A DNA stretch of 62,922 bases from Stenomitos rutilans HA7619-LM2 (lineage in GTDB: Bacteria; Cyanobacteriota; Cyanobacteriia; Leptolyngbyales; Leptolyngbyaceae): assembly GCA_019358945.1 (NCBI GenBank), contig JAHHIE010000038.1:1-62922 (forward strand), in the 5' to 3' direction. Positions 1 to 62,922 of this stretch are shown here, piece by piece. The position numbers and the translations under genes were made by a program. The notes beneath the pieces are model-generated. The model was not told the origin of the DNA. It saw nothing but the letters and a program-made list of their open reading frames with translations, and did not search any database. How positions within the stretch are numbered: position 1 is the stretch's first letter; every line of letters begins with the position of its first letter.

Positions 1-177
1 CCAAGCGATGGGTCTTTCTAGCCCAAGGAGCCGCGACTTCGGCAAGACGTTCGGTAAAAATACAACGAGGACAGACGGAGTTGAAGCAGAAGAACTGACG
101 CACCTGGAGCTGCAGGGTGAGGCGATATTTGAGCAAAGCTCTCAGCACGGTCTGGGCTAGAGAAGGTATGGTTCTCG
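1..177 (-). pseudogene. ISL3-family transposase fragment, cut by window edge
   Basis: Read on the minus strand in the frame whose codons include AAA TAT CGC (127-119), the sequence gives VRQFFCFNSVCP, CIFTERL and APWARKTHRL. This is the zinc-finger-like N-terminal signature of ISL3-family transposases (two CxxC-like cysteines followed by IFTERLP..APWARRT). The fragment runs off the left edge. Its 5' part (before about position 177) loses similarity and no start codon or ribosome site is seen, so it is probably a truncated copy. The 89-codon open frame at 18-287 overlaps it in another frame and has no Shine-Dalgarno, so I do not call it. The family call rests on this short motif only. Confidence 0.55.
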
Positions 178-248
178 TTCATGAGGCATTCTCCGTTAGG
201 TGCATAGACTCGAATGGTGTAGCTCATAAGGGTGTGGTGTAGGGGTGA

Positions 249-494
249 GTAGGAGTCTGAAATCGTCTCTTTTTCAGCAGGGAACACAGAAGGGTTAACG
301 GGCTTTTGAGAAGTGAAAAGTGACTTGGGGGAATAACAGTAACTCGTTACTGAAAAAACGGTCTAGCGCTTCTAGCAGGTCTCCTTTTAGCTGCGACCGC
401 ATAAAAGGACTGGTTAAGGCGGTTTCGCTAGTGATGGGGTAGTCGCGCTTAGCGGGGTTCATAGGAGTAGGAGTTGAAATCGTCTCTTTTTCAG
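249..494. repeat. 28-bp direct repeat pair
   Basis: GTAGGAGT followed by TGAAATCGTCTCTTTTTCAG occurs at 249-277 and again at 467-494, differing by one base. The second copy lies inside the 295-720 gene (residues near EKETIS) and the first lies just beyond its stop. This suggests a local duplication of the end of that gene, now out of frame. Confidence 0.6.
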
Positions 495-720
495 GTGTGA
501 CGGGTTCAACAGGTGAACATTCAGCTCTCAGTTGAGCCATTAATACAAACGCGTCATAAACAGCATTAGCGATTAAAGCACTTGGAGCATTAAGCTTGCA
601 CATCTCGTAACCGTTATTGCGAAACCATGTACCCCATGACTGAAGTTCAATGCGTTTCATCTGAAATACCTTGTCAGGATTAGCAAGCAATTCATTTTTG
701 GTGGGGTAGTTGTAACGCAT
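295..720 (-). CDS. hypothetical protein, 141 aa
   Basis: No family is recognised. The start at 720 is supported by AAGGAG seven bases upstream on the minus strand. The first 70 residues look folded (PTKNELLANPDKVF, then SWGTWFRNNGYEMCKL, then a helix NAPSALIANAVYDAFVLMAQL). The middle (about 70-90) is a proline/threonine-rich linker and the tail is helical with KGDLLEALDRFFSNELLLF. There is no signal peptide or membrane segment. It sits 78 bases downstream of the 69-aa gene on the same strand, beside an ISL3 fragment, so it is probably cargo of an old mobile element or plasmid-derived segment. Confidence 0.6.
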   Translation of the reverse strand: MRYNYPTKNELLANPDKVFQMKRIELQSWGTWFRNNGYEMCKLNAPSALIANAVYDAFVLMAQLRAECSPVEPVTPEKETISTPTPMNPAKRDYPITSETALTSPFMRSQLKGDLLEALDRFFSNELLLFPQVTFHFSKAR

Positions 721-798
721 TTCTCAATCTCCTTAATTTGATTCGGTCTCTTAATCAAACTAACGGTTGTGAAGTTGACCGTCAATAAGTATTTATGC

Positions 799-1008
799 TT
801 ATTTTTCCATAGCTTTCTTTAATAGTTCCTCTACTTGTTCAACGGTAAAACCCTGTGCAATAAGCTCATCAATGATTTCAACCATTTTACGAACATCTTC
901 TTTATGCTTGGCGGGAACCTTAATACTCAATGTTTCGTTGTCTGTAAGGTATTTTGGTTTCCTGCCACTACCCTCTCTTGCCCCGCCTCTACCGAATCCT
1001 TTAGCCAT
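799..1008 (-). CDS. small GRGGAREGSGRKP-type protein, 69 aa
   Basis: A short basic N-terminus (MAKGFGRGGAREGSGRKPKY) leads into ETLSIKVPAKHKEDVRKMVEII and a final amphipathic helix. The strand LSIKVP followed by two helices resembles the ribbon-helix-helix layout of small DNA-binding or antitoxin-like proteins, and similar small proteins are common on cyanobacterial plasmids and phage-like islands. The start is well supported: GGGAGG lies seven bases before the ATG. It is probably cotranscribed with the 141-aa gene downstream. The DNA-binding role is inferred from shape only. No partner toxin is visible next to it. Confidence 0.7.
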   Translation of the reverse strand: MAKGFGRGGAREGSGRKPKYLTDNETLSIKVPAKHKEDVRKMVEIIDELIAQGFTVEQVEELLKKAMEK

Positions 1009-1181
1009 AACTCAACCTCCCATCACTGCACTACCTGATTCTCTCATAATGCAAAATTTGAAAGCGTAACGTAATCAGCGCTTACCCTTAATCAAGTGTG
1101 AAAAGTGTGTGCAGAGAAGTGTGCAATACTGTGAAAAGAGAGACGTAACGTGACCCCTGAAGTGGGTTGCGCGTACTGTCA

Positions 1182-1253
<72 letters not shown>

Positions 1254-1292
1254 TACAACTCAAAAGCCTTGAAACGAAAGCCTTGAAAGACG

Positions 1293-1319
1293 CGAAAGCC
1301 TCTCGGGGCTTTCGTTTTT
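1293..1319 (+). terminator. intrinsic terminator after tRNA-Val
   Basis: Stem CGAAAGCC (1293-1300) and GGCTTTCG (1307-1314) with a six-base loop is followed by five T. It lies 40 bases past the tRNA on the same strand. Confidence 0.8.
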
Positions 1320-1367
1320 AATGCCACTATGTCGATTTAGAGAAGTAGTACATTTGTGAAGATTAGT

Positions 1368-2581
1368 CAGGGCAACCGCATACTCGAAATGCGAGGCTTG
1401 AGGGGCAACAAACAGAAAGCAGGAAGCTATGCCTCAGTTGGTTGAATCATCCGCCCCATTGCTAGCACATTTCAAGCACCTGGAAGACCCGCGATCGCAG
1501 CCTTTGCTGGAGCACGGGCTACTTGACATCATTGGACTGACGATTTGTGCGGTGATTTGCGGTGCCGATACCTGGGTCGACATTGAAAACTACGGGTGTG
1601 CGAAGGAGGAGTGGTTGAGGGGCTTTCTGCGGTTGCCCAATGGTATTCCCTCCCACGACACCATCGCTCGGTTATTTGCAGCACTCGACCCAGGAGCCTT
1701 GCAGAATTGTTTTTTGAGCTGGGTGCGGAGCGTGGCGCAATTGAGTCAGGGAGAAGTGATTGCGCTTGACGGCAAAACCCTGCGGCATTCCTACGAGACC
1801 GGGGGTAGCAAAGGAGCGATTCATATGGTCAGTGCTTGGGCAAGCCAAAATCGCTTGGTTCTCGGACAGACGAAGGTGGATGAGAAGTCGAATGAAATTA
1901 CAGCGATTCCACAATTGCTGGCGGTGCTAGACTTGCACGGTTGCATCGTCACCATTGACGCGATGGGTACGCAAAAGGACATTGCCAAGCAAATTATCGC
2001 TGGTGGTGGGGAGTATGTTCTGAGTCTCAAAGGCAATCAGGGCAACCTTCACCAGGATGTCGAGCAACTGTTCCAATGGACGCGCAAGATTGCGTTCAAA
2101 GACGTGACCCACGAGTTTTATCAGACTATTGAGTCAGGTCATGGTCGTGTTGAAATTCGTCGTTACTGGTTGCTCGATGGGGTTGAGCACTTGCTTGATG
2201 CTCCGTTGTGGGTCGGACTTCGACGGGTTGGCTTAGTCGAATCGGAACGCCGTTGAGCCGGACAAGCACCCACAATTGAGCAGCGCTACTATTTGGTGAG
2301 CCTTGATGGCAATGTTCAACGCTTTGCCTACGCCGTTCGCGCTCATTGGGGCATTGAAAACCAAGTCCACTGGGTCTTGGATGTTGCCTTTGATGAAGAT
2401 GCCTCTCGCATTCGCAAAGACCATGCTCCCGAAGACCTTTCCCCGATCCGGCATATAGCGCTCAACCTTTTGCGTCAAGACACTGAGACCCAAAACGGCA
2501 TCGAGGCGAAACGGCTGAAAGCAGGATGGGACAACAACGACCTCGCGCGTCTCCTCACTGCTTGAATATGCGTTTGCCTTA
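1368..2581 (+). mobile_element. ISAs1-family insertion sequence
   Basis: The element is bounded by imperfect 18-bp inverted repeats: CAGGGCAACCGCATACTC at 1368-1385, and at 2564-2581 the complement of TAAGGCAAACGCATATTC (14 of 18 match). It contains one transposase gene. TTAGT occurs at both outer edges (1363-1367 and 2579-2583) and may be a short target duplication, but the exact ends are uncertain by a few bases. The right end joins directly to an LRV repeat reading frame. Confidence 0.75.
1429..2565 (+). pseudogene. ISAs1-family DDE transposase with in-frame stop
   Basis: This transposase would catalyse movement of the surrounding IS. The frame opens at 1429 with an N-terminal region containing HFKHLEDPRSQ and LLDIIGLTICAVICGADTW. 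The catalytic motifs follow (IALDGKTLRHS, then VTIDAMGTQKDIA), and the C-terminal signature HWGIENQVHWVLDVAF ends the core. The frame is broken by a single TGA at 2254-2256. Translation continues in the same frame (AGQAPTIEQRYYLVSL) to the normal C-terminus at 2565, giving about 378 codons, the usual family length. It is therefore a recent nonsense mutant and not a decayed copy. Two products could be annotated from this one gene; they are one broken gene. Confidence 0.9.
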
Positions 2582-2866
2582 GTGCTTGAGCAGTTAGCGT
2601 TGACTGAAATGCTATCTCATGGCAATTCAAGAGACATTATTCTGAAAATTGCTGCCAATCCCAACACAACTGAGACAACGCTGACTCATCTAGCCGAAGC
2701 CTTAACTCGCACAATTCGAGCGGCGGTTGCTGCGAATGCCAAGACTCCACTATCTGTTCTAGAGCAACTGGCGCAGGATGACCGACCAGAAGTGCGTCGA
2801 GCAGTGGCTGAAAATCCTAATATCTCGGTTGCTCTGAAAGCGAAATTACGGGAGTTTTCGCCTTAA
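2582..2866 (+). pseudogene. 3' remnant of an LRV-repeat gene
   Basis: The frame starts at a GTG immediately after the IS right repeat and encodes 94 residues of leucine-rich-repeat-variant units (VLEQLALTEML, KIAANPNTTETTLTHLAEAL, AVAANAKTPLSVLEQLAQD, VRRAVAENPNIS). The first residues already lie inside a repeat, so the natural 5' end is missing. No LRV codons are visible on the left side of the IS. I infer that the IS inserted into an LRV gene and the upstream part was lost. Translation from the GTG is possible but has no clear ribosome site. It is related to the two full LRV genes downstream. Confidence 0.7.
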
Positions 2867-2988
2867 TTTTCCGCCACAGCAACGAACAACTCGACGGTAG
2901 GCGACTTATGACCAGCTCCAGCATTCTCAATTGACAACTGGGTCGATCGGATCGGGCATATTGAGGTAAGACGCGATCGATCCTGACT

Positions 2989-4290
2989 ATGCTAACGCCA
3001 GAACAACAAGCCGCAGACGAAGCAACGCCTGTAGAGAAATTGCGGGAGTTCGTCCAGCAAAGCGTTGAACTCGCACGAATCGTTTCTCGAAATTCCTATG
3101 CTGATCCAGAGCTATTGCGAGAATTAGCCGCCAGTTCAGATCAGGAAGCCCGTTGTGGCGTTGCGGCAAATCCCAATGTACCTGTAGAAGTTCTGTTCAA
3201 ACTAGGTGAGGAGTTTCCAAAGCAGCTATTAGAGAATCCTGTGGTATCTCTTTTGTTATTAGAAAATCCAGATCTCTTTAATAATCTTCCTCGCCCGACG
3301 GTAGACAGCATCTTGAAAGAGGAGTGCATCCCGACCTTCTTTCTAAACTGGGCAATCAATCAGCGTCGGATAGATTTTTCAACGTGGCTTGCTAAACAGC
3401 CTGAAACACCCAAGCGAGTCCTCGTAGAACAAGCAACTCGCTCAATTGCAGAGCAAAGCGAACCCTGGTGTGAGTTTTTGGAAAGTGTCATTCAAGATCC
3501 CAATACGCCTGACGATGTGCTTGAAGTCATCGCGACTAGAGATGACAGACTGCGAAACCCAATGACGGATAGAGTTGATCAGGCGCTTATGCTTAGACCG
3601 AAGCTACCCAAACCTGTGATCGAAATTTTGGCAGTCCGAGGTGCCGTCTCTGCCAAGATTGAAATTGCTAGACGACCAATCTCTGCTGATCTTCTCCGAA
3701 CACTGGCGGAAGATCAATCAGAAGTCTGGCTGCTTTGTGCCGTCGCCCTGAATCCCAACACACCAGAAGATCTGTTAGAGGAATTGATTGTGGGCGATCG
3801 CAGTCCATACTATGTCAAAAACTCCGTCGCTTTAAGTCCCAACCTTTCTGATCGACTGGTGTTCCTGCTGCTTGAGAAGGATAATTTTGATACCCGATCA
3901 CGGCTCGAAATCAACCCCCATCTTCCCATTACAGCATTAGAAAAATTAGCAAAAAGCTCAAACCGGATTCACCAATGGCTTGCGGCTATGCATCCAAATA
4001 CACCCATGCCAATCTTGATGGATTGGCTCAAGCATGATCCATCCAAGCACACGCTCCTAGCTAGAAATCCTGCCATGCCGGAGGAGATCATTCGCCAATT
4101 CTTGAAAAGTCCATCTGCGTCGGTTCGTGCAGGAGTTGCCGAAAATCCCAGTACTCCAGAAACCTTCCTAATTCAGCTATCAACCGACCATGATTCCAAT
4201 GTCCGTCATGCAGCACAAAAAGCTTTAAAGGACACCGACTCCAGGAAAGCCTGGCAGGAAGTTTACTTCAGCCAATCTACCTGGCAGTAA
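2989..4290 (+). CDS. LRV-repeat protein, 433 aa
   Basis: This is a solenoid of leucine-rich-repeat-variant units, alternating short helices with the motif AANPNVPVEVLFKL / ALNPNTPEDLLEEL / AENPSTPETFLIQL at roughly 24-residue spacing. Residues about 75-110 form a special segment (LGEEFPKQLLENPVVSLLLL) that is shared with the paralogue at 5354-6853. There is no signal peptide and no membrane helix. The four-cysteine iron-sulfur cluster known from Azotobacter LRV protein is absent. It lies 54 bases upstream of the MoxR ATPase on the same strand and is probably cotranscribed with it. LRV solenoids usually bind proteins; a scaffold or substrate-recognition role for the ATPase is my inference. Confidence 0.85.
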   Translation: MLTPEQQAADEATPVEKLREFVQQSVELARIVSRNSYADPELLRELAASSDQEARCGVAANPNVPVEVLFKLGEEFPKQLLENPVVSLLLLENPDLFNNLPRPTVDSILKEECIPTFFLNWAINQRRIDFSTWLAKQPETPKRVLVEQATRSIAEQSEPWCEFLESVIQDPNTPDDVLEVIATRDDRLRNPMTDRVDQALMLRPKLPKPVIEILAVRGAVSAKIEIARRPISADLLRTLAEDQSEVWLLCAVALNPNTPEDLLEELIVGDRSPYYVKNSVALSPNLSDRLVFLLLEKDNFDTRSRLEINPHLPITALEKLAKSSNRIHQWLAAMHPNTPMPILMDWLKHDPSKHTLLARNPAMPEEIIRQFLKSPSASVRAGVAENPSTPETFLIQLSTDHDSNVRHAAQKALKDTDSRKAWQEVYFSQSTWQ

Positions 4291-4343
4291 GCTCCGCGAT
4301 TTTTGAATCTTCTTTTCACGATTTGGTCATTGATTGCTTCATT

Positions 4344-5345
4344 ATGACTCCCACTGAACTGAAAGCCTACCTTGATCGTCTCCTCACCCAAAACTTGAAG
4401 ATCAGCACGATGATTTGGGGATCTCCAGGAATCGGCAAATCGAGTATTGTGGGTCAACTGGCGTTGGAAAAGGCGATCGACTTTATCGATGTGCGACTCT
4501 CCCAACTGGCCCCCACGGATTTGCGAGGGCTTCCGGTTGCCATAGACGGGATTTCCAAGTGGTATCCGCCAGAATTTTTGCCCCGTGAGGGGAGGGGTAT
4601 TCTCTTTCTCGATGAACTGAATATGGCTCCTCCAGCTATGCAGGGAGTCGCTCAGCAATTAATTCTCGATCGTCGGGTGGGTTCCTACACAGTTCCAGAG
4701 GGGTGGTTTGTTTGGGCAGCAGGGAATCGCAAAGAAGATCGGGCGGCGGTATTTGAGATGCCTGCACCCCTGGCAAATCGGTTTCTACATCTTCAGGTGG
4801 AGCCAGACTTTGAGAGTTTCAAAGCCTATGCGCTAGAAACAGGCGTACACGAACAAACCATCGCGTTTCTCTCGTTTCGATCGACGCTACTGCATAAGTT
4901 TGACCCCCAGCAGCCTGCCTGGTGTTCGCCGCGATCGTGGGTGATGGCAAGTGCGCTGCACACAGCAGGGTTAGGGATTGCGCCAGCGGTCGGAGTGGCG
5001 GCAGAGGCAGAGTTTGCGGCGTATCTTCAACTTTACCGCACCCTACCGGATCTCACGCCCATTCTGAAGGGGAATGGCGATCGCATGGCTTTTCCCACTG
5101 AACCGTCTGCCCGCTATGCCACAGCGATCGGTCTGACGGTACGGGCAGCAGACGCAAATCAAGCCTACAGCGCCTTTACCTGGCTCAGTCAAACGGCGAC
5201 AGCGGAGTGGGTACAGCTATTTGCCATCGATATGTTTCGAGTCATGCGGAGCAAAGGACAGATGGGAACCCTGGCAAAACTGGTGCAGAAAGATGCTCAA
5301 CTTCAGAAATTTTTGCAGGAGTTTCAGCAATTGGTGGGTTTATGA
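4344..5345 (+). CDS. MoxR-type AAA+ ATPase
   Basis: This is an AAA_5/MoxR-clade ATPase of 333 residues. Walker A is GSPGIGKS (about 26-33) and Walker B is ILFLDE (86-91). A sensor-1 segment VWAAGNRKEDRAAVFEM precedes the arginine-bearing PAPLANRF. The C-terminal helical lid completes the family length. MoxR ATPases act as chaperones that remodel or activate partners, usually working with a VWA-domain protein encoded nearby. Here that partner would be the metallopeptidase/VWA gene at 6955. The ATG at 4344 is chosen because the upstream in-frame codons (MVIDCFI) are unconserved-looking. The gene ends nine bases before the stop of the convergent LRV gene. Confidence 0.88.
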   Translation: MTPTELKAYLDRLLTQNLKISTMIWGSPGIGKSSIVGQLALEKAIDFIDVRLSQLAPTDLRGLPVAIDGISKWYPPEFLPREGRGILFLDELNMAPPAMQGVAQQLILDRRVGSYTVPEGWFVWAAGNRKEDRAAVFEMPAPLANRFLHLQVEPDFESFKAYALETGVHEQTIAFLSFRSTLLHKFDPQQPAWCSPRSWVMASALHTAGLGIAPAVGVAAEAEFAAYLQLYRTLPDLTPILKGNGDRMAFPTEPSARYATAIGLTVRAADANQAYSAFTWLSQTATAEWVQLFAIDMFRVMRSKGQMGTLAKLVQKDAQLQKFLQEFQQLVGL

Positions 5346-5353
5346 ATTTAGAT

Positions 5354-6853
5354 TTAATTGGGCTTAAATTTTATCTTTAGCGTTTTTTTAGCTGCTTTTA
5401 TAACACTCTCATCATAATCTCCAGGTAGTTCTTCGCTGATGGCGGTCGATTGCGATCGATAATTTCCAGCGAGTTCTTCAAGGATGGCTGTCGGTGTATT
5501 AACATTGCTGGCGATCGCTCTGCGAATATGATCAAACACATATCTAAAGCGTTGGTGGAGCGAGTCTGGCGGATTCGTCGCCAGCATTTCTAATATGTGG
5601 GGCGGCGTTTTGGGATGCCCTGCTATCCCTCTGAGAATCCACTCTCCATCCAAATCATCTTCCTGAGTTTCAGTTGCTATCTCGTCAAGAATATCCTCAT
5701 CATCCCAGTCACCTTCCTGCGTCTCAGTCTGAGCTAAAGTCGCTTCTATTAACGTCTCAAGAACAGTTTCGGTCAAATCATGGCGTCTTAGTACTCCCTC
5801 TCGGACTCGACCGCTCGGATCGGTTGCCAACGTTGCGACACTCTCAAGGGACGTATTCGGATGGGTTGCAGCTCTGTAACGCACGTCCTCAGTCTGTGCG
5901 TCAACCAGCCGTGCAAGAAGCTTGGCAGGGGTTTTAGGATTTTTGAGCAGGCTGGTGCAAAGTTCTATCAGCCACTCTGCGATGCGCTCTAGAGTGCTAG
6001 CCGACGCATTAGGATGTTCTGCCACTTTAAGGAGAATATCCTCATCGGCATCCAGGCTCAGTGCTTCTAACACATGGGAGGGTGTATGGGGATGGTCAGC
6101 CACTAATCGACGCACCGCAGGATGGCTATCGGCTGCAAACATTTCCAAGAAATGAACAGGGGTTCCCGGTTTTTCCTCCATAAACTCAGCAAGCGCGATC
6201 GCCATCTCTGAAGCATTTGGATGAGCCTTAACCAGACTGCGAATTTCCCAAGACTCTTCTCCAGCTAATTTCTCTAATACGGTTGCTGGGACACCAGGTT
6301 TTTGCAGAATTGCCCGATGTATTTCATTATTCCGCCAACTGGCAAACCGATAGAGAATATCAGCGGGTGTATTGGGATTTTTGACAACTGCGGATAGAAC
6401 ATCAAAACTTGAATCTTCTGCCAATTCAATCAATAGTGACGTTGGGGTGTTGGGATTCTTGGCAACGTGACATCGCACAGTTGTTTCAGGGTGTTGGGCA
6501 AGCTGCTCCAAAATTGAAATAGGCGTGTTGGGCTTCTGGGCGATCGCACCCAAGACTTCCAGGCTTGGCACCGTAGACAAATTTGCTAACGTCTCACCGG
6601 AAGCCGTTGAGCTACGAGCTAAAGATAGGCGGATAAATAAACTCTCAGGTTTCTCTAACAGCAGAATGTTGAAAATCGGGTTGGCAACGATCGCGTCAGG
6701 AAACTCTTTGCCCAGCTTCAGGAGAACGTCTTGCGGCGTGTTGGGATGGCTGGCAACTGCCCGACGAACGTCTGCATCTTCATCGTCGGCAAGCTGCTTG
6801 AGTAAATCAGGAGCGGTATGATCAGCAAGAGCAAGACGGGTGGCGCGACTCAT
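5354..6853 (-). CDS. LRV-repeat protein, 499 aa
   Basis: This is a second, longer LRV solenoid. Its many units follow the pattern VASHPNTPQDVLLKL, IAQKPNTPISILEQL, VAKNPNTPTSLLIEL, VVKNPNTPADILYRF. Residues about 48-75 (LGKEFPDAIVANPIFNILLL) match the special segment of the 433-aa paralogue. The region around residues 375-415 is an acidic insert (GDWDDEDILDEIATETQEDD). The gene is on the opposite strand, wedged between the MoxR gene and the VWA gene, with its stop nine bases from the MoxR stop and its start 100 bases from the VWA start. The arrangement suggests an inverted duplication of an LRV gene around the ATPase. Function is unknown; a protein-binding role is inferred. Confidence 0.87.
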   Translation of the reverse strand: MSRATRLALADHTAPDLLKQLADDEDADVRRAVASHPNTPQDVLLKLGKEFPDAIVANPIFNILLLEKPESLFIRLSLARSSTASGETLANLSTVPSLEVLGAIAQKPNTPISILEQLAQHPETTVRCHVAKNPNTPTSLLIELAEDSSFDVLSAVVKNPNTPADILYRFASWRNNEIHRAILQKPGVPATVLEKLAGEESWEIRSLVKAHPNASEMAIALAEFMEEKPGTPVHFLEMFAADSHPAVRRLVADHPHTPSHVLEALSLDADEDILLKVAEHPNASASTLERIAEWLIELCTSLLKNPKTPAKLLARLVDAQTEDVRYRAATHPNTSLESVATLATDPSGRVREGVLRRHDLTETVLETLIEATLAQTETQEGDWDDEDILDEIATETQEDDLDGEWILRGIAGHPKTPPHILEMLATNPPDSLHQRFRYVFDHIRRAIASNVNTPTAILEELAGNYRSQSTAISEELPGDYDESVIKAAKKTLKIKFKPN

Positions 6854-6954
6854 AGCAGTATCCCGTAAGGCCGTAAGGCAGTAATGATGCTAGTTTGCCC
6901 TGAAATTAAGGGCATTTTTACAATAGAACCTGACACCTGGCAATTTGAAGATTC

Positions 6955-8474
6955 GTGAAGGACTTTCAAACCCTGATCAGTGCCTCTCTCCTGCGGTTGC
7001 GAATGAAATCTCCTTTCTTCGCCACACTGGCTCTCTTTGCTCAGTTTATCCCTACGCAGCAGACTCCCGCAGCCGCAACGGACGGCAAGGATATATTCTT
7101 TAATCCAGACTATTTACTCTCCCTACCTGCTGCTCAACAGGACGGGCTATTCCTGCACGAAGTCTTGCACGCTGCTCTACTACATCCTTTGCGACGAGGA
7201 GTGCGCGATCCCAAACTCTGGAATATTGCTGCTGATATTGTCGTGAACGGCATGATTATTCAGCAAGGTGTTTTTCAATTACCGCCCAACGGATTATGCG
7301 ATCCCAAACTAGAACATTTCGGTGTAGAAGAAGTATATGAACTGCTGCTGAAACAAGATTCGGAGCAAATGAGTTTACCTAACCCTGATTTGCTCGATCG
7401 TCCGCCAGAGGATACTGATTCTAACCAAACTCAGAAGCAAAATCAGTCTAGTCCGACTCCCTCAAGTGAGCAGGTGCAGCAAAGCAGCAAGAACGCTCAA
7501 GGAAACGATCGGGACCAAACCGGTAATATCTCTCAGTCAAACAATCGGAACCAGAACCAGGACAATCGGTCTCAGAGACACGATCGAGAACAAACTGGCG
7601 ATGATACTTCTCAAGCAGACGGTCAAAATCAGGATAAAGGCCGTGGTTCCCAGACGAACGATCAAGGGCAGGTGAGGGAGAATACCGCTCAGATCGGAGA
7701 TCGGAGTCAAGATACAGAGAATGCAGCTCAATCGCGTGATTTGAGTCAGGATGCAAACCAGCCTCAAGCCAATGCATCCAAGCCAGCATCCGCGAACTCA
7801 TTTGCGTCTGATAGCCTTTCCCAAGCTCAGAAAGCAGCCCTAGAAGCCCACTGGAAAAACGCACTTCAACAGGCAACGGTGATTGCGCGAACGGTGCATC
7901 ATGGCAACCTGCCCGCAGGACTGGAGCGAGAGCTAGGCGTAGTGACCACTCCCCAACTGGACTGGCGATCGTATTTGTGGCGCTATCTGATGCAAACGCC
8001 GACTGATTTTCAGGGGTTCGATGGCGATTTGTGTACCAGGGGTTATATTTGGAATCGCTGATTGGCGAATCGGTGAATGTTTTTGTGGCAGTGGATACAA
8101 GCGGGTCGATCGGGCAGGTAGAACTCCAGGCATTTTTGAGTGAAGTTTATGGCATTTTGGCGGCTTACCCACATCTCCACTGTCTGTTGTACTACGCAGA
8201 TGCCGATGTGTATGAACCCTATGAGTTAGAGTCGCAGCAAAATTTACCCAAACCGCAGGGGGGCGGCGGAACTTCCTTTGTACCCTTCTTTAAAGCGATC
8301 AACCAGGAGTGGGATAGACACAGTCAAGCCGTTAGCATTTACCTGACCGATGGCTATGGAACCTTCCCTTCAAAGCCACCTGAACTACCGACGCTATGGG
8401 TTGTGACGCCTGGCGGGTTAGCGTTAGAGCAGTTTCCATTCGGCGAAGCAGTGCGTCTGCTATCCATCGATTAA
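6955..8474 (+). pseudogene. DUF2201-type metallopeptidase/VWA protein, frameshifted
   Basis: The N-terminal domain has a zinc-protease-like HEVLH (about residues 68-72) followed by HPLRRGVRDPKLWNIAADIVVN. A polar Q/N/D/S-rich linker (about 130-270) leads to HWKNALQQA, and the C-terminal VWA-like domain has the metal-ion site DTSGS and YLTDGYG. The two halves are in different frames: the first stops at 8061, while the second continues from about 8022 to 8474. Restoring one C so that GATGGCGA reads GATCGGCGA gives an unbroken frame through the expected junction. No slippery heptamer is visible, so this is a one-base deletion or a sequencing error. The GTG at 6955 is the likely start. The protein is the probable partner of the MoxR ATPase. 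Confidence 0.8.
7504..7734 (+). repeat. three imperfect 75-78 bp coding repeats
   Basis: The linker of the metallopeptidase/VWA protein is built from three copies of a roughly 26-residue unit starting NDRDQTG (7504), HDREQTG (7579) and NDQGQVR (7657). All are rich in Gln, Asn, Asp, Ser and Arg. This suggests linker growth by tandem duplication. Confidence 0.65.
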
Positions 8475-8980
8475 CTTAGAGTTGAAGAGATAAGACGCAA
8501 GAAATGTCAAAGTTAGTTGCGTTTGACACGACCAACTGTCGATCGCCATACCACTGCCTCAATTTCTGCTCAGTCTCATCCAGGATAGCGATCGACCCAA
8601 GGCGATTGCCACAATTCCCTCAATGGCTTGCAAGCGGTCGACAACATGACAAATGAGCTGGGGCAACTGCTGATTCATAGTACTTCGTCCCATCACTTGT
8701 TCTAAATAATAATTGGGTGAACTGAAGCAGCGAAATTAACCACTTCAGTTCACCCGCGACAGATTGCCAATCTGGAACTGATTGTACCTGCTTCAGCCCA
8801 GGCAGTGGCATTGATTAAATGATCGTTCAAGAAAGCTTTAAGCAGAGGTTATGTCGGCTGCACTTAGTTTCACCACGATCTAGAAACCTCAGCGTTTAGA
8901 TACACTAATACCAGCTTGCAATCATCTAGGCATCGCTAAAGCTACCTAGAGGAAATTGCCCACTAACGGAGAGAACAACT
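8475..8980. other. gene-free stretch with a nucleotidyltransferase-like scrap
   Basis: On the minus strand from 8678 downward the codons read MNQQLPQLICHVVDRLQAIE and then GIVAIALG. This is the usual opening of cyanobacterial MNT-type nucleotidyltransferases (before the GGSRARG motif). The frame then breaks, so this looks like a short remnant. The rest of the stretch, including the leader of the gene at 8981, shows nothing I can name. Confidence 0.35.
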
Positions 8981-9835
8981 ATGGCAATTGATTTATCTCC
9001 AATGATACAAAGTGCGAAGACCGCCGTTTATAGCTTTATAGCTAACGCAACAAACTCAGCCAATGCTGAAGCAAAAAGCGCACTTAGCAATGCGAGAACT
9101 TTAGCCGAAGAGCCGAAGCACTCGATCGAGACGTTGACCAGTCATCTAAGCCAATCGATCAGTAATCTAAATGCATTTATAGGAAACCTAAAAACGTCTG
9201 TCTTGGAGACAACTAGTGGTGCCATTAGCAACAACATAGGCACCATCCCAGAGTCTACCAATCAGGCTACAAACACCATCGTAGAAAACACTGGACGGGC
9301 ATCAGGAGCTTTCGATGCTGCTACCAGCATTGCTGTACAGGTGCTAAACGATGCGGCAACTTCTCTGACTCAAACAGCAGGAAAGACAAAAAATTCACTG
9401 AATGAGACATGGCAAAAAACAGGGCAAGTCAGTGAAATGCTTTCTAGCAGCATTCAAAATCTGGTTGTGACTTCAAATCAGTTATGGTTAGAAGAACATC
9501 CAATGGTATCTTGGCTAGTCGCTCATCCCTTTTGGGCGATCGCGCTAGTTCTACTGACTCTTTTTCTAACCTGGAGCTTGTTGGGAGCGATCGCCCAATT
9601 TACGCAACAGGCTTTTTTGTTGATTTTACAAGCACCACTCAGATTAATTCAATCACTGTTTAGAGGTGTATTTCAGTTACTTAAGCGCACTGATAATCTT
9701 CCACTCACTCAGTTCAATGAGGAACAAATGCCTCAAAAGCGGCTTGTTGAAATTCTCAATCGCTTAGAGAGCTTGCGACAGGAACAAGAGGCATTAATGA
9801 AGGAAATGCAGACCATTCTTCTCTCCAAGCACTGA
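8981..9835 (+). CDS. membrane-anchored coiled protein, 284 aa
   Basis: No family is recognised. Residues 1-165 are an Ala/Ser/Thr/Asn-rich helical region with repeated short polar helices, reminiscent of apolipoprotein- or LEA-like amphipathic helices. Residues about 185-210 (FWAIALVLLTLFLTWSLLGAIA) form a clear membrane segment. A second amphipathic stretch follows (about 215-240), and the C-terminus (RLVEILNRLESLRQEQEALMKEMQ) is a coiled coil. The start is supported by GGAGAG eight bases before the ATG. The shape suggests a protein that lies along a membrane and oligomerises. The gene stands alone and converges on the large membrane-protein gene. Confidence 0.72.
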   Translation: MAIDLSPMIQSAKTAVYSFIANATNSANAEAKSALSNARTLAEEPKHSIETLTSHLSQSISNLNAFIGNLKTSVLETTSGAISNNIGTIPESTNQATNTIVENTGRASGAFDAATSIAVQVLNDAATSLTQTAGKTKNSLNETWQKTGQVSEMLSSSIQNLVVTSNQLWLEEHPMVSWLVAHPFWAIALVLLTLFLTWSLLGAIAQFTQQAFLLILQAPLRLIQSLFRGVFQLLKRTDNLPLTQFNEEQMPQKRLVEILNRLESLRQEQEALMKEMQTILLSKH

Positions 9836-9883
9836 AAAGTGCCGCAGTAAATTTGAGCCCCTTTGACGCATCGATGCTGTCTG

Positions 9884-12800
9884 CTATTCCCAGGCTTCGA
9901 GTTCAGTGACCCAATATTGTATCAGGGCAGAAATTTGCGATCGTCGCGCTTCAAACGTCGCCGCAACCCAAATAAATACCAATCCCAGCAAAATGCCCAA
10001 TGCCCATAGCAGCAACGAGTAATTGTCGATAAAGCGCCAAAGTTGTCGCAATACCTGGATTACAAACGCAGCCGTACCGACAAACAGAAAGGCCCGAATA
10101 CGCAACACCAAGCCAGCCAGAATAAACCCAAGCTGAAGACTGATGCTGAGAAAGCCCAGTAAGAGGGACGATACACCTGCAATGCCTACTTCCGCTTGAT
10201 AAAATCCAGTCAGGCAGACTAGTGCTGTTGCAAAACTCCGTAAAAGATGGCGTTTGTCACGATCGCTCGCCCCTCTAAATGTGGGGTCAACTTGCGCGAG
10301 ATACAACAGCGATAGACTCACCAGTGCAGCAATCCACAGCGGTTCTTCTGCCCTCAGATTATGTAACCACCGCAGTACCGCCCAGTCTGCCAGCAACACA
10401 CCGATGTAGCTAAGCCGTATTTGTCGTTCCGCTTTTGCTAACCAGGCGTAGAACGCTGCCACAATGAACAAACCCTGAATAGCGATCGCGCCAATCGTCA
10501 GCACAGTTACCGCTATAGGTAGAATCGCCGCCGATCGCTCCCACGGTTCGCGTTGCCATCCCCACCGTCGCCAAGGCAATTGATACAGCAAGAAAGCTAG
10601 CCCTGCCGCGATCGTCCCGCCCCACGCCAGCAGCAAGCTATCTGGAAGCAACTGGTGCAGAAGATGGGCGATCGTGGCGATCGCTTCGATAATACCTGCG
10701 TAAGTCCAGATGAGAAATGAGGTATGGGGTGTGGGGTGTGGGGTGTAGGGTGTAGAGGTCTGAATTGCTCCCGCTGCTTCCCCTGCCCCCCTCTCCCCTC
10801 TCTCCTCTCTCCCCATCGCCAATGCATACGCCGCTAAGGTCGCCGCGATGCTTGTCCACAGCCATTCTCCAGTGCTACTTAATGAACTGACGAACGCAAG
10901 TGGCAGTAACGCACTGCCCAGTGCCCAATGTAAATGAGCGATCGCTGCTACTTCGTGAACCGAAAGCCGTAGATAGGTCACCAGCCAGCGTTGCAGGAGT
11001 TGAACAACGATCGCGATCGCCGCCGCCAATCCTGCCATCAGAACAAGGCCATCCCCTGCTGCGCCGCCTTTTGCCTGCGAGAGTTGGTAAATCAAGAGTT
11101 CATACGCTGCGATCGAACCCCCCAACACTGATAGATAAATCAATGGTTTGAAGGGGTGCCTTCGCCCTACACCAATCCCAACGAGCGCTGCCGCCAGCGT
11201 GTAAAGCCCGGTTGTAGCGGTAAACGAGCGGTGTTGGAGAAGCAAGCCAATCAGGGCATAAAGAAGAGGGATGAGGTGCCAACTGGAAAGGGGGAAAGGA
11301 CGGGATGAGGGATGAGGGATGGGGGATGAGGAATGAGTCTCTGGCCGCAGATTGGTGACTTCTGACTCCTGACTCCTGACTCCCCGATGCACTTGCCACC
11401 AATCACCCAAAAGTTGCGTTCCTAGACCAAGGGCAAGGTTCACGATCGCCACCGCATCAAGCGATCGTCCAGTTAGCGAGATGATGCCTGTAATCATAAG
11501 TTCCAGGCTCCAGGCGATCGCATAGAAGCCTGGGTTTTGAGGCCGTTGCCAGGTGCGATAACTGGTAGCCAGAAAGAGAATGCCAGCAGCCGCTAAGTAC
11601 TGCCAGTGGGGAGACTCAATCTGTATATAGACTACTAGATGACAGAGCGTCAGGACTGTCAGGGTTACGACTGCAAGCGCGATCGCCCATCCATCTGTTG
11701 CCTGTCGATAGAGGGTTGCTAGCACTGTTTCACGACGGCATAGCCATCCCCACAGCAGCCACAGCAGGAGCAGGGCGATCGACAGCAGATTCACACTTAG
11801 CTCAACCGTGAGCGAATCTTTAAAAACCTCCCAGACTACAGCCGCCGCAAACGTAAGCCCAAAGCCAATAGTGATCACGGCTGTCAGCAACTGCCGTAAC
11901 TGATGCGTATTGCTCAACATCAGCACAGTAGCCGTCCCTAACCCAATCAACCGTGCAGGAGCAGAATCGAACATCAAGAGCTGCACTAAAAACAGGGCGA
12001 TCACGCTCAAAACGCTCGCCGATCGACGTTGAGGGAGGCGGCTACGGCTACCCAACACTGTCAAGGCAAGGGGTACTGCTAGCCACATGCTGCCCCAGGT
12101 TGTGGTATTTCCAAAGGTGTGGCTCACAAGCTCCCACAGCGACCATCCACCCAGCACTTTGGTAGACAAGAGTACATAGCTGCTAGCAGCAAGGAGAAGA
12201 CCTGCATGCCAGGTGCTTTGCTGCCAGCTTGGGAGGGGGAAGGCAGGGGGCGCTGGGTGAGCGGAGGGGGAAGGGGAAGCGGAGGAAGAGTGAGGGGGAA
12301 GGAGGAGACTAGCGCTTAGGCTCCATTCAGCGATCGCACCAACAAGTAAAAGCGCTGCCCAGGTGTTTTGGTTCAGGTTGGGCAACCACAGGTGTATGAG
12401 AGAGGCGATCGCGGCTAGCCCAGTGCCATGCGTCAGGTAAAGCAGCGCAGCGGTTGGACGAGTGCGCCCTCGCAAAAGAGCAATCAGCGTAGCGGTCAAT
12501 AGCACTAAATTGAGCGATCGTGTCCAGCTATTGCCAAAGCTGATGGCTGTGAGAACAAGCCCCAGCCCCAATGCCAACCATTCTGCCCGTTTCGCCAAAT
12601 CGGGTTGCTGCCAACGGCGAAATCTTGCCGCCAACCCTAGTGTGAGTAGCACGTATGGAAAGACCGCTATCCCCAGTAGCGCCACTGGCATTCCCGCTTG
12701 CCCAGCCAGTTGAATACTCGTTTCAATGACACGCTGCTGCCAGTCTGGAGGGACGGCACGCCACAGCAGCCAAACCGTTTGCAGCCCTACAAACCAGCCT

Positions 12801-14065
12801 GCTATGAGATACTGCCCCTGACTCGATCGCAACAGATAATCCGCCAACAACCATATGCTAAGCCCACTGATGGCGATCGCCTGCCAGGGTGGAGTGACTG
12901 TCACAGCAATCAGCCAGCCAATCAACAATAAACCAGTACCACCCCGCTGCCAACCAATGCGACTGGCATCTCGTCGCCCCAGCCAGCACAGCAACCAGCC
13001 ACAGACTCCCACCGCTAAACCAAGTCGGTCGATGGGTACGCCTGCTGCTAAAACAGCACGAGCAAGGAGGAGAAGAGTGGCGATTGCGATCGTGATGGTG
13101 GAAAGGGGTTGGGGGGAAGCAGAGGGAGCAGGGGAAGCGAGGGGAGCAAGTTCGTCTACATCCGCTAAATCTTCCTGAACCTCCGTCCCCTCAGAGACCG
13201 CTTCTGGCTCCTGACTCCTAACTCTCGACTCCTGACTCTCGTCTCCCAACTCCCGATCCTGATAGACCAGCGCGATCGTCGCCCCGATCGTCCCTACGTA
13301 AGTCGCCACTAGAGGAAAGCCTGCCCAACTCCAGCCCCAGTGCAGCCAACTCAACCCGATCTCGGTTCCGAGTGGAAGCAAGTCTCGACTCCCGACTCCC
13401 AACTCCCGACTCCCCATCTCCGGTTTAAGCAACTGCACCGTAATGCCTGTCAAGACCAGCGCTGCGATCGCTGCTATCCCCCAGCCCAGCCCACCACTCC
13501 ACAGCCGAAAGCCATCCATCATCCAGAAATTGACGGGAATAATCAGCAGCGTAGCAATCTGAAGCATTCTTGCTGTCAATCGCAGCTTGGGCTGTCGTCC
13601 CGTCCAGACGCTTGCTGCCCAAAAAGCCAGCGTATAGGCAAACAAAATCCCGTACTGCCCGATCGGAGAAAAATTGCGCCACTGAGTTGCTGCCAACACC
13701 CCAGACGACACCACCACCATGAACACACCCAGAAACAGCAGCCAGATCACACTGACTTCTGCCATAAAGGATTGAATGCCTCGTGCGATTGGGCTAGGCG
13801 AACGTTCAACCGCTACACTTGCCCCTACAGGAACACGTGCGTCTTCAGTCGCAAAATCATTGGCTGCGGCAAAATCATTGTCGGTCGATCGCACCACGAT
13901 CAACTCTGGTAAGGGGCATGTGAGATGATCGGCACAGATTTGTAAAACGGTGGCCTCCGAAAGCAACCCCAAACGCAACCAAACATCTAAGCCTTCCAAA
14001 AGGTTGGGATGCCCGGATTGGACGACAAGCTCAAAGATGATGGGGCGATCGAGCGGAGAAACCAT
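9884..14065 (-). CDS. giant polytopic membrane protein, 1393 aa
   Basis: A cytosolic N-terminus of about 110 residues (LEGLDVWLRLGLLSEATVLQIC, then CPLPEL) is followed by some thirty or more hydrophobic helices to the C-terminus. The helices are Leu/Trp/Ala-rich and end in LVFIWVAATFEARRSQ. There are no catalytic motifs I can identify. Long uncharacterised membrane proteins of this type are common in filamentous cyanobacteria. Several loops contain low-complexity inserts (for example ESQESRVRSQEPE, SSSASPSPSAHPAPPAFP and TPYTPHPTPHTS) that are translated copies of the genome's intergenic tandem repeats, all kept in frame. The gene is single, convergent with 8981 and tandem with the TetR gene. 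Confidence 0.8.
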   Translation of the reverse strand: MVSPLDRPIIFELVVQSGHPNLLEGLDVWLRLGLLSEATVLQICADHLTCPLPELIVVRSTDNDFAAANDFATEDARVPVGASVAVERSPSPIARGIQSFMAEVSVIWLLFLGVFMVVVSSGVLAATQWRNFSPIGQYGILFAYTLAFWAASVWTGRQPKLRLTARMLQIATLLIIPVNFWMMDGFRLWSGGLGWGIAAIAALVLTGITVQLLKPEMGSRELGVGSRDLLPLGTEIGLSWLHWGWSWAGFPLVATYVGTIGATIALVYQDRELGDESQESRVRSQEPEAVSEGTEVQEDLADVDELAPLASPAPSASPQPLSTITIAIATLLLLARAVLAAGVPIDRLGLAVGVCGWLLCWLGRRDASRIGWQRGGTGLLLIGWLIAVTVTPPWQAIAISGLSIWLLADYLLRSSQGQYLIAGWFVGLQTVWLLWRAVPPDWQQRVIETSIQLAGQAGMPVALLGIAVFPYVLLTLGLAARFRRWQQPDLAKRAEWLALGLGLVLTAISFGNSWTRSLNLVLLTATLIALLRGRTRPTAALLYLTHGTGLAAIASLIHLWLPNLNQNTWAALLLVGAIAEWSLSASLLLPPHSSSASPSPSAHPAPPAFPLPSWQQSTWHAGLLLAASSYVLLSTKVLGGWSLWELVSHTFGNTTTWGSMWLAVPLALTVLGSRSRLPQRRSASVLSVIALFLVQLLMFDSAPARLIGLGTATVLMLSNTHQLRQLLTAVITIGFGLTFAAAVVWEVFKDSLTVELSVNLLSIALLLLWLLWGWLCRRETVLATLYRQATDGWAIALAVVTLTVLTLCHLVVYIQIESPHWQYLAAAGILFLATSYRTWQRPQNPGFYAIAWSLELMITGIISLTGRSLDAVAIVNLALGLGTQLLGDWWQVHRGVRSQESEVTNLRPETHSSSPIPHPSSRPFPLSSWHLIPLLYALIGLLLQHRSFTATTGLYTLAAALVGIGVGRRHPFKPLIYLSVLGGSIAAYELLIYQLSQAKGGAAGDGLVLMAGLAAAIAIVVQLLQRWLVTYLRLSVHEVAAIAHLHWALGSALLPLAFVSSLSSTGEWLWTSIAATLAAYALAMGREERGERGAGEAAGAIQTSTPYTPHPTPHTSFLIWTYAGIIEAIATIAHLLHQLLPDSLLLAWGGTIAAGLAFLLYQLPWRRWGWQREPWERSAAILPIAVTVLTIGAIAIQGLFIVAAFYAWLAKAERQIRLSYIGVLLADWAVLRWLHNLRAEEPLWIAALVSLSLLYLAQVDPTFRGASDRDKRHLLRSFATALVCLTGFYQAEVGIAGVSSLLLGFLSISLQLGFILAGLVLRIRAFLFVGTAAFVIQVLRQLWRFIDNYSLLLWALGILLGLVFIWVAATFEARRSQISALIQYWVTELEAWE
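10706..13424. repeat. in-frame short-tandem-repeat inserts within the 1393-aa gene
   Basis: At least five clusters of heptamer-like repeats lie inside the coding region. They are GGGGTGT/GGGTGTA and CCTCTCCC near 10706-10820, GGGATGAGG and TGACTCC near 11278-11396, GGGGAAG near 12226-12312, AGGGGAAGC and GACTCCTGACTC near 13093-13265, and CGACTCCCGACTCCC near 13374-13424. Identical units fill intergenic spaces elsewhere in the window. Confidence 0.75.
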
Positions 14066-14164
14066 AGCTTATTCAGAGTTTGAAACGTTGCTAGTTGTTA
14101 AGCGACTTGAGGCATGGATATAGGATGGCAACCTGAAGTGTGACTGTCAGTGTTTCACCTCAAG

Positions 14165-14755
14165 TTAGCCCAAAGCGTCTCCAAAAAGCAGGCTCAAGGC
14201 ACGACGAACATATGCCGTCCAATCTTCTGATGTTGGCTGAAAAATCAAGGCGTAAAGCATAATGCCGCTCATGGCATCGAATACTAAATCTGGATCTAAA
14301 TCCATCGGAACCTCATTTCTTGCTTTGGCTCGCTCAATGACAACAGCAAACGCCTGTCTTCGAGGTTGTAAGTATTTTGTCCAATAAATCTGGGCAAACC
14401 CAGGATTGCTTGATGCGCTGCTAATAATCATGGCAACTGTTTGTCGCCCAAGAGGACTGAGCGTCATTTGTGCAGCGTTCTTAATTAAGACATCAATGTC
14501 ACTCCCAAGCTTTCCTGTATCAGGAATGACTATCTCTTCGCGGATGCTCTCGATCGCATCAGCCGTCAACTCCTCTTTACCGTTGTAGCGTCGATAAATA
14601 GTTGTCTTTCCTACACCAGCGCGATCAGCGATCGCATCAATGCTCATCGCCTCAAAGCCAACTTCTGCCAGCAATTCTAAAGTGGCTTGCAGCATAGCTT
14701 GATGAGATTGGGCACTCCGAGGTCTTCCGGGCGGCTTTTTACTTGCATCAGTCAT
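14165..14755 (-). CDS. TetR/AcrR-family regulator
   Basis: The protein is 196 residues. The N-terminal helix-turn-helix (LELLAEVGFEAMSIDAIADR, then AGVGKTTIYRRYNGKEEL) is the canonical TetR domain, preceded by a basic GRPRSAQSHQ segment. The C-terminal ligand domain contains SSASSNPGFAQIYWTKYLQPRR, typical of TetR_C-type regulators. The ATG at 14755 is chosen; an upstream in-frame ATG at 14842 would read through the divergent promoter. It is divergently transcribed from the Coq4-like gene, and a perfect palindrome sits between the two starts, so it probably represses itself and that neighbour. The inducer is unknown. Confidence 0.9.
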   Translation of the reverse strand: MTDASKKPPGRPRSAQSHQAMLQATLELLAEVGFEAMSIDAIADRAGVGKTTIYRRYNGKEELTADAIESIREEIVIPDTGKLGSDIDVLIKNAAQMTLSPLGRQTVAMIISSASSNPGFAQIYWTKYLQPRRQAFAVVIERAKARNEVPMDLDPDLVFDAMSGIMLYALIFQPTSEDWTAYVRRALSLLFGDALG

Positions 14756-14772
14756 AAGTGCTATCTTAAAAA

Positions 14773-14785
14773 CGATACCGTATCG
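14773..14785. promoter_or_regulatory. probable TetR operator
   Basis: CGATACCGTATCG is a perfect 13-base inverted repeat lying 17 bases upstream of the TetR start and 12-15 bases before the first ATGs of the divergent Coq4-like gene. A further half-site GTATCG follows at 14785-14790. Its size and symmetry match TetR-family operators. Confidence 0.7.
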
Positions 14786-14800
14786 TATCGAAATAGAATG

Positions 14801-15289
14801 ATGAAACAATATTCTCACTACATGGCTCAAGACAGCACTCAAACCCTTCGAGAAGGTTTAGAGGAATACTACGCGCTAAACCCGCACCTGACGTCGCCGG
14901 ACACGCAACCACCTGAATTTGCCAAAGTTTTGCGGGCGCATGATGCTGGTCATGTTATCTATGGTTGCGATACAGGAATGTATGACGAATTAAAGATATT
15001 ACCGTTGTTTTGGTGGACAAGTGAGTGTACCTTTCAACGGTTCCGTGAGATGAGAAATACACCTGCTGTTGATGTCATGTACGACGACATGATCAGAGAA
15101 AAGGGAGTTCTTTGGCTCTACGGAGCAGTGATCAGGGTGCTTCCGCTATTAATTCCAGCGCTAGTCTCAATTTGGTTCAAAACCCGTAAACGCCATAATC
15201 GTGTTCCTTTTCTGGAGTTTGAGCCGTTGCTCGATCGCTCTCTTCTAGAGATTCGCCAAGAGTTTGATCTTTTACCACTGTTTAAATAA
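14801..15289 (+). CDS. Coq4-like protein
   Basis: The protein is about 162 residues. HDAGH followed by eleven residues and then E (AHDAGHVIYG, then MYDE) exactly matches the HDxxHx11E metal motif of the Coq4 family, whose eukaryotic members act in ubiquinone synthesis. A hydrophobic segment (GAVIRVLPLLIPALVSIWF) lies near residues 105-125. The C-terminus has LEFEPLLDRSLLEIRQEFDLLPL. Cyanobacteria make plastoquinone and not ubiquinone, so the substrate here is open. ATGs at 14798, 14801 and 14822 are all possible starts; none has a strong ribosome site. Control by the divergent TetR protein is likely. Confidence 0.65.
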   Translation: MKQYSHYMAQDSTQTLREGLEEYYALNPHLTSPDTQPPEFAKVLRAHDAGHVIYGCDTGMYDELKILPLFWWTSECTFQRFREMRNTPAVDVMYDDMIREKGVLWLYGAVIRVLPLLIPALVSIWFKTRKRHNRVPFLEFEPLLDRSLLEIRQEFDLLPLFK

Positions 15290-15304
15290 TTGGGTATGAG
15301 CCAT

Positions 15305-15937
15305 TTACCGTTGCTGTTGCACCCACTGGCGAAAGTTGATTTCGGCAGACACTTCATCCAGTAATGCCGCTTCTAAAAATTGGTATAGATCTGTTTTTTG
15401 CACTGAGGGAAAGGTGGAAGAGCGATCGCGCTCAACGTAATGACCATCCACCAGGCACAAAATCTTCCATGCTCGTCCATTAAATCGCCAAAACTCCGGT
15501 ACACCCATACTGGCATAGAGCCGATTTTTATTAATATCAGTGTTGGTAATATCAACTTCAACGACTAAATCTGGAGCCGGATCACGCTCTAAATCAATTT
15601 CGTGATCCGCAACCATAGCGTAATTTTGAATGTAATAGCCGTTATCTGGTTCGGCGCTTTTCAGTAAGTCTTCGCGATTGAGCGTCGTCGACCCCATCGT
15701 CTTAATTTTCATACCCAGCTCAACGACCAGAATACGGATAAAAAGTTCAATCAGCCGTGCATAGCGCTCATGGCTTTCAAGGGGCCTCGTAATTTCTAAC
15801 ACTCCGTTGTCATAGATGAAGCGAGCACGAGTACGCTCAGTCAACAATTGCTGAATTTGCTTAAACGACGACCAATCGAGATCGCGAAAGGTAATCCGCT
15901 TTTCACCGATCGGCTTAGGTGGAGACTCTAGCAGCAT
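15305..15937 (-). CDS. Uma2-family (DUF820) putative endonuclease
   Basis: The protein is 210 residues with the PD-(D/E)xK-like layout of Uma2 proteins. It has RARFIYDNGVLEITRPLESHERYA near the N-terminus, DPAPDLVVEVDITN with the acidic residues near the middle, and MGVPEFWRFN before the C-terminal VDGHYVER. The family is hugely expanded in cyanobacteria and its biological role is not established. The gene converges with the Coq4-like gene at a 15-base spacing. The usual Lys after VVEVD appears shifted (INKNR), so catalytic competence is uncertain. Confidence 0.85.
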   Translation of the reverse strand: MLLESPPKPIGEKRITFRDLDWSSFKQIQQLLTERTRARFIYDNGVLEITRPLESHERYARLIELFIRILVVELGMKIKTMGSTTLNREDLLKSAEPDNGYYIQNYAMVADHEIDLERDPAPDLVVEVDITNTDINKNRLYASMGVPEFWRFNGRAWKILCLVDGHYVERDRSSTFPSVQKTDLYQFLEAALLDEVSAEINFRQWVQQQR

Positions 15938-16383
15938 AGAAATAACCTCGCTTCAATGACTCGATGAGTGTTTTTGAGAAAAGGCTTCAAACTAACAACT
16001 AATAATAAAATTCTCACTCACTGAACGCAGATGACCTTTGCAGCTCAGCAGCCATATTTTACGTCCGGTGCAGCGCGACCGTCCTCAACCGTATTCCGGC
16101 TTCTTAGTTTTGTCAGTCAAGCAGGAGCTTCCCCTATGCTATCTGGAGCCCACGGCACTAATTGTGATCAGAGAAGTGCAGATGAATGCGATCGCTAGTA
16201 ATAGTCTCTTTCCCACATAACCTTCCTTTGGACGCTAATAAGTGAGCTTCATTTATTAAGCAGTGAAAAGCTTAAATCGCCCTGATGATTAACTTGGAGA
16301 AGCCTAAAAATTGAAAAGAAACTATTCGGTAAATAATACTAACTAATGAATCGAGCGCATATCAAATCGATCGCGACTCCATT
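15938..16383. other. gene-free stretch
   Basis: A 60-codon frame at 16038-16220 has no ribosome site and no recognisable sequence. The DNA is AT-rich toward 16230-16340. I see no RNA gene, repeat or terminator. Confidence 0.4.
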
Positions 16384-17316
16384 CTAGCGATCGTGCTGTT
16401 TGAGAAAGGTTTCCACTGTGGCGCGATCGGGCAAGGATGACTGTGCGCCTGCTTTAGTAGCGGAGAGCGCTCCAGTTGCTGCGCCCCAAACGATTGCCTG
16501 CCGTATTGACAAGCCCTCTGACAGGGCGGCGGCCATTCCCCCATTAAAAGCATCGCCAGCCGCCACCGTATCAACCGCCTTCACTGCAAAAGCCGGGATA
16601 AAAAAGGATTCGTCTGGCGTTGCACAAAAGACCCCGGTTGCGCCTAGTTTAATCACAACAGTCTCCACACCCCGTTGATGTAGGACAGTGGCAGCCTGAG
16701 CAGCAGTCGTTGGATCATGTACCGGAAAAGCAACCAATTTGCTTGCTTCAACGGCATTGGGCGTCATGATGTTGACACAGGCATAAAGCTCCGCTGGCAT
16801 GTCAGATCGCGCTGGGGCTGGATCTAAAATCACACGAACTCTAGCCTGATGTGCGGCTTGCGCGGCGGCTAATACAGCCGGAAGCGGAATTTCAAATTGC
16901 AGCAAGAGGGCAGCAGCACCCGGTAGGCGCTGGATGACGCGATTAACGTCGATCGCCTCAATCTGTCCGTTTGCCCCTGAAATGACAATAATGTGATTTT
17001 CGCTTCGATCGTCCACTGCAATCATCGCCACACCCGACGCAGTAGTTTCATCAACCAACACATCTGATGTGTTAACCTCAGCCGACTGAAGATCGGCAAG
17101 TAGAGCTTGCCCGAACCCATCGTTTCCTACACGCCCTACCATCACGGTCGGTATATGCAATCGCGCGACAGCTACTGCCTGGTTTGCGCCCTTGCCACCG
17201 GGAATGGTTGCAAAGCTGTAGCCCAAGAGTGTTTCACCCGGAACTGGCAGTGAGGGCGTTCGGGCAACTAAATCCATATTAATGCTGCCAAAAACAACAA
17301 CATGTGGTGCATTCAT
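16384..17316 (-). CDS. rbsK: ribokinase
   Basis: This PfkB-family sugar kinase of 310 residues phosphorylates ribose to ribose-5-phosphate with ATP. GSINMDLV at the N-terminus and the substrate-binding GGKGANQAVA (about 40-49) are diagnostic. AAGDAFNGG (about 252-260) holds the catalytic Asp and anion hole. The full family length is present. It is transcribed away from the rbsB-rbsA-rbsC transporter genes across a 560-base spacer, so uptake and the first metabolic step are encoded side by side. No LacI-type rbsR or rbsD is present in the window. Confidence 0.93.
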   Translation of the reverse strand: MNAPHVVVFGSINMDLVARTPSLPVPGETLLGYSFATIPGGKGANQAVAVARLHIPTVMVGRVGNDGFGQALLADLQSAEVNTSDVLVDETTASGVAMIAVDDRSENHIIVISGANGQIEAIDVNRVIQRLPGAAALLLQFEIPLPAVLAAAQAAHQARVRVILDPAPARSDMPAELYACVNIMTPNAVEASKLVAFPVHDPTTAAQAATVLHQRGVETVVIKLGATGVFCATPDESFFIPAFAVKAVDTVAAGDAFNGGMAAALSEGLSIRQAIVWGAATGALSATKAGAQSSLPDRATVETFLKQHDR

Positions 17317-17869
17317 AAGCGTACCAACGGGTTAGATGAGAGCCAGGAGTTACTTTTTATTAAGCTTACGACGGTTTTAATGTTAGGAGAAAAGCTAAAA
17401 CTGCCTTCTAAAAAGGGTTTTAGCACACAAGAATCTGCACTCTATCTTTGGGTATAGACGCTTGTCTGAGGATTTTATTTTGCAAACCATCACGGTAGGA
17501 TAGAAATCTGGGAAGTGAAATGAAAGCAATAGCTGCAAGTTTAATGACAAGCAGGTTTAATCAAAGTTGTTTAATTCACTGAGACTGTTTATATCATCTA
17601 CTTTAGACGTAACTAGTAGTGATTTTAGAAACGCAAACTCATTGCCTGGTTCACGTTTAAGCTTACGGCTCAAGCGAAACCCGGCATTAAACCATCTGAA
17701 ACAATCGCCTTGCTGGCAACTCATACGGGTTGTAAAACGTTGATACTGCAAGTCTGGCACTGCCGATCGTAGTGTATTGCTGATTTAATCTTTAGCGATT
17801 CACTATTGTTTGTATTGACATCATTTGCATTTGTCCATGAGTCTGCTTTAACTGACTTTCTGTTAATGA
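17317..17869. other. divergent rbsK/rbsB spacer
   Basis: The spacer probably holds promoters in both directions. GCTAAAAC (17394-17401) and GTTTTAGC (17417-17424) form an inverted repeat 80 bases before rbsK that could be an operator or leader hairpin. A 67-codon minus-strand frame (17557-17760) is AT-rich and resembles nothing; I do not call it. Confidence 0.4.
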
Positions 17870-17878
17870 ATGGGTGAC

Positions 17879-18895
17879 ATGACCGTGAAAAAAGTAGCAA
17901 TTCGTAACGCGCTCCGTCAAGGCAGTCTTGCGGCTGGCATCGTGGGTCTTGCTAGCAGTGCCTTTGTCGCTTGTACCGCAGGCAATCAGATTAATGAAGG
18001 CGTTCAGAAGGCGGTGCAAAGCGGTGATTTGAAATCGATCGCCGTGACCGTTGGCGACCTCAGCAATCCCTTTTTTGTGCTGATGGGACGGGGTGCAGAG
18101 GCAGAAGCCAGAAAGATTGGTGGTGACAGCGTGAGAACGACGATTGTTTCTAGTGGGTATGACCTGAATCAACAGTTCAACCAGATTGAAAACTTCATCG
18201 CGTCCAATACCAATGTCGTTATTCTGAATGCTGCTGATAGCAAGGGCATTGCCCCCGCAGTCGCCAAAGCCAAGCAAGCAGGGTTGATTGTCATTGCGGT
18301 GGACACGGGCGCTGATGGCGGCGTGGATGCCACGATTACGTCCAACAATGTGCAAGCGGGACAGCTCAGTTGTCAATACATTGTTGATCGCCTCAAGGGT
18401 AAGGGCAATGTAGTTATCGTCAACGGGCCGCCCGTCAATTCAGTGCTCGATCGGGTGAAAGGCTGTGAAGACGTCTTTGCCAAAAATCCAGGTATCAAAG
18501 TGCTGTCTAAAGACCAGAACGCGGAAGGCAGTCGAGATGGTGGGTTACGCGTGATGACGGATTTGCTGACTTCGTTTCCCAAAATTGATGCCGTCTTTTC
18601 GATCAATGACCCTAGCGGCATTGGGGCAGAACTCGCTGCCAAACAGGCGAAACGCAATGAATTCTTCATTGTGAGTGTAGATGGTGCACCCGAAGCAAAA
18701 CAGGCGATCGAAGACCCTAAGAGCCTTTTTGTTGCAACGGCTGCTCAAGACCCACTGGGCATGACTCAGAAAGCCGTGCAGGTGGGTAACGATATTTTGC
18801 ATGGTAAAAGACCTGCCGACCCCAACATTTTGATTCCCGTTAAGCTCATTACCCGCGACAACGTCAGTAGCTACAAAGGCTGGACGGGAGAGTGA
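17879..18895 (+). CDS. rbsB: ribose-type ABC transporter substrate-binding lipoprotein
   Basis: This is a periplasmic binding protein of the RbsB/sugar-binding family 1 fold, about 338 residues. A hydrophobic signal (LAAGIVGLASSAFVAC) ends in a lipobox-like FVAC, predicting a lipid-anchored binding protein. Mature motifs include VTVGDLSNPFFVLMGRGAEAEA, FIASNTNVVILNAADSKGIAPA and IVIAVDTGADGGVDATITSN, with the C-terminal DAVFSINDPSGIGAELAAKQ typical of the family. It is the first gene of an operon with rbsA and rbsC. The ATG at 17879 is chosen, with 17870 possible. Ribose is the likely substrate because of the divergent ribokinase; another pentose cannot be excluded. Confidence 0.9.
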   Translation: MTVKKVAIRNALRQGSLAAGIVGLASSAFVACTAGNQINEGVQKAVQSGDLKSIAVTVGDLSNPFFVLMGRGAEAEARKIGGDSVRTTIVSSGYDLNQQFNQIENFIASNTNVVILNAADSKGIAPAVAKAKQAGLIVIAVDTGADGGVDATITSNNVQAGQLSCQYIVDRLKGKGNVVIVNGPPVNSVLDRVKGCEDVFAKNPGIKVLSKDQNAEGSRDGGLRVMTDLLTSFPKIDAVFSINDPSGIGAELAAKQAKRNEFFIVSVDGAPEAKQAIEDPKSLFVATAAQDPLGMTQKAVQVGNDILHGKRPADPNILIPVKLITRDNVSSYKGWTGE

Positions 18896-18987
18896 GGGAT
18901 GAAGGCTAAAGGCTAAAGGCTGAATGCAAGCCATCTAGAAACTTCCATCTTTATAAATAGAACAATAAAATTTTTTGGGAGTTGTTT

Positions 18988-20541
18988 ATGACAATTGATA
19001 CACAAACCTCAGTGCCTGATGCGCCGATCGCAACACCCGTTTTAGAAATGCGAGGTATTACCAAACGGTTTAGTGGTGTACCCGCGCTGCAAAACGTCAA
19101 TCTCACCATTTATCCCGGTGAAGTCCATGCCTTGATGGGTGAAAATGGCGCTGGCAAAAGCACGCTGATGAAGATTCTGGCGGGGGCGTATATTGCCGAT
19201 GAAGGCGAAATTCGCATTAACGGCGAACCGATCGACATTGCTGATCCGGGCAGAGCAAGACGTGCAGGCATTACGTTGATTTATCAAGAACTGAACGTTG
19301 CACCCAATTTGACCGTAACGGAAAACATCTTCATGGGCAGCGAGTTGCGACGGGGGCAATTTCTCGATCGCGAACAGATGGAACGTCATGCCGCAGAAGT
19401 GTTAGCAACTCTGGGAGCTGATTTTGAACCAAATGATGTGGTCTCTACTCTGTCGATCGCTGAGCAGCAGCAGCTTGAAATTGCCCGTGCGCTCAAAGAC
19501 AAAAGCCGCATTTTGGTGATGGATGAACCGACGGCAGCCTTGTCCGATCGGGAAACCGAGCGCTTGTTTGAAGTCATCCGCAAACTTCGCAGCGATGGCA
19601 TTGCCATTATCTACATCAGCCACCGCATGGAAGAAGTGTATGCGCTCGCCGATCGCATTAGCGTGCTGCGCGATGGCGAATACATCGGTAGCTTGACGCG
19701 GGATGAAATTTCCGCAGACCGCCTGGTGCAGATGATGGTGGGTCGATCGATGGGCGATTTCTATGAACACAAGCGGCAGACTAATGTGGGTGCTGCGGTG
19801 CTGGAAGTCAGAAACATCAGCGACGGACGCAAGGTCAAACCAGCCAACTTGACGCTTCATGCAGGCGAAATTGTCGGACTGTCAGGCTTGGTGGGTGCAG
19901 GGCGCACGGAGCTATCGCGGCTCATTTTTGGTGCCGATCCAAAGACCAGTGGTGATGTGTTTCTGAATGGTAAACAGCTACGGATTAACTCACCCGGAGA
20001 CGCGATCGCGGCAGGCATTGGCTACGTTCCCGAAGATCGCAAAGATCAGGGCTTGTTTTTGGAGATGAGTTCGGGCAAAAACATTGCGCTCAATTCACTG
20101 CGGGAGGATGCCAGAATCGGCGTCATCAACTTTGGCACGATTGGCAAAATTGCCTCAGATGCCGTTCGCGATTTCAATATCCGGCTGGCGAATTTAGAAA
20201 TCCGCGCGATGGATTTATCGGGTGGAAACCAGCAAAAGCTTTTGCTGGCACGGTGGTTAGCCATTAAACCTAAAGTGCTGCTGCTGGATGAACCCACTCG
20301 TGGCGTAGATATTGGTGCCAAAAGCGAGATCTATCGCATTATCAGTGACCTATCTGCACAAGGGGTTGCCATTCTCATGGTGTCCAGTGAACTGGCAGAA
20401 ATTGTGGGCATGAGCGATCGCGTCCTCGTCATGCGCGAAGGGCAACTGGTTGGCGAACTGGGCGGCACAACAGGCATTGAAATCACACAGGAGAACATTA
20501 TGGGTTACGCCACAGGAGCATCGGAGGTTACCGCATTATGA
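18988..20541 (+). CDS. rbsA: sugar ABC transporter ATPase (two ABC domains)
   Basis: The protein is 517 residues with two nucleotide-binding domains, as in RbsA/MglA/XylG. The first has Walker [10 protein letters not shown] (about 51-59), a signature region [15 protein letters not shown] and Walker [13 protein letters not shown]. The second has the degenerate Walker A typical of this class ([10 protein letters not shown]), signature LSGGNQQK and Walker [13 protein letters not shown]. The ATG at 18988 follows GGGAG at good spacing, so the in-frame TTG at 18982 is not needed. It overlaps rbsC by four bases (ATGA), indicating translational coupling. It energises ribose import. Confidence 0.94.
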
Positions 20542-21539
20542 GTCAAACCGAGTTAACCCCACTGGGGCGGAACACGGGCGATCGACCCAAAGCGCGACAG
20601 CGAAGCAGCACCAAAAACTGGCTGCAAGTAGCAGGCATTCTACCGATTTTGCTGCTCATTTGCATTCTGTTTACCGTGCTTTCGCCCAGCTTTCTGACTC
20701 CCGGCAACCTGGTCAACATTGCACGGCAAGCCTCGATTAACATCGTGCTGGCAACCGGGATGACGTTTGTCATTCTCACAGGTGGCATTGATCTATCCGT
20801 TGGCTCTATTCTTGGCGTATCGGCTGTCATCGCTGTTCTGGTCTCCTTATTGCCTGCGCTAAGTTGGGCTGCGATTCCCGTGGCGCTGTTAGCAGGCTTG
20901 CTGATGGGGTTGGCAAATGGTGCGCTCATTGCCTTTCTAGATTTGCCGCCGTTTATCGTGACGTTGGGCGCACTCACCGCCTGGCGGGGTGCGGCATACC
21001 TTGTGGCAAACGGTACCACGGTCATCAACCGCGACCTTGGTTTCGCCTGGATTGGTAACAACTACCTGGGGCCTTTACCCTGGTTGGTAGTGATTGCGCT
21101 GTTAGCGATCGGTGCAAGCTGGTTTGTGCTACGACGCACTGTATTGGGTGTGCAGATCTATGCAGTGGGCGGCAATCAACGAGCGGCACGGCTTACAGGT
21201 ATTAAAGTCAACCGAGTGCTGCTATTTGTCTATGGGGTCAGCGGTCTACTGGCAGGCTTGGCAGGCATCATGAGTTCCAGCCGTCTCTACAGTGCTACTG
21301 GGCTGTTGGGGAATGGGTATGAGTTAGACGCGATCGCCGCTGTCATTTTAGGCGGCACGAGTTTTACAGGCGGCATCGGCACCATGCCAGGAACCCTGCT
21401 GGGTGCGCTGATTATCGCCGTGCTAAACAACGGGTTGACGCTGCTAAACATGTCGTACTTCTGGCAGTTGGTGGTGAAAGGTCTGGTGATTATTGTTGCC
21501 GTCACCATTGATCGACTCCGTAGGCGAGGCGGACGCTAA
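20538..21539 (+). CDS. rbsC: ribose ABC transporter permease
   Basis: This is an RbsC-type integral membrane permease of 333 residues with eight to ten hydrophobic helices. Family motifs include [38 protein letters not shown], the cytoplasmic coupling-loop-like [15 protein letters not shown], and [18 protein letters not shown] near the end. The N-terminal 30 residues are polar and basic ([13 protein letters not shown]), likely cytoplasmic. It overlaps rbsA by four bases and is the last gene of the operon. Confidence 0.94.
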
Positions 21540-21638
21540 ATTCAGCCGATTGAACAACTAACGGCTCCTTAAGGTGCGATCGCTAGGAACGATCGCCACC
21601 CAAGGAACCATCGTCGTTTCAATTAAGCCTAATATGTC

Positions 21639-21730
21639 ATACCAATTTAAAGCATGATTACTTCAGATCAATCGCCGGGAGGGGCACGGCAATGCCGTGC
21701 CCCTACAGAATGTGCAGCTTAAATTGGTAT
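21639..21730. repeat. 92-bp MITE-like palindromic element
   Basis: The outer inverted repeats are ATACCAATTTAAAGC (21639-21653) and GCTTAAATTGGTAT (21717-21730). Inside is a perfect hairpin AGGGGCACGGC-AAT-GCCGTGCCCCT (21680-21704). It lies in the spacer after rbsC and has no coding capacity. Similar GGGGCACGGC palindromes are common repeats in cyanobacteria; the flanking repeats make this copy look like a discrete element. Confidence 0.7.
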
Positions 21731-21794
21731 CAGTACGCTCAATAGGCTAGAACGCACGCGAAGCAACCTCTTCTGCCTTTACCTTTTGCCTTCT

Positions 21795-22412
21795 CTAGGG
21801 ACCCGTAGGGTTAGTCGAAACATCAGTCGGAACCACCACAGGCTGCCCTTTTTGCTGACGAATCTGGTAAGAAACACTACTTTCAGCCGATGGACAACAC
21901 AGTGCATCAGCCTCTTTGTAGCGTGCAAATTCAGCCGAAAGCTCGGTCTCTTCAAACAAGTAGGTGCGACCAGACGCGCCATCTGTCCGTGAATCCATTG
22001 GCTGTGGGGAAAGCGTTCCAGCAAATTTGCCATTCACAAATACAAAATCCTGATAGCCCAACGGACGGCACATACCATCGACACCGCTAAAACCTGTGAC
22101 AAGCGACACTTTCCCAAACCGCTGATAAGACCCAAAAAGTTTCCATCCAGCACTGTTTACGGCTTTATCTTCAGGAGCCGTGGCAGGTCGTATCGTCGCC
22201 TTGCACTGGTGGAAATTGTCTAGATCAACGCTGGATAAAGGCGCTTTGGGTAGGGAAGCACCCGGTTTATTCCAGTTGGCTGGTTTTGCCTGATCTAACC
22301 AGAAGCTTTTGCCTGGTGGCTGAGCGATCGTGACAGAAATGGTACTGAAGGCAAGGAAAATCGCCGTGGCATATCCAATTGATTGATAATGTGTTCGCTT
22401 GCAGTCGCTCAT
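21795..22412 (-). CDS. secreted protein, LppP/LprE-like
   Basis: The protein is 205 residues with a signal peptide (about residues 12-30: IGYATAIFLAFSTISVTIAQ). The mature part has KATIRPATAPEDKAVNSAGW, KLFGSYQRFGKVSLVTGFSG and FVFVNGKFAGTLSPQPMDSR, a pattern seen in cyanobacterial LppP/LprE-family envelope proteins. Four cysteines, including an adjacent pair in ALCCPS, could form disulfides. It converges with rbsC across the MITE-like repeat. The family assignment is from memory of the pattern and moderate in strength; no enzymatic role is suggested. Confidence 0.7.
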   Translation of the reverse strand: MSDCKRTHYQSIGYATAIFLAFSTISVTIAQPPGKSFWLDQAKPANWNKPGASLPKAPLSSVDLDNFHQCKATIRPATAPEDKAVNSAGWKLFGSYQRFGKVSLVTGFSGVDGMCRPLGYQDFVFVNGKFAGTLSPQPMDSRTDGASGRTYLFEETELSAEFARYKEADALCCPSAESSVSYQIRQQKGQPVVVPTDVSTNPTGP

Positions 22413-22499
22413 GCTGAATACTTTTTCATTTACTTACATTTTTGACAAACCTAATTTTACGCGTCAGAAGCTCAAGACAAATTAAGAGCAGCGATCGCC

Positions 22500-24203
22500 T
22501 CATTCTGATGCCAATACCGTAACTTTAGCGTCGGAAGCCTTTTTTGCCTGCACGATGGGCATTTCTATATAAAAGGCTGAACCTTGATCAGGGGTAGACA
22601 CACAACGTAGCGTACCGCCGTGTCGTTCAATAATTTGATAGCTGATGGAAAGCCCTAACCCTGTCCCTTTACCAACAACTTTTGTTGTAAAGAACGGGTC
22701 AAACAGCTTTTGCTGCGTCGCACTTGACATCCCTGGCCCATTATCGCGCACCACAATCTGAACGTGCTCTGTATCGAGCCTTTGAGTTTGAATGGTAATC
22801 ACTCCGGGCCGATCGCGATTCACGTCCTTGTCATCGTTGGCATGAGCGTCTTGCAACGCATCGATCGCATTCGACAAAAGATTCATAAAGACCTGATTTA
22901 ATTGCCCCGCCGAGCATTCCACCAACGGCAATTCACCATAGTCTTTAATCACTTCAATACCCGGTTGCTGAGGAGACGGTTTCAACCGATGCTGCAAAAT
23001 CATCAGCGTACTGTCAATCCCTTCATGAAGCCATACATGCTTCATTTCAAACTGGTCTAAGCGCGAAAAATTGCGGAGCGACAGAACAATTTCACGAATG
23101 CGATCGGTGCCTACCTTCATAGATGCTAGTAGCTTGGGTAAGTCTGCCAAAATAAAGTCCAGATCAATCAAATCAATCTTTGCCTGCACATCTGCTGGCA
23201 ACACAACATAAATCTCTTTGTAAAGCTGCAAAAGGTCGAGCAAATCTTGTGTGTAGTGGTCAACGTGAGCCAAATTACCATAAATAAAATTGACTGGATT
23301 ATTGATTTCATGCGCCACACCCGCTACAAGTTGCCCCAAAGACGACATCTTTTCAGATTGCACCAGTTGAAGCTGCATCGCCTGCAATTGATGCAAGGTT
23401 GCTTCAAGCTCCTGAGTCTTTGCCTGTGTTTCCTGAAGCAGTTCTGCCTGATAAAGCGCCACATCAAGCTGAACGGCAATTTGGCGAACAAATTCAATCT
23501 CTGATGTTTGCCACTGACGCGGTTCAGAACATTGATGAATACACAACAACCCCCACAGCACCTTGCCTCTCAGAAGTGGCACAATCAAATTAGCTCTGAT
23601 TTGAAACTGTGAGAGAACCGCAATATGGCAATCGGCTAACCCCGCGTTGAGCACATCGGCTACCGCTTGAATTTGCCCCTGCTGATAATGCACCGCATAC
23701 CGTTCGCCAAAACAATGGTCATGAATACGGCGCTTGAGAGCCGATGCATAGGGCGGGAGTACCGCTTCTGAAACAAATTCACCGTCATCAAAGCCTGAGT
23801 CGGGGTAGAACCGAAAAATACCCACCCGATCGACATTGAGTAGCTGACGCACTTCGGTCGCTGCCAAATGAAAAATAGCGTCTAGCCCAAGTGGGGCACG
23901 AATCTTACCAATGACCTCTGCCAGAGCCTGTTGCTGCTCCGTAAGGTGTTGTAACGCAGCGGTGCGTTGCTCAACATGAAGCTCCAGATCCTCATTTTGA
24001 CGCTTGAGCTTGTTCTGAGTTTGTTCAAGCAGTTGCTTGCTCACTTGCTTGTGCTGCTGAAGCTGGTACACCAGCCACAAGGATACCCCACCAAGAATGG
24101 CGATCGCGCCACCACACAGCAACAGTAGGAGATCAGCACCGCTCCAATCAGATTCAACGACAAGCAAAAACAGCCGATGTAGATTCAGAGCCCAATCCAT
24201 CAT
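22500..24203 (-). CDS. sensor histidine kinase with bilin-type (DXCF) GAF domain
   Basis: The protein is 567 residues: a membrane segment (about 24-46), a coiled coil (50-95), a GAF domain (about 98-255), a coiled linker, a HisKA domain with phospho-His at GVAHEINNP (His298), and an HATPase with DNGPGM and GKGTGLGLS. The GAF carries DHCF (162-165) and DCH (191-193), that is, a DXCF cysteine at 164 and a CH cysteine at 192, 28 residues apart, with RANLIVPLL and LWGLLCIHQC after them. This is the layout of two-cysteine cyanobacteriochromes such as TePixJ. It is therefore probably a blue/green or violet light sensor kinase. No response regulator gene is adjacent. Confidence 0.85.
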   Translation of the reverse strand: MMDWALNLHRLFLLVVESDWSGADLLLLLCGGAIAILGGVSLWLVYQLQQHKQVSKQLLEQTQNKLKRQNEDLELHVEQRTAALQHLTEQQQALAEVIGKIRAPLGLDAIFHLAATEVRQLLNVDRVGIFRFYPDSGFDDGEFVSEAVLPPYASALKRRIHDHCFGERYAVHYQQGQIQAVADVLNAGLADCHIAVLSQFQIRANLIVPLLRGKVLWGLLCIHQCSEPRQWQTSEIEFVRQIAVQLDVALYQAELLQETQAKTQELEATLHQLQAMQLQLVQSEKMSSLGQLVAGVAHEINNPVNFIYGNLAHVDHYTQDLLDLLQLYKEIYVVLPADVQAKIDLIDLDFILADLPKLLASMKVGTDRIREIVLSLRNFSRLDQFEMKHVWLHEGIDSTLMILQHRLKPSPQQPGIEVIKDYGELPLVECSAGQLNQVFMNLLSNAIDALQDAHANDDKDVNRDRPGVITIQTQRLDTEHVQIVVRDNGPGMSSATQQKLFDPFFTTKVVGKGTGLGLSISYQIIERHGGTLRCVSTPDQGSAFYIEMPIVQAKKASDAKVTVLASE

Positions 24204-24509
24204 TGAAGCATCCTCTCAACCACGCGCATGATGCTTCAGACCTTAACATTTGCAAGAATCAGTAACCACAGTAAAAGTAGCCAAAGTGGTACGCTTCTTC
24301 TCCAAGAAGCGCCTGCACCTCAAAACAGATTCAACAGAGAAAAGATGAATCTCAATCACCGCTTAAATGTAACCTCAAGCATCGAATCTGTGTCGTTGCT
24401 TGAGGCTGCTTTCAGAGTCTATTCATAATATTTATAAAGAGATCGCTGTAGAAAACCCTGTATGCAAAATTTTGCAACATTAAGAAAGCTTGCACCACAA
24501 TCGCCATTG
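24204..24509. other. gene-free spacer
   Basis: This is an AT-rich spacer upstream of the histidine kinase and downstream of the stress-protein gene. A 66-codon plus-strand frame (24228-24428) has no ribosome site or recognisable sequence. Nothing else is seen. Confidence 0.4.
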
Positions 24510-25196
24510 CTAGATGTTAGACCCTGTCGGCGGAATGCCAAGGATAGCACAAGGGAACTCCGTCTCTAACTGTTGTACTAATGGGTGTGTGGCCGAATCG
24601 CACCCTAACAGCAGTAAGGCAGCGGATTCTGCTTGAGCCACCCGCCGCAATTCAGTAGCCACCTGCCCAAAACGGAGATGGGTTTTGAGAGAACCACGCC
24701 ATTCATCCGCCAAATGGCGCGCCTGCCAAAGAATTAAATCGGCCTGGTCAAACTGATTGAGTTGGCAGGCTGCTGCCCGTATCGGTGATTCAGCGACAGC
24801 GCTATTAGAGCGATGCCCTGCATCGAGAGGACGATAGTCAGTGTCGATCACACCGCGATACAACCGCTGGTCAAACTCCTTCTGGTCATAGCCCCACGGG
24901 GTGGAACACTGAAGCGGCAAGGATGGAGCAGGAGAACAGGCATCCGCTGCATCCAAAACATAAACAACTTGCACTGTAACCTGCTTACCCGTTGCCAACC
25001 GTGTCTGGTGCGCAATCCACAGGGTTAAATCCAGAGCCGTTTGGCTACGAGGAGAGCCATTGTAGGCCACAAGAAGGTTGATTCGTTTAGAAGAACTGGA
25101 CTCCACTCCATTAAACGGCACCAACACCATTTGTTTGGCGAGATTAGGGCAGCCCAGCGCGTCTTGCAGACGTGCAAGCATTGATAAAATATTCAC
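24510..25196 (-). CDS. universal-stress-protein-like protein
   Basis: The protein is about 228 residues with an adenine-nucleotide alpha-hydrolase (UspA) type fold. RINLLVAYNGSPRSQTALDL supplies the first strand and helix, HQTRLATGKQVTVQVVYVLD follows, and the C-terminal half ends RVAQAESAALLLLGCDSATHPL. The GTG at 25196 is preferred because GAGAGG lies seven bases upstream; an ATG at 25181 is possible. The classical GxxGxxG ATP loop at the C-terminus is not clear. The mRNA leader carries a ydaO/yuaA-type c-di-AMP aptamer, so expression probably responds to c-di-AMP, a signal tied to osmotic and potassium balance. The protein's own ligand is unknown. Confidence 0.78.
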   Translation of the reverse strand: MNILSMLARLQDALGCPNLAKQMVLVPFNGVESSSSKRINLLVAYNGSPRSQTALDLTLWIAHQTRLATGKQVTVQVVYVLDAADACSPAPSLPLQCSTPWGYDQKEFDQRLYRGVIDTDYRPLDAGHRSNSAVAESPIRAAACQLNQFDQADLILWQARHLADEWRGSLKTHLRFGQVATELRRVAQAESAALLLLGCDSATHPLVQQLETEFPCAILGIPPTGSNI

Positions 25197-25320
25197 GGTT
25201 GAACCTCTCAAGAATAGAGTGTACGAGAGGTGGGTCAGTAACAGATACGAAACCGTTGCTGAGCGGTAGGACGTATCTATCAGGAGACTCCAATAACCAT
25301 AGCTTTTTAAGCAATAGTTT

Positions 25321-25440
25321 TGGGCGACTCCTCCCATTGCCGACGGAGTTAGCTGACGGGCTAAGACTGGAAGGTGTCTCTCTCAAAACGCTGAGATTAG
25401 CCCCAATGATTTGGTTCCTCCGCTTGAGTTGAAGCGCTGT
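25321..25440 (-). promoter_or_regulatory. c-di-AMP riboswitch (ydaO/yuaA type)
   Basis: Read on the minus strand, the conserved blocks occur in order. A CGCTT..AAGCG hairpin (25436-25421) is followed by GGAGGAACCAA (25421-25411), TTGGGGCTAATCTC (about 25406-25393) and the 3' block CCGTCAGCTAACTCCGTCGG (25359-25340). These match the ydaO/yuaA consensus (GGGGAACC, GGGGTGAATC, CCGTCAGCTAACC..GT.GGC). It ends about 125 bases before the GTG of the stress-protein gene on the same strand. I see no U-tract terminator after it, so control may act on translation or through a structure I cannot fold by eye. Confidence 0.8.
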
Positions 25441-25908
25441 ATACATGCCCTTGCTTAGGCATCAACTCATATTAGGCTACCCACTTGTCTAACAACTGAC
25501 GGACGAGTCTGATCGTCACCAAATGTGTTGTAAAAGAGCAAAGCACAGTGCAGTAAAGCTAACTTAGACCATGTTAAGCGGTCTAAACTGCTATCTCTAA
25601 AACAGAAGCAACACATCTCTGCTTGATCAAGTTAAATCATCCTTAGTCAATATAGCTCACTGAAGCTTTATTGGTTATCTTCCCTTGGAGAGTTTAACGA
25701 TGTGTTTACCGTACTATCGCATTCAGGGCTTGAACTTAAACCTTTTATCTCCCAAGTCTTAGCAGAGGGTCCATCAGCGCTTTAAAGCATGGGTATAGGT
25801 TATGGAAGAGCCAGTCTAAAATCAAGCTATATGATGAATGGAACGATCGCGTTGATCGAATCGCGTAAGTCGATCGCTTAGTCTCCACTACAGGTAGGAT
25901 TTTTGGGC
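25441..25908. other. gene-free spacer with divergent promoters
   Basis: The stretch lies between the riboswitch and the helicase gene and must hold the promoters for both. AGGTAGGA at 25892-25899 is the ribosome site of the helicase. No open frame, repeat or RNA gene is recognised. Confidence 0.4.
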
Positions 25909-28587
25909 GTGACTGTTTCCCCTTTAGCGTCAGGGCTAGACCTGACGACTCTTTTTCCCTTTGAGTTGGACGATTTTCAGCAGCAGGCGATTGCCGCGTT
26001 GGAGGCGGGTCGATCGGTCGTGGTCTGCGCGCCTACAGGATCAGGAAAAACGCTCATTGGGGAGTATGCCATCTATCGAGCGCTTAAGCGCGGCAAGCGA
26101 GTTTTTTACACCACCCCACTTAAAGCACTGTCGAACCAAAAACTGCGCGATTTTCGAGAACTTTTTGGCAGCGATCAGGTGGGTCTGCTGACCGGGGATG
26201 TGTCGGTCAATCGGGATGCCCCCATCCTGGTGATGACCACAGAAATCTTTCGTAATATGCTCTACGGTACCCCGATCGGCGAAGTGGGCACGTCGCTTAC
26301 AGGCGTTGAAGCCGTGGTGCTGGATGAATGCCACTATATGAACGATCGCCAGCGTGGCACCGTTTGGGAAGAATCCATTATTTACTGCCCACCCGAAATT
26401 CAGCTTGTGGCGCTGTCTGCCACTGTTGCCAATAGCGATCAACTCACGGATTGGATTCATCAAGTCCACGGCCCGACCGATCTTATTTATTCTGATTTTC
26501 GCCCCGTCCCCTTAGAGTTCCACTTCTGCAACCCCAAAGGCCTCTTTCCCTTACTCGACGACAGCCAAAAGCGCATCAACCCCCGCCTTAAGCTGAAAGG
26601 TGTGAAAGGTGCCCCCGGTGGTAGTAAACGCGGCCCGCGCCAGGAAAGCCCCAATCTAGCCTTTGTGCTGAGCCAATTGCGGCAGAAAGATATGTTGCCT
26701 GCCATCTATTTCATCTTCAGTCGGCGGGGCTGTGATCAGGCTGTTGCGACTGTCAGCGATGCACCGCTATCGATGGTCAGTGAAGCAGAAGCCGCGCAAC
26801 TCCGCGCACAGGTCGATGCCTTTCTAGCACAAAACCCAGAAGCAGGACGGGCAGGGCAGATTGAACCGCTATACCAGGGCATTGCAGCACACCACGCGGG
26901 CATTTTGCCTGCCTGGAAAGGATTGGTAGAAGAGCTTTTTCAGCAGGGCTTAATCAAGGTTGTGTTTGCTACCGAAACGCTCGCAGCCGGAATTAATATG
27001 CCTGCCCGCACAACGGTGATTTCGAGCCTCTCTAAGCGGACTGATCTGGGACATCGCTTGCTGAACGCCTCTGAGTTTTTGCAGATGGCAGGACGAGCAG
27101 GGCGGCGCGGCATGGATAGCCAGGGGCATGTCGTTACTGTGCAAACGCCTTTTGAAGGTGCACGCGAGGCAGCGTATTTAACCACTGTGGGGGCCGATCC
27201 ACTAGTAAGCCAGTTTACCCCCAGCTACGGCATGGTGCTAAATCTGCTGCAAACCCATACGCTGGAGGAGGCAAAAGAACTGGTTGAACGCAGTTTTGGG
27301 CAATACCTCTCCACGCTCTACTTACGACCTCAGCAGGACGCGATCGCCCATCTCGAGGCGGAGCTTGCCCAACTGCAAGCACAACTAGAGGGCGTGGATT
27401 GGAGTTTGCTGGCACAGTACGAAAAGCTGCAAGAACGACTGAAGGAAGAGCGCCGTCTGCTGAAGATTCTGCAAGACCAGGCAGCGGAAGTGCAGGCTAG
27501 CGATCTGCCCGTGGCGTTGTCGTTTGCGATCGCAGGCACCGTCCTCAGCCTCAAAGGTGCCAACGTGCCTGTCGCCCAACCGCTACCCGCCGCGCTGGTG
27601 ATGAAGGTGCCTGGTGCGGGACAGTTTCCTTACCTCATCTGCATTGGGAAGGACAACCGTTGGTATGTCGTTACGGTAAAAGATGTTGTGGGTCTGCGGG
27701 GCGAAATTCCCCGGCTCAGTGGTGTGGATCATCTCACGCCACCCCCTGAAATGCCTCTCAAACCGGGGCAGATGAAGTCAGGGGACAGCACCACAGCGAC
27801 GATCGCCAATCAAATTCCCGCTGTCCCGTCTCCAATCGACGAAGCGCCCGAAGTGTACGAGCAGCTTCAGCGTATGGAAGGCGTCCAACATCAGCTTGAA
27901 GCACATCCAGTTAACCGTTGGGGTAATCGTGTGACCATTCTCAAGCGCCAAAAACGCATCACAGCGGTACAGACTGAACTGGTCGATCGCCAGACCAAGC
28001 TTGATCGGCAAGCTCAACAGCACTGGCGAGAATTTCTGGACTTAATCGAAATTCTGCAACATTTTGGCTGTCTCGAAGGCTTAATTCCCACACCGTTAGG
28101 TCAAGCGACTGCTGCGATTCGGGGCGATAACGAGCTTTGGTTGGGACTAGCGCTCATGTCTGGAGAGCTTGATGTGCTGGATCCACACCATCTGGCAACG
28201 GCCTGTGCTGCACTCGTCACCGAAGTGTCGCGCCCTGATAGCTGGACACGCTATGACCTTTCTGGCGAAGTCGAAGAAGCGTTGGGTGGCTTGAGAGGCA
28301 TTCGTCGTCGCCTCTTTCAGCTTCAGCGCAAATATCAAGTTGTACTCCCTGTATGGCTAGAGTACGAACTGGTCGGCCTGGTCGAGCAATGGGCGCTCGG
28401 CGTGGAATGGACAGAACTCTGCTCGAATACCAGCCTTGATGAGGGCGATGTGGTTCGCATTCTCCGCCGCACGCTCGATTTTCTCTCGCAAATTCCGCAC
28501 GTGCCGCACGCGCCGAACGAATTGAAACATACAGCACATCAAGCCATTCGCTTGATCGATCGCTTTCCTGTCAAAGAGGGTGTGTAG
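25909..28587 (+). CDS. Ski2/Mtr4-like DExH-box RNA helicase
   Basis: The protein is 892 residues. Motif I is APTGSGKT, motif II DECH, motif III ALSATVAN, then TTPLKALSNQKLRDF in the N-terminal RecA domain. The second RecA domain has FATETLAAGINMPA and QMAGRAGRRG. A coiled-coil region (about residues 475-520) is followed by a C-terminal DSHCT-like domain. This domain set matches the Ski2/Mtr4 superfamily, which unwinds structured RNA for decay or processing, and such genes are conserved in cyanobacteria. GTG 25909 is favoured because AGGTAGGA lies nine bases before it; TTG 25903 is the alternative. A glycine/lysine-rich insert lies near residues 228-250. Confidence 0.92.
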   Translation: MTVSPLASGLDLTTLFPFELDDFQQQAIAALEAGRSVVVCAPTGSGKTLIGEYAIYRALKRGKRVFYTTPLKALSNQKLRDFRELFGSDQVGLLTGDVSVNRDAPILVMTTEIFRNMLYGTPIGEVGTSLTGVEAVVLDECHYMNDRQRGTVWEESIIYCPPEIQLVALSATVANSDQLTDWIHQVHGPTDLIYSDFRPVPLEFHFCNPKGLFPLLDDSQKRINPRLKLKGVKGAPGGSKRGPRQESPNLAFVLSQLRQKDMLPAIYFIFSRRGCDQAVATVSDAPLSMVSEAEAAQLRAQVDAFLAQNPEAGRAGQIEPLYQGIAAHHAGILPAWKGLVEELFQQGLIKVVFATETLAAGINMPARTTVISSLSKRTDLGHRLLNASEFLQMAGRAGRRGMDSQGHVVTVQTPFEGAREAAYLTTVGADPLVSQFTPSYGMVLNLLQTHTLEEAKELVERSFGQYLSTLYLRPQQDAIAHLEAELAQLQAQLEGVDWSLLAQYEKLQERLKEERRLLKILQDQAAEVQASDLPVALSFAIAGTVLSLKGANVPVAQPLPAALVMKVPGAGQFPYLICIGKDNRWYVVTVKDVVGLRGEIPRLSGVDHLTPPPEMPLKPGQMKSGDSTTATIANQIPAVPSPIDEAPEVYEQLQRMEGVQHQLEAHPVNRWGNRVTILKRQKRITAVQTELVDRQTKLDRQAQQHWREFLDLIEILQHFGCLEGLIPTPLGQATAAIRGDNELWLGLALMSGELDVLDPHHLATACAALVTEVSRPDSWTRYDLSGEVEEALGGLRGIRRRLFQLQRKYQVVLPVWLEYELVGLVEQWALGVEWTELCSNTSLDEGDVVRILRRTLDFLSQIPHVPHAPNELKHTAHQAIRLIDRFPVKEGV

Positions 28588-28627
28588 TCTACAAAAGGTT
28601 GTTTAGCCCCAAACGTAACCATATCGG

Positions 28628-29626
28628 CTAGCCTTCTTCCAGGCCGCCAACCACTCGGTTACGCCCAGCAGCTTTTGCTTTTAAGAGGTTTTGGTCGGCA
28701 CGTTGCAGCAGGCTGGCTCCTTTCAGATCGTCACTAGCTTTTAGGGATGCAGCACCCGCGCTAATGGTCATGTCAAGCGTGAGGGCGTCGTCGATCGCAA
28801 ACGTCTGGTCACCAATTAAGTGACAGAGGCGACGACCAACCAGCAAAGCTTCTTGCTCATCGGTACTACTCAGCAGAATGACAAATTCTTCGCCGCCATA
28901 GCGAAAGAGCGTATCGCGAAACCGGAGGTTGTGGCGCAGCCGACCGGCGATGAGTTGCAGGGCGCGATCGCCAACAGGATGCCCGTAGGTGTCGTTAATG
29001 TTTTTGAAGTAATCCACATCCAGCATCAGGATGCTCATTTGCTCTGAGCGAACGCGAGAATTTTGGATCTGACGAGGCAGTTCCCAATCAAGGGCACGAC
29101 GATTATTCAGTTCTGTGAGCGGGTCTGACAGCGCGATCGCAGACAGAATATCGTTCGTTCGCATCAGTTCACGGTGATTCTTAACGGTACGCAACCCAGA
29201 GGCAATTTGTGCGCTGAGCAAACGGTCTTGCTGTATGACCACATCTAGATCCAGTGTCTCCCCTTTGGCATCCTGTTTAGGAAACCATAAATAGGCATCG
29301 GCACCGCTCTCCAGCGCATCGGCTCGGCACTCCATTTCCCAAAAGCGATCGCGCCACGCTTCTGCCAGGGTATGCGTCGGATAATCGAGCAGCAAGCAAT
29401 AAATCCAGGCAAGACGCGTTTGCTCTTTAATTTGGCGGCAAAGTTCTAAGCTACCCGGTTGATTTCCCTGAAGAATGACCAGATCGGGCTGCTGTGCTTG
29501 AACCAGCGGCATGGCTTCGCTTGCATTTGTTGCCACTTCTACAGTGCAACTCACTAAGTTTCGGATACGAACCAGAAGTGTTGCCAGAAAGTCATCACCT
29601 CCGACTAACAAAATCGAAGCGTCCAT
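28628..29626 (-). CDS. diguanylate cyclase with receiver-like domain
   Basis: The protein is 332 residues. The N-terminal response-regulator-like domain (ILLVGGDDF, then DLVILQGNQPGS) has Gln/Gly where the phospho-acceptor Asp should be, so it is probably not phosphorylated in the usual way. The C-terminal GGDEF domain is intact: DPLTELNNRRAL, DVDYFKNINDTYGHPVGD and the active site GGEEF. An RFRD inhibitory site lies five residues before GGEEF, so product inhibition by c-di-GMP is expected. It makes c-di-GMP from two GTP. It converges with the helicase gene and stands alone. Confidence 0.92.
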   Translation of the reverse strand: MDASILLVGGDDFLATLLVRIRNLVSCTVEVATNASEAMPLVQAQQPDLVILQGNQPGSLELCRQIKEQTRLAWIYCLLLDYPTHTLAEAWRDRFWEMECRADALESGADAYLWFPKQDAKGETLDLDVVIQQDRLLSAQIASGLRTVKNHRELMRTNDILSAIALSDPLTELNNRRALDWELPRQIQNSRVRSEQMSILMLDVDYFKNINDTYGHPVGDRALQLIAGRLRHNLRFRDTLFRYGGEEFVILLSSTDEQEALLVGRRLCHLIGDQTFAIDDALTLDMTISAGAASLKASDDLKGASLLQRADQNLLKAKAAGRNRVVGGLEEG

Positions 29627-30125
29627 TGGCGTTTTAGCAGCCTAGTTTAAAAATCAGGTTCATACGTTATTAAGGTACTGGGGTTTCTACTGCGAGAGTA
29701 TGCATCATAGACCATTTGGCAGGCGGAATCAGAACACCGAATATTCAGGTATCAATCTACACTTTAAGAAAAGAAACACACGGAGGTTCAACGTTTCCGC
29801 AAGTCTTGTTTGTAGAAAACGATTGAGCGCTTGGAGTCTTTATGAACTGGCATATAGGGTAGAGCATCCGTAAACTTTAGCAGGATGGGGTTGCCATCCC
29901 TCGGCGATCGTGGTGAGAATCTGCACCTAACAGCCATACAATCACACGAACGCTACCTTTTTTCGAGGAGTATGCCCAAATTTCCACTTGTCCAGGCTAT
30001 GTTGTGTCCCTTTCCGCCATTCTGCGAAAGCTTCAGGATTCCATGACACTTCAAGCAGAGATTAACTACCGCTGGGTTAGACAACTGTTAGGTTAAATAG
30101 GCTAAACAACATCAGTAATGTGGCA
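29627..30125. other. gene-free stretch with a short protein-like scrap
   Basis: On the minus strand between about 30062 and the stop at 29944-29942 the codons read SLLEVSWNPEAFAEWRKGTQ, then HSLDKWKFGHTPRKKVAFV. This looks like real protein but has a stop just upstream and no start, so it is probably a C-terminal remnant of a lost gene. GGATGG..CCATCC at about 29882-29900 forms a small hairpin. Nothing else is recognised. Confidence 0.35.
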
Positions 30126-30581
30126 TTAGTGATGTGGTCTTAAGGCACTGCCCTCAATAAAATCTAACAAGATACGTTGATGGGGTTTGCCGAGCGGGCG
30201 CGTCTGGTTCGCCTGGTGCGAGTAGCGATCGCCCCGCCGAATGTCTTCAACACTCGCCAGTGCCATATCCCATCCTTCCTTTAGGACAAGCTGGCTGAGA
30301 TCGACATCCAACACGCCTTGGTAGACACAGCGAACTACCTGGATATCTTCATAAAAGCCGAAAGGGGTAAGCATGGCGGGTGCGTAACTAATTTCTTCCA
30401 CTAATTCCCGTCGAATTGCCTCATCAGGATGCTCACCAGGCTCTAGGTGACCACCAAACAGCGCCCAGTGGCCGGGGTAGAGAATGCCAGGAATATCGTC
30501 ACGGAGTTGGAGTAAAAAATGACCGTTTTGATGCAGAATGACGATCGCAACTTTATGACGATGCTCCTGACTAATATCCAA
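30126..30581 (-). CDS. Nudix hydrolase
   Basis: The protein is 151 residues. The Nudix box GGHLEPGEHPDEAIRRELVE with the following EI fits GX5EX7REUXEEXGU except that the final Gly is replaced by Ser-Tyr. Strand VAIVILHQNGHFLLQLRD precedes it, and IPGILYPGHWALFGG is the usual lead-in. Such enzymes hydrolyse nucleoside diphosphates linked to another group; the substrate cannot be read from the sequence. It ends with EGSALRPHH. It lies 58 bases downstream of the OB-fold lipoprotein gene on the same strand and may share its transcript. Confidence 0.88.
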   Translation of the reverse strand: MDISQEHRHKVAIVILHQNGHFLLQLRDDIPGILYPGHWALFGGHLEPGEHPDEAIRRELVEEISYAPAMLTPFGFYEDIQVVRCVYQGVLDVDLSQLVLKEGWDMALASVEDIRRGDRYSHQANQTRPLGKPHQRILLDFIEGSALRPHH

Positions 30582-30639
30582 GTGTTCTATCCTCCCACGT
30601 CAAGCTTTTGCAGAAAGTTCTATGCTCGTAGGTGAGCAG

Positions 30640-31098
30640 TCAGCTCTCAGCGTGGGACGTGCCACGATCGCTTTTGACGGCAGGCGTATGCTGAAGTTGC
30701 CGCTGCTGCTCAAGATAAACAGATCCCTGTTCTCTGCCGTTGAGTTGAATAGTTTGATAGAGCAGTTTGCCCTCTACCACAACGCCATCACCTAAATTTG
30801 GGATCGCGTCTGTGGCAATCACCCAGAGGCTTCCCGTAGCGTCGCTGAGTTCGTAAGCAGTCTTGCCTAGGAGAGGCACCCGTTGACCCACCTGCCCTTT
30901 AACCTTCACGATCGCGTTGACATGAGGCGTCTGTTTGAGCGTCGCGATCGTATTGGTGGCGATCGCAAACTCAACAGGTTGAATACCACCACTGCCTTGT
31001 GCCTCACCGAACGAGACACAACCCGTTAGACCCATCATAAGCAGAGCCACCATTGACCACTCGGTATGAGCTTTCATGGGAGCGGTTAAAAACCCCAT
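30640..31098 (-). CDS. lipoprotein with OB-fold-like domain
   Basis: The protein is 152 residues. The start at 31098 has AGGGAG seven bases upstream. The signal (WSMVALLMMGLTGC) ends in a perfect lipobox LTGC, so the protein is lipid-anchored. The mature part (TIATLKQTPHVNAIVKVKGQ, VPLLGKTAYELSDATGSLWV, VVVEGKL) has the strand pattern of small bacterial OB folds of the YgiW/tRNA_anti-like type. Function is unknown. Confidence 0.75.
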   Translation of the reverse strand: MGFLTAPMKAHTEWSMVALLMMGLTGCVSFGEAQGSGGIQPVEFAIATNTIATLKQTPHVNAIVKVKGQVGQRVPLLGKTAYELSDATGSLWVIATDAIPNLGDGVVVEGKLLYQTIQLNGREQGSVYLEQQRQLQHTPAVKSDRGTSHAES

Positions 31099-31234
31099 GA
31101 TATTTCTCCCTCTCAGAGACAGACGCAAAGGAACGCTAGATCTGCGAAACTGGTAAGCAACCTAACGCTGTATTAACACAGACATTGATGTTTGACCATA
31201 TGTGCGGCAGCGATCGCTGCCTTGATTCTGCCTA

Positions 31235-32098
31235 ATGTCTACTGCTCAACTGCTTGACGGCAAAGCCCTCGCCAATTCAATTCAAACTGAGCTAACGCAA
31301 CAAGTCCAGGACTTGCAAATTCGCAAAGGCCGTGCGCCCGGTTTGGCAGTGCTGATGGTAGGGGATAATCCTGCTAGCGCGGCATATGTTCGCAATAAAG
31401 AGCGAGCTTGCGCCAATGTGGGCATTGCATCCTTTGGTCGGCATTTTCCAGCCACCGCAACCCAGGCTGAGTTAGAACAGGCGATCGCCGCCTTGAACGA
31501 GGACGAACGCGTCGATGGCATTCTCGTCCAGCTCCCTCTGCCAGACCATTTAGACGCGGTTGCACTCCTGAACCAAATTGCTCCCGACAAAGACGCAGAC
31601 GGGCTGCACCCAGTCAATTTGGGGCGACTGGTGCGAGGGGAACCAGGTTTACGAAGCTGCACTCCCGCAGGTGTAATGCGACTCCTTCAAGCCTATGACG
31701 TTCACCCCAAAGGGCAACACGCCGTCGTGATCGGACGCAGTATTTTAGTCGGCAAACCCCAGGCGTTGATGCTACTGGAAGCGGATGCCACTGTCACGAT
31801 CGCCCATTCCCGCACGCCTGACCTCGGCGCGATCGCGCGGGCTGCTGATATTCTCGTAGTGGCCGTGGGTTGTCCAGCACTCATCACGGCGGCGATGGTA
31901 AAACCAGGCGCGATCGTCGTCGATGTCGGCATGAACCGGGTTACCGATGCCAGCGGCAAAGCGCGTTTAGTTGGGGATGTTGACTTTGCCTCGGTGCAGT
32001 CGATCGCGAAGTTGATTACACCAGTTCCCGGTGGCGTCGGTCCTATGACGGTCGCCATGCTGCTCCAAAATACGGTGCAGAGCTACATCGAACGCTAG
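31235..32098 (+). CDS. folD: methylenetetrahydrofolate dehydrogenase/cyclohydrolase
   Basis: This bifunctional enzyme of 287 residues interconverts 5,10-methylene-, methenyl- and 10-formyl-tetrahydrofolate with [22 protein letters not shown] holds the catalytic Tyr and Lys, [13 protein letters not shown] and [16 protein letters not shown] are the first signature, [20 protein letters not shown] is the NADP-binding segment and [18 protein letters not shown] is the C-terminal signature. Length is normal. It is followed on the same strand by crtE after 250 bases. Confidence 0.97.
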
Positions 32099-32351
32099 AG
32101 GTCGAGCGAAGTAGCCCAAGCCGCAGTGATAGCGAGATGAACAAGGCTCATGGCTTAAAACAGTTGTTTGCAGCCCCAAGTTGACCGACGTGAACGCAAA
32201 AGTCCAGAAACTCAATGTCTCATGAGTGCAGAAACCTCCGTAGAATGATTGAGGGGTTGAGAAGCGTGGGGATAAAGAATGATTGAGGGAAATCGATTGG
32301 GTCACGCGATTGTGATGTAACTGAAGTGAGAACGGGGAGGGAAGTATCGAA

Positions 32352-33278
32352 ATGGTTTTATCAGACAAGCTGCATATGTCCCAGAAGGCAAGCCATTTTG
32401 ATCTGGCAGCCTATCTACAAGAACGGCAAACGCTTGTAGAGGCGGCGCTCGATCGTGCACTCCCAGTCATTTATCCCGAAAAGATTTATGACGCGATGCG
32501 TTATTCCCTACTGGCAGGTGGCAAGCGGCTGCGTCCCATTCTCTGTTTGGCAACCTGTGAACTCATTGGTGGCACGATTGACATGGCGATGCCCACCGCT
32601 TGTGCCTTAGAGATGATCCACACTATGTCATTAATCCACGACGATCTGCCCGCGATGGATAACGACGACTATCGGCGCGGCAAGCTGACCAACCACAAAG
32701 TGTACGGTGAAGATATTGCCATCCTGGCAGGTGATGGCTTACTTGCCTACGCTTTTGAGCACGTGGCAATGGAAACAAAAAACGTGCCCTACGATCGCCT
32801 CCTCCGCATTGTCGCCATTTTGGGACGGGCCGTTGGCGCGGCGGGTCTTGTCGGTGGGCAGGTGGTTGACCTCGAATCGGAAGGCAAAACAGACGTCTGC
32901 CTGGAGACACTCAACTTCATTCACAATCACAAAACAGCCGCATTGCTCGAAGCGTCTGTGACATCAGGTAGCATTCTGGCAGGTGTTTCAGAGGCCGATT
33001 TGCAGCACCTCACACGGTATGCCGAGCATATTGGTCTGGCCTTTCAAATTGTGGACGATATTCTAGACATCACAGCAACCCAAGAGCAACTGGGTAAAAC
33101 GGCTGGCAAAGATCTGCGAGCGCAGAAAGCGACCTATCCCAGCATTTGGGGCCTAGAAGAGTCGAAAACTCAGGCACACACGCTGGTGCAAAAGGCCAAA
33201 GCAGAACTGGCAGGCTTTGGCGATCGAGCCAAACCGTTAGTGGCGATCGCTGACTTTATTACCGCTCGTACCCACTAA
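32352..33278 (+). CDS. crtE: geranylgeranyl diphosphate synthase
   Basis: This polyprenyl synthetase of 308 residues extends farnesyl or shorter diphosphates with IPP to GGPP for carotenoids, chlorophyll phytol and plastoquinone. The first Asp-rich motif is [14 protein letters not shown] (two residues between Asp pairs, plus the bacterial insert) with [10 protein letters not shown], and the second is [19 protein letters not shown] and [10 protein letters not shown] are conserved substrate-site segments. The folD-crtE-divergent PAP2 order is common in cyanobacteria. ATG 32352 is used; MSQKASHF 36 bases further on is an alternative. Confidence 0.94.
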
Positions 33279-33367
33279 ATAGAAAGGTTAAAGGCTAAAG
33301 GCTAAGCGAACTTTTTATCCTTTATCCTTTAGCATCCATCCTTTATCCTCCTCTCTCCGCAAAACAC

Positions 33368-33823
33368 ATGCAGGACTTTGGCAACATTATTCACAACCAG
33401 GTACTGCTGGTCGCGCTTATCGCGTGTCTGGTTGCTCAAGCCATGAAGCTTGTCATTGAGTTTGGCAAACATCATAAAGTCAATTTGCGGGTGTTGGTAG
33501 AAACAGGCGGCATGCCCAGTGCCCATTCGGCACTTGTTGCCGCCCTGGCAACAGGTGTTGGACAAACCGCTGGCTGGGCAAGTTCCGAGTTTGCGATCGC
33601 GATTATTTTTGCGGTGATCGTTATGTATGATGCAGCAGGCGTGCGACAGGCGGCTGGCAAACAGGCCCGCATTCTCAACCAAATCATTGATGAGTTTTTT
33701 CAGGAAGATCAGCAGTTCAACGAAGATCGCCTTAAGGAATTACTCGGTCACACTCCCGTCCAGGTTATCGCTGGCTCGATTCTAGGAGTGCTTATTTCCT
33801 GGGCCGCTGAGCTTGCTTATTAG
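33368..33823 (+). CDS. divergent PAP2-family (DUF212) membrane protein
   Basis: The protein is 151 residues. VETGGMPSAHSALVAALATG and AVIVMYDAAGVRQAAGKQA are the two family signatures; they resemble the phosphatase motifs of PAP2 proteins but lack the complete acid-phosphatase triad. Hydrophobic helices lie at about 8-25, 52-70, 74-92 and 132-148. The family is conserved in cyanobacteria and plastids with no proven reaction. It follows crtE on the same strand, so it may be cotranscribed. Confidence 0.9.
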   Translation: MQDFGNIIHNQVLLVALIACLVAQAMKLVIEFGKHHKVNLRVLVETGGMPSAHSALVAALATGVGQTAGWASSEFAIAIIFAVIVMYDAAGVRQAAGKQARILNQIIDEFFQEDQQFNEDRLKELLGHTPVQVIAGSILGVLISWAAELAY

Positions 33824-33975
33824 TCAGTTTTGAGTGCAAAGTTTTGAGTTTTGAGTTGAGGGAATCGGTAAGAGGTTAGCCAGCAGTGGTTTAGCCTTCA
33901 GTCAGTTTTGAGTGCAAAGTTTTGAGTTGAGAGGACAGGTAGTGGACAACTAGCAGCGGTTTAGCCCTCAGCCTC
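33822..33975 (+). repeat. tandem imperfect ~75-bp repeat
   Basis: AGTCAGTTTTGAGTGCAAAG opens two neighbouring copies (33822 and 33900). Each continues GTTTTGAGTTGAG and ends GCAGYGGTTTAGCC before CTTCAG or CTCAG. The units are the TTTTGAG-type heptamers seen at 46381-46535 and 52690. Confidence 0.65.
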
Positions 33976-34041
33976 AGCTACCCCTACTTTTACCTTCTGT
34001 CCCCGCCTTCTGCCCCTCGCCTTCTGCCTCCTGCCCTTAAA

Positions 34042-34827
34042 TCAGCCATTACCAGGGAAATGCTCAATCTGGGCATAGCCACTGAAGACCAACTTCTTAC
34101 CCTGAGTTTCCAAGCGGTTGATGCGCATCGTCACGCCGTCAAGGTCAAAGCGATCGAGATCCACCATATTGTCGAGGATCTCGGCAAACGCCAGCGTCAG
34201 CACGCGCGAGACGCCTCTAAGGGTCTCTGGCACCACGTCTTCGTTAAACTGCGGGTTCTGAAAGGAAATTCGACGGCGACGTTCGACCGCTAAAGACGCA
34301 ATCAGGCTGATCGGGACAGAGCCATTGGGTAGCTCCGTCTTCGCAAAGATTTTGATCTGGCTACCGGGCATTAGCTGTAGATTAACATCCGTAAACGAGA
34401 CAGGCTCACCACCTGACAAATTGGTGAGTTCGGGCGTATCAATATTTAAAAGGCGTTTTTTAACCAGTTCAGCCATAAACGCCTGGTTAATACCGTCTTC
34501 GGTCAGCACAACCTGCGCGATCGCCTGCGTTGGCTGTTTCAACCGAATTTTACCGCTCAGGACAGAGCTGAAGTCGATCGAAACCGCGTCCGTCTCAAAG
34601 GACATTTCTTCGACCCAAAAGTCTCTGCGAATGACCAAACGGCGGCCATTCATCTTGAAGTTGTCGATACTCCCTTGCAGTAGCTTGCTGGAAGGAGAGC
34701 AACGGATAGCCACCTCAACTGACTCACTCTGAGAGAACAGATGACGGATCGATTGGCTGACAACCTTATTGAGCATGCGCTCACCAAAGTCGGTGCCGGT
34801 AGGGGGTGCAGTGAAGCCACCAATCAT
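34042..34827 (-). CDS. DUF2993 (LmeA-type) phospholipid-binding-like protein
   Basis: The protein is about 261 residues. LNKVVSQSIRHLFSQSESVEVAI opens the domain, MNGRRLVIRRDFWVEEMSFE and TQAIAQVVLTEDGINQAFMA are family motifs, and VTMRINRLETQGKKLVFSG closes it. DUF2993 proteins are elongated tubular lipid-binding-like proteins; in mycobacteria LmeA acts in the envelope. Here no signal peptide is apparent, so it may be cytosolic or membrane-peripheral. An in-frame ATG at 34869 would add 14 residues. Confidence 0.82.
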   Translation of the reverse strand: MIGGFTAPPTGTDFGERMLNKVVSQSIRHLFSQSESVEVAIRCSPSSKLLQGSIDNFKMNGRRLVIRRDFWVEEMSFETDAVSIDFSSVLSGKIRLKQPTQAIAQVVLTEDGINQAFMAELVKKRLLNIDTPELTNLSGGEPVSFTDVNLQLMPGSQIKIFAKTELPNGSVPISLIASLAVERRRRISFQNPQFNEDVVPETLRGVSRVLTLAFAEILDNMVDLDRFDLDGVTMRINRLETQGKKLVFSGYAQIEHFPGNG

Positions 34828-35466
34828 GCGATCTTTCGTCCCGAAGGTTGTCTCACTACGTTGTAACAAATTGTGAAGTACTCAGCAATCTTTATTTGGA
34901 TTGAACGTCGCTCAATCGATCGCAAAGAGACTTACACAAACACGTTCAAAGAGGCATGAATAAAAGCGATAGCAAGTTTTTGGGAACGTCAGGCGACAAA
35001 CGATTAAAGTTTTCTTGACCTTCGATTTGTAAAGCTGATCTGAGAAGCGCTGCGCTGAACGCTTGGGCCGATACTTGGCTACCCAGCAGAATCACTAGCG
35101 ACAAAACCCTCACCGAAGAAGGCGTTGTACCACCAGCCTAACTGCACCAAGCAGAAACGAAGTCGATCGCTCAGTCTTTTGCAAAACCCGTTAACGGTAC
35201 GCTCTATTTTAACCCGGATCGCTCCAGTGCCAGACAGCGAACCTTGAACGAGAATTCAGGGGGCAACGTCAGGCTCTTCGTGACTTTTAGCTTTTTCTAT
35301 ACGAAGCCACCCTGCTCAAAGTTGTGAACTGAAGGGCGAACTTCGATTCCTTAGGTGTAAGTCCTATCTAACTTGATTCTGACTTTTGGCTCCTGATTTC
35401 TGGCTTCCCTTCCTGCCTTCATCCCTCGTCCTTTCACCTTCTGCCCTATCCCTCACCCCTTACCCC
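34828..35466. other. gene-free stretch with a possible degraded reading frame
   Basis: From about 35028 to 35335 on the plus strand one frame reads LRSAALNAWADTWLPSRITS, then KTLTEEGVVPPA, a TAA, then ETKSIAQSFAKPVNGTLYFN and PDRSSARQR up to a TGA. The composition is protein-like and only one internal stop occurs, so I suspect a pseudogene remnant, but I do not recognise a family. The end (35390-35466) is filled with CTTCTGCC/CCCTCACC-type short repeats. Confidence 0.3.
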
Positions 35467-35934
35467 TCACCGTTGCCTAAACACATCGGCTGTCGCGCTG
35501 GATGGTGATTCGGCATAGCGTTTGAGTTCACGTGCCATGCGACGAATACCCTGCTGCTCGTCCTGACGGATGAACGGGAAGATCACCCGTGTGAGCAGTC
35601 CAGAGAAATTTTCCTGGTGAACATATTTGGTGCGGTCGCGCCCTGACTCCTGGAGCTGGAACACATGCTCATGCACAAAGCCAGGAATTGAGGACACCCA
35701 CTTCAAGCAAACTTCTGGCTGCAACAGCGTAATGAGGGGTTGAAACTCTGTTTCTTCATCACCCAGAATGCGCCGTAGTGATAGCGAAACCTCCCGTCCC
35801 TGCTCAAAGCGTTGCTTGGGGTCGCAGTCATAAAGGTAAGTATTCCAATACAACCATTGCTCTTTACGCAGAAGCGCTTGCCAAACCCTACGCCGGGACG
35901 CATTGATCTCCATTTCGACATAAAGACTAGGCAT
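35467..35934 (-). CDS. SRPBCC-family (START-like) protein
   Basis: The protein is 155 residues. EMEINASRRRVWQALLRKEQ opens a polyketide-cyclase/START-type fold, followed by FQPLITLLQPEVCLKWVSSI, PGFVHEHVFQLQESG and the long C-terminal helix RRMARELKRYAES. These proteins bind hydrophobic ligands in a deep cavity; the ligand is unknown. It stands alone between repeat-rich spacers. Confidence 0.82.
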   Translation of the reverse strand: MPSLYVEMEINASRRRVWQALLRKEQWLYWNTYLYDCDPKQRFEQGREVSLSLRRILGDEETEFQPLITLLQPEVCLKWVSSIPGFVHEHVFQLQESGRDRTKYVHQENFSGLLTRVIFPFIRQDEQQGIRRMARELKRYAESPSSATADVFRQR

Positions 35935-36343
35935 AGGAACGTTTGGCTTAGACGTTTGAACGAAGTGAAGGCAGACGGTGGCGGCAAGGGAGTTGTTGAT
36001 TTTTAGTGTTTAGAAGGAGTCAAAAACGACTCATGTACTAACAGCCAACAACCAACAACTAACAACTGGGTCAACTCAAACCTCTCAGTCTGACGGCTGA
36101 GTGCTAAAAGCTGACGGCTGATAGCTAATCACTATCCCATTCCTCATTTTTCCCTTTTATGCCGACAGTTCACGATGACTACATCAAATCAGTTGGTGTG
36201 ACTTGGTACAATTGCGGGTCAGACATTCCTTTAAGCTAATGACGCTCTAACAAGCTGCGCCTTTGGGGCACTACTAAAAAAGCTGGTAGCTGACTGCTGC
36301 GGCCACGTCTAGTTAACTCAACTAAAACCCGTTGTAAAGCCAA
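35935..36343. other. spacer with short tandem repeats
   Basis: AACAACCAACAACTAACAAC (about 36041-36066) and CTGACGGCTGAGTGCTAAAAG-type units (36090-36125) are the genome's dispersed heptamer repeats. The promoter of the malic enzyme gene is presumably in the last 200 bases; I cannot point to a clear -10/-35 pair. Confidence 0.45.
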
Positions 36344-37741
36344 ATGCCCATGACTAACCTCACTCCTAATTCCAGTTTTAGCCTGACCATCCGCTTCCAG
36401 GTGCCAAATCGCCCTGGGATGCTGGCATCGGTGACTAAAGCCGTCTCTAGCTTGGGCGGCAACATGGGTCAAATTGATTTGATTGAGCAGACTCGCCAGT
36501 TGTCGCTGCGCGATATCACCATTGATGCGGCCAGTACAGAACACGCAGAGACGATCGTGGAAGCTGTAAAAGCACTCCCCGATATTAAAGTGCTGAATGT
36601 GTACGATCGCACCTTTGACTTGCATCGTGGCGGCAAAATCACCGTAGAGAGCCGTATTCCATTACGGGGACAGGCCGATTTGGCAATGGCGTATACGCCA
36701 GGGGTGGGGCGTATTTGCACCGCGATTGCGGAAGAGCCAGAAAAGGTCTACACCCTAACCATCAAACAAAACACGGTAGCGATCGTCACCGATGGGAGTG
36801 CTGTCTTGGGGCTGGGAAATTTGGGGCCTGAAGCGGCGATGCCAGTCATGGAAGGCAAAGCCATGCTGTTTAAAGAGTTTGGCGATTTGGACGCATTCCC
36901 CATTTGTCTCGCCACGCAAGATACCGATGCGATCGTGGAAACGGTAAAGCACATTGCGCCCGTCTTTGGCGGCGTCAACCTGGAAGATATTGCGGCTCCC
37001 CGTTGCTTTGAGATTGAAGCCCGCCTCCAACGCGAACTGAATATTCCTGTTTTTCATGATGATCAGCATGGGACAGCTATCGTCACACTGGCGGCACTCA
37101 TCAACGCATTGAAGCTTGTGAACAAAACAATGGCAGACGTGCGCATTGTGATTAATGGGGCAGGCGCAGCAGGGGTGGCGATCGCTCGACTACTTCGTAA
37201 AGCAGGCGCAGAGCATATCGCCATGTGCGATTCCAAAGGCATCCTGTCGTTTGATCGCGCTGATCTCAATGATCAGAAGCGTGAATTTGCCCTTGAGAAA
37301 GGCGGCAAGCTGGCTGATGCGATGAAAGACAGCGATGTTTTCCTGGGTGTTAGCGCGCCAGGAGTCGTGACACGTGAGATGGTGCGATCAATGGCAAAAG
37401 ATCCGATCGTGTTTGCAATGGCAAACCCCATTCCCGAAATTCAGCCAGAGCTGGTCACGCAGGATGTCGCTGTGATGGCAACTGGGCGCAGCGATTATCC
37501 CAATCAAATCAACAACGTGCTGGCATTTCCCGGTGTCTTTCGAGGTGCCCTGGATTGCCGTGCCTCTACCTTTACGATCAGCATGTATCTCGAAGCAGCA
37601 CAGGCAATTGCCTCGCTCGTGAAACCATCTGATCTCAATCACGAGTTTATTATTCCATCCGTTTTTGATGAGCGAGTGGCAACGGCTGTCTCTGCGGCTG
37701 TACAGCAGGCAGCACGTCAGGATGGTGTCGCGCGGGCTTAG
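36344..37741 (+). CDS. NAD(P)-dependent malic enzyme with N-terminal ACT domain
   Basis: The protein is 465 residues and decarboxylates malate to pyruvate. Residues about 8-80 form an ACT domain (FRFQVPNRPGMLASVTKAVS is near the printed start TIRFQVPNRPG). The malic domain has AMAYTPGVGRIC, the KNTVAIVTDGSAVLGLGNLG-type segment and FHDDQHGTAIV. The nucleotide-binding domain has VINGAGAAGVAIARLL, and NPIPEIQPELV follows. The ACT fusion suggests allosteric control by an amino acid or similar ligand. It is followed by an intrinsic terminator and stands alone. Confidence 0.93.
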   Translation: MPMTNLTPNSSFSLTIRFQVPNRPGMLASVTKAVSSLGGNMGQIDLIEQTRQLSLRDITIDAASTEHAETIVEAVKALPDIKVLNVYDRTFDLHRGGKITVESRIPLRGQADLAMAYTPGVGRICTAIAEEPEKVYTLTIKQNTVAIVTDGSAVLGLGNLGPEAAMPVMEGKAMLFKEFGDLDAFPICLATQDTDAIVETVKHIAPVFGGVNLEDIAAPRCFEIEARLQRELNIPVFHDDQHGTAIVTLAALINALKLVNKTMADVRIVINGAGAAGVAIARLLRKAGAEHIAMCDSKGILSFDRADLNDQKREFALEKGGKLADAMKDSDVFLGVSAPGVVTREMVRSMAKDPIVFAMANPIPEIQPELVTQDVAVMATGRSDYPNQINNVLAFPGVFRGALDCRASTFTISMYLEAAQAIASLVKPSDLNHEFIIPSVFDERVATAVSAAVQQAARQDGVARA

Positions 37742-37752
37742 CGCCGATTTTA

Positions 37753-37774
37753 GAAGCCAATGCAGGCTTTTTTT
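37753..37774 (+). terminator. intrinsic terminator of the malic enzyme gene
   Basis: AAGCC (37754-37758) and GGCTT (37765-37769) form a short stem with a six-base loop and run into seven T, twelve bases after the stop codon. Confidence 0.65.
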
Positions 37775-37802
37775 GTAGCGCTCAAGCTTACCTGGAACAA
37801 GA

Positions 37803-38021
37803 CTAATCCAACCGCAGTAGCCCTTTGCGTACCCCGTAGAACAAGCGATCAATAATGATGTAATCTTCCTCAGTCAGCCCATCAGTTAACAGGGTCAGCA
37901 TCAATTGATAGCGGTTGGAAGGCGTAATCTTACCTGATCCCAGGATTTGTCCTGCCAGGTCTTCTAGTGAGATACGGGTGGGAACGGCGATCGTAATCAT
38001 AAGCGGCAACCTGATTGTCAT
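37803..38021 (-). CDS. small conserved cyanobacterial protein, 72 aa
   Basis: The sequence opens MTIRLPLMITIAVPTRISLE and continues DLAGQILGSGKITPSNRYQL, LTDGLTEEDYIIIDRLFYGV and RKGLLRL. This pattern (strand, short helix, GKIT, NRYQLM, LTEEDYIIIDRL) is a familiar small cyanobacterial protein with no assigned role, possibly a regulator. I start at 38021 because the in-frame codons further upstream resemble a spurious extension. It converges with the malic enzyme gene. Confidence 0.68.
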   Translation of the reverse strand: MTIRLPLMITIAVPTRISLEDLAGQILGSGKITPSNRYQLMLTLLTDGLTEEDYIIIDRLFYGVRKGLLRLD

Positions 38022-38301
38022 CTGTTTCAAAGGTTTCGTTAGCATTCCCTCCCGCTTTGTCTGCGTAACAAGTTGTGTATCAGCTTTAAGCAAATTACAC
38101 CCTGCACAACTGATGACGACAAGCAGCAGCAAGAACCATCACCAGCCTCGATCGTATGTCTACCTTCAGTCATTCCCTCTTGAGTAATCCGCGTTTGGTA
38201 GCAAGTGTGACTGCAACCCGCTCACTGCACATGAGTAGTATGTATACTGCATACCCCAGCGTGTTGTTCGCTAAACGCTGTTGCAAGGAGTCGTGGTTCA
38301 C

Positions 38302-39339
38302 ATGGTTAATACAGCTCGTCGAACGGTTTATCCCAGAGGCTGCACCTTTACCGAATCAGATTGGGATGCACTGGCACCTTTTTGGTATCCGATCGCCTTT
38401 AGCCGCGATGTGAAAGAGCAGCCCATCTCTGCAACTTTGCTCGATCAGCGGTTAGTGATTTGGCGTACCTCAGCGGGCATTTCTGTAGCCAACGATATTT
38501 GTCTGCATCGTGGCATTCCACTAAGCATGGGTTGGGTTAGCGGCGACCAGCTTATTTGCAAGTACCACGGCTTTCACTACTCAGCCGAGGGGCGCTGTGT
38601 CGAAGTACCTGCAAACCCTGGTGCCACCATTCCTGCTAAGCTTTGCCTCAAAACCTATCCGGTCAAAGAAGCGTATGGGCTGGTGTGGACATCGCTTGGC
38701 GGGGGTGAAGAATATCCCTTACCTGACCTGCATGAGTGGGATGACCCTAACTATCAGCAAATTCTGCCGAATGCGGTCGATATCAATGCGGCGGCTGGCA
38801 GACAAATGGAGGGCTTTCTTGACGTGGCGCATTTTGCCTGGGTGCATACCAACACCTTCGGCGACCTCAACAATCCGGTGGTGCCGCGCTACGATGTCGA
38901 AAAAACACCCAATGGGATTCGCGCTGAGTACCTCAGTACGGTCAGCAATTTTCCCAAAGCCATGCAAGATCTTGCCCCGCCTAATTTTCAGTGGCTCCGC
39001 ATTTTCGAGGTGTTCTTCCCGTTTACCGCACGCCTGACGGTGCATTTCCCTGGCGAGGGACGGTTGTGTATTCTCAATGCGGCTTCGCCAGTGTCTGCCC
39101 GCAAAACGCGTATCTTCGTCCCACTGTGCCGCAATTTTGACAAAGATGCACCGCTGGAACCTGTGTACGAATTTAACTACCAGGTGTTTGCCGAAGATCA
39201 GGAAGTGGTGGAAGCCCAATATCCCGAAGATTTGCCGCTGGAACTTTCTACTGAATCGCATATTGGCGCAGACCGAACCTCGATCGCCTATCGCAAAGGG
39301 CTGGGTGCGCTTGGCTTGGGTCGAACGTATACGGCTTGA
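38302..39339 (+). CDS. Rieske 2Fe-2S oxygenase, Pao/VanA-like
   Basis: The protein is 345 residues. The Rieske cluster ligands are CLHRG and CKYHGFHY (CxH..CxxH). The C-terminal catalytic domain has EGFLDVAHFAWVHTNTFGD, which supplies the iron-binding His residues (D..H....H). It resembles the pheophorbide a oxygenase/Tic55-like or vanillate demethylase class of mononuclear-iron oxygenases. No ferredoxin or reductase gene is adjacent. ATG 38302 follows AAGGAG at eleven bases; an in-frame GTG at 38293 is possible. The substrate cannot be decided from the sequence. Confidence 0.88.
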   Translation: MVNTARRTVYPRGCTFTESDWDALAPFWYPIAFSRDVKEQPISATLLDQRLVIWRTSAGISVANDICLHRGIPLSMGWVSGDQLICKYHGFHYSAEGRCVEVPANPGATIPAKLCLKTYPVKEAYGLVWTSLGGGEEYPLPDLHEWDDPNYQQILPNAVDINAAAGRQMEGFLDVAHFAWVHTNTFGDLNNPVVPRYDVEKTPNGIRAEYLSTVSNFPKAMQDLAPPNFQWLRIFEVFFPFTARLTVHFPGEGRLCILNAASPVSARKTRIFVPLCRNFDKDAPLEPVYEFNYQVFAEDQEVVEAQYPEDLPLELSTESHIGADRTSIAYRKGLGALGLGRTYTA

Positions 39340-39484
39340 AGTCTGTTGGCAATCAGCGATCAGCAGTCAGCGGTCAGCTTGTTTGGTTCGCTGGTAGACA
39401 ATTGTGTCGGGTAGTACGAAGCATTCTTAAGCTCAGTATGCTGTCATGATTTGGGAGGGGACTCGCAAACTATGAACTAAAGCA

Positions 39485-40012
39485 ATGGATGCCGATCGAA
39501 TCATTTTTCAAGCGAAGTGGATTGTGGTCAAAGAAAGTCCTAGAGGATTTCAGTATTTGGAACGCAAGGGCAAAGATTCGGTTGCCGTTTTTCTGTTGCG
39601 AAGCAGTGCAAACCCGCCGCAGTACGAAGTCCTCATTCGCCAGCAGCATCTTTGTCTCGACAATCGAGAAGTAGATGGGATGTTTAAGCTCTTCCCCTGT
39701 CCGATTACGGGCGCATTGGAGGAAGGGGAATCGCCTGAAGCCGCTGCGCTGCGAGAAACTTACGAAGAAGCAGGGTATCGAGTGACAGTACAACCATTCG
39801 GTCAGTACATCGTCGGTACGCAGGTGAATGAAATGTGTTATCTCTACTATGCTGATGTGACTGGAGTGGAGCCGGATATCGCGCTCCAAGATGGCACCTA
39901 CATGGAATCAATCGGGCACAACGAGTGGCATCCCTTTGAATACTTGAAGCACTGCGACTACGCCGCCTGCCAGATTGGTTACGCGAAGCTTCGATCGCGC
40001 CTCTTCCAGTAG
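39485..40012 (+). CDS. Nudix hydrolase
   Basis: The protein is 175 residues. The Nudix box GALEEGESPEAAALRETYEE with AGY is complete (GX5EX7REUXEEXG). It is preceded by KDSVAVFLLRSSANPPQYEV and LIRQQHLCLDN and followed by VGTQVNEMCYLYYADVTGVE, the ADP-ribose-pyrophosphatase-like layout. Substrate is not determined by the sequence. It is the first of two closely spaced plus-strand genes with the membrane protein downstream. Confidence 0.9.
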   Translation: MDADRIIFQAKWIVVKESPRGFQYLERKGKDSVAVFLLRSSANPPQYEVLIRQQHLCLDNREVDGMFKLFPCPITGALEEGESPEAAALRETYEEAGYRVTVQPFGQYIVGTQVNEMCYLYYADVTGVEPDIALQDGTYMESIGHNEWHPFEYLKHCDYAACQIGYAKLRSRLFQ

Positions 40013-40049
40013 AATAGGTGGGCATCGATCGCAAACAATGCCAAGCTGC

Positions 40050-40523
40050 ATGACAAACCCCTACGCTGAAAACCGGGACTATTGGATCAAGCAAAGCGAG
40101 ATGTTGCAGGCTGCGATCGCGCGGATGGCAAATAATTCATTAGAAGTGAAAAAAGTTGGCATCACAGTTTGGGCCGCGATCGTCGGTTTTGGGTTTGCCA
40201 ATCGAAGTACCGCCTTATTTCTATTAGCATTCATCGCTTTTGCCTTATTTGGTGTCCTGGATCTTTACTACCTCGATCTGGAGCGCAAGTTTCGCGAGAA
40301 CTTTAATCGCCTCACTCGCATTAACAGTGGCTACATCATCAGTGACGATGATGCATGGGTTGAGAAGATGCAAGGGAACTTTCTCAAACCGGATGGATCG
40401 ACCAAATTTTTGGAACAGTTTCCTCAAGCAATCCAATCCTGGGCAAATTTGCCATATTTAATTACCTTTCTCATCACAATTTTGCTTCTGGTCGTCCCGT
40501 TTCCAGCGTTGCCCTCAAAGTAG
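40050..40523 (+). CDS. membrane protein with two helix hairpins, 157 aa
   Basis: A soluble amphipathic N-terminal helix (YWIKQSEMLQAAIARMANNS) is followed by two membrane helices (about 38-75: VGITVWAAIVGFGF and TALFLLAFIAFALFGVLDLY). An arginine-rich turn LDLERKFRENFNRL comes next, then a loop and a C-terminal helix (LPYLITFLITILLLVVPF). The helix-hairpin plus YLDLERKFR pattern resembles small two-helix effectors found with nucleotide-signalling conflict systems, but no cyclase or sensor gene is next to it. It is 38 bases after the Nudix gene. Function unknown. Confidence 0.72.
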   Translation: MTNPYAENRDYWIKQSEMLQAAIARMANNSLEVKKVGITVWAAIVGFGFANRSTALFLLAFIAFALFGVLDLYYLDLERKFRENFNRLTRINSGYIISDDDAWVEKMQGNFLKPDGSTKFLEQFPQAIQSWANLPYLITFLITILLLVVPFPALPSK

Positions 40524-40630
40524 AGCGATCGTTCCAACTACCATGCGATCGCGCCCATAGAAAAAGCGATCGCGTACACCGTCCATATCAATTTGCAGGC
40601 AACTTGCAGGAAAGGATGCAAGAGGCAATT

Positions 40631-41020
40631 CTATGCTGCAACAGGTCTGGGGGCATGCAGACCAATACCGTTGCCTTCGCTGTCTTGAATGATGCCAATA
40701 AACCCCGGCTCACCAATATCGGTCTTGGGCATCAAGAGCTTACCTCCGCTAAACTCTACCCGTCCCAATGCCTGTTCTAACTGTTCCACCGTGCCCAGGT
40801 TCAGGTAAATTAAGGTGCCTGTCATGGAAGGAGTCAGGCGATCACTTTTGACGATCGCGCCTCCCACACTGGTTGCCGTCTGAGCGCTGGGGAAGAAGGC
40901 TTGCGGCTCTCCCATAAATTCTGCTTTTTGGATTTCGGTACCCAATACAGAGCTGTAAAAGGTGACTGCTCGATCGAAATCGGCAGCAGGAATTTCAAAC
41001 CAGTTGATGGCATTCTGCAT
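40631..41020 (-). CDS. VOC-family (glyoxalase-like) protein
   Basis: The protein is 129 residues with two beta-alpha-beta-beta-beta halves: NWFEIPAADFDRAVTFYSSV, then LGTEIQKAEF, followed by IYLNLGTVEQLEQALGRVEF and the end motif GEPGFIGIIQDSEGNGIGLH. This is the VOC/bleomycin-resistance fold, and the EGNGIGLH ending carries the usual metal-ligand position although Glu is replaced. Reaction unknown. Confidence 0.88.
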   Translation of the reverse strand: MQNAINWFEIPAADFDRAVTFYSSVLGTEIQKAEFMGEPQAFFPSAQTATSVGGAIVKSDRLTPSMTGTLIYLNLGTVEQLEQALGRVEFSGGKLLMPKTDIGEPGFIGIIQDSEGNGIGLHAPRPVAA

Positions 41021-41228
41021 ATAAGCTCCTTGTCAGCAATAGGACCACTCAAGCTTACTGGAAGAAATAAAATAGAACAAGTGTACTTATATGCGCCTCT
41101 CCGCTAAGACTCAACGGTGCCAGGTAGCAAAAAAACAAAATGCCGATTCTGTGTAGGGTTAGAGGCTAGCAATTTGATTGGCTGACAAATCTTCCCGTGA
41201 TCGCTTGCCCCGCCCTGCACTTTGAGTG

Positions 41229-42560
41229 CTTGTCATTACCCAGATTTTTTACCTCAGCCTGCCTGCGAGCGAGGCGCCCCAGCAGCGCTCTTGGAGACGG
41301 CACCAGCCGCGCCACAAAGTTTGCCCACCTGGGTTGCCATCGCCTCTACGCCCAATCGCGCCACCTATTGCGCCAAAGACCGCCAAAATTCGCCGAGTGT
41401 TTGGGGTGGGTGCGGCAATGCCTGACGCGCCGTTAAGACCGGAATCATCGCGTCAGGCATCGCGTCGGGTGTGGGTGTTTCTGGGTGGGTTCGCGCGAAG
41501 GTTCGCAGTGGCGGCAGTCGCACTGCCCCAATGGCGAGCAAGCCTAACAATCGCACCAAGCCGTCAGCCGTGGTCAATGGGCGGCGTTCATGGCACAGCC
41601 ACGCTTGAGACAGTTGTGAGACGCCTCAAACACCCAACGTCTGCGTACCACTCCACGTGCATCAGGGCCTCGGTTGCATCGCTGAGTGCAATGGTGGTAA
41701 ACAACACCCATGCCAACGCTTGGGCTCGCTTTGTCCCTTGCCACACGCGCATGCACCAACCCGACGGCGCTGCTTCGTGTCGCTCACTGCCAGGCACCAG
41801 AGGCCGCACAGACAGTGCAAACCAGGCAACCTGTCAGGGCAACCGTCTGTTGCGGCTGTCCATCGCGTCCTCGCAGTTTTAGCGTGGTTTGAGCCAGCGC
41901 AGAGACGAAAACACCTCACGGCCCCGGTCGCCCACACTCCCCCAACGTTGCTCGCCCTTTGGCGCACGTCCTATCGCTTCGAGCCGTTCTGCCCAAACTT
42001 CGGCTTCTCGCTAGCGTGCTGCACGTTGTGTCCGGGTTTCCGTTCCCGCTTTGACCGCAGTGCGTCGCCACACCCGTTGTCCAGCCAGTCCCATCACCTC
42101 TGCGTTTCCAGGCGTCGGAATGACTGCAAGCCAACTGTGCCACATCCAGCCTCGACCGCCAGCGTTGCCGAGGTGTCCAAGCGCTTGTGTTGGAACGTGA
42201 GCGCTGTCATCCAGGTCGCTGGTCGCTGGCACTAAGAGCACGACCGCCGCACGGCTCTGGGGTGGCTCGGTCTCGCGCCTGCTGCCAGGGCGGTTGACTC
42301 AGAACCGCATGCGTCACAGCGGCCTCGTCGAGCAGTCGACAGCCCGCTGTGAGTTCTCGTCAACGCAGCAGTTGTGCGGGCAGCCTACCATCAAGATCTC
42401 CTGCCAGAGCCGCTCCCATCTTCATCGCTCGTCGCGTCCGGCGCGCATCGCCTAACGCTGCTTCTCCCCATTGCTGTTCTGCCCACTGTCCCAGCTTGCC
42501 GTATGCGTCGATGGTCGTGCCCACACTCTAGCTCACTGCAAAAAGGTGGGTAATGACAAG
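41229..42560 (-). mobile_element. decayed GC-rich IS4/Tn5-like insertion sequence
   Basis: Perfect 14-bp terminal inverted repeats CTTGTCATTACCCA (41229-41242) and TGGGTAATGACAAG (42547-42560), with T-rich continuation inside both, delimit 1.33 kb. The interior is markedly more GC-rich than the neighbourhood and encodes a broken transposase on the minus strand. No target duplication is visible. Confidence 0.8.
41250..42533 (-). pseudogene. Tn5-like IS4-family transposase, multiply broken
   Basis: Minus-strand pieces appear in the order expected for a Tn5-like transposase but in shifting frames. The N-terminal AYGKLGQWAEQQWGEAALGD with RRTRRAMKMGAAL is near 42500-42400. VLLVPATSDLDDSAH and LAVIPTPG (DDE region) are near 42240-42100. 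LGLLAIGAVRLPPLRTFA and QTLGEFWRSLAQ are near 41560-41370, and DGNPGGQTLWRGW is near 41330-41290. Several frameshifts and stops separate them, so the gene is dead. Long open frames on the plus strand of this region are by-products of its GC-rich composition. Confidence 0.78.
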
Positions 42561-42687
42561 GTTTATTAGGACGGGCGTGGTAAGGTTGATACCTCAAAGT
42601 TTTTGAGCTTAATTGATGACGCGCTCTAACACTCCACTTGTTAGCGGTGCTCTACAATCAAAAACATCGCCAGCACTTGCACGACCT

Positions 42688-43605
42688 ATGCTGCCAATCA
42701 TTTACTCAGACGACTTTTTGCTGCACGAAACAGGGCACTTTCATCCTGAAAAACCCGCACGATTAACGGCAATCAAAACAGCGTTGAAAGCAGCATCCTG
42801 GGCAGATCAGCTAGAGTGGCTATCGCCTACCCCTGTAGAGCAGCGTCCAGTGATGGCAGCACTCGCGCAGGTGCATTCCCAACGCTATATCGAAGGTGTA
42901 CGCCGATTGGCAGAGCGGGGCGGCGGCTATTTAGATGCCGATACGCCAATTTCACTGCGCACTTATGACGTGGCGTTGTTAGCGGTAAGTGCCTGGTTAG
43001 ATGGGGTTGATCGCGTGCTGGAAACGGCGAATCCAGCCTTTGTCTTAGCGCGCCCACCAGGGCATCATGCTTTGAGCGACGTGGGTATGGGCTTTTGCAT
43101 TTTCTCTAATGCCGCGATCGCCGCTCACTATGCACTCACCCAACCGGGCATCGATCGAGTTGCCATTCTTGATTGGGACGTGCATCACGGTAACGGTACC
43201 CAGGCGATTGTCGAAAGGCATCCCCAAATTGCTTATTGCTCATTGCATGAGTCTCCCCAGTATCCCGGCACAGGCGCAGCAACCGAGCGTGGACTGTATC
43301 ACAATGTGCTGAACGTGCCGATGCCTGCTGGTAGCACGATGGCAGATTATGCACCAGCTTTTGAGCAACAGGTCATACCATTTTTGACGCACTTTCGACC
43401 AGATTTGCTGATTATCAGCGCTGGGTATGATGCCACCCATGCCGATCCCCTGGCAGATATTGCACTCAAACCAGAAGATTTTGGAGTATTTACACGCCAT
43501 TGTTTGACGCTCACTCACCATATCCTCTTTGGCCTGGAAGGTGGCTATGACCTGGATGCGATCGGGCGATCGGTGGTGGCAACGATCGAGCCATGCTTGT
43601 CATAG
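42688..43605 (+). CDS. histone-deacetylase/acetoin-utilisation family deacetylase
   Basis: The protein is 305 residues. IIYSDDFLLHETGHFHPEKP and ARL open the arginase-deacetylase fold. RPPGHHA holds the catalytic His pair, and DWDVHHGNGTQ and SAGYDATHADP supply the zinc-binding Asp-His-Asp set. The end FGLEGGYDLDAIGRSV is conserved. Such enzymes remove acyl groups from lysines or small amines; the bacterial substrate is unclear. ATG 42688 matches the usual N-terminus; an in-frame ATG at 42616 would add 24 low-complexity residues right next to the decayed IS. Confidence 0.92.
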   Translation: MLPIIYSDDFLLHETGHFHPEKPARLTAIKTALKAASWADQLEWLSPTPVEQRPVMAALAQVHSQRYIEGVRRLAERGGGYLDADTPISLRTYDVALLAVSAWLDGVDRVLETANPAFVLARPPGHHALSDVGMGFCIFSNAAIAAHYALTQPGIDRVAILDWDVHHGNGTQAIVERHPQIAYCSLHESPQYPGTGAATERGLYHNVLNVPMPAGSTMADYAPAFEQQVIPFLTHFRPDLLIISAGYDATHADPLADIALKPEDFGVFTRHCLTLTHHILFGLEGGYDLDAIGRSVVATIEPCLS

Positions 43606-43608
43606 AGC

Positions 43609-43690
43609 AGTTAATGATTGCGTAAGCTACAGTTTGGTAAATACGGGTGTAGGGCGTAGGGTGTGGTGAATGCAAATGAAAACGGCTCTC
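43609..43690 (+). repeat. dispersed repeat, copy 1 (copy 2 at about 49270-49370)
   Basis: AGCAGTTAATGATTGCGTAAGCTACAGT-type sequence, then GGGTGTAGGG, GGTGTGGTGAATGCAA and GGCTCTCATTC, recurs at 49273-49370 (AGCGGTTATTGATTGGTTAAGC, GGGTGTGGTGAATGCAA, GGCTGTAATTC) with scattered differences. Both copies follow a stop codon and have no coding potential. Confidence 0.6.
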
Positions 43691-43822
43691 ATTCACGGCA
43701 AAGGTTGCACCGTTCGTGCTTCTCCTAAGGTGCTGACGGCTAATTTATATTGTTAGGCATCGGAGTTTTTGATAAAGGAGTATTATGCCTTGTAAAACTC
43801 ATCAAAGTGAGTTTAATGCTAT

Positions 43823-44230
43823 ATGAAAAACCTGATTTTTTACTTAGGCTTTGCAACGCTCATTACCCACGAGCTTGATGCAATGACGCAATCTGAATGG
43901 AGATTGCTACTTGGGTTGAGAAGTCTGCCTGAACAAATTGCATCATTTACTTTTGTTGTTATTCACATACCTTTGATTGCAGCACTTCTGTGGTTGACAA
44001 GTAATGAATCTCCAAGTATTCGGCACTCTTCACGGATTGCATTCGCTACATTCCTTGTGATTCATATTGGGCTTCACAAGTTATTGGAAAATCACCCAGA
44101 TTACACATTTAACTCGTTGCTTTCTTCAGGGCTTATCTATGGCGGTGGTTTGCTTGGCTTTTTTTATTGGGTTTCGATTTTTATATCTTGGCGGCGCAGT
44201 GTGCCTAGCAATTCGCTTAGAGCGGACTAG
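43823..44230 (+). CDS. DUF6713-like membrane protein, 135 aa
   Basis: Four hydrophobic helices are predicted (about 3-17, 41-60, 70-84 and 101-122). The N-terminal motif THELDAMTQSEWRLL is the hallmark of a small family of bacterial membrane proteins of unknown function that I associate with DUF6713. Base composition is more AT-rich than its neighbours, which hints at transfer. It lies upstream of the glucosidase gene on the same strand with a 90-base gap. The family name is given with moderate certainty. Confidence 0.7.
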   Translation: MKNLIFYLGFATLITHELDAMTQSEWRLLLGLRSLPEQIASFTFVVIHIPLIAALLWLTSNESPSIRHSSRIAFATFLVIHIGLHKLLENHPDYTFNSLLSSGLIYGGGLLGFFYWVSIFISWRRSVPSNSLRAD

Positions 44231-44319
44231 CGAGGAATCTCGGTTTAGATTCAAAGAGTACTTGCCGCCGCCCAACCGGAACGTTAAAAGTAATTTCTAG
44301 AAGGGCTGTCAATGCCTGC

Positions 44320-46380
44320 ATGGTCATGAACGAGCTGGATACGCGAGAATGGCTGCTGACAAATGGGTTGGGGAGTTTTGCAAGCGGGACGGTTTGTGAT
44401 GCTCGCACCCGAACGTATCACGGTTGGTTAGTGGCTGCGATCGACCCACCCCGGCAGCGAACGCTGTTGTTCTCTCATCTAGAGGCTAGCCTGGAAGTCA
44501 GTGGTTTGATCTTTGCGCTAGGCACCAACTTCTGGACTTCTGACAAGGTTGATCCCCAGGGCTATCGGTTATTGCGCGAGTTTAGCATTGATCCTGTGCC
44601 GACTTGGGTTTGGGGTTTAGGAGAGCAGTGGCAGCTACACCGTCAGATCATGATGCCCTACGGGTTGGCGCAGGAGGAGCCTTCGCCAGGGTCAGCCTTG
44701 CCCAGTCAGCCTGTGCATCGAGTGTTGGTGGCATACCGCTATACAGGCAACCAGTTAGCCGTATTGCGCTTGCGACCCATTATGGGCGATCGAGTCTTTC
44801 ATCATCATCAACAGGAATCACCAACGCTTTCCTTTTCTCAGTTAGTGGGTGCCAACCAGGTCTTTCTGCAAGCGCTGCATGCTGGCAAGACAGGCACGCC
44901 CTGGGAACTCTCCTGGAGCCACGGACACTATCAACCAGAAGAGACCTGGTATTGGAACTATTACTATCCAGAAGAAGCAAACCGTGGCTTAGATTATCTA
45001 GAAGATTTGTTCAGTCCTGGGTATTTGACCGTTTCGTTGCAGCCGGGTGAAACGGTAACGCTAGAAGCGCGGGTTGGCCTCCCTGTATCCAGTCCCCATC
45101 CACTAAACTCAGTCACTGTTGAGCAAGCAATAAAAGTTCAGCAGCAGCGGTTAGACCGTGATTTTTTGCACTTGCCGACCATTGATCGCAATCAAACAAT
45201 ATGGGAATCCTTACTGCGGGCAAGCGATCAATTTATTGCGTATCAGTCGGCGCAGAAGGCACCCACCATCATTGCTGGCTACCACTGGTTTAGCGATCGT
45301 ACTCGCGATACTTTGCTCTGCTTACCAGGCTTTGCGCTCACCACCAAGCGGTTTTTATTGGCACGAAGAATGCTCGATCAATTGGGGCGATCGACCTCTC
45401 AGGGGCTAATCCCCAATTGGTTGCCAGATAGTCGCGGTGATGCGGTCTACCGCAACCTCGATTGCGCTCTGTGGTGGATCGAGATGCTGGGGCTATATCT
45501 ACAAACCACCCAGGATTGGGATTTTCTGGTTGATCAGTACGAAGTGGTCAAGCAAATCTATAAAGGGTTTACGGCTGGCACGCTGCATAATATTCGCGTC
45601 GATGCTTCAGATGGGCTAGTGACTTGGGATGATGCCACCACACCGTTGACCTGGATGGATACACTGGTCGCGGGTGAAGCTGTAACCCCGCGACATGGCA
45701 AACCCGTTGAAATTAATGCCCTCTGGTACTCGGCGCTTTGTTGGTCAAGTCAGTGGGCAACGCTGCTAGCAGAGCGTCCTGATGGTGAGAACACCGATCG
45801 CCTGCTCAATCAAGCTCGACGCTATGCCCAACAGGCAGAGCAGGTCAAAGATTCCTTACAAACGTTTTGGCATCCTCAGCAAAACTACCTCTACGATCGC
45901 ATTGAGCCAGACGATCGCCTGGATGGCACCATTCGCCCAAATGCAGTTTTAGCCCTATCGCTCCACCACACCGCTTTTACAGTCGAGCAATCCCGTCAAA
46001 TTCTCTCCACAGCGCGCGATCGTTTGCTGACACCCTATGGACTCCGCAGCCTTGACCCAGACGCACCAGCCTATTTAGGCACCTGTAGCGGTTCTCCCCG
46101 CCAGCGGGATTGGGCATACCACCAGGGCACCGTTTGGAGTTGGCTCCTTGGACCGTATATTCGTGCCTGGAGCCGTTTCTACCCAGGAGAACCCCTACCA
46201 ATCGATTTACAGCCACTCCTGACCCACTTTCGAGAGCAAGGCTGCTTCAATGCGATCGCCGAAATTTTTGATGGCGATGCACCCCACACCCCACGCGGCG
46301 CGATCGCCAGTGCCATCACGATCGCCGAGTTGCTCCGCCATTGGCAGGAGTTGGGATGGGAGGAGAAGGGTGAGGGATGA
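44320..46380 (+). CDS. glycogen debranching-type amylo-alpha-1,6-glucosidase
   Basis: The protein is 686 residues. An N-terminal beta-rich domain (REWLLTNGLGSFASGTVCDA, RTRTYHGWLVAA) is followed by the six-hairpin (alpha/alpha)6 glucosidase domain. GYHWFSDRTRDTLLCLPG carries a catalytic acid region, and ALWWIEMLGLYLQ, VTWDDATTPLTWMD and GTVWSWLLGPYIRAW are conserved. This is the archaeal/bacterial GDE family (GH133-like), which hydrolyses alpha-1,6 branches after trimming. The gene stands alone rather than in a glycogen operon. The stop is followed directly by short tandem repeats. Confidence 0.9.
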   Translation: MVMNELDTREWLLTNGLGSFASGTVCDARTRTYHGWLVAAIDPPRQRTLLFSHLEASLEVSGLIFALGTNFWTSDKVDPQGYRLLREFSIDPVPTWVWGLGEQWQLHRQIMMPYGLAQEEPSPGSALPSQPVHRVLVAYRYTGNQLAVLRLRPIMGDRVFHHHQQESPTLSFSQLVGANQVFLQALHAGKTGTPWELSWSHGHYQPEETWYWNYYYPEEANRGLDYLEDLFSPGYLTVSLQPGETVTLEARVGLPVSSPHPLNSVTVEQAIKVQQQRLDRDFLHLPTIDRNQTIWESLLRASDQFIAYQSAQKAPTIIAGYHWFSDRTRDTLLCLPGFALTTKRFLLARRMLDQLGRSTSQGLIPNWLPDSRGDAVYRNLDCALWWIEMLGLYLQTTQDWDFLVDQYEVVKQIYKGFTAGTLHNIRVDASDGLVTWDDATTPLTWMDTLVAGEAVTPRHGKPVEINALWYSALCWSSQWATLLAERPDGENTDRLLNQARRYAQQAEQVKDSLQTFWHPQQNYLYDRIEPDDRLDGTIRPNAVLALSLHHTAFTVEQSRQILSTARDRLLTPYGLRSLDPDAPAYLGTCSGSPRQRDWAYHQGTVWSWLLGPYIRAWSRFYPGEPLPIDLQPLLTHFREQGCFNAIAEIFDGDAPHTPRGAIASAITIAELLRHWQELGWEEKGEG

Positions 46381-46535
46381 GAAGTTTTGAGTTTTGAATT
46401 TTGAGTTGAAGAACGATCAGCGGTCAGTGGAGAAGTTTTGAGTTTTGAATTAAAGAGCGGTCAGCGGAGAAGTTTTGAGTTTTGAATTTAAAGAGCAATC
46501 AGCGGTTAGCAGTCACCAGCTATCAGCCGTCAGCC
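46381..46535 (+). repeat. three-copy short tandem repeat array
   Basis: GAAGTTTTGAGTTTTGAATT appears three times (about 46380, 46430 and 46467), each followed by AAAGAGCGGTCAGCGG-like sequence. CAGCGGTTAGCAGTCACCAGC and similar units follow. These are the TTTTGAG and GTCAGCG heptamer families found in many spacers here. Confidence 0.75.
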
Positions 46536-46653
46536 AACCGTAAAACGGAAGTAAGCTAAAGCTTTCAAGGCTCATCTGTCCAGCTTGCTTCTAACAACCA
46601 ACAACTTTTCTTGAATGCCCAATGGGCTATACAACTAACAACTTCTTCTACTC

Positions 46654-47439
46654 TCACGGCAAAAAGAGTTGCAACAGCGTTCCCAAAGCACTCAGCAGGT
46701 TAATGCCAAAGCCGTTCCCCGTTTTTGGCTCTTTGGGCGGCGTTTCTAACGTTTTAATCGACTTTTGAATGTCTAACGCGGTCTTTGTGTCGCCCTGCGC
46801 TGTGAAGAGTTTATCTGCTTGCTTTAAATCCGCGATCGCCCCGACGCGATCGCTTACTTGGAGCCGTGCTAACCCTCGCCCTAGATAAGCTGGCGCAAAA
46901 TCGGCTTTACGTGCAAGGGTCTGGGTAAAGTTCTCAACGGCGGAGGCGTAGTTTTTCTGCTCAGCATCTGCCATAGCCCATTGGTAAAACTCCTCTGGAC
47001 TGCCCACCGCGTTAGATAGACCGATCGCCCCTCGAAACTGGGTACGCTCTAAATTTGCGCCTTGTAAGGTGGCATTCGTCAGGTAAGCGTAACGCAGGTC
47101 GGCAGCAGCCAGATTTGCGCTATCCAGGTTGGCTCCGGTCAGATTAGCACCCGACAAACTCGCTCCTGCCAACGTTGCACCCCGCAAATCGGCTCCTTCT
47201 AAATTGGCTCGACTGAGATTTGCTTGACTAAGATTCGCCTGACGTAAATCTGCGCCCCGTAGATCGGCATACACTAAACCCGCATTGCTGAGATCACAGC
47301 CAGAACACTGCCTGGTTGCCAGCAACGCCTGCGTTTGCGCTGGGTTGTCTGCCCGCACGGGCAACGTCAAGCTCAAAGCCAATAGCACCGTGCATTCTAC
47401 AAATACAGCTGCGTGAATCGGCGAACGTTGGACTCTCAT
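46654..47439 (-). CDS. secreted pentapeptide-repeat protein with TPR tail
   Basis: The protein is 261 residues with a signal peptide ([21 protein letters not shown]). Residues about 42-142 are a run of A(D/N)Lxx pentapeptides ([20 protein letters not shown] and onward) forming a right-handed beta helix, opened by [11 protein letters not shown] with a possible disulfide. Residues 148-230 form two to three TPR-like helix pairs ([20 protein letters not shown], then [13 protein letters not shown]). Likely a periplasmic or thylakoid-lumen interaction protein. The C-terminal [19 protein letters not shown] is hydrophobic. Confidence 0.88.
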
Positions 47440-47810
47440 AGCGATCGATCAAAAAGAACGAGAAGCCTCATCATTTAACTCTAAGTTCTCGCTCTAGGCA
47501 CAACTAATTCAAAACTTCAAGTGTATTCCGTACTATCCAAAAGCGGCATTCGCACAGAAAACAGCTTAAACACGATACTGATTTTTCACCGTCTTAGTCG
47601 TAAACTAGCTCAACGCAAGCATCCTGCTCGTCTTGGCAGTGCTACTGAGTAGCTAGGCATCACTAAACTAGAAATGGTTTAGGGGGTGGAGGGATAAAAC
47701 CCCCTGCCTGGGGGCAACCCCCTCAAAGAACCTTTTACAAATCATTGTGCTTACCTATTTAACAAAAGTAACGCCAAGCTTTGAGCCATATCGCAATTTA
47801 AGGAGTATTC
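47440..47810. other. spacer with G/C-rich foldback repeat
   Basis: AGGGGGT (47681-47687) pairs with ACCCCCT (47699-47705), and CCCCCTGCCTGGGGG with GGGGGCAACCCCC overlap it, giving alternative hairpins at 47681-47722. This kind of GGGGG/CCCCC foldback is a dispersed cyanobacterial repeat. The remaining DNA is the promoter region of the glutamine-synthetase-like gene, which has AAGGAG seven bases before its ATG. No riboswitch consensus is recognised. Confidence 0.5.
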
Positions 47811-49199
47811 ATGGGTAAATCCACAGTACGCGGCATGTTAGACGTTGAAACGTTGAAACAGATGGTTGCAGATGAACAAATTGAGACCGTCATCACCGTC
47901 ATGCCAGACATTTATGGACGCTTGATGGGCAAACGCATTACAGGTGATTATTTCGTCCATGATGTGCTGGAGGAGAACGTCCACGCCTGCGACTATCTGC
48001 TTGCCTGCGATATGGAGATGGATCCTGTACCGGGCTACCAATTTACAAGCTGGACAAGCGGCTACGGTGATTTTCGTTTGGTGCCTGATTTAAGCACGCT
48101 ACGCATTGCGTCCTGGCTGGAGAAAACCGCGATCGTGCTCTGTGACGTGCTGAACGAAGAGGAAGACATCCCTGTTAACATCGCGCCTCGCAATCTGCTC
48201 CGCAAGCAGCTAGAAGCCGCCAAAGCGCTGGGATATACCCTCATGGGTGCATCGGAACTAGAGCTATATCTCTTTGCCGATTCCTACGAAGCAGCCCGTA
48301 AAAAGCACTATCACGACTTGCAGCCGATCGGCGCTTACATTGAGGACTACCACATTTTTCAGGGCACCAAAGAAGAGTTTGTGATTGGTGCCATTCGTAA
48401 GCATCTTGATCGCTCTGGTATTCCCGTTGAAACCTCCAAAGGTGAGTGGGGCCCAGGGCAGCAAGAAATCGGCCTGCGCTATACCGACTTTCTGGAAATG
48501 TGCGATCGGCACGTTCTTTACAAACATGCCGCTAGAGAAATCGCGTGGCAAAACGACGCGGCTGTCACCTTTATGGCGAAATGGGATGAACGCTACGCAG
48601 GCTCCAGCATGCATATTCACGCCAGCCTCTGGAATGAAGCAGGCAAACCGCTCTTTCCTGGTGATGAAGCCTTTGGCCCCGTCCACAGTTCACCCTTGTT
48701 TCGCTGGTTTCTCGGCGGCTGGATGACCCATATCCGAGAAATCTTCGCCTTCTATGCCCCCTACCCTGCGTCCTACAAACGCTACGTCGCGGGATCATTC
48801 GCCCCTACCGGGATCGCCTGGTCCTATGACAATCGCACTGCAGGCTTTCGGGTGCTGGGGCATGGAGCCTCCTTACGGTTAGAGTGCCGCGCACCTGGGG
48901 CCGATGCTAATCCGTACCTGGCGTTTGCAGTGACCCTGGCGGCTGGCCTGGACGGCATTAAAAACAAAATCGAGCCACCCCCCATGTTTGAGGGAGACGT
49001 GTATGCCGCACGAGATCTGCCACAAGTGCCCTTCAGCTTAAATGAATCCATCCACGAACTTGAGAAGAGTACCTGGGCGCGAAGCGTCCTCGGCGATGAT
49101 GTCGTTACACACTACTTGCATTTCTTTCGCACCGAGCAGCGCAAGTTTGACGAAGTAGTCACCAGTTGGGAACGAGCGCGGTATTTTGAACGCGCGTAA
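47811..49199 (+). CDS. glutamine-synthetase-family ligase, gamma-glutamylpolyamine-synthetase-like
   Basis: The protein is 462 residues. The catalytic C-terminal domain has SELELYLF, GPGQQEIGLRYTD, AAVTFMAKWDERYAGSSMHI with HASLW, and NRTAGFRVLG followed by RLECRAPGADANPYLA; these carry the metal and nucleotide ligands of GlnA. The N-terminal region (ETVITVMPDIYGRLMGKRIT) resembles the GlnA3/GlnA4/PuuA subgroup and not housekeeping GlnA, which has MCDGS..GW. It probably ligates glutamate to a polyamine or other amine; the acceptor is unknown. The tyrosine adenylylation loop is absent. Confidence 0.87.
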   Translation: MGKSTVRGMLDVETLKQMVADEQIETVITVMPDIYGRLMGKRITGDYFVHDVLEENVHACDYLLACDMEMDPVPGYQFTSWTSGYGDFRLVPDLSTLRIASWLEKTAIVLCDVLNEEEDIPVNIAPRNLLRKQLEAAKALGYTLMGASELELYLFADSYEAARKKHYHDLQPIGAYIEDYHIFQGTKEEFVIGAIRKHLDRSGIPVETSKGEWGPGQQEIGLRYTDFLEMCDRHVLYKHAAREIAWQNDAAVTFMAKWDERYAGSSMHIHASLWNEAGKPLFPGDEAFGPVHSSPLFRWFLGGWMTHIREIFAFYAPYPASYKRYVAGSFAPTGIAWSYDNRTAGFRVLGHGASLRLECRAPGADANPYLAFAVTLAAGLDGIKNKIEPPPMFEGDVYAARDLPQVPFSLNESIHELEKSTWARSVLGDDVVTHYLHFFRTEQRKFDEVVTSWERARYFERA

Positions 49200-49413
49200 G
49201 CTAAAAGGCAGCAGGCTGACGGCAGAACGCAAAACCGCGCCCATCAGTGTTTTGATGATGGCGATGTGTCCTACAGCGGTTATTGATTGGTTAAGCTACA
49301 GTTCTTTGAGGAGGGGTGTGGGGTTTAGAGTGTCGGGTGTGGTGAATGCAAGGAAAAATGGCTGTAATTCATCCAGGTACCGCTATAGACTCACCCTCTG
49401 CATAACCATGTGT

Positions 49414-49437
49414 AGGGACGTTACATGTAATGTCCCT
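49414..49437. repeat. 24-bp near-perfect palindrome
   Basis: AGGGAC-GTTACATGTAAT-GTCCCT is an inverted repeat with one mismatched pair, in the spacer between the glutamine-synthetase-like gene and the convergent phosphoesterase gene. Related GTAGGGAC..ACATGTAATGTCCC palindromes are dispersed repeats in cyanobacteria. No T run follows. Confidence 0.6.
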
Positions 49438-49473
49438 ATGCACAATCTTCGGATAGGCTACGAGCGTTTGGAC

Positions 49474-50232
49474 TTAAAGAAACAAGGCTTGGCGATGCGC
49501 TAACACTTTTGCGGGTTCGATTTCAGTTACGGCTTCATCTAGCGGCAGCATCCGCACGCAACGTTTGAAGACGTTCGCCTGGTAAACGCGACGATTGGTC
49601 ATATCAACGCCTGTTAGCCAACCACTTCTGGGATGATACGCACCTGTGTCGATATCCAGCCAGCCATGACCTCGTGCTAACTCCCCTGGGGCAACGTTTG
49701 GCAGCGTAAAGGTGATCGTATGCCCCGTCACAATGAGCTTGTCCGCAAAGTATGGTTTGGGGCTGCTGTGAAATTCATCCCGAATCCAGCAAAACTCTTG
49801 CGTTGTTTGAGCCTGAATGGGCAAGTTGGGATGAACACCCGCATGAACCAGCCACAAATCGCCTAGATCAAGATAAACGGGAAGTGTTCTCAGCCACTCA
49901 ATGTGGTCAGCTCGAATGCCCGCATCACCATAGCTGGCAACCGTCGCGCGGCCACCACTGTAGAGCCAAGCCTGCAAGGCAGGATGAAACACGCGTCCAT
50001 TGGGAAACGCATCGAGCAAAAGCTGTTCGTGGTTCCCCAGCAGGCAGTTGTAGCCATTCTCCTGGACAAAGCTGATCACATCGGCGCTATCTGGGCCACG
50101 ATCGATTAAATCACCCAAAAAATAAAGCTGATCACCAGTACCCGGTGCGATCGCCTCCAGTAGCGTCATCAAACCTTCGTAGTGACCGTGTACATCGCCA
50201 ATGATGATACGACGATGATTAGCTTCACTCAT
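49474..50232 (-). CDS. metallophosphoesterase (PPP-family phosphatase/ApaH-like)
   Basis: The protein is 252 residues. The three metal motifs are GDVHGHY, GDLIDRGPDSADV and GNHEQLLLD, with later ligands in WLVHAGVHPN and VTGHTITF. It belongs to the serine/threonine phosphatase-like group that includes diadenosine tetraphosphatase. Substrate, protein or nucleotide, is not fixed by the sequence. It converges with the glutamine-synthetase-like gene. Confidence 0.92.
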   Translation of the reverse strand: MSEANHRRIIIGDVHGHYEGLMTLLEAIAPGTGDQLYFLGDLIDRGPDSADVISFVQENGYNCLLGNHEQLLLDAFPNGRVFHPALQAWLYSGGRATVASYGDAGIRADHIEWLRTLPVYLDLGDLWLVHAGVHPNLPIQAQTTQEFCWIRDEFHSSPKPYFADKLIVTGHTITFTLPNVAPGELARGHGWLDIDTGAYHPRSGWLTGVDMTNRRVYQANVFKRCVRMLPLDEAVTEIEPAKVLAHRQALFL

Positions 50233-50511
50233 GCAATCGCCTTCTGTGTAATCTTTGAGCCATCTTTTAGCAGCTTAACCGTACTCTATAACACAATGAT
50301 AATCAGGCAAATCATTGCTGCAAAGCCTCGGCTGAGCCTTTTCTTTTTAAGGTGATTTGAATCACTAAACTCATTATGCCCTGATTTTTTTTCCCGTTCC
50401 AGGTCAGGTATTAAAGATTACATTTAGCAGTGAGAAATTTACTAAAGGTTCACTGTCCTGCTTGATGCCAAAACAGCCAAACATAGGTCTGGTCTGGCAT
50501 CAAGCCAAAAC

Positions 50512-51234
50512 TTACTGCCCTAAGGCTCTAAGAAAGCGCTGCATCTCTTCAATCACAGTCCGCTTTGGTGAAGCTTGTGCGCCGCCAGCTTGAAGCAATT
50601 GTTCCAGCCGTTCAGTGCTCGGTTTTTCCAATTCTTCTGCCACCAACGCATAGGTATTGTCAGTCTCAAGCCACACTTGCCAGGGTGCGGGATAACAGCG
50701 CAATAATGCGGTTCGATCGAAGGGACGTAGGTAATAACACGGCTCAAAGGTATTGAGAAACCGTTCACGAATTTTACGCGCGGCATAGCCAATACCAACG
50801 GCACCAATATCCTCTAGGCGTGGAGTAAATAAGACGACAGGGCGATCGCCAGCAGCGGTACAAACTTGCTCTACTGGTGAAACTTCCACCGAAGAAGGTG
50901 CGATCAAGAGAAACAATTCATCAGCGGGACTTACTAGTTCTTCCACAGAAGTTGTTTGCCGTGATCCAGCCACATCCAAACTGCAAATGTTGAAAGACGT
51001 TTCGCCCCAATCACGTCTTGCCAGTGCAGCAGCCCCAGCATCCGTGAAAAACACTTTTAGCCCAGCCCCCATGCTGCTAAAGATCGAAAGATACTGAAAC
51101 GCAATAGGGGTAGGCTTTAGCTCTGGTAGCAATAAATCAATTTGTAGACGAGTATAGCCAGCCGCGATCGCAGCTTGGGTAGCGCTTTGTGCTTGCACGA
51201 TCGCGGCTTCTAACGTTTGAGGAAATTCAACCAT
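50512..51234 (-). CDS. DUF1995-family protein
   Basis: The protein is 240 residues. FPQTLEAAIVQAQSATQAAI and DLLLPELKPTPIAFQYL open it, FFTDAGAAALARRDWGE is the middle signature, and EELVSPADELFLLIAPSSVE follows. The family is shared by cyanobacteria and chloroplasts and is uncharacterised. ATG 51234 matches the usual N-terminus (MVEFPQTL); seven upstream in-frame codons are not used. RERFLNTFEPCYYLRPF is also conserved in the family. Confidence 0.86.
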   Translation of the reverse strand: MVEFPQTLEAAIVQAQSATQAAIAAGYTRLQIDLLLPELKPTPIAFQYLSIFSSMGAGLKVFFTDAGAAALARRDWGETSFNICSLDVAGSRQTTSVEELVSPADELFLLIAPSSVEVSPVEQVCTAAGDRPVVLFTPRLEDIGAVGIGYAARKIRERFLNTFEPCYYLRPFDRTALLRCYPAPWQVWLETDNTYALVAEELEKPSTERLEQLLQAGGAQASPKRTVIEEMQRFLRALGQ

Positions 51235-51432
51235 GAGTGCGAGTGGGGCCAACAAGTTAGAGAACTGAGGACAGGGAAACCAGTAGCCAGGATGCGGTTT
51301 TTTATTACCTACAAGACATCTTTGCTGAAAATGCGGTCGGTAGAAATCAGTTAGTAGGAACCATCAGTATAAAAGCCACTCGTGACTCCTGGTTGATTCG
51401 TACAGAAAGTTTCTATCGAGAGAAGTGCACAC

Positions 51433-51469
51433 TTAAAAACGGGGGCAAGCGTTTGAGTGCTTGACCCCG
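51433..51469 (-). terminator. intrinsic terminator of the 51506-52105 gene
   Basis: On the minus strand CGGGGTCAAGC and GCTTGCCCCCG form an 11-bp stem with one mismatch and an eight-base loop, followed by GTTTTTAA. It lies 37 bases past the stop. Confidence 0.75.
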
Positions 51470-51505
51470 TTCAGCAAGTATAATGACGGCGGTTTTAACT
51501 ACAGA

Positions 51506-52105
51506 TTAATCCTTGTTGATGATTGCATTCGGTTCTAAAAACCACACAGCGTAACCTTGAACAGCCTTAGTAATGACAGCACCCACATCTTTGCGCTGTA
51601 ACCTGGCAGCAAGCGTAAGTGCCTGCTGTTGAGTTGTCACTACTTTCAGCAAGCCGTAATACCTGCCCTCAAACAGCACGGCGGCTAAACGCTGATCTGA
51701 ATCTGGCAGGCTGATGTGACACGCTTTGTAATCGCTGCGAGATTCAAGAATTTTGCAGGCAGGTACATCGGTGACTTGAGCAAGTGCTTGAGACGGCGAT
51801 CGCGGACACGCATCAACATAGGCTTCAGGCTCTAGCCGCCAAATGGCATAGCCTTTAGCCAGTCTGGTAATGACGGCTGCTTTACCTGCGGATGTCAATC
51901 GTGTAGCAACTTCGAGCGATCGTGAACGGTCTTGTACCACTTTGACAAGGCTGTAATACTCATCGTCCACCACAACGGCTGCCACTCGATAATCTTCTTC
52001 TGGCAGGCAAATGTGGCAGGAACGATATTGATCACGAGATTCTAGTATTTTAGGAATCAGATTCAAAGGATCTACGGACAGTGGAGAGTGCGTCGGGACT
52101 AGCAT
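51506..52105 (-). CDS. tandem-domain cyanobacterial protein, 199 aa
   Basis: Two copies of an approximately 80-residue domain are present. The first (about 18-95) has KILESRDQYRSCHICLPEED, YSLVKVVQDRSRSLEVATRL and AAVITRLAKGYAIWRLEPEA. The second (about 115-193) has KILESRSDYKACHISLPDSD, YGLLKVVTTQQQALTLAARL and GAVITKAVQGYAVWFLEPNA. The invariant Cys-His and the Lys/Gly/Tyr-(A/V)-W-x-LEP ending suggest a ligand or nucleotide site, but no family is recognised. No signal peptide. It has its own terminator and a structured leader. Confidence 0.8.
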   Translation of the reverse strand: MLVPTHSPLSVDPLNLIPKILESRDQYRSCHICLPEEDYRVAAVVVDDEYYSLVKVVQDRSRSLEVATRLTSAGKAAVITRLAKGYAIWRLEPEAYVDACPRSPSQALAQVTDVPACKILESRSDYKACHISLPDSDQRLAAVLFEGRYYGLLKVVTTQQQALTLAARLQRKDVGAVITKAVQGYAVWFLEPNAIINKD

Positions 52106-52140
52106 GAACTGACCTCAAATAGATGCTCCAAAAGGGTCAC

Positions 52141-52206
52141 TTTTTGAGATGCTCTTTCTAAGAACCTCAAAAAAACTTCACCAGGATGGCTTTATTCTGC
52201 CTGGTG
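52141..52206 (-). promoter_or_regulatory. possible attenuator in the leader of the 199-aa gene
   Basis: On the minus strand CACCAGG..CCTGGTG (52206-52179) is followed by a seven-T run (52175-52169), an intrinsic-terminator shape, 60-100 bases before the ATG at 52105. The same T run can pair in CTCAAAAA/TTTTTGAG (52173-52141), a competing hairpin. This may be attenuation, or simply a terminator for read-through from the minus-strand gene at 52815. Confidence 0.45.
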
Positions 52207-52308
52207 TAGCACTACAACTGAAACCGTGATAACGCGCATTTTCAGCCTTTTGGCGTAGAACGATTCCGGGTTGAACCGAGTTAGCCTCCTGCTTAAAACT
52301 TAAATTCC

Positions 52309-52677
52309 ATGTCTCATCCTTGCCATATCGTCGTAGTAGGTAATCCTGCTATTATTTATGCCAGTCGAAACGGTACGCCGGATCGTATGCTGCCGATTCT
52401 CAAGCGATTTCTCGATAAGTTTTGGCAAGAGCGCGATTTAGCAGGAGAAACTAGCAACACGCCTGAGTGCCTGGTCGCCCAAATTGTCGTCCGCTTTGGT
52501 TTTGAAATTTGTGAAGATGACTTCTCCAATTTGCGTGTCGGCGTGCGGTACGACCCCAACGTCGAATACCTTTATGCGATATCGTTGGAACGCGATATCA
52601 ATGTGTGGGTGCCAGAAGATTCCTACCGACAAGAGCCAGAGCTTGGGCTGACGGGCTGTCGGCGATGGGAGGGATGA
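52309..52677 (+). CDS. conserved cyanobacterial hypothetical protein, 122 aa
   Basis: CHIVVVGNPAIIYASRNGTP opens the protein, followed by ILKRFLDKFWQERDLAGETS, TPECLVAQIVVRFGFEICED and DFSNLRVGVRYDPNVEYLYA. The strand-helix-strand layout is globular and there is no signal or membrane helix. The sequence pattern is familiar from many cyanobacteria, but no role is known to me. It is divergent from the 199-aa tandem-domain gene with 200 bases between starts. The stop is followed by short tandem repeats (about 52690-52800). Confidence 0.78.
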   Translation: MSHPCHIVVVGNPAIIYASRNGTPDRMLPILKRFLDKFWQERDLAGETSNTPECLVAQIVVRFGFEICEDDFSNLRVGVRYDPNVEYLYAISLERDINVWVPEDSYRQEPELGLTGCRRWEG

Positions 52678-52814
52678 GGGCTGGGGGATGGAAAAGTTTT
52701 GAGTGTTGAGTTCTGAGTTAAAGAGCGGTCAGCAGTCAGCCGTTAACCCGCTCCCCACTCCCCATTTCCAACTTCTGCCTTTTGCCTTTTGCCCTCCTGC
52801 TTTCTGCCCTTCTC

Positions 52815-53996
52815 TCACAGTTTGGCGTTGCAGAATGTTTGATAATCAGCGTCTACTTGAATGGCGTAGGTGCGGGCATACTCTAACAGGGGTTGGTGCC
52901 AGACAGCCGTTTGAGCAAAGGTGATGAGGTCGTCGGCGATCGCAGAGCCTTGTCTTCCACCACTGAGCAGTTGGCCCCAAGCAGTAACCTCTGCCATTGT
53001 TTCGATGACTTTGCGTAACCGACGAAGTTTGCCATTCCATTGGCTGAGGTTAACTTCATCGTCCATTGGCTGTAACTCGCGCAAGACGTAAGCTTGCCCA
53101 TCGAGTTCTACAGTGTCTAGCAAGGCAGGAGGAGACCATTGTACGCGTTGCTGAATAGTTACAATCCGATCGGCTTGGGTTGACCATTGAGGTTGTGCCA
53201 GAGTCAGGTACGGCTGTAACGACGAAGTACAGCTGTACTTGAGATCCAAAAGGTAGTTAGCGTTGGGTGAACCGTTGCCTTCAACCAGTAGAATGTAGCG
53301 CTCAAGCCCCAGACTGCCCGTACCCGCAACGCGATAAGCAACATCAAGAAGACGAAAGAATTTTGGTTTCTTCTGTTTTGCAGCCCAGGTTTGTATGAGG
53401 ATCTCGATTTGTTTGCGCTGGGTTTTGGTGATGGGACGGGCTTTTTCGTTGAGCAACAGTCGCCGCGTTTTGCCAACTTTTTCTGTGCGCTTATCGAGAA
53501 ATTCTTTGCGTTTTCTTAGCTTCAGACTGTCTATCAGTTCTTTGACTAAGCCTGTTGAGGTATCGCGGTTGACCATGCCAACCTGTCCCTTTGATAGCAC
53601 CCTGGTATAGGCTGTGAGAAAGTTTTGGCAAAGCGCCTGAGCATCGGTGTCGTCGATATTTAGACTATGGGCTGCGACCAAAATCGAGGTCAAAAACCGT
53701 GCTAAATCCCACGTGCAAGGAGCCAGAGCGGCTTCATCAAAATCATTGATATCGAAATAGACCAAGCGATCGTTCCCTTTGTAAGTGCCAAAGTTTTCGA
53801 GATGCAGATCGCCACAAATCCATACAGGGGGAGCCTCGTTGAGCGCTGAGCGTGCTGGAAAATTTTCGTAGAATAGATGGCAGGTGCCACGCAGAAACGC
53901 AAAGGCATTTTGCCGCATAGTCTGATATTTGAGGGCAAGTAGCTCTGGTCTACGGTTTCGATTAAACTGCTGAATACGATCGACAAGGTCTGCCAT
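52815..53996 (-). CDS. DUF2252-family protein
   Basis: The protein is 393 residues. RQNAFAFLRGTCHLFYENFP opens the domain, VWICGDLHLENFGTY resembles the catalytic loop of phosphotransferases (HGDxxxxN-like), and RLVYFDINDFDEA supplies a DFD-like metal motif. The C-terminal half has VAYRVAGTGSLGLERYILLV and the end GRQGSAIADDLITFAQ. The family looks like a remote kinase/phosphotransferase fold of unknown substrate. The gene stands alone. Confidence 0.9.
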   Translation of the reverse strand: MADLVDRIQQFNRNRRPELLALKYQTMRQNAFAFLRGTCHLFYENFPARSALNEAPPVWICGDLHLENFGTYKGNDRLVYFDINDFDEAALAPCTWDLARFLTSILVAAHSLNIDDTDAQALCQNFLTAYTRVLSKGQVGMVNRDTSTGLVKELIDSLKLRKRKEFLDKRTEKVGKTRRLLLNEKARPITKTQRKQIEILIQTWAAKQKKPKFFRLLDVAYRVAGTGSLGLERYILLVEGNGSPNANYLLDLKYSCTSSLQPYLTLAQPQWSTQADRIVTIQQRVQWSPPALLDTVELDGQAYVLRELQPMDDEVNLSQWNGKLRRLRKVIETMAEVTAWGQLLSGGRQGSAIADDLITFAQTAVWHQPLLEYARTYAIQVDADYQTFCNAKL

Positions 53997-54290
53997 GCTG
54001 GTTCTGATACAGGCGCTGAAGATTTTGTTTGAAGAAAATAAAAGCGTGAATGGGATGCGATTCTAGCACTAGCATTACGGATTGAAAAGTTGCTGCTATC
54101 AGTTGTTGGGTTACCCGCTTGAGGAAAAAGACGCTCAGTAACAACTGTTACAGGAGAGCGGAGCCGTCTCTAAGGTAGTTTATGGCTTCGACACTAGCAG
54201 TCTGTCAACTCAAAGTTGACATTCTATTAGCACCCTAGAATAGAAGATGAGGGCAAGGAGAAGCCCATAGAGATGCTAGTGGGGGTAAAC

Positions 54291-54590
54291 ATGCATTCAG
54301 GCTGGTCACGCGTTTTGCGATCGACGTATCAAAGAGATCCCGCTATCAGCTTTGTGCTTACGGCTGGAGTCGTGGAAGCCGCGATCGGTGGGTTGAATGA
54401 ACACTGGTCACTGCTAACCTTTGGGTTAGGGACTGCTGGCGTTGCGATTACACTGCGCTTCTGGCAACAGCGTCGTCAAGTCGCCAAGTGGACTGAGCGT
54501 GCACCCGTATATACCCTTTCTGCCGCTGATGCTCGCCCCAGGCTCCCAGAGCTAAAGCCTAAGCGTAAGCTAGCGAGCGGTAAACGCTAA
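54291..54590 (+). CDS. small membrane-associated hypothetical protein, 99 aa
   Basis: MHSGWSRVLRSTYQRDPAIS begins the likely product, followed by one or two hydrophobic stretches (FVLTAGVVEAAIGGL and LLTFGLGTAGVAITLRFW). A positively charged tail ends in PKRKLASGKR. By the positive-inside rule the tail is cytoplasmic. An in-frame ATG at 54273 is possible. No family recognised. It lies 36 bases before the MerR gene, same strand. Confidence 0.7.
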   Translation: MHSGWSRVLRSTYQRDPAISFVLTAGVVEAAIGGLNEHWSLLTFGLGTAGVAITLRFWQQRRQVAKWTERAPVYTLSAADARPRLPELKPKRKLASGKR

Positions 54591-54626
54591 GTCTGTAGTG
54601 ATTCGGTAATCGATCGTTGATTGAGG

Positions 54627-55076
54627 ATGAGTAACAAAATGGTGATCTCTGCAGCAAACCGTGCTTCTACAAAACGACTCTTAAAAATCGGTGCAGTCGC
54701 AGTCAATAGCGGTTTACCCGTGAAAACGATTCGCTACTACGAAGAGATTGGGCTCCTGACTCCCACGGTTGAGCGATCAGAGGTAAACTATCGGCTCTTC
54801 AACGAAACCGTATTGAATCGTCTAGCCTTTATTAAGCGCGCACAAACCCTTGGGTTAACGCTTACCGAAATCAAAGCGATTCTGACGGTGCATGACGAAG
54901 GCGAACTGCCTTGCTGCGAAGTAAAGCAGCATCTTCAGGACAAAGTGGCGATCGTCAGCCAACAAATTAAGGCTCTAGAAACCCTTCGTACAGAACTCAA
55001 CGGCATTCTTTCTGGTTGGCAGGAACACCCACCTGTACATTTGATTGAGCAAACAATTTGCCCCAATCTTCAGTGA
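54627..55076 (+). CDS. MerR-family regulator, metal-responsive type
   Basis: The protein is 149 residues. LLKIGAVAVNSGLPVKTIRY with YEEIGLL is the winged helix-turn-helix of MerR proteins. RLAFIKRAQTLGLTLTEIKA is the second signature, and a dimerisation helix follows (CCEVKQHLQDKVAIVSQQIK). The Cys pair ELPCCEVKQ and a C-terminal Cys (ICPNL) sit where ZntR/CueR-like regulators bind metal. No metal pump is adjacent, so the target operon is elsewhere. ATG 54627 follows GAGG closely; TTG 54621 is an alternative. Confidence 0.9.
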   Translation: MSNKMVISAANRASTKRLLKIGAVAVNSGLPVKTIRYYEEIGLLTPTVERSEVNYRLFNETVLNRLAFIKRAQTLGLTLTEIKAILTVHDEGELPCCEVKQHLQDKVAIVSQQIKALETLRTELNGILSGWQEHPPVHLIEQTICPNLQ

Positions 55077-55238
55077 GGATGAAGGCTAAAGGATGAAAAT
55101 TTGATAAGACTTACGGCAGAAGAGATCCGTCACTCTCCTTGCCCCCTGCTCCCCTTAGCCCTCACGAGTGCTACGGTAGAACGGTGCTGAATAGAGCGAG
55201 GCGCTACTATTCATTAATTCAATCGCCAGACGCATCCG

Positions 55239-57206
55239 ATGAGTATTTTTACGCTGCGATCGCTCCATAAAGACTTTGGGATCAAAGAGATTTTGCGTGA
55301 TGCCAGCTTCAGCCTGGATGATGGCGACAAGGTAGGGCTAATTGGCACCAATGGGTCGGGCAAATCGACCCTCCTAAAAATGATTGCGGGTCAGGAGTCG
55401 ATCGACAGTGGTGAAATGCTGGTTAACCCCAGCGTGCGGATTGTCTATCTGTCTCAGCAGCCAGAGCTAGACGACGATCTCACCGTGCTAGAGCAAGTGT
55501 TTGCCGACAGTGGCGATCAAATGGCGTTGGTGCGCGAGTTTGAAGAAATTTCTGACAAACTGGCGCATGGACACGGCGATCACGAACAACTGATGGCAAA
55601 GCTTTCCAGTCTGACCCACCAGCTAGACGCGACCGGAGCCTGGGATCTGGAAACCAACGCCAAAATTATTTTGACTAAACTAGGCATTGAGGACTTTGAT
55701 GCCACAATTAGCGCTCTGTCGGGTGGCTACCGTAAGCGTATCGCTCTAGCAGCGGCACTGCTCTCTGAACCCGACGTGCTGCTCATGGATGAGCCAACTA
55801 ACCATCTCGATGCCCTTTCAGTGGAATGGCTGCAAGGTTATCTCAATCGCTTTCGAGGCGCACTGCTGCTAATTACCCACGATCGCTACTTTCTCGATCG
55901 CGTTACCAATCGCATTCTAGAGATCGATCGAGGCGACCTCTACACTTACAGCGGCAACTATTCCTACTACTTAGAAAAGAAAGCCCTCGCCGAAGAATCC
56001 GCTGCCAGCACCGAGCGCAAACATCAAGGAGTATTGCGCCGCGAACTGGAATGGCTCAAACGCGGCCCCAAAGCTCGAAGCACCAAGCAAAAAGCGCGGA
56101 TCGATCGCATTCGCGCCATGCAGGCAACTGAATTCAAACAAGGTCATGGCAAAGTTGATATCGCCACAGCAGGACGACGCATTGGCAAGAAGGTCATTGA
56201 ACTGGTGAACGTCTCAAAGGGCTATGGCGATCGCACCCTCATCAACGGCTTCACCTACGAATTTAGCCCTGAAGATCGCGTCGGTATCATTGGCGGCAAC
56301 GGCGTGGGCAAATCTACCCTGATGGACATCATCACTGGACGCTTGCAGCCCGACTCTGGCACCGTCGAAACTGGCTCCACCATTCACATTGGCTACTTTG
56401 ACCAGCACTCCGACGACCTCACCCTCAACCCCGACCAGCGCGTCATCGACTACCTCAAAGACGTCGCCGAACTGGTGAAAATCGCCGATGGCACCGTCAT
56501 TACCGCCTCCCAAATGCTGGAGCGCTTTCTCTTTCCTGGCAATCAACAGTACGCGCCCATCAGCAAACTCTCTGGTGGCGAAAAGCGCCGTCTCTTCCTG
56601 CTGCGCGTCCTCATGAGTGCGCCCAACGTCCTCATTCTAGACGAACCCACCAACGACCTCGACGTGCAAACCCTCGCCGTCCTGGAGGATTACCTCGAAG
56701 ACTTCAACGGCTGCGTCATCGTCGTCTCCCACGATCGCTACTTCCTCGATCGCGTCGTCGATACCATCTTCGCCTTTGAACCCAACGGCACCCTGCGCCA
56801 GTATCCGGGGAATTACTCGGTGTATTTGGACTATAAGCAGGCAGAGGAGGAGTCAGGAGTCAGAAGTCAGGAGTCAGAAGGAAAAGGGGGCAAGGGGCAA
56901 GGGGACAAAGAATCGCCATCACTAGCCAACAACCAACAACTAAAAACCAACAACTCCGCAAACTCAAAACTCAAAACTCAAAACTCTCAAAAGCTTTCCT
57001 ACAAAGAAAAACGCGAATTTGAGCAGTTAGAGACTCAGATTCCCAAGATGGAAGCCGAAAAAGAACAGATTGAGAAAACGCTGTACCAAAATCCGCCCTC
57101 TGGCTTCACCGAAGTACAAAAACTCTCTGCACGGTTGGCTGAGTTAACGGACGCGATCGACACCGCCACCGATCGCTGGTTAGAATTATCAGAATTAGAC
57201 TCCTAA
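55239..57206 (+). CDS. ABC-F family ATPase (ribosome-associated type)
   Basis: The protein is 655 residues with two ABC domains and no membrane domain. The first has Walker A GTNGSGKST, signature LSGGYRKR and Walker B VLLMDEPTNHLD. The second has GGNGVGKST, LSGGEKRR and VLILDEPTNDLD. The inter-domain linker is short. Residues about 537-585 after the second ABC domain are low complexity (EEESGVRSQESEGKGGKGQG, then NNQQLKTNNSANSKLKTQNS), translated from intergenic-type tandem repeats. The C-terminus (SYKEKREFEQLETQIPKMEA) is the coiled coil usual in Uup. ABC-F proteins act on ribosomes or translation. Confidence 0.93.
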   Translation: MSIFTLRSLHKDFGIKEILRDASFSLDDGDKVGLIGTNGSGKSTLLKMIAGQESIDSGEMLVNPSVRIVYLSQQPELDDDLTVLEQVFADSGDQMALVREFEEISDKLAHGHGDHEQLMAKLSSLTHQLDATGAWDLETNAKIILTKLGIEDFDATISALSGGYRKRIALAAALLSEPDVLLMDEPTNHLDALSVEWLQGYLNRFRGALLLITHDRYFLDRVTNRILEIDRGDLYTYSGNYSYYLEKKALAEESAASTERKHQGVLRRELEWLKRGPKARSTKQKARIDRIRAMQATEFKQGHGKVDIATAGRRIGKKVIELVNVSKGYGDRTLINGFTYEFSPEDRVGIIGGNGVGKSTLMDIITGRLQPDSGTVETGSTIHIGYFDQHSDDLTLNPDQRVIDYLKDVAELVKIADGTVITASQMLERFLFPGNQQYAPISKLSGGEKRRLFLLRVLMSAPNVLILDEPTNDLDVQTLAVLEDYLEDFNGCVIVVSHDRYFLDRVVDTIFAFEPNGTLRQYPGNYSVYLDYKQAEEESGVRSQESEGKGGKGQGDKESPSLANNQQLKTNNSANSKLKTQNSQKLSYKEKREFEQLETQIPKMEAEKEQIEKTLYQNPPSGFTEVQKLSARLAELTDAIDTATDRWLELSELDS

Positions 57207-57288
57207 CGATCGTTCTGGTCCGCCATTAGCTTTTATCCTTTATCCTTAAGCCTTTATCCTTCTTCCATCCCTCATCCCTCTCCTCCCC

Positions 57289-57873
57289 ATGTCCGCCCTC
57301 ACCCTCACCCTACATCCCACCCTGGAGCTGACCGACGACCAGTTCTATGATCTCTGCCAGCACAACCGAGATTTACGCATCGAACGTACTGCAAATGGAG
57401 AACTGCTCATTATGGCTCCCGTAGGTGGTGAAGGCGGTTGGCGGAACAGCAAACTCACTCAACAAGTGGGCAATTGGGAAAACACAAACGATCGCGGCAT
57501 TGCGTTCGATTCCTCTACGGGCTTTAAATTACCGAACGGCGCAGATCGATCGCCCGATGTTGCCTGGGTCAGCCGCGATCGATGGGATGCTCTTACACCG
57601 GAGCAAAAGCGCAAATTTCCGCCTCTTTGTCCCGACTTTGTCATCGAACTGCGCTCCGAAAGCGATTCTCTCCAGACCCTACAGGCAAAAATGCGGGAGT
57701 ATATTGAAAATGGTGCGCGTCTCGGTTGGCTGATTGATCCCAAAAACCAGCGAGTGGAAATTTATCGTCCAGGGCAGCCTGTTGAAGTGCTGCAAAACCC
57801 AGCAACGCTCTCAGGCGAGGAGGTACTACCAGGGTTTGTGTTAGATCTCAAGCCAATCTTTAGCAATCTTTGA
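57289..57873 (+). CDS. Uma2-family (DUF820) putative endonuclease
   Basis: The protein is 194 residues. NRDLRIERTANGELLIMAPV opens the fold, DSSTGFKLPNGADRSPDVAW carries the first acidic site, PDFVIELRSESDSLQTLQAK is the E-x-K-like core, and MREYIENGARLGWLIDPKNQ follows. All core elements of the PD-(D/E)xK-type Uma2 fold are in place, unlike the copy at 15305 where the Lys is shifted. Its role is not established. It follows the ABC-F gene by 80 bases of short repeats on the same strand. Confidence 0.88.
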   Translation: MSALTLTLHPTLELTDDQFYDLCQHNRDLRIERTANGELLIMAPVGGEGGWRNSKLTQQVGNWENTNDRGIAFDSSTGFKLPNGADRSPDVAWVSRDRWDALTPEQKRKFPPLCPDFVIELRSESDSLQTLQAKMREYIENGARLGWLIDPKNQRVEIYRPGQPVEVLQNPATLSGEEVLPGFVLDLKPIFSNL

Positions 57874-58303
57874 ATCAGCAAGTGGATCAGTAACACGGTA
57901 AAGCGCCCTTACCCATTGGGGTCGGTCAGGACGCTTTTCAATTCCTCAGCCGTTTTCGATCTGTGCTGTGGTACGAGCGCGATCGCGTCTGTTGACAAAC
58001 GCTCCAACGAAGGATGAAGCCGCGTTGAGTGCTGATGAGGAATCATCTGAAGACCAGCTGACAATTACTGTCTTTCTGCAAGCTGCATGAGAGTGAAAAG
58101 AATCGGTGAAGCAGGTACAGAAATGCCCGCTATCGTGTGAACATTCACTTAGAATCGGGGCGATGCTGCCAGAGCTATACCGCGTTGAAACGATGAGTTG
58201 AGACGATGACACGCCGTTGGAGTCTTTTGGGCGGCATCTAATATCGCAATTTTCTATCGCAATTTTCAGAGACACGCCCATTTACTCGATCGCAACGGAG
58301 CCA
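57874..58303. other. spacer, possibly with a tiny minus- or plus-strand remnant
   Basis: A minus-strand reading from about 58046 to a TAA at 57911-57909 gives protein-like codons (RLHPSLERLSTDAIALVPQH, RSKTAEELKSVLTDPNG), 45 residues from an ATG. It overlaps a longer open frame (57946-58281) in a different phase. Neither has a ribosome site, and I cannot decide whether either is real. GGAG just before 58304 is the ribosome site of the next gene. Confidence 0.3.
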
Positions 58304-59395
58304 ATGCCAACGATGTCTACTCCATCTCTCGTACCCGTCATTCTTGCAGGTGGAAAGGGTGAGCGCTTTTGGCCCCTCAGCCGTAGAAATCGCCCCAAGC
58401 AGTTTCTCAGCCTGGATGGCAGCGGTCGCAGTTTGCTTCAGGCAACAGCAGAACGGCTCTTGTCGATCGCGGATGGCTGGTCATCCATCTTTGTTGTCAC
58501 CGCCTCTCATCTGGCAGACGGCGTGAGAGAGCAACTGCCTGATCTGCCCGAAGCCAACTTGCTAGTCGAGCCAGAAGGCCGTGATACGGCTCCCGCTGTA
58601 ACCTGGAGCACCCTACAAATTGCTGAACGCTATGGCAAAGATACCGTCGTTGCCTTTTTCCCTGCCGATCATTGGATTGCTGATAACGCAACCTTTGAGG
58701 CCACATTGCATGCGGCGGCAGAACTCGCTTGTAAAGAAGACGCGATCGTCACGCTAGGCATTACGCCAACCTTCCCCTCTACAGGCTACGGCTACATCCA
58801 AGCAGGCGAAACGATCGGCACTTTTGGCACGCAGGGTGAGCAGAAAGGCTTTCCCGCCTATCGCGTCACGCGCTTTACCGAAAAGCCCGATCGCGACACC
58901 GCAGAGCAGTTCCTTGCCACAGGCACCTTTAGCTGGAACAGCGGCATGTTCGTCTTCCGTGCTGAGGTGGCGCTGGATGAGCTATTAGTCTACGCGCCCG
59001 AAATCTTGAGTCCACTGGAAGAACAGGGCGTGGATGCCTATTCCACCCTGCCCAAAAAGAGTATTGACTACGCCCTGATGGAGAAAACCCAGCAGGCTTA
59101 TGTGCTACCCGTTGCTTTTGGTTGGGATGACCTGGGCGACTGGAACGCGATCGAACGCCTGCTCAAAGGCGAAGACTCAAACGTCGAACTTGCCCGCCAC
59201 ATTGGGTTAGACACTCATGGCGCACTTTTCTATGCCACCGAGCAAGATGACCTCATCGTTACGATCGGCCTTGAAGACACGGTAATCGTGCGCGATGGCA
59301 AAGTCACCCTTATTGTTAAAAAAGACCGCACACAAGAGATCAAGCAAGTACTCAAAGAAATTCAAGCCGATCCGCAGTTCAAAGATCTGCTTTAG
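58304..59395 (+). CDS. manC: mannose-1-phosphate guanylyltransferase
   Basis: The protein is 363 residues and transfers GMP from GTP to mannose-1-phosphate, giving GDP-mannose for glycans and exopolysaccharide. VILAGGKGERFWPLSRRNRP is followed by KQFLSL (the nucleotidyltransferase signature). FFPADHWIAD is the metal site, GYGYIQAGE follows, and TFSWNSGMFVFRAEV is the sugar-binding motif. There is no C-terminal isomerase domain, so it is the monofunctional form. ATG 58304 follows GGAG; ATG 58313 is an alternative. Confidence 0.93.
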   Translation: MPTMSTPSLVPVILAGGKGERFWPLSRRNRPKQFLSLDGSGRSLLQATAERLLSIADGWSSIFVVTASHLADGVREQLPDLPEANLLVEPEGRDTAPAVTWSTLQIAERYGKDTVVAFFPADHWIADNATFEATLHAAAELACKEDAIVTLGITPTFPSTGYGYIQAGETIGTFGTQGEQKGFPAYRVTRFTEKPDRDTAEQFLATGTFSWNSGMFVFRAEVALDELLVYAPEILSPLEEQGVDAYSTLPKKSIDYALMEKTQQAYVLPVAFGWDDLGDWNAIERLLKGEDSNVELARHIGLDTHGALFYATEQDDLIVTIGLEDTVIVRDGKVTLIVKKDRTQEIKQVLKEIQADPQFKDLL

Positions 59396-59476
59396 TTGTT
59401 AGGTTTTAGGGGTTAGTTGTAGAGTCTTCAAGAAGACCTCCCGACTAACTGCTAACAACCAACAACTAACAACTGC

Positions 59477-61129
59477 ATGTTCTCCCGCATCGCCCAATCC
59501 AGTGCTCGCCAACGCGAAATTGCCGAAGTTGTCCTCCGCAACGGTTGGGGCTATATGCGGCGACTGCTTACTGGCACCAAAGCCGAAGAACCGCAACTGC
59601 CGCCCCCTACCGTCCTGCGTAACATCCTGGTTGAGCTAGGTCCTGTCTACGTCAAGCTAGGGCAGTTGCTCAGCACGCGCCCCGATCTGCTGCCGCCCGA
59701 ATACATTACCGAACTAACCGCACTTCAGGCTGAAGTGCCCTCCGTCGCGTGGCAAGAAGTCGAGGTCGTCATTCGGCAGCAGTTGCGTCGTCCACTCGAA
59801 GAGGTGTTTACGACGATTAACCATCAGCCCGTTGCGGCTGGCTCGATTGCTCAGACGCATCGAGCAACCCTGGCGGATGGGCGAGAAGTTGCGCTTAAAA
59901 TTCAGCGCCCCGGCATTGAGGCGATCGTCGATCAGGATATAACGCTCATTCGTAGTCTCGCCGATCTGGTGTCGCGCACCAACTTCGGCAAGTATTACGA
60001 CCTCAAAGCGCTGGCAGAAGAATTCGCCATCGCACTCATCGGCGAGTTGGACTTTATGCTAGAAGCCACTCACACCGATCAGCTTCGCAGTAACCTCTCT
60101 AGCAGCCGTTGGTTCGACCCCAAGCAGCTAGTTGTCCCCGAAATTTATTGGAACCTGACAACAGAGAAACTGCTAGTCATGGAATGGCTTGATGGAGTGC
60201 CCCTATTGCAAGGGACGTTCTCTGGTGCTAGACATGGCGGCGATGCCATAGCCGAAAGTCGAGCGATCGTTGCATTGTTGGTGAACGCCTTCTTTCAGCA
60301 AATCTACATCGACGGCTTCTTTCATGCCGATCCGCATCCCGGCAACCTCTTTTACTTAAGGGATGGTCGCGTAGCGTTGTTAGACTGCGGGATGGTTGGT
60401 CGCCTTGATCCTCGCACTCAACAAGTGTTGACCGAAATGCTGCTGGCGATCGTCAACCTGGACGCTCAGCGTTGTACCCAACTCACCCTGCAACTGGCAG
60501 AATCGGTGCAGCCCGTCAACCTGGCGCAGCTCGAAAGCGACTACGATCGCCTCCTGCGTCGTTATTACAACCTCAACCTGGCGCAGGTCAACTTCAGCCA
60601 GCTTTTTTACGAAATTCTCCAGCGAGCGAGGGCAAACCATCTCCGCGTTCCCGGCAATATGGGACTCTATGCCAAAACGCTCGCAAATTTAGAAAGCGTT
60701 GCCCGCAAGCTTGACCCCGACTTTAACCTGTCCGACCAGATCAAGCCACTCATGACCGACCTGTTTCGACGACAACTGGTGGGTGAGGCACCCCTTCAAG
60801 CACTCCTGCGTACTGCGCTGGATCTCAAAACCTTGTCGCTCCAGTCGCCACGCCAACTGGAACTGCTGCTTGAGCGCGTCACCTCTGAAACGCTCCAATG
60901 GAACCTGAATCTACGTGATCTCGATCCCCTCCGTCGCAGCGTAGACGACTCTGCCAATCGTCTTTCGTTTAGTATTGTGGTCGGTGCTTTGATTATGGGA
61001 GCCGCAACGATCTTGGCGAACGATCGCACTGGTCGGCTCTTTTGGGTCAGCAGCACCCTTTTCTTTTCGGCTAGCTTTCTCGGACTCTGGCTGATTGTGA
61101 GTATTCTGCGCTCAGGCAGGCTCCGATAA
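59477..61129 (+). CDS. ABC1/UbiB-family atypical kinase
   Basis: The protein is 550 residues. VKLGQLLSTRPDLLPPEYI is the KxGQ extension, PVAAGSIAQTHRATLADGRE the ala-rich nucleotide loop, VALKIQRPG the lysine strand, and FHADPHPGNLFYL with LLDCGMVGRL give the catalytic and metal-binding residues. Two C-terminal hydrophobic segments (LSFSIVVGALIMGAATIL and FWVSSTLFFSASFLGLWLIV) anchor it to the membrane. UbiB/ABC1K proteins support quinone and prenyl-lipid metabolism; several paralogues exist in each cyanobacterium, so I give no symbol. Confidence 0.92.
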   Translation: MFSRIAQSSARQREIAEVVLRNGWGYMRRLLTGTKAEEPQLPPPTVLRNILVELGPVYVKLGQLLSTRPDLLPPEYITELTALQAEVPSVAWQEVEVVIRQQLRRPLEEVFTTINHQPVAAGSIAQTHRATLADGREVALKIQRPGIEAIVDQDITLIRSLADLVSRTNFGKYYDLKALAEEFAIALIGELDFMLEATHTDQLRSNLSSSRWFDPKQLVVPEIYWNLTTEKLLVMEWLDGVPLLQGTFSGARHGGDAIAESRAIVALLVNAFFQQIYIDGFFHADPHPGNLFYLRDGRVALLDCGMVGRLDPRTQQVLTEMLLAIVNLDAQRCTQLTLQLAESVQPVNLAQLESDYDRLLRRYYNLNLAQVNFSQLFYEILQRARANHLRVPGNMGLYAKTLANLESVARKLDPDFNLSDQIKPLMTDLFRRQLVGEAPLQALLRTALDLKTLSLQSPRQLELLLERVTSETLQWNLNLRDLDPLRRSVDDSANRLSFSIVVGALIMGAATILANDRTGRLFWVSSTLFFSASFLGLWLIVSILRSGRLR

Positions 61130-61179
61130 CGAGTGATCACCCATATTTGATCACAAACAATAAAGTTGGAAATTAGACA

Positions 61180-62170
61180 TGTCGGGAAATAGGCGAGAAT
61201 GGAGAGCAGCGACAGAATAAGGCGATGCTGAATATTGCACGGGTGCTGAACCAAGATCGATTGCTGCGGGCACTCACTGGCTTGAACCGAAAGGCGTTTA
61301 ATGCCCTACTGGAAGCCTTTGCTCCCCTGTATGAACAAACTCGCCAGACTCAACCGCGTCAACGAGCCGTCGGTGGAGGACGGAAAGCTCGTTTACTTAG
61401 CACTCAAGAGAAGCTGTTTTTCATCTTGTTCTACTTCAAGTGCTACCCCACCTTTGATTTAGCTGGCATTATTTTCGATTTGCACCGTTCTCAAGCGCAT
61501 GAGTGGATGCATCGTCTCCAGCCGATTCTGGAGCAAACCTTGGGCGAAAAGCTGGTTTTGCCTGAGCGTAAACTCGCTAGCCTTGAGGTCTTTTTCGAGC
61601 GTTTTCCAGCGGTTAAGCGGGTGATGATCGATGGGACAGAACGCCCCATCCAACGCCCTCAAGACCCTGAAGCGCAACAATTAAACTATTCAGGCAAGAA
61701 GAAGCGGCATACCCGCAAACATCTCGCGGCAGTCGATGAAACGAAGCGAGTGCTGGTTTGGAGCAAGGCACGCGAAGGTAAATTGCATGACAAAAAGTTT
61801 CATGACCAAGAGGATATTGCAGGCAGTGTCCCAGATGCTATTCCTATCGAAGTAGACTTAGGCTTTCTGGGCTTGCAGAAGGAGTATGACAACATCCATC
61901 TACCGCACAAGAAACCGAGAGGAGGAGAACTCAGTGAGCCTCAAAAACAGGAAAATCGGGCGTTGAGTCAATCCCGTGTTGTCTGTGAAAAAGCGTTTGC
62001 GGGAGTCAAACGCTACAACGCCGTCAGTATGATTGATCGCAATCGAATCGAGGAGTTTGATGATCACTTGATGTTGACAGCAGCAGGATTATGGAACTTC
62101 TACTTGGTCGCTGCTTAGAAAGAGGCTACTCGAAAACCAGCAGTGACTCATTCATTATTATTTCCCAACA
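61180..62170 (+). mobile_element. IS5-like insertion sequence, intact
   Basis: Terminal inverted repeats TGTCGGGAAATA (61180-61191) and TATTTCCCAACA (62159-62170) match at 11 of 12 positions and flank one transposase gene, giving about 991 bp. Target duplication is not clear. The right end lies 11 bases from the stop of the small acidic gene. Confidence 0.75.
61225..62118 (+). CDS. IS5-like DDE transposase
   Basis: The protein is 297 residues with no stops. An N-terminal helix-turn-helix region (LTGLNRKAFNALLEAFAPLY, then FILFYFKCYPTFDLAGIIFD) precedes the DDE core. The first Asp is in VMIDGTERPIQRP, the second in IEVDLGFLGLQ, and Glu in VVCEKAFAGVKRYN. GKKKRHTRKHLAAVDETKRV is typical of the DDE_Tnp_4/IS5 superfamily. 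Full-length and apparently functional. It is the only intact transposase in the window. Confidence 0.92.
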   Translation: MLNIARVLNQDRLLRALTGLNRKAFNALLEAFAPLYEQTRQTQPRQRAVGGGRKARLLSTQEKLFFILFYFKCYPTFDLAGIIFDLHRSQAHEWMHRLQPILEQTLGEKLVLPERKLASLEVFFERFPAVKRVMIDGTERPIQRPQDPEAQQLNYSGKKKRHTRKHLAAVDETKRVLVWSKAREGKLHDKKFHDQEDIAGSVPDAIPIEVDLGFLGLQKEYDNIHLPHKKPRGGELSEPQKQENRALSQSRVVCEKAFAGVKRYNAVSMIDRNRIEEFDDHLMLTAAGLWNFYLVAA

Positions 62171-62181
62171 ACTCTAGTCGA

Positions 62182-62617
62182 TCAGCTTTTGAAATCTCGG
62201 TCATTTTTAGGGGAGCGATCGTCCTGATCAGTGTCAGCTTGATCTTCATTAGACCTCCTGCGCGAATACTTAAAAGCCCCCTCCCGTCCCCCAAGTTTGG
62301 GGGAAGCTAAAACTGATGCCCCCCAAATTTGGGGGGATGGGGGGGCAAAATCTGATTCATGCAGGAAGTCTAATGACAACCAGTTTTCTCACGACTTCAG
62401 GTGTCTCGACAGTTTGAGCCAGCGTTGCCAGATCAATCGGTCGATCGTTCTTAGGAGAATCATCCACCTCAACGTCAATGACAACAAGCTCTCTCACCGT
62501 TTCAGAGCCATCAACCGTGTTACCAGCGCTTTCTACCTCCAGATCCTGCCCGGTGTTTTTGAGCGAACGGACTACATCTGGGTTTTCCGAGTCAGGCTGT
62601 TGCGTCTCTTCGCTCAT
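62182..62617 (-). pseudogene. small acidic repeat protein gene, split by a MITE
   Basis: The 5' part (62617-62372) encodes MSEETQQPDSENPDVVRSLK, ETVRELVVIDVEVDDSPKND and PEVVRKLVVI, then runs into a 119-bp element. Removing the element and one TA (62252-62370 plus one TA) joins VVI to NEDQADTDQDDRSPKNDRDF with KS and a TGA at 62184-62182, in frame, giving 104 residues. The two VRxLVVI..DD.SPKNDR segments are internal repeats. The sequence is acidic and hydrophilic. No family is recognised. As it stands a shortened product (ending VVIRLPA) would be made. Confidence 0.7.
62252..62370. mobile_element. 119-bp MITE with TA target duplication
   Basis: Terminal inverted repeats GACCTCCTGCGCGAAT (62252-62267) and the complement of GACTTCCTGCATGAAT (62370-62355) match at 13 of 16 positions. 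TA flanks both ends (62250-62251 and 62371-62372), the target of IS630/Tc1-mariner-type elements. Inside are palindromes CCCCCAAGTTTGGGGG and CCCCCCAAATTTGGGGGG. No coding capacity. Confidence 0.8.
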
Positions 62618-62645
62618 GGTGAATCTTCTTTGAATCGATGGGTTA

Positions 62646-62798
62646 CTAAATCGGTACTGCTAATTCTACGGCTCCCAATGCTTTGAGTGTCACTCTCTGA
62701 GCTGGGGTTAAGCCGATCGCGCTGGTGATATTCATGCCTTCATAAGGGCGATCGACTCGGAGCATTTTCAAACAGGTGCCAGTGCTAAGTAGTTCCAC
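62646..62798 (-). pseudogene. C-terminal fragment of a pentapeptide-repeat protein
   Basis: A 50-codon minus-strand frame ending at TAG (62648-62646) reads CLKMLRVDRPYEGMNITSAI, then GLTPAQRVTLKALGAVE. The ending GLTPAQRxTLKALGA is the standard tail of cyanobacterial pentapeptide-repeat proteins. An in-frame stop (TAA) lies just before the first GTG, so the repeat domain is lost. Confidence 0.55.
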
Positions 62799-62828
62799 TT
62801 AGGATTATGGATTCAATAAAACCGGAAA

Positions 62829-62922
62829 TCATAGTGATTGCGGCTTAGCAGTGTAGTTCCATTTTGGCAGGTACTCATCAAACACAATCTCCATCGTCTG
62901 CTTGAACGCCTCTGTCACTTTT
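62829..62922 (-). pseudogene. probable transposase C-terminus (ISAzo13-like), cut by window edge
   Basis: Minus-strand codons from the right edge to TGA (62831-62829) read KVTEAFKQTMEIVFDEYLPK, then WNYTAKPQSL. The WNYTxKP ending resembles ISAzo13-family transposases. Only 31 residues are visible, so it is either the end of a real gene or a fragment. Confidence 0.4.

Follow-up and report, generated by a model that had tools for sequence, protein, structure and literature searches.

LRV solenoid proteins with a short conserved module accompany a MoxR-type ATPase and metallopeptidase-VWA gene pair in several phyla

The window, by which the whole analysed stretch of 62,922 nucleotides from Stenomitos rutilans HA7619-LM2 is meant (contig JAHHIE010000038.1), carries at 2582-8474 two LRV genes and the tail of a third, a MoxR-type ATPase and a protein with HEVLH and VWA motifs, an inventory from the initial annotation that Pfam matches and motifs bear out (Table 1). 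All three LRV ORFs score above both curated Pfam cut-offs (PF01816/PF25591), and the LRV profile has three matches in the 7.28 Mb genome, every one within 2708-6775. The LRV-A and LRV-B proteins align with an E value of 3e-27, and the special segment that they had been noted to share is a conserved N-terminal module of the pattern 'LGxEFP..NP..LLLLENP' rather than a chance likeness; the core of this module was not matched in the LRV tail fragment. That fragment lies directly behind the split ISAs1-family transposase, for which the genome holds a 240-base stretch as sole other match and no second full copy, and at whose ends convincing terminal inverted repeats were not seen.

Table 1. Genes, modules and motifs of the locus in window coordinates
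Feature	Position	Strand	Evidence
ISAs1-family transposase, interrupted by a stop and thus in two ORFs	1429..2565	+	Pfam ISAs1 1.1e-93, 4.3e-23
LRV tail of 94 aa, a fragment lacking its 5' part	2582..2866	+	Pfam LRV_2 2.3e-10
LRV-A, 433 aa, intact open frame	2989..4290	+	Pfam LRV_2 1.5e-17, LRV 1e-16
Conserved docking-like module of LRV-A, LGEEFPKQLLENPVVSLLLLENP	3142..3357	+	module model A5, E 2.8e-30
MoxR-type AAA+ ATPase	4344..5345 (likely ATG 4344; alternative TTG start 4323)	+	Pfam and motif columns
LRV-B, 499 aa, flanked by the ATPase and DUF2201 genes	5354..6853	-	Pfam LRV 2.1e-38
Conserved module of LRV-B, LGKEFPDAIVANPIFNILLLE	6560..6775	-	module model A5, E 7.4e-25
DUF2201_N zincin-like domain, then polar low-complexity linker, then frameshift	6955..8061	+	Pfam DUF2201_N 'putative metallopeptidase' 2.1e-38
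HEVLHAALLH motif in DUF2201_N ORF	7156-7185	+	sequence
VWA (MIDAS) half of the same DUF2201 gene, TDGYG	8031..8474	+	Pfam DUF2201 'VWA-like' 4.2e-18
DTSGS motif in VWA half	8094-8108	+	frame differs from that of HEVLHAALLH

The Pfam scores of the ATPase fall below the cut-off (AAA_5 2.7e-4, 21.4 against 22 bits; AAA_3 20.1 against 27), its relative in Synechocystis PCC 6803 is 65% identical and annotated as 'MoxR family ATPase', with MoxR annotations on more than this one relative, and at an E value of 0.1 midasin is the only PDB sequence match (6or5, E 3.5e-5). In all 24 sequences aligned, the columns of Walker A, the Walker B Glu, the sensor-1 Asn, NRF and SPRxW are invariant and the Walker B Asp is nearly so; Walker A/B, sensor 1, an arginine in NRF and sensor 2 are the motifs of MoxR AAA+ ATPases.

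The DUF2201 gene is split into two ORFs because one base is absent near 8022 relative to the closest intact copy, locus L028 (86% DNA identity there). A programmed frameshift is unlikely, since this closest copy forms a single open frame, and the absent base is either a recent deletion or a sequencing error. With the VWA gene frameshifted and one LRV gene reduced to a fragment, the machine in this window is probably impaired. Among 37 aligned DUF2201 proteins, drawn from the 50 loci with both ATPase and DUF2201, three His and the DTSGS motif are invariant; the HExxH motif, HEVLH in the window, retains its His in 37/37 and its Glu in 34/37, the Glu being absent from three gammaproteobacterial proteins. 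All 37 proteins end within about 20 residues past the VWA motif FGEAVRL. ATPase and DUF2201 are direct neighbours in the same orientation at 46 of these 50 loci; the window and L028 have an LRV gene interposed between the two. DUF2201 is absent by profile at ten loci, including Chamaesiphon loci with an LRV-ATPase combination, and the third gene at locus L082 has no Pfam match. Fold comparison of the DUF2201 model with Foldseek gave the midasin MIDAS domain (8ql1) as first match, whereas a second aligner placed other VWA domains first, with midasin absent among the 50 matches listed; the zincin half of the model was barely covered by fold matches.

Tabulation of 60 ATPase loci identified LRV ORFs at 33, with one to five LRV genes each; at 29 of these 33 loci the nearest LRV frame is no more than 415 bp away from the pair, and at 23 the nearest LRV gene is upstream and in the same orientation. 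By profile, an LRV was not found at 27 of the 60 loci; seven of these 27 lie on contigs shorter than 7 kb, and at one, L084, the LRV was recognised by the module. These counts retain two Mastigocoleus loci with identical ATPases (L041 and L042), and score as 'no LRV' a locus with an LRV-like ORF just outside the limit (L056, E 1.1e-4). An LRV-like gene lies 3' of DUF2201 in three gammaproteobacterial loci, in two of them above the Pfam cut-off. The paired, inverted LRV layout around the ATPase is common only to the window and L028 among the 60 loci.

In 388 cyanobacterial genomes the ATPase occurs patchily, in 17. The LRV_2 profile was detected in 30 genomes, comprising 14 of the 17 with ATPase and 16 of the 371 without (p 5.5e-15), a comparison free of the bias of the A5 module model, which was built solely from LRVs at ATPase loci and therefore leans towards such LRVs. 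The full module was found in 22 genomes, namely the same fraction, 14/17, of those with ATPase and 8/371 of those without (p 1.3e-17; 1.9e-16 leaving out the genome of the window), after six of 28 matching genomes had been dropped as weak (G012, G076, G188, G209, G249 and G344; E 4.6e-6 to 7.4e-5, nearly all to the first third of the module). Retained among the 17 were G053, with a distant ATPase (4.9e-62), and G322, with a partial match containing a stop. A module LRV is situated within 4 kb of the ATPase in 11 genomes, compared with 0.1 expected under simple random placement, and G054 and G129, both fragmented assemblies, have module LRVs on a different contig. Co-occurrence and co-location together rule out chance linkage of LRV and ATPase.

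Beyond cyanobacteria, the linkage was also seen in Deinococcota and Pseudomonadota, and in other phyla in MAGs; the module was found in Thermaceae, Rhizobium, Hymenobacter, Armatimonadetes and Spartobacteria genomes, all MAGs. Linkage in unrelated genomes, named in the initial annotation as what would support a system, is found in several phyla, so that a restriction to this genome, which would have spoken against it, does not hold. The other observation that would have spoken against it, AAA/VWA pairs elsewhere without LRV genes, was made in part: among 31 ATPase-bearing genomes searched (L037 left out) the module was not found in 16, comprising 8 Chloroflexota, 4 Prochlorococcus (small records of 1.0-1.3 Mb), 3 gammaproteobacteria and 1 cyanobacterium, and phages carry the pair without any phage record matching LRV-A. 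The Anaerolineae copies are without LRV.

Plasmid pSYSA of Synechocystis PCC 6803 carries all three parts as full annotated genes among toxin-antitoxin genes (LRV SGL_RS00715, VWA SGL_RS00745; the three proteins are WP_011153692.1, WP_011153697.1 and WP_011153698.1). In Synechocystis B12 the reading frames of ATPase and VWA are broken and an LRV was not matched; these frames possibly reflect sequencing errors. In PCC 6714 the LRV is broken and the ATPase was not matched on the listed plasmids. Two Calothrix plasmid LRVs carry the module with the pair absent within 7-8 kb. Of two further isolates, Thermus oshimai shows the linkage with a weak module score, and A. silvanus has the order LRV-VWA-MoxR with a very divergent ATPase. 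The DUF2201 protein was matched in 412 of 50,697 phage records; a search of phage records with LRV-A gave no match.

Across distant LRVs conservation is highest in the module, with a mean pairwise identity of 47% (core 62%) versus 28% for the solenoid middle. The LRV alignment comprises 25 proteins, nearly all module-bearing. In close relatives a better conserved N-terminus is not general: it is clearly seen in LRV-B of the window and L028, in one of three LRVs of L039/L048 and in most LRVs of L029/L043, whereas Mastigocoleus, Nostoc and Chamaesiphon pairs have an about equal or reversed relation. The LRV-B model (pLDDT 90.8) matched HEAT/ARM-type solenoids in Foldseek with low TM-scores. LRVs change fast and their genes contain tandem DNA arrays; positive selection on particular repeat positions was considered and rejected, as none of 26 unit positions had pN/pS >1 in 7 pairs, and the variation thus seems to arise as paralogues turn over and units differ in copy number. 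LRV genes also occur in other settings, which makes LRV a general fold.

The ATPase and the metallopeptidase-VWA protein constitute a widespread gene pair, which module-bearing LRV solenoids accompany in several phyla. This recurrent association suggests a three-part machine, as yet unnamed. We hold about equal confidence for and against the locus being one copy of such an AAA+ machine, a MoxR/zincin-VWA core to which LRV proteins would dock through the module as adaptors or receptors. The ATPase would assemble as a ring, with the VWA domain as its putative co-chaperone and client grip; the LRV proteins may dock on the VWA domain via the conserved module and bind targets with the fast-changing solenoid, as an exchangeable specificity part. 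Upon ATP hydrolysis the bound target would be remodelled, and the zinc-site domain might cleave or bind it, candidate targets being the cell's own complexes during stress or proteins of invaders. The interpretation of the initial annotation is as a whole partly supported; that the LRVs recognise the substrate or scaffold the complex remains an inference. An extension to a bacterial recognition system in which the LRV arrays are a changeable receptor repertoire, whose N-terminal docking module and C-terminal cap stay constant as 26-residue units are gained or lost by tandem duplication, and which feeds captured targets to one fixed MoxR/zincin-VWA motor, seems improbable.

On the other hand, the LRVs might be clients of the pair, which would act as a chaperone in the maturation of long solenoids and other complex proteins by folding, assembling or trimming them, in the way proposed for phage virion proteins. 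There are known cases of MoxR-VWA pairs maturing clients. Pentapeptide, pentapeptide-WD40 and LRR proteins adjoin the pair at some loci, one phage pair is close to a virion structural gene, and virion assembly with peptidolytic processing is proposed in PMC7824862. A short conserved module on a free-running solenoid, however, resembles docking more than a folding substrate, and module LRVs also occur as tandem paralogues and on separate contigs, which leaves the client role possible although doubtful.

An anti-phage or plasmid-conflict system with LRV arrays sensing invader proteins would fit the patchy spread (17/388 genomes), the fast-changing LRVs with their tandem arrays and the setting on pSYSA, a 'defence plasmid' by the title of PMC9978351. 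Three plasmids, pSYSA, pSYLA and one of Sphaerotilus that also bears a Sir2 gene, have DUF262 genes in the vicinity of the pair or of an LRV, which points the same way. A defence role is accordingly plausible; as a reading of the whole locus it is nevertheless rather unlikely, since PADLOC returned for six window ORFs a single weak LRV match (7e-4) to a candidate profile and otherwise none, gene families besides the three parts each recur in at most 11/60 loci, and the signal of positive selection is lacking in the 7 pairs. Least probable, and very unlikely, is linkage without function by co-inheritance in shared plastic islands: the existence of LRV genes in other settings and the 11 LRV-label changes needed on the ATPase tree, compared with 19.2 when shuffled, are countered by the concentration of the module in ATPase genomes, the recurrence of the linkage with a very divergent pair in A. 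silvanus and the parallel decay in Synechocystis B12 and PCC 6714.

The LRV module bears on the question of which clients MoxR-VWA machines act on: as a short conserved element of an otherwise variable solenoid that goes with one MoxR/zincin-VWA subfamily, it offers a direct handle on the source of specificity in such a machine. With the three genes present on pSYSA of Synechocystis PCC 6803, the question is directly testable.

Among known systems, midasin (Rea1/MDN1), whose MIDAS grips the docking domain of a partner, shares with the window pair the ATPase sequence match and the top position in the Foldseek comparison of the DUF2201 model; here, in contrast, the proteins are small and two in number, with a zincin-like domain and LRV partners, and the second aligner had no midasin preference. 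An LRV protein of Azotobacter vinelandii, reportedly described by Peters in 1996 as combining LRV repeats with an Fe-S domain, has the repeats in common with the window proteins, while its Fe-S domain is absent from the window's Pfam matches to E 0.01. MoxR-vWA ternary conflict systems equally combine a MoxR-VWA core with a third protein and a patchy spread; the third parts covered in the accessible text are VMAP, iSTAND, FtsH and beta-propeller, the third protein of VMAP systems being likewise fast-evolving (PMC7159879), whereas here the third protein is an LRV and the VWA is preceded by a zincin-like domain. VMAP systems have the VMAP protein upstream of MoxR and carry effector domains C-terminal to the vWA, of which the 37 aligned DUF2201 proteins have none; the gene upstream of the window ATPase is an LRV, a VMAP-named entry is absent from the Pfam matches, and 'LRV' and 'DUF2201' have 0 occurrences each in the main text of PMC7159879. 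An abstract-level literature search yielded no paper joining LRV with MoxR or giving the pair an LRV partner. The two-gene build of the window pair (DUF2201_N and DUF2201) recurs in group 2.2 jumbo phages, where MoxR is paired with a vWA protein bearing an N-terminal metallopeptidase, with an LRV partner not named in the accessible part of PMC7824862 and LRV-A without phage match; the MoxR/metallopeptidase-VWA pair has thus already been described, and the LRV partner appears in none of the papers found.

A gene pair with conserved catalytic and metal-site residues is tied at the genome level to LRV proteins, in which a conserved module sits on a variable solenoid. The pair consists of a MoxR-type AAA+ ATPase gene and a gene for a DUF2201 metallopeptidase-VWA protein; the module is a docking-like N-terminal LRV segment ('LGxEFP..NP..LLLLENP'). 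The window, contig C29 in a 7.28 Mb genome, carries two intact LRV genes (LRV-A, LRV-B), and about 100 bp separate the divergent LRV-B and DUF2201 genes. The closest relative, L028 from Phormidium sp. LEGE 05292, shares the gene order LRV(+), ATPase(+), LRV(-), DUF2201(+), and its DUF2201 frame is unbroken. Compared with L028, both halves of the split window gene are otherwise open, with a dN of about 0.10 and dS of 0.48 and 0.98; as the protein is thus little altered, the frameshift is either recent or a sequencing error.

Features of the LRV/MoxR/DUF2201 locus in the window
Feature	Coordinates	Remark
ISAs1-family transposase	starts 1429	two pieces
LRV tail	2582-2866	truncated
LRV-A	2989-4290	
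MoxR-type ATPase	4344-5345	
LRV-B	6853-5354	strand opposite to ATPase
DUF2201 metallopeptidase-VWA gene	6955-8474	frameshift-split

An alignment of three ATPases, run against named genome records, yielded 60 loci, distributed over cyanobacteria, Chloroflexota, Armatimonadota, Verrucomicrobiota, Deinococcota, Pseudomonadota, Myxococcota and Bacteroidota, many of the non-cyanobacterial members being MAGs. Using profiles built in this analysis, both genes were found in 50 of these loci, adjacent and on one strand in 46. The nucleotide-binding and hydrolysis motifs of the ATPase are invariant or nearly so (24 aligned sequences). In 37 aligned DUF2201 proteins the three histidines of HxxxHxxxxH and the MIDAS-site DTSGS and TDG are invariant; the HExxH glutamate is kept in 34 and missing in three gammaproteobacteria. 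These three (L077, L082, L083) retain the histidines; in each, DUF2201 is followed by an open frame resembling LRV (827-911 aa), which passes Pfam LRV in L077 and L083 and is without a Pfam match in L082. An AlphaFold model of the DUF2201 protein of locus L035 (pLDDT 84.7) matched VWA domains along its C-terminal part, the top match being the human midasin MIDAS domain with Foldseek and other VWA domains with a second aligner; these matches scarcely reached the zincin half.

An LRV open reading frame (E 1e-4 or better) occurs in 33/60 loci. In 29 of these 33 no more than 415 bp lie between the pair and the nearest frame, and in 23 that frame is upstream in the same orientation; additionally, L084 encodes a module-bearing protein directly after DUF2201. 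No LRV was detected by profile in the other 27 of the 60 loci, seven of which are on contigs shorter than 7 kb. The L035 genome has no LRV adjoining the pair, yet carries module LRVs elsewhere. In Chamaesiphon (L047, L050, L051, L054, L056) an LRV gene stands upstream of the ATPase, clearly in four and borderline in L056, and a search of the surroundings found no DUF2201 gene; at L050 and L054 the contig stops shortly afterwards. Other neighbours include an LRR + DUF6745 protein on the opposite strand adjoining the ATPase at L053 (7125-9854), where LRV was not found, and a divergent CHAT-TPR protein adjoining the pair in Prochlorococcus (L072, 7034-9955), with a gene of similar size at L079. 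A cluster of pentapeptide-type proteins, a kind that may be widespread among cyanobacteria in general, recurs in 11/60 loci (L031, L032, L035, L037, L040, L043, L052, L053, L060, L063, L087), usually just past the DUF2201 gene, with WD40 also in two of three scanned.

Starting independently of linkage, co-occurrence was assessed in 388 evenly drawn cyanobacterial genomes. The ATPase was found in 17 and the plain LRV_2 profile in 30, together in 14 (p 5.5e-15). The module query matched over most of its length in 22 genomes, namely 14/17 with the ATPase versus 8/371 without (p 1.3e-17); because LRVs of ATPase loci went into the module model, the plain profile gives the fairer test. Counted by hand, 20 of 34 module matches are no more than about 6.5 kb away from the ATPase; these fall in 11 genomes, with the nearest match within 4 kb in each, and in two further genomes (G054, G129) the module LRV is on a different contig. 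A second search in 31 genomes picked by locus recovered the module in 15 and not in 16; besides cyanobacteria, the carriers are Thermaceae, Rhizobium, Hymenobacter, Armatimonadetes, Spartobacteria, two Chloroflexota and, weakly, Myxococcota.

LRV-B is predicted to be a single continuous alpha-solenoid (pLDDT 90.8). Among 25 aligned LRV proteins, mean pairwise identity is 47% (core 62%) with 1% gaps in the N-terminal module, 28% with 59% gaps in the middle and 42% with 40% gaps at the C-terminus. Conservation of the LRVs is below that of the ATPase in 12/12 strain pairs and below that of DUF2201 in 9/9 strain pairs having it, although some of the LRVs compared may be paralogues; two Oscillatoria share 96.4% in the ATPase versus 54-70% in the LRVs. 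Long-period DNA tandem arrays, mostly of 78 bp or a multiple, occur in 13/48 LRV genes, and pN/pS above 1 was found at no LRV repeat position. In the L084 protein the module occurs without any Pfam match, suggesting that other bodies, too, can carry it.

Plasmid pSYSA of Synechocystis PCC 6803 has the ATPase adjoining the VWA gene, and 4.2 kb past the latter, on the other strand, a 638-aa 'hypothetical protein' is an LRV array with a full module (89 bits best domain; DNA array of 10.2 copies, 88% match). In PCC 6714 the LRV gene is broken, with both ends kept and the array almost gone, and the listed plasmids gave no ATPase match. Synechocystis B12 has its ATPase and VWA in several broken frames, possibly sequencing errors, and the plasmids searched gave no LRV match. 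In Thermus oshimai MoxR is overlapped by a short LRV-like protein, whose module score is weak and partial, and is followed by VWA. Among ten other plasmid LRV regions inspected, PCC 6714 included, the pair was found by profile only in Allomeiothermus silvanus, reached by a search starting from the pSYSA LRV: here LRV (without full module), VWA-like (DUF2201 107 bits) and a very divergent MoxR (31 bits) are neighbours, so that the association recurs beyond the ATPase subfamily searched. The LRV fold in itself is a general one, and some plasmid LRVs have unrelated settings such as an FAD/ETF/Fe-S operon, seen in Paracoccus and Azoarcus (L162, L163), where the LRV gene lies within a run of FAD oxidoreductase, Fe-S and electron-transfer-flavoprotein genes. 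Three plasmids have a DUF262 gene in the vicinity of the pair or of LRV (L152 13576-15315, L156 4573-6303, L154 9041-10849).

In a scheme to which we give an even chance as a whole, the ATPase would form a ring, the LRV module would dock on the VWA protein or the ATPase, the solenoid would bind a target, ATP hydrolysis would remodel it and the zincin domain might cleave. The main rival, that the pair is a maturation chaperone with the LRV proteins as its clients, appears distinctly less probable. A defence role, favoured by the patchy distribution and the plasmid context, is plausible but less probable still.

An earlier description of the LRV partner and its module was not found in a literature search of open-licence papers. 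The pair itself is already known from phages: DUF2201 is matched in 412/50,697 phage records, and a 2021 paper describes MoxR/metallopeptidase-VWA pairs of the same build in jumbo phages and proposes a role in virion assembly (PMC7824862). Equally, MoxR-VWA ternary systems are already known (PMC7159879).
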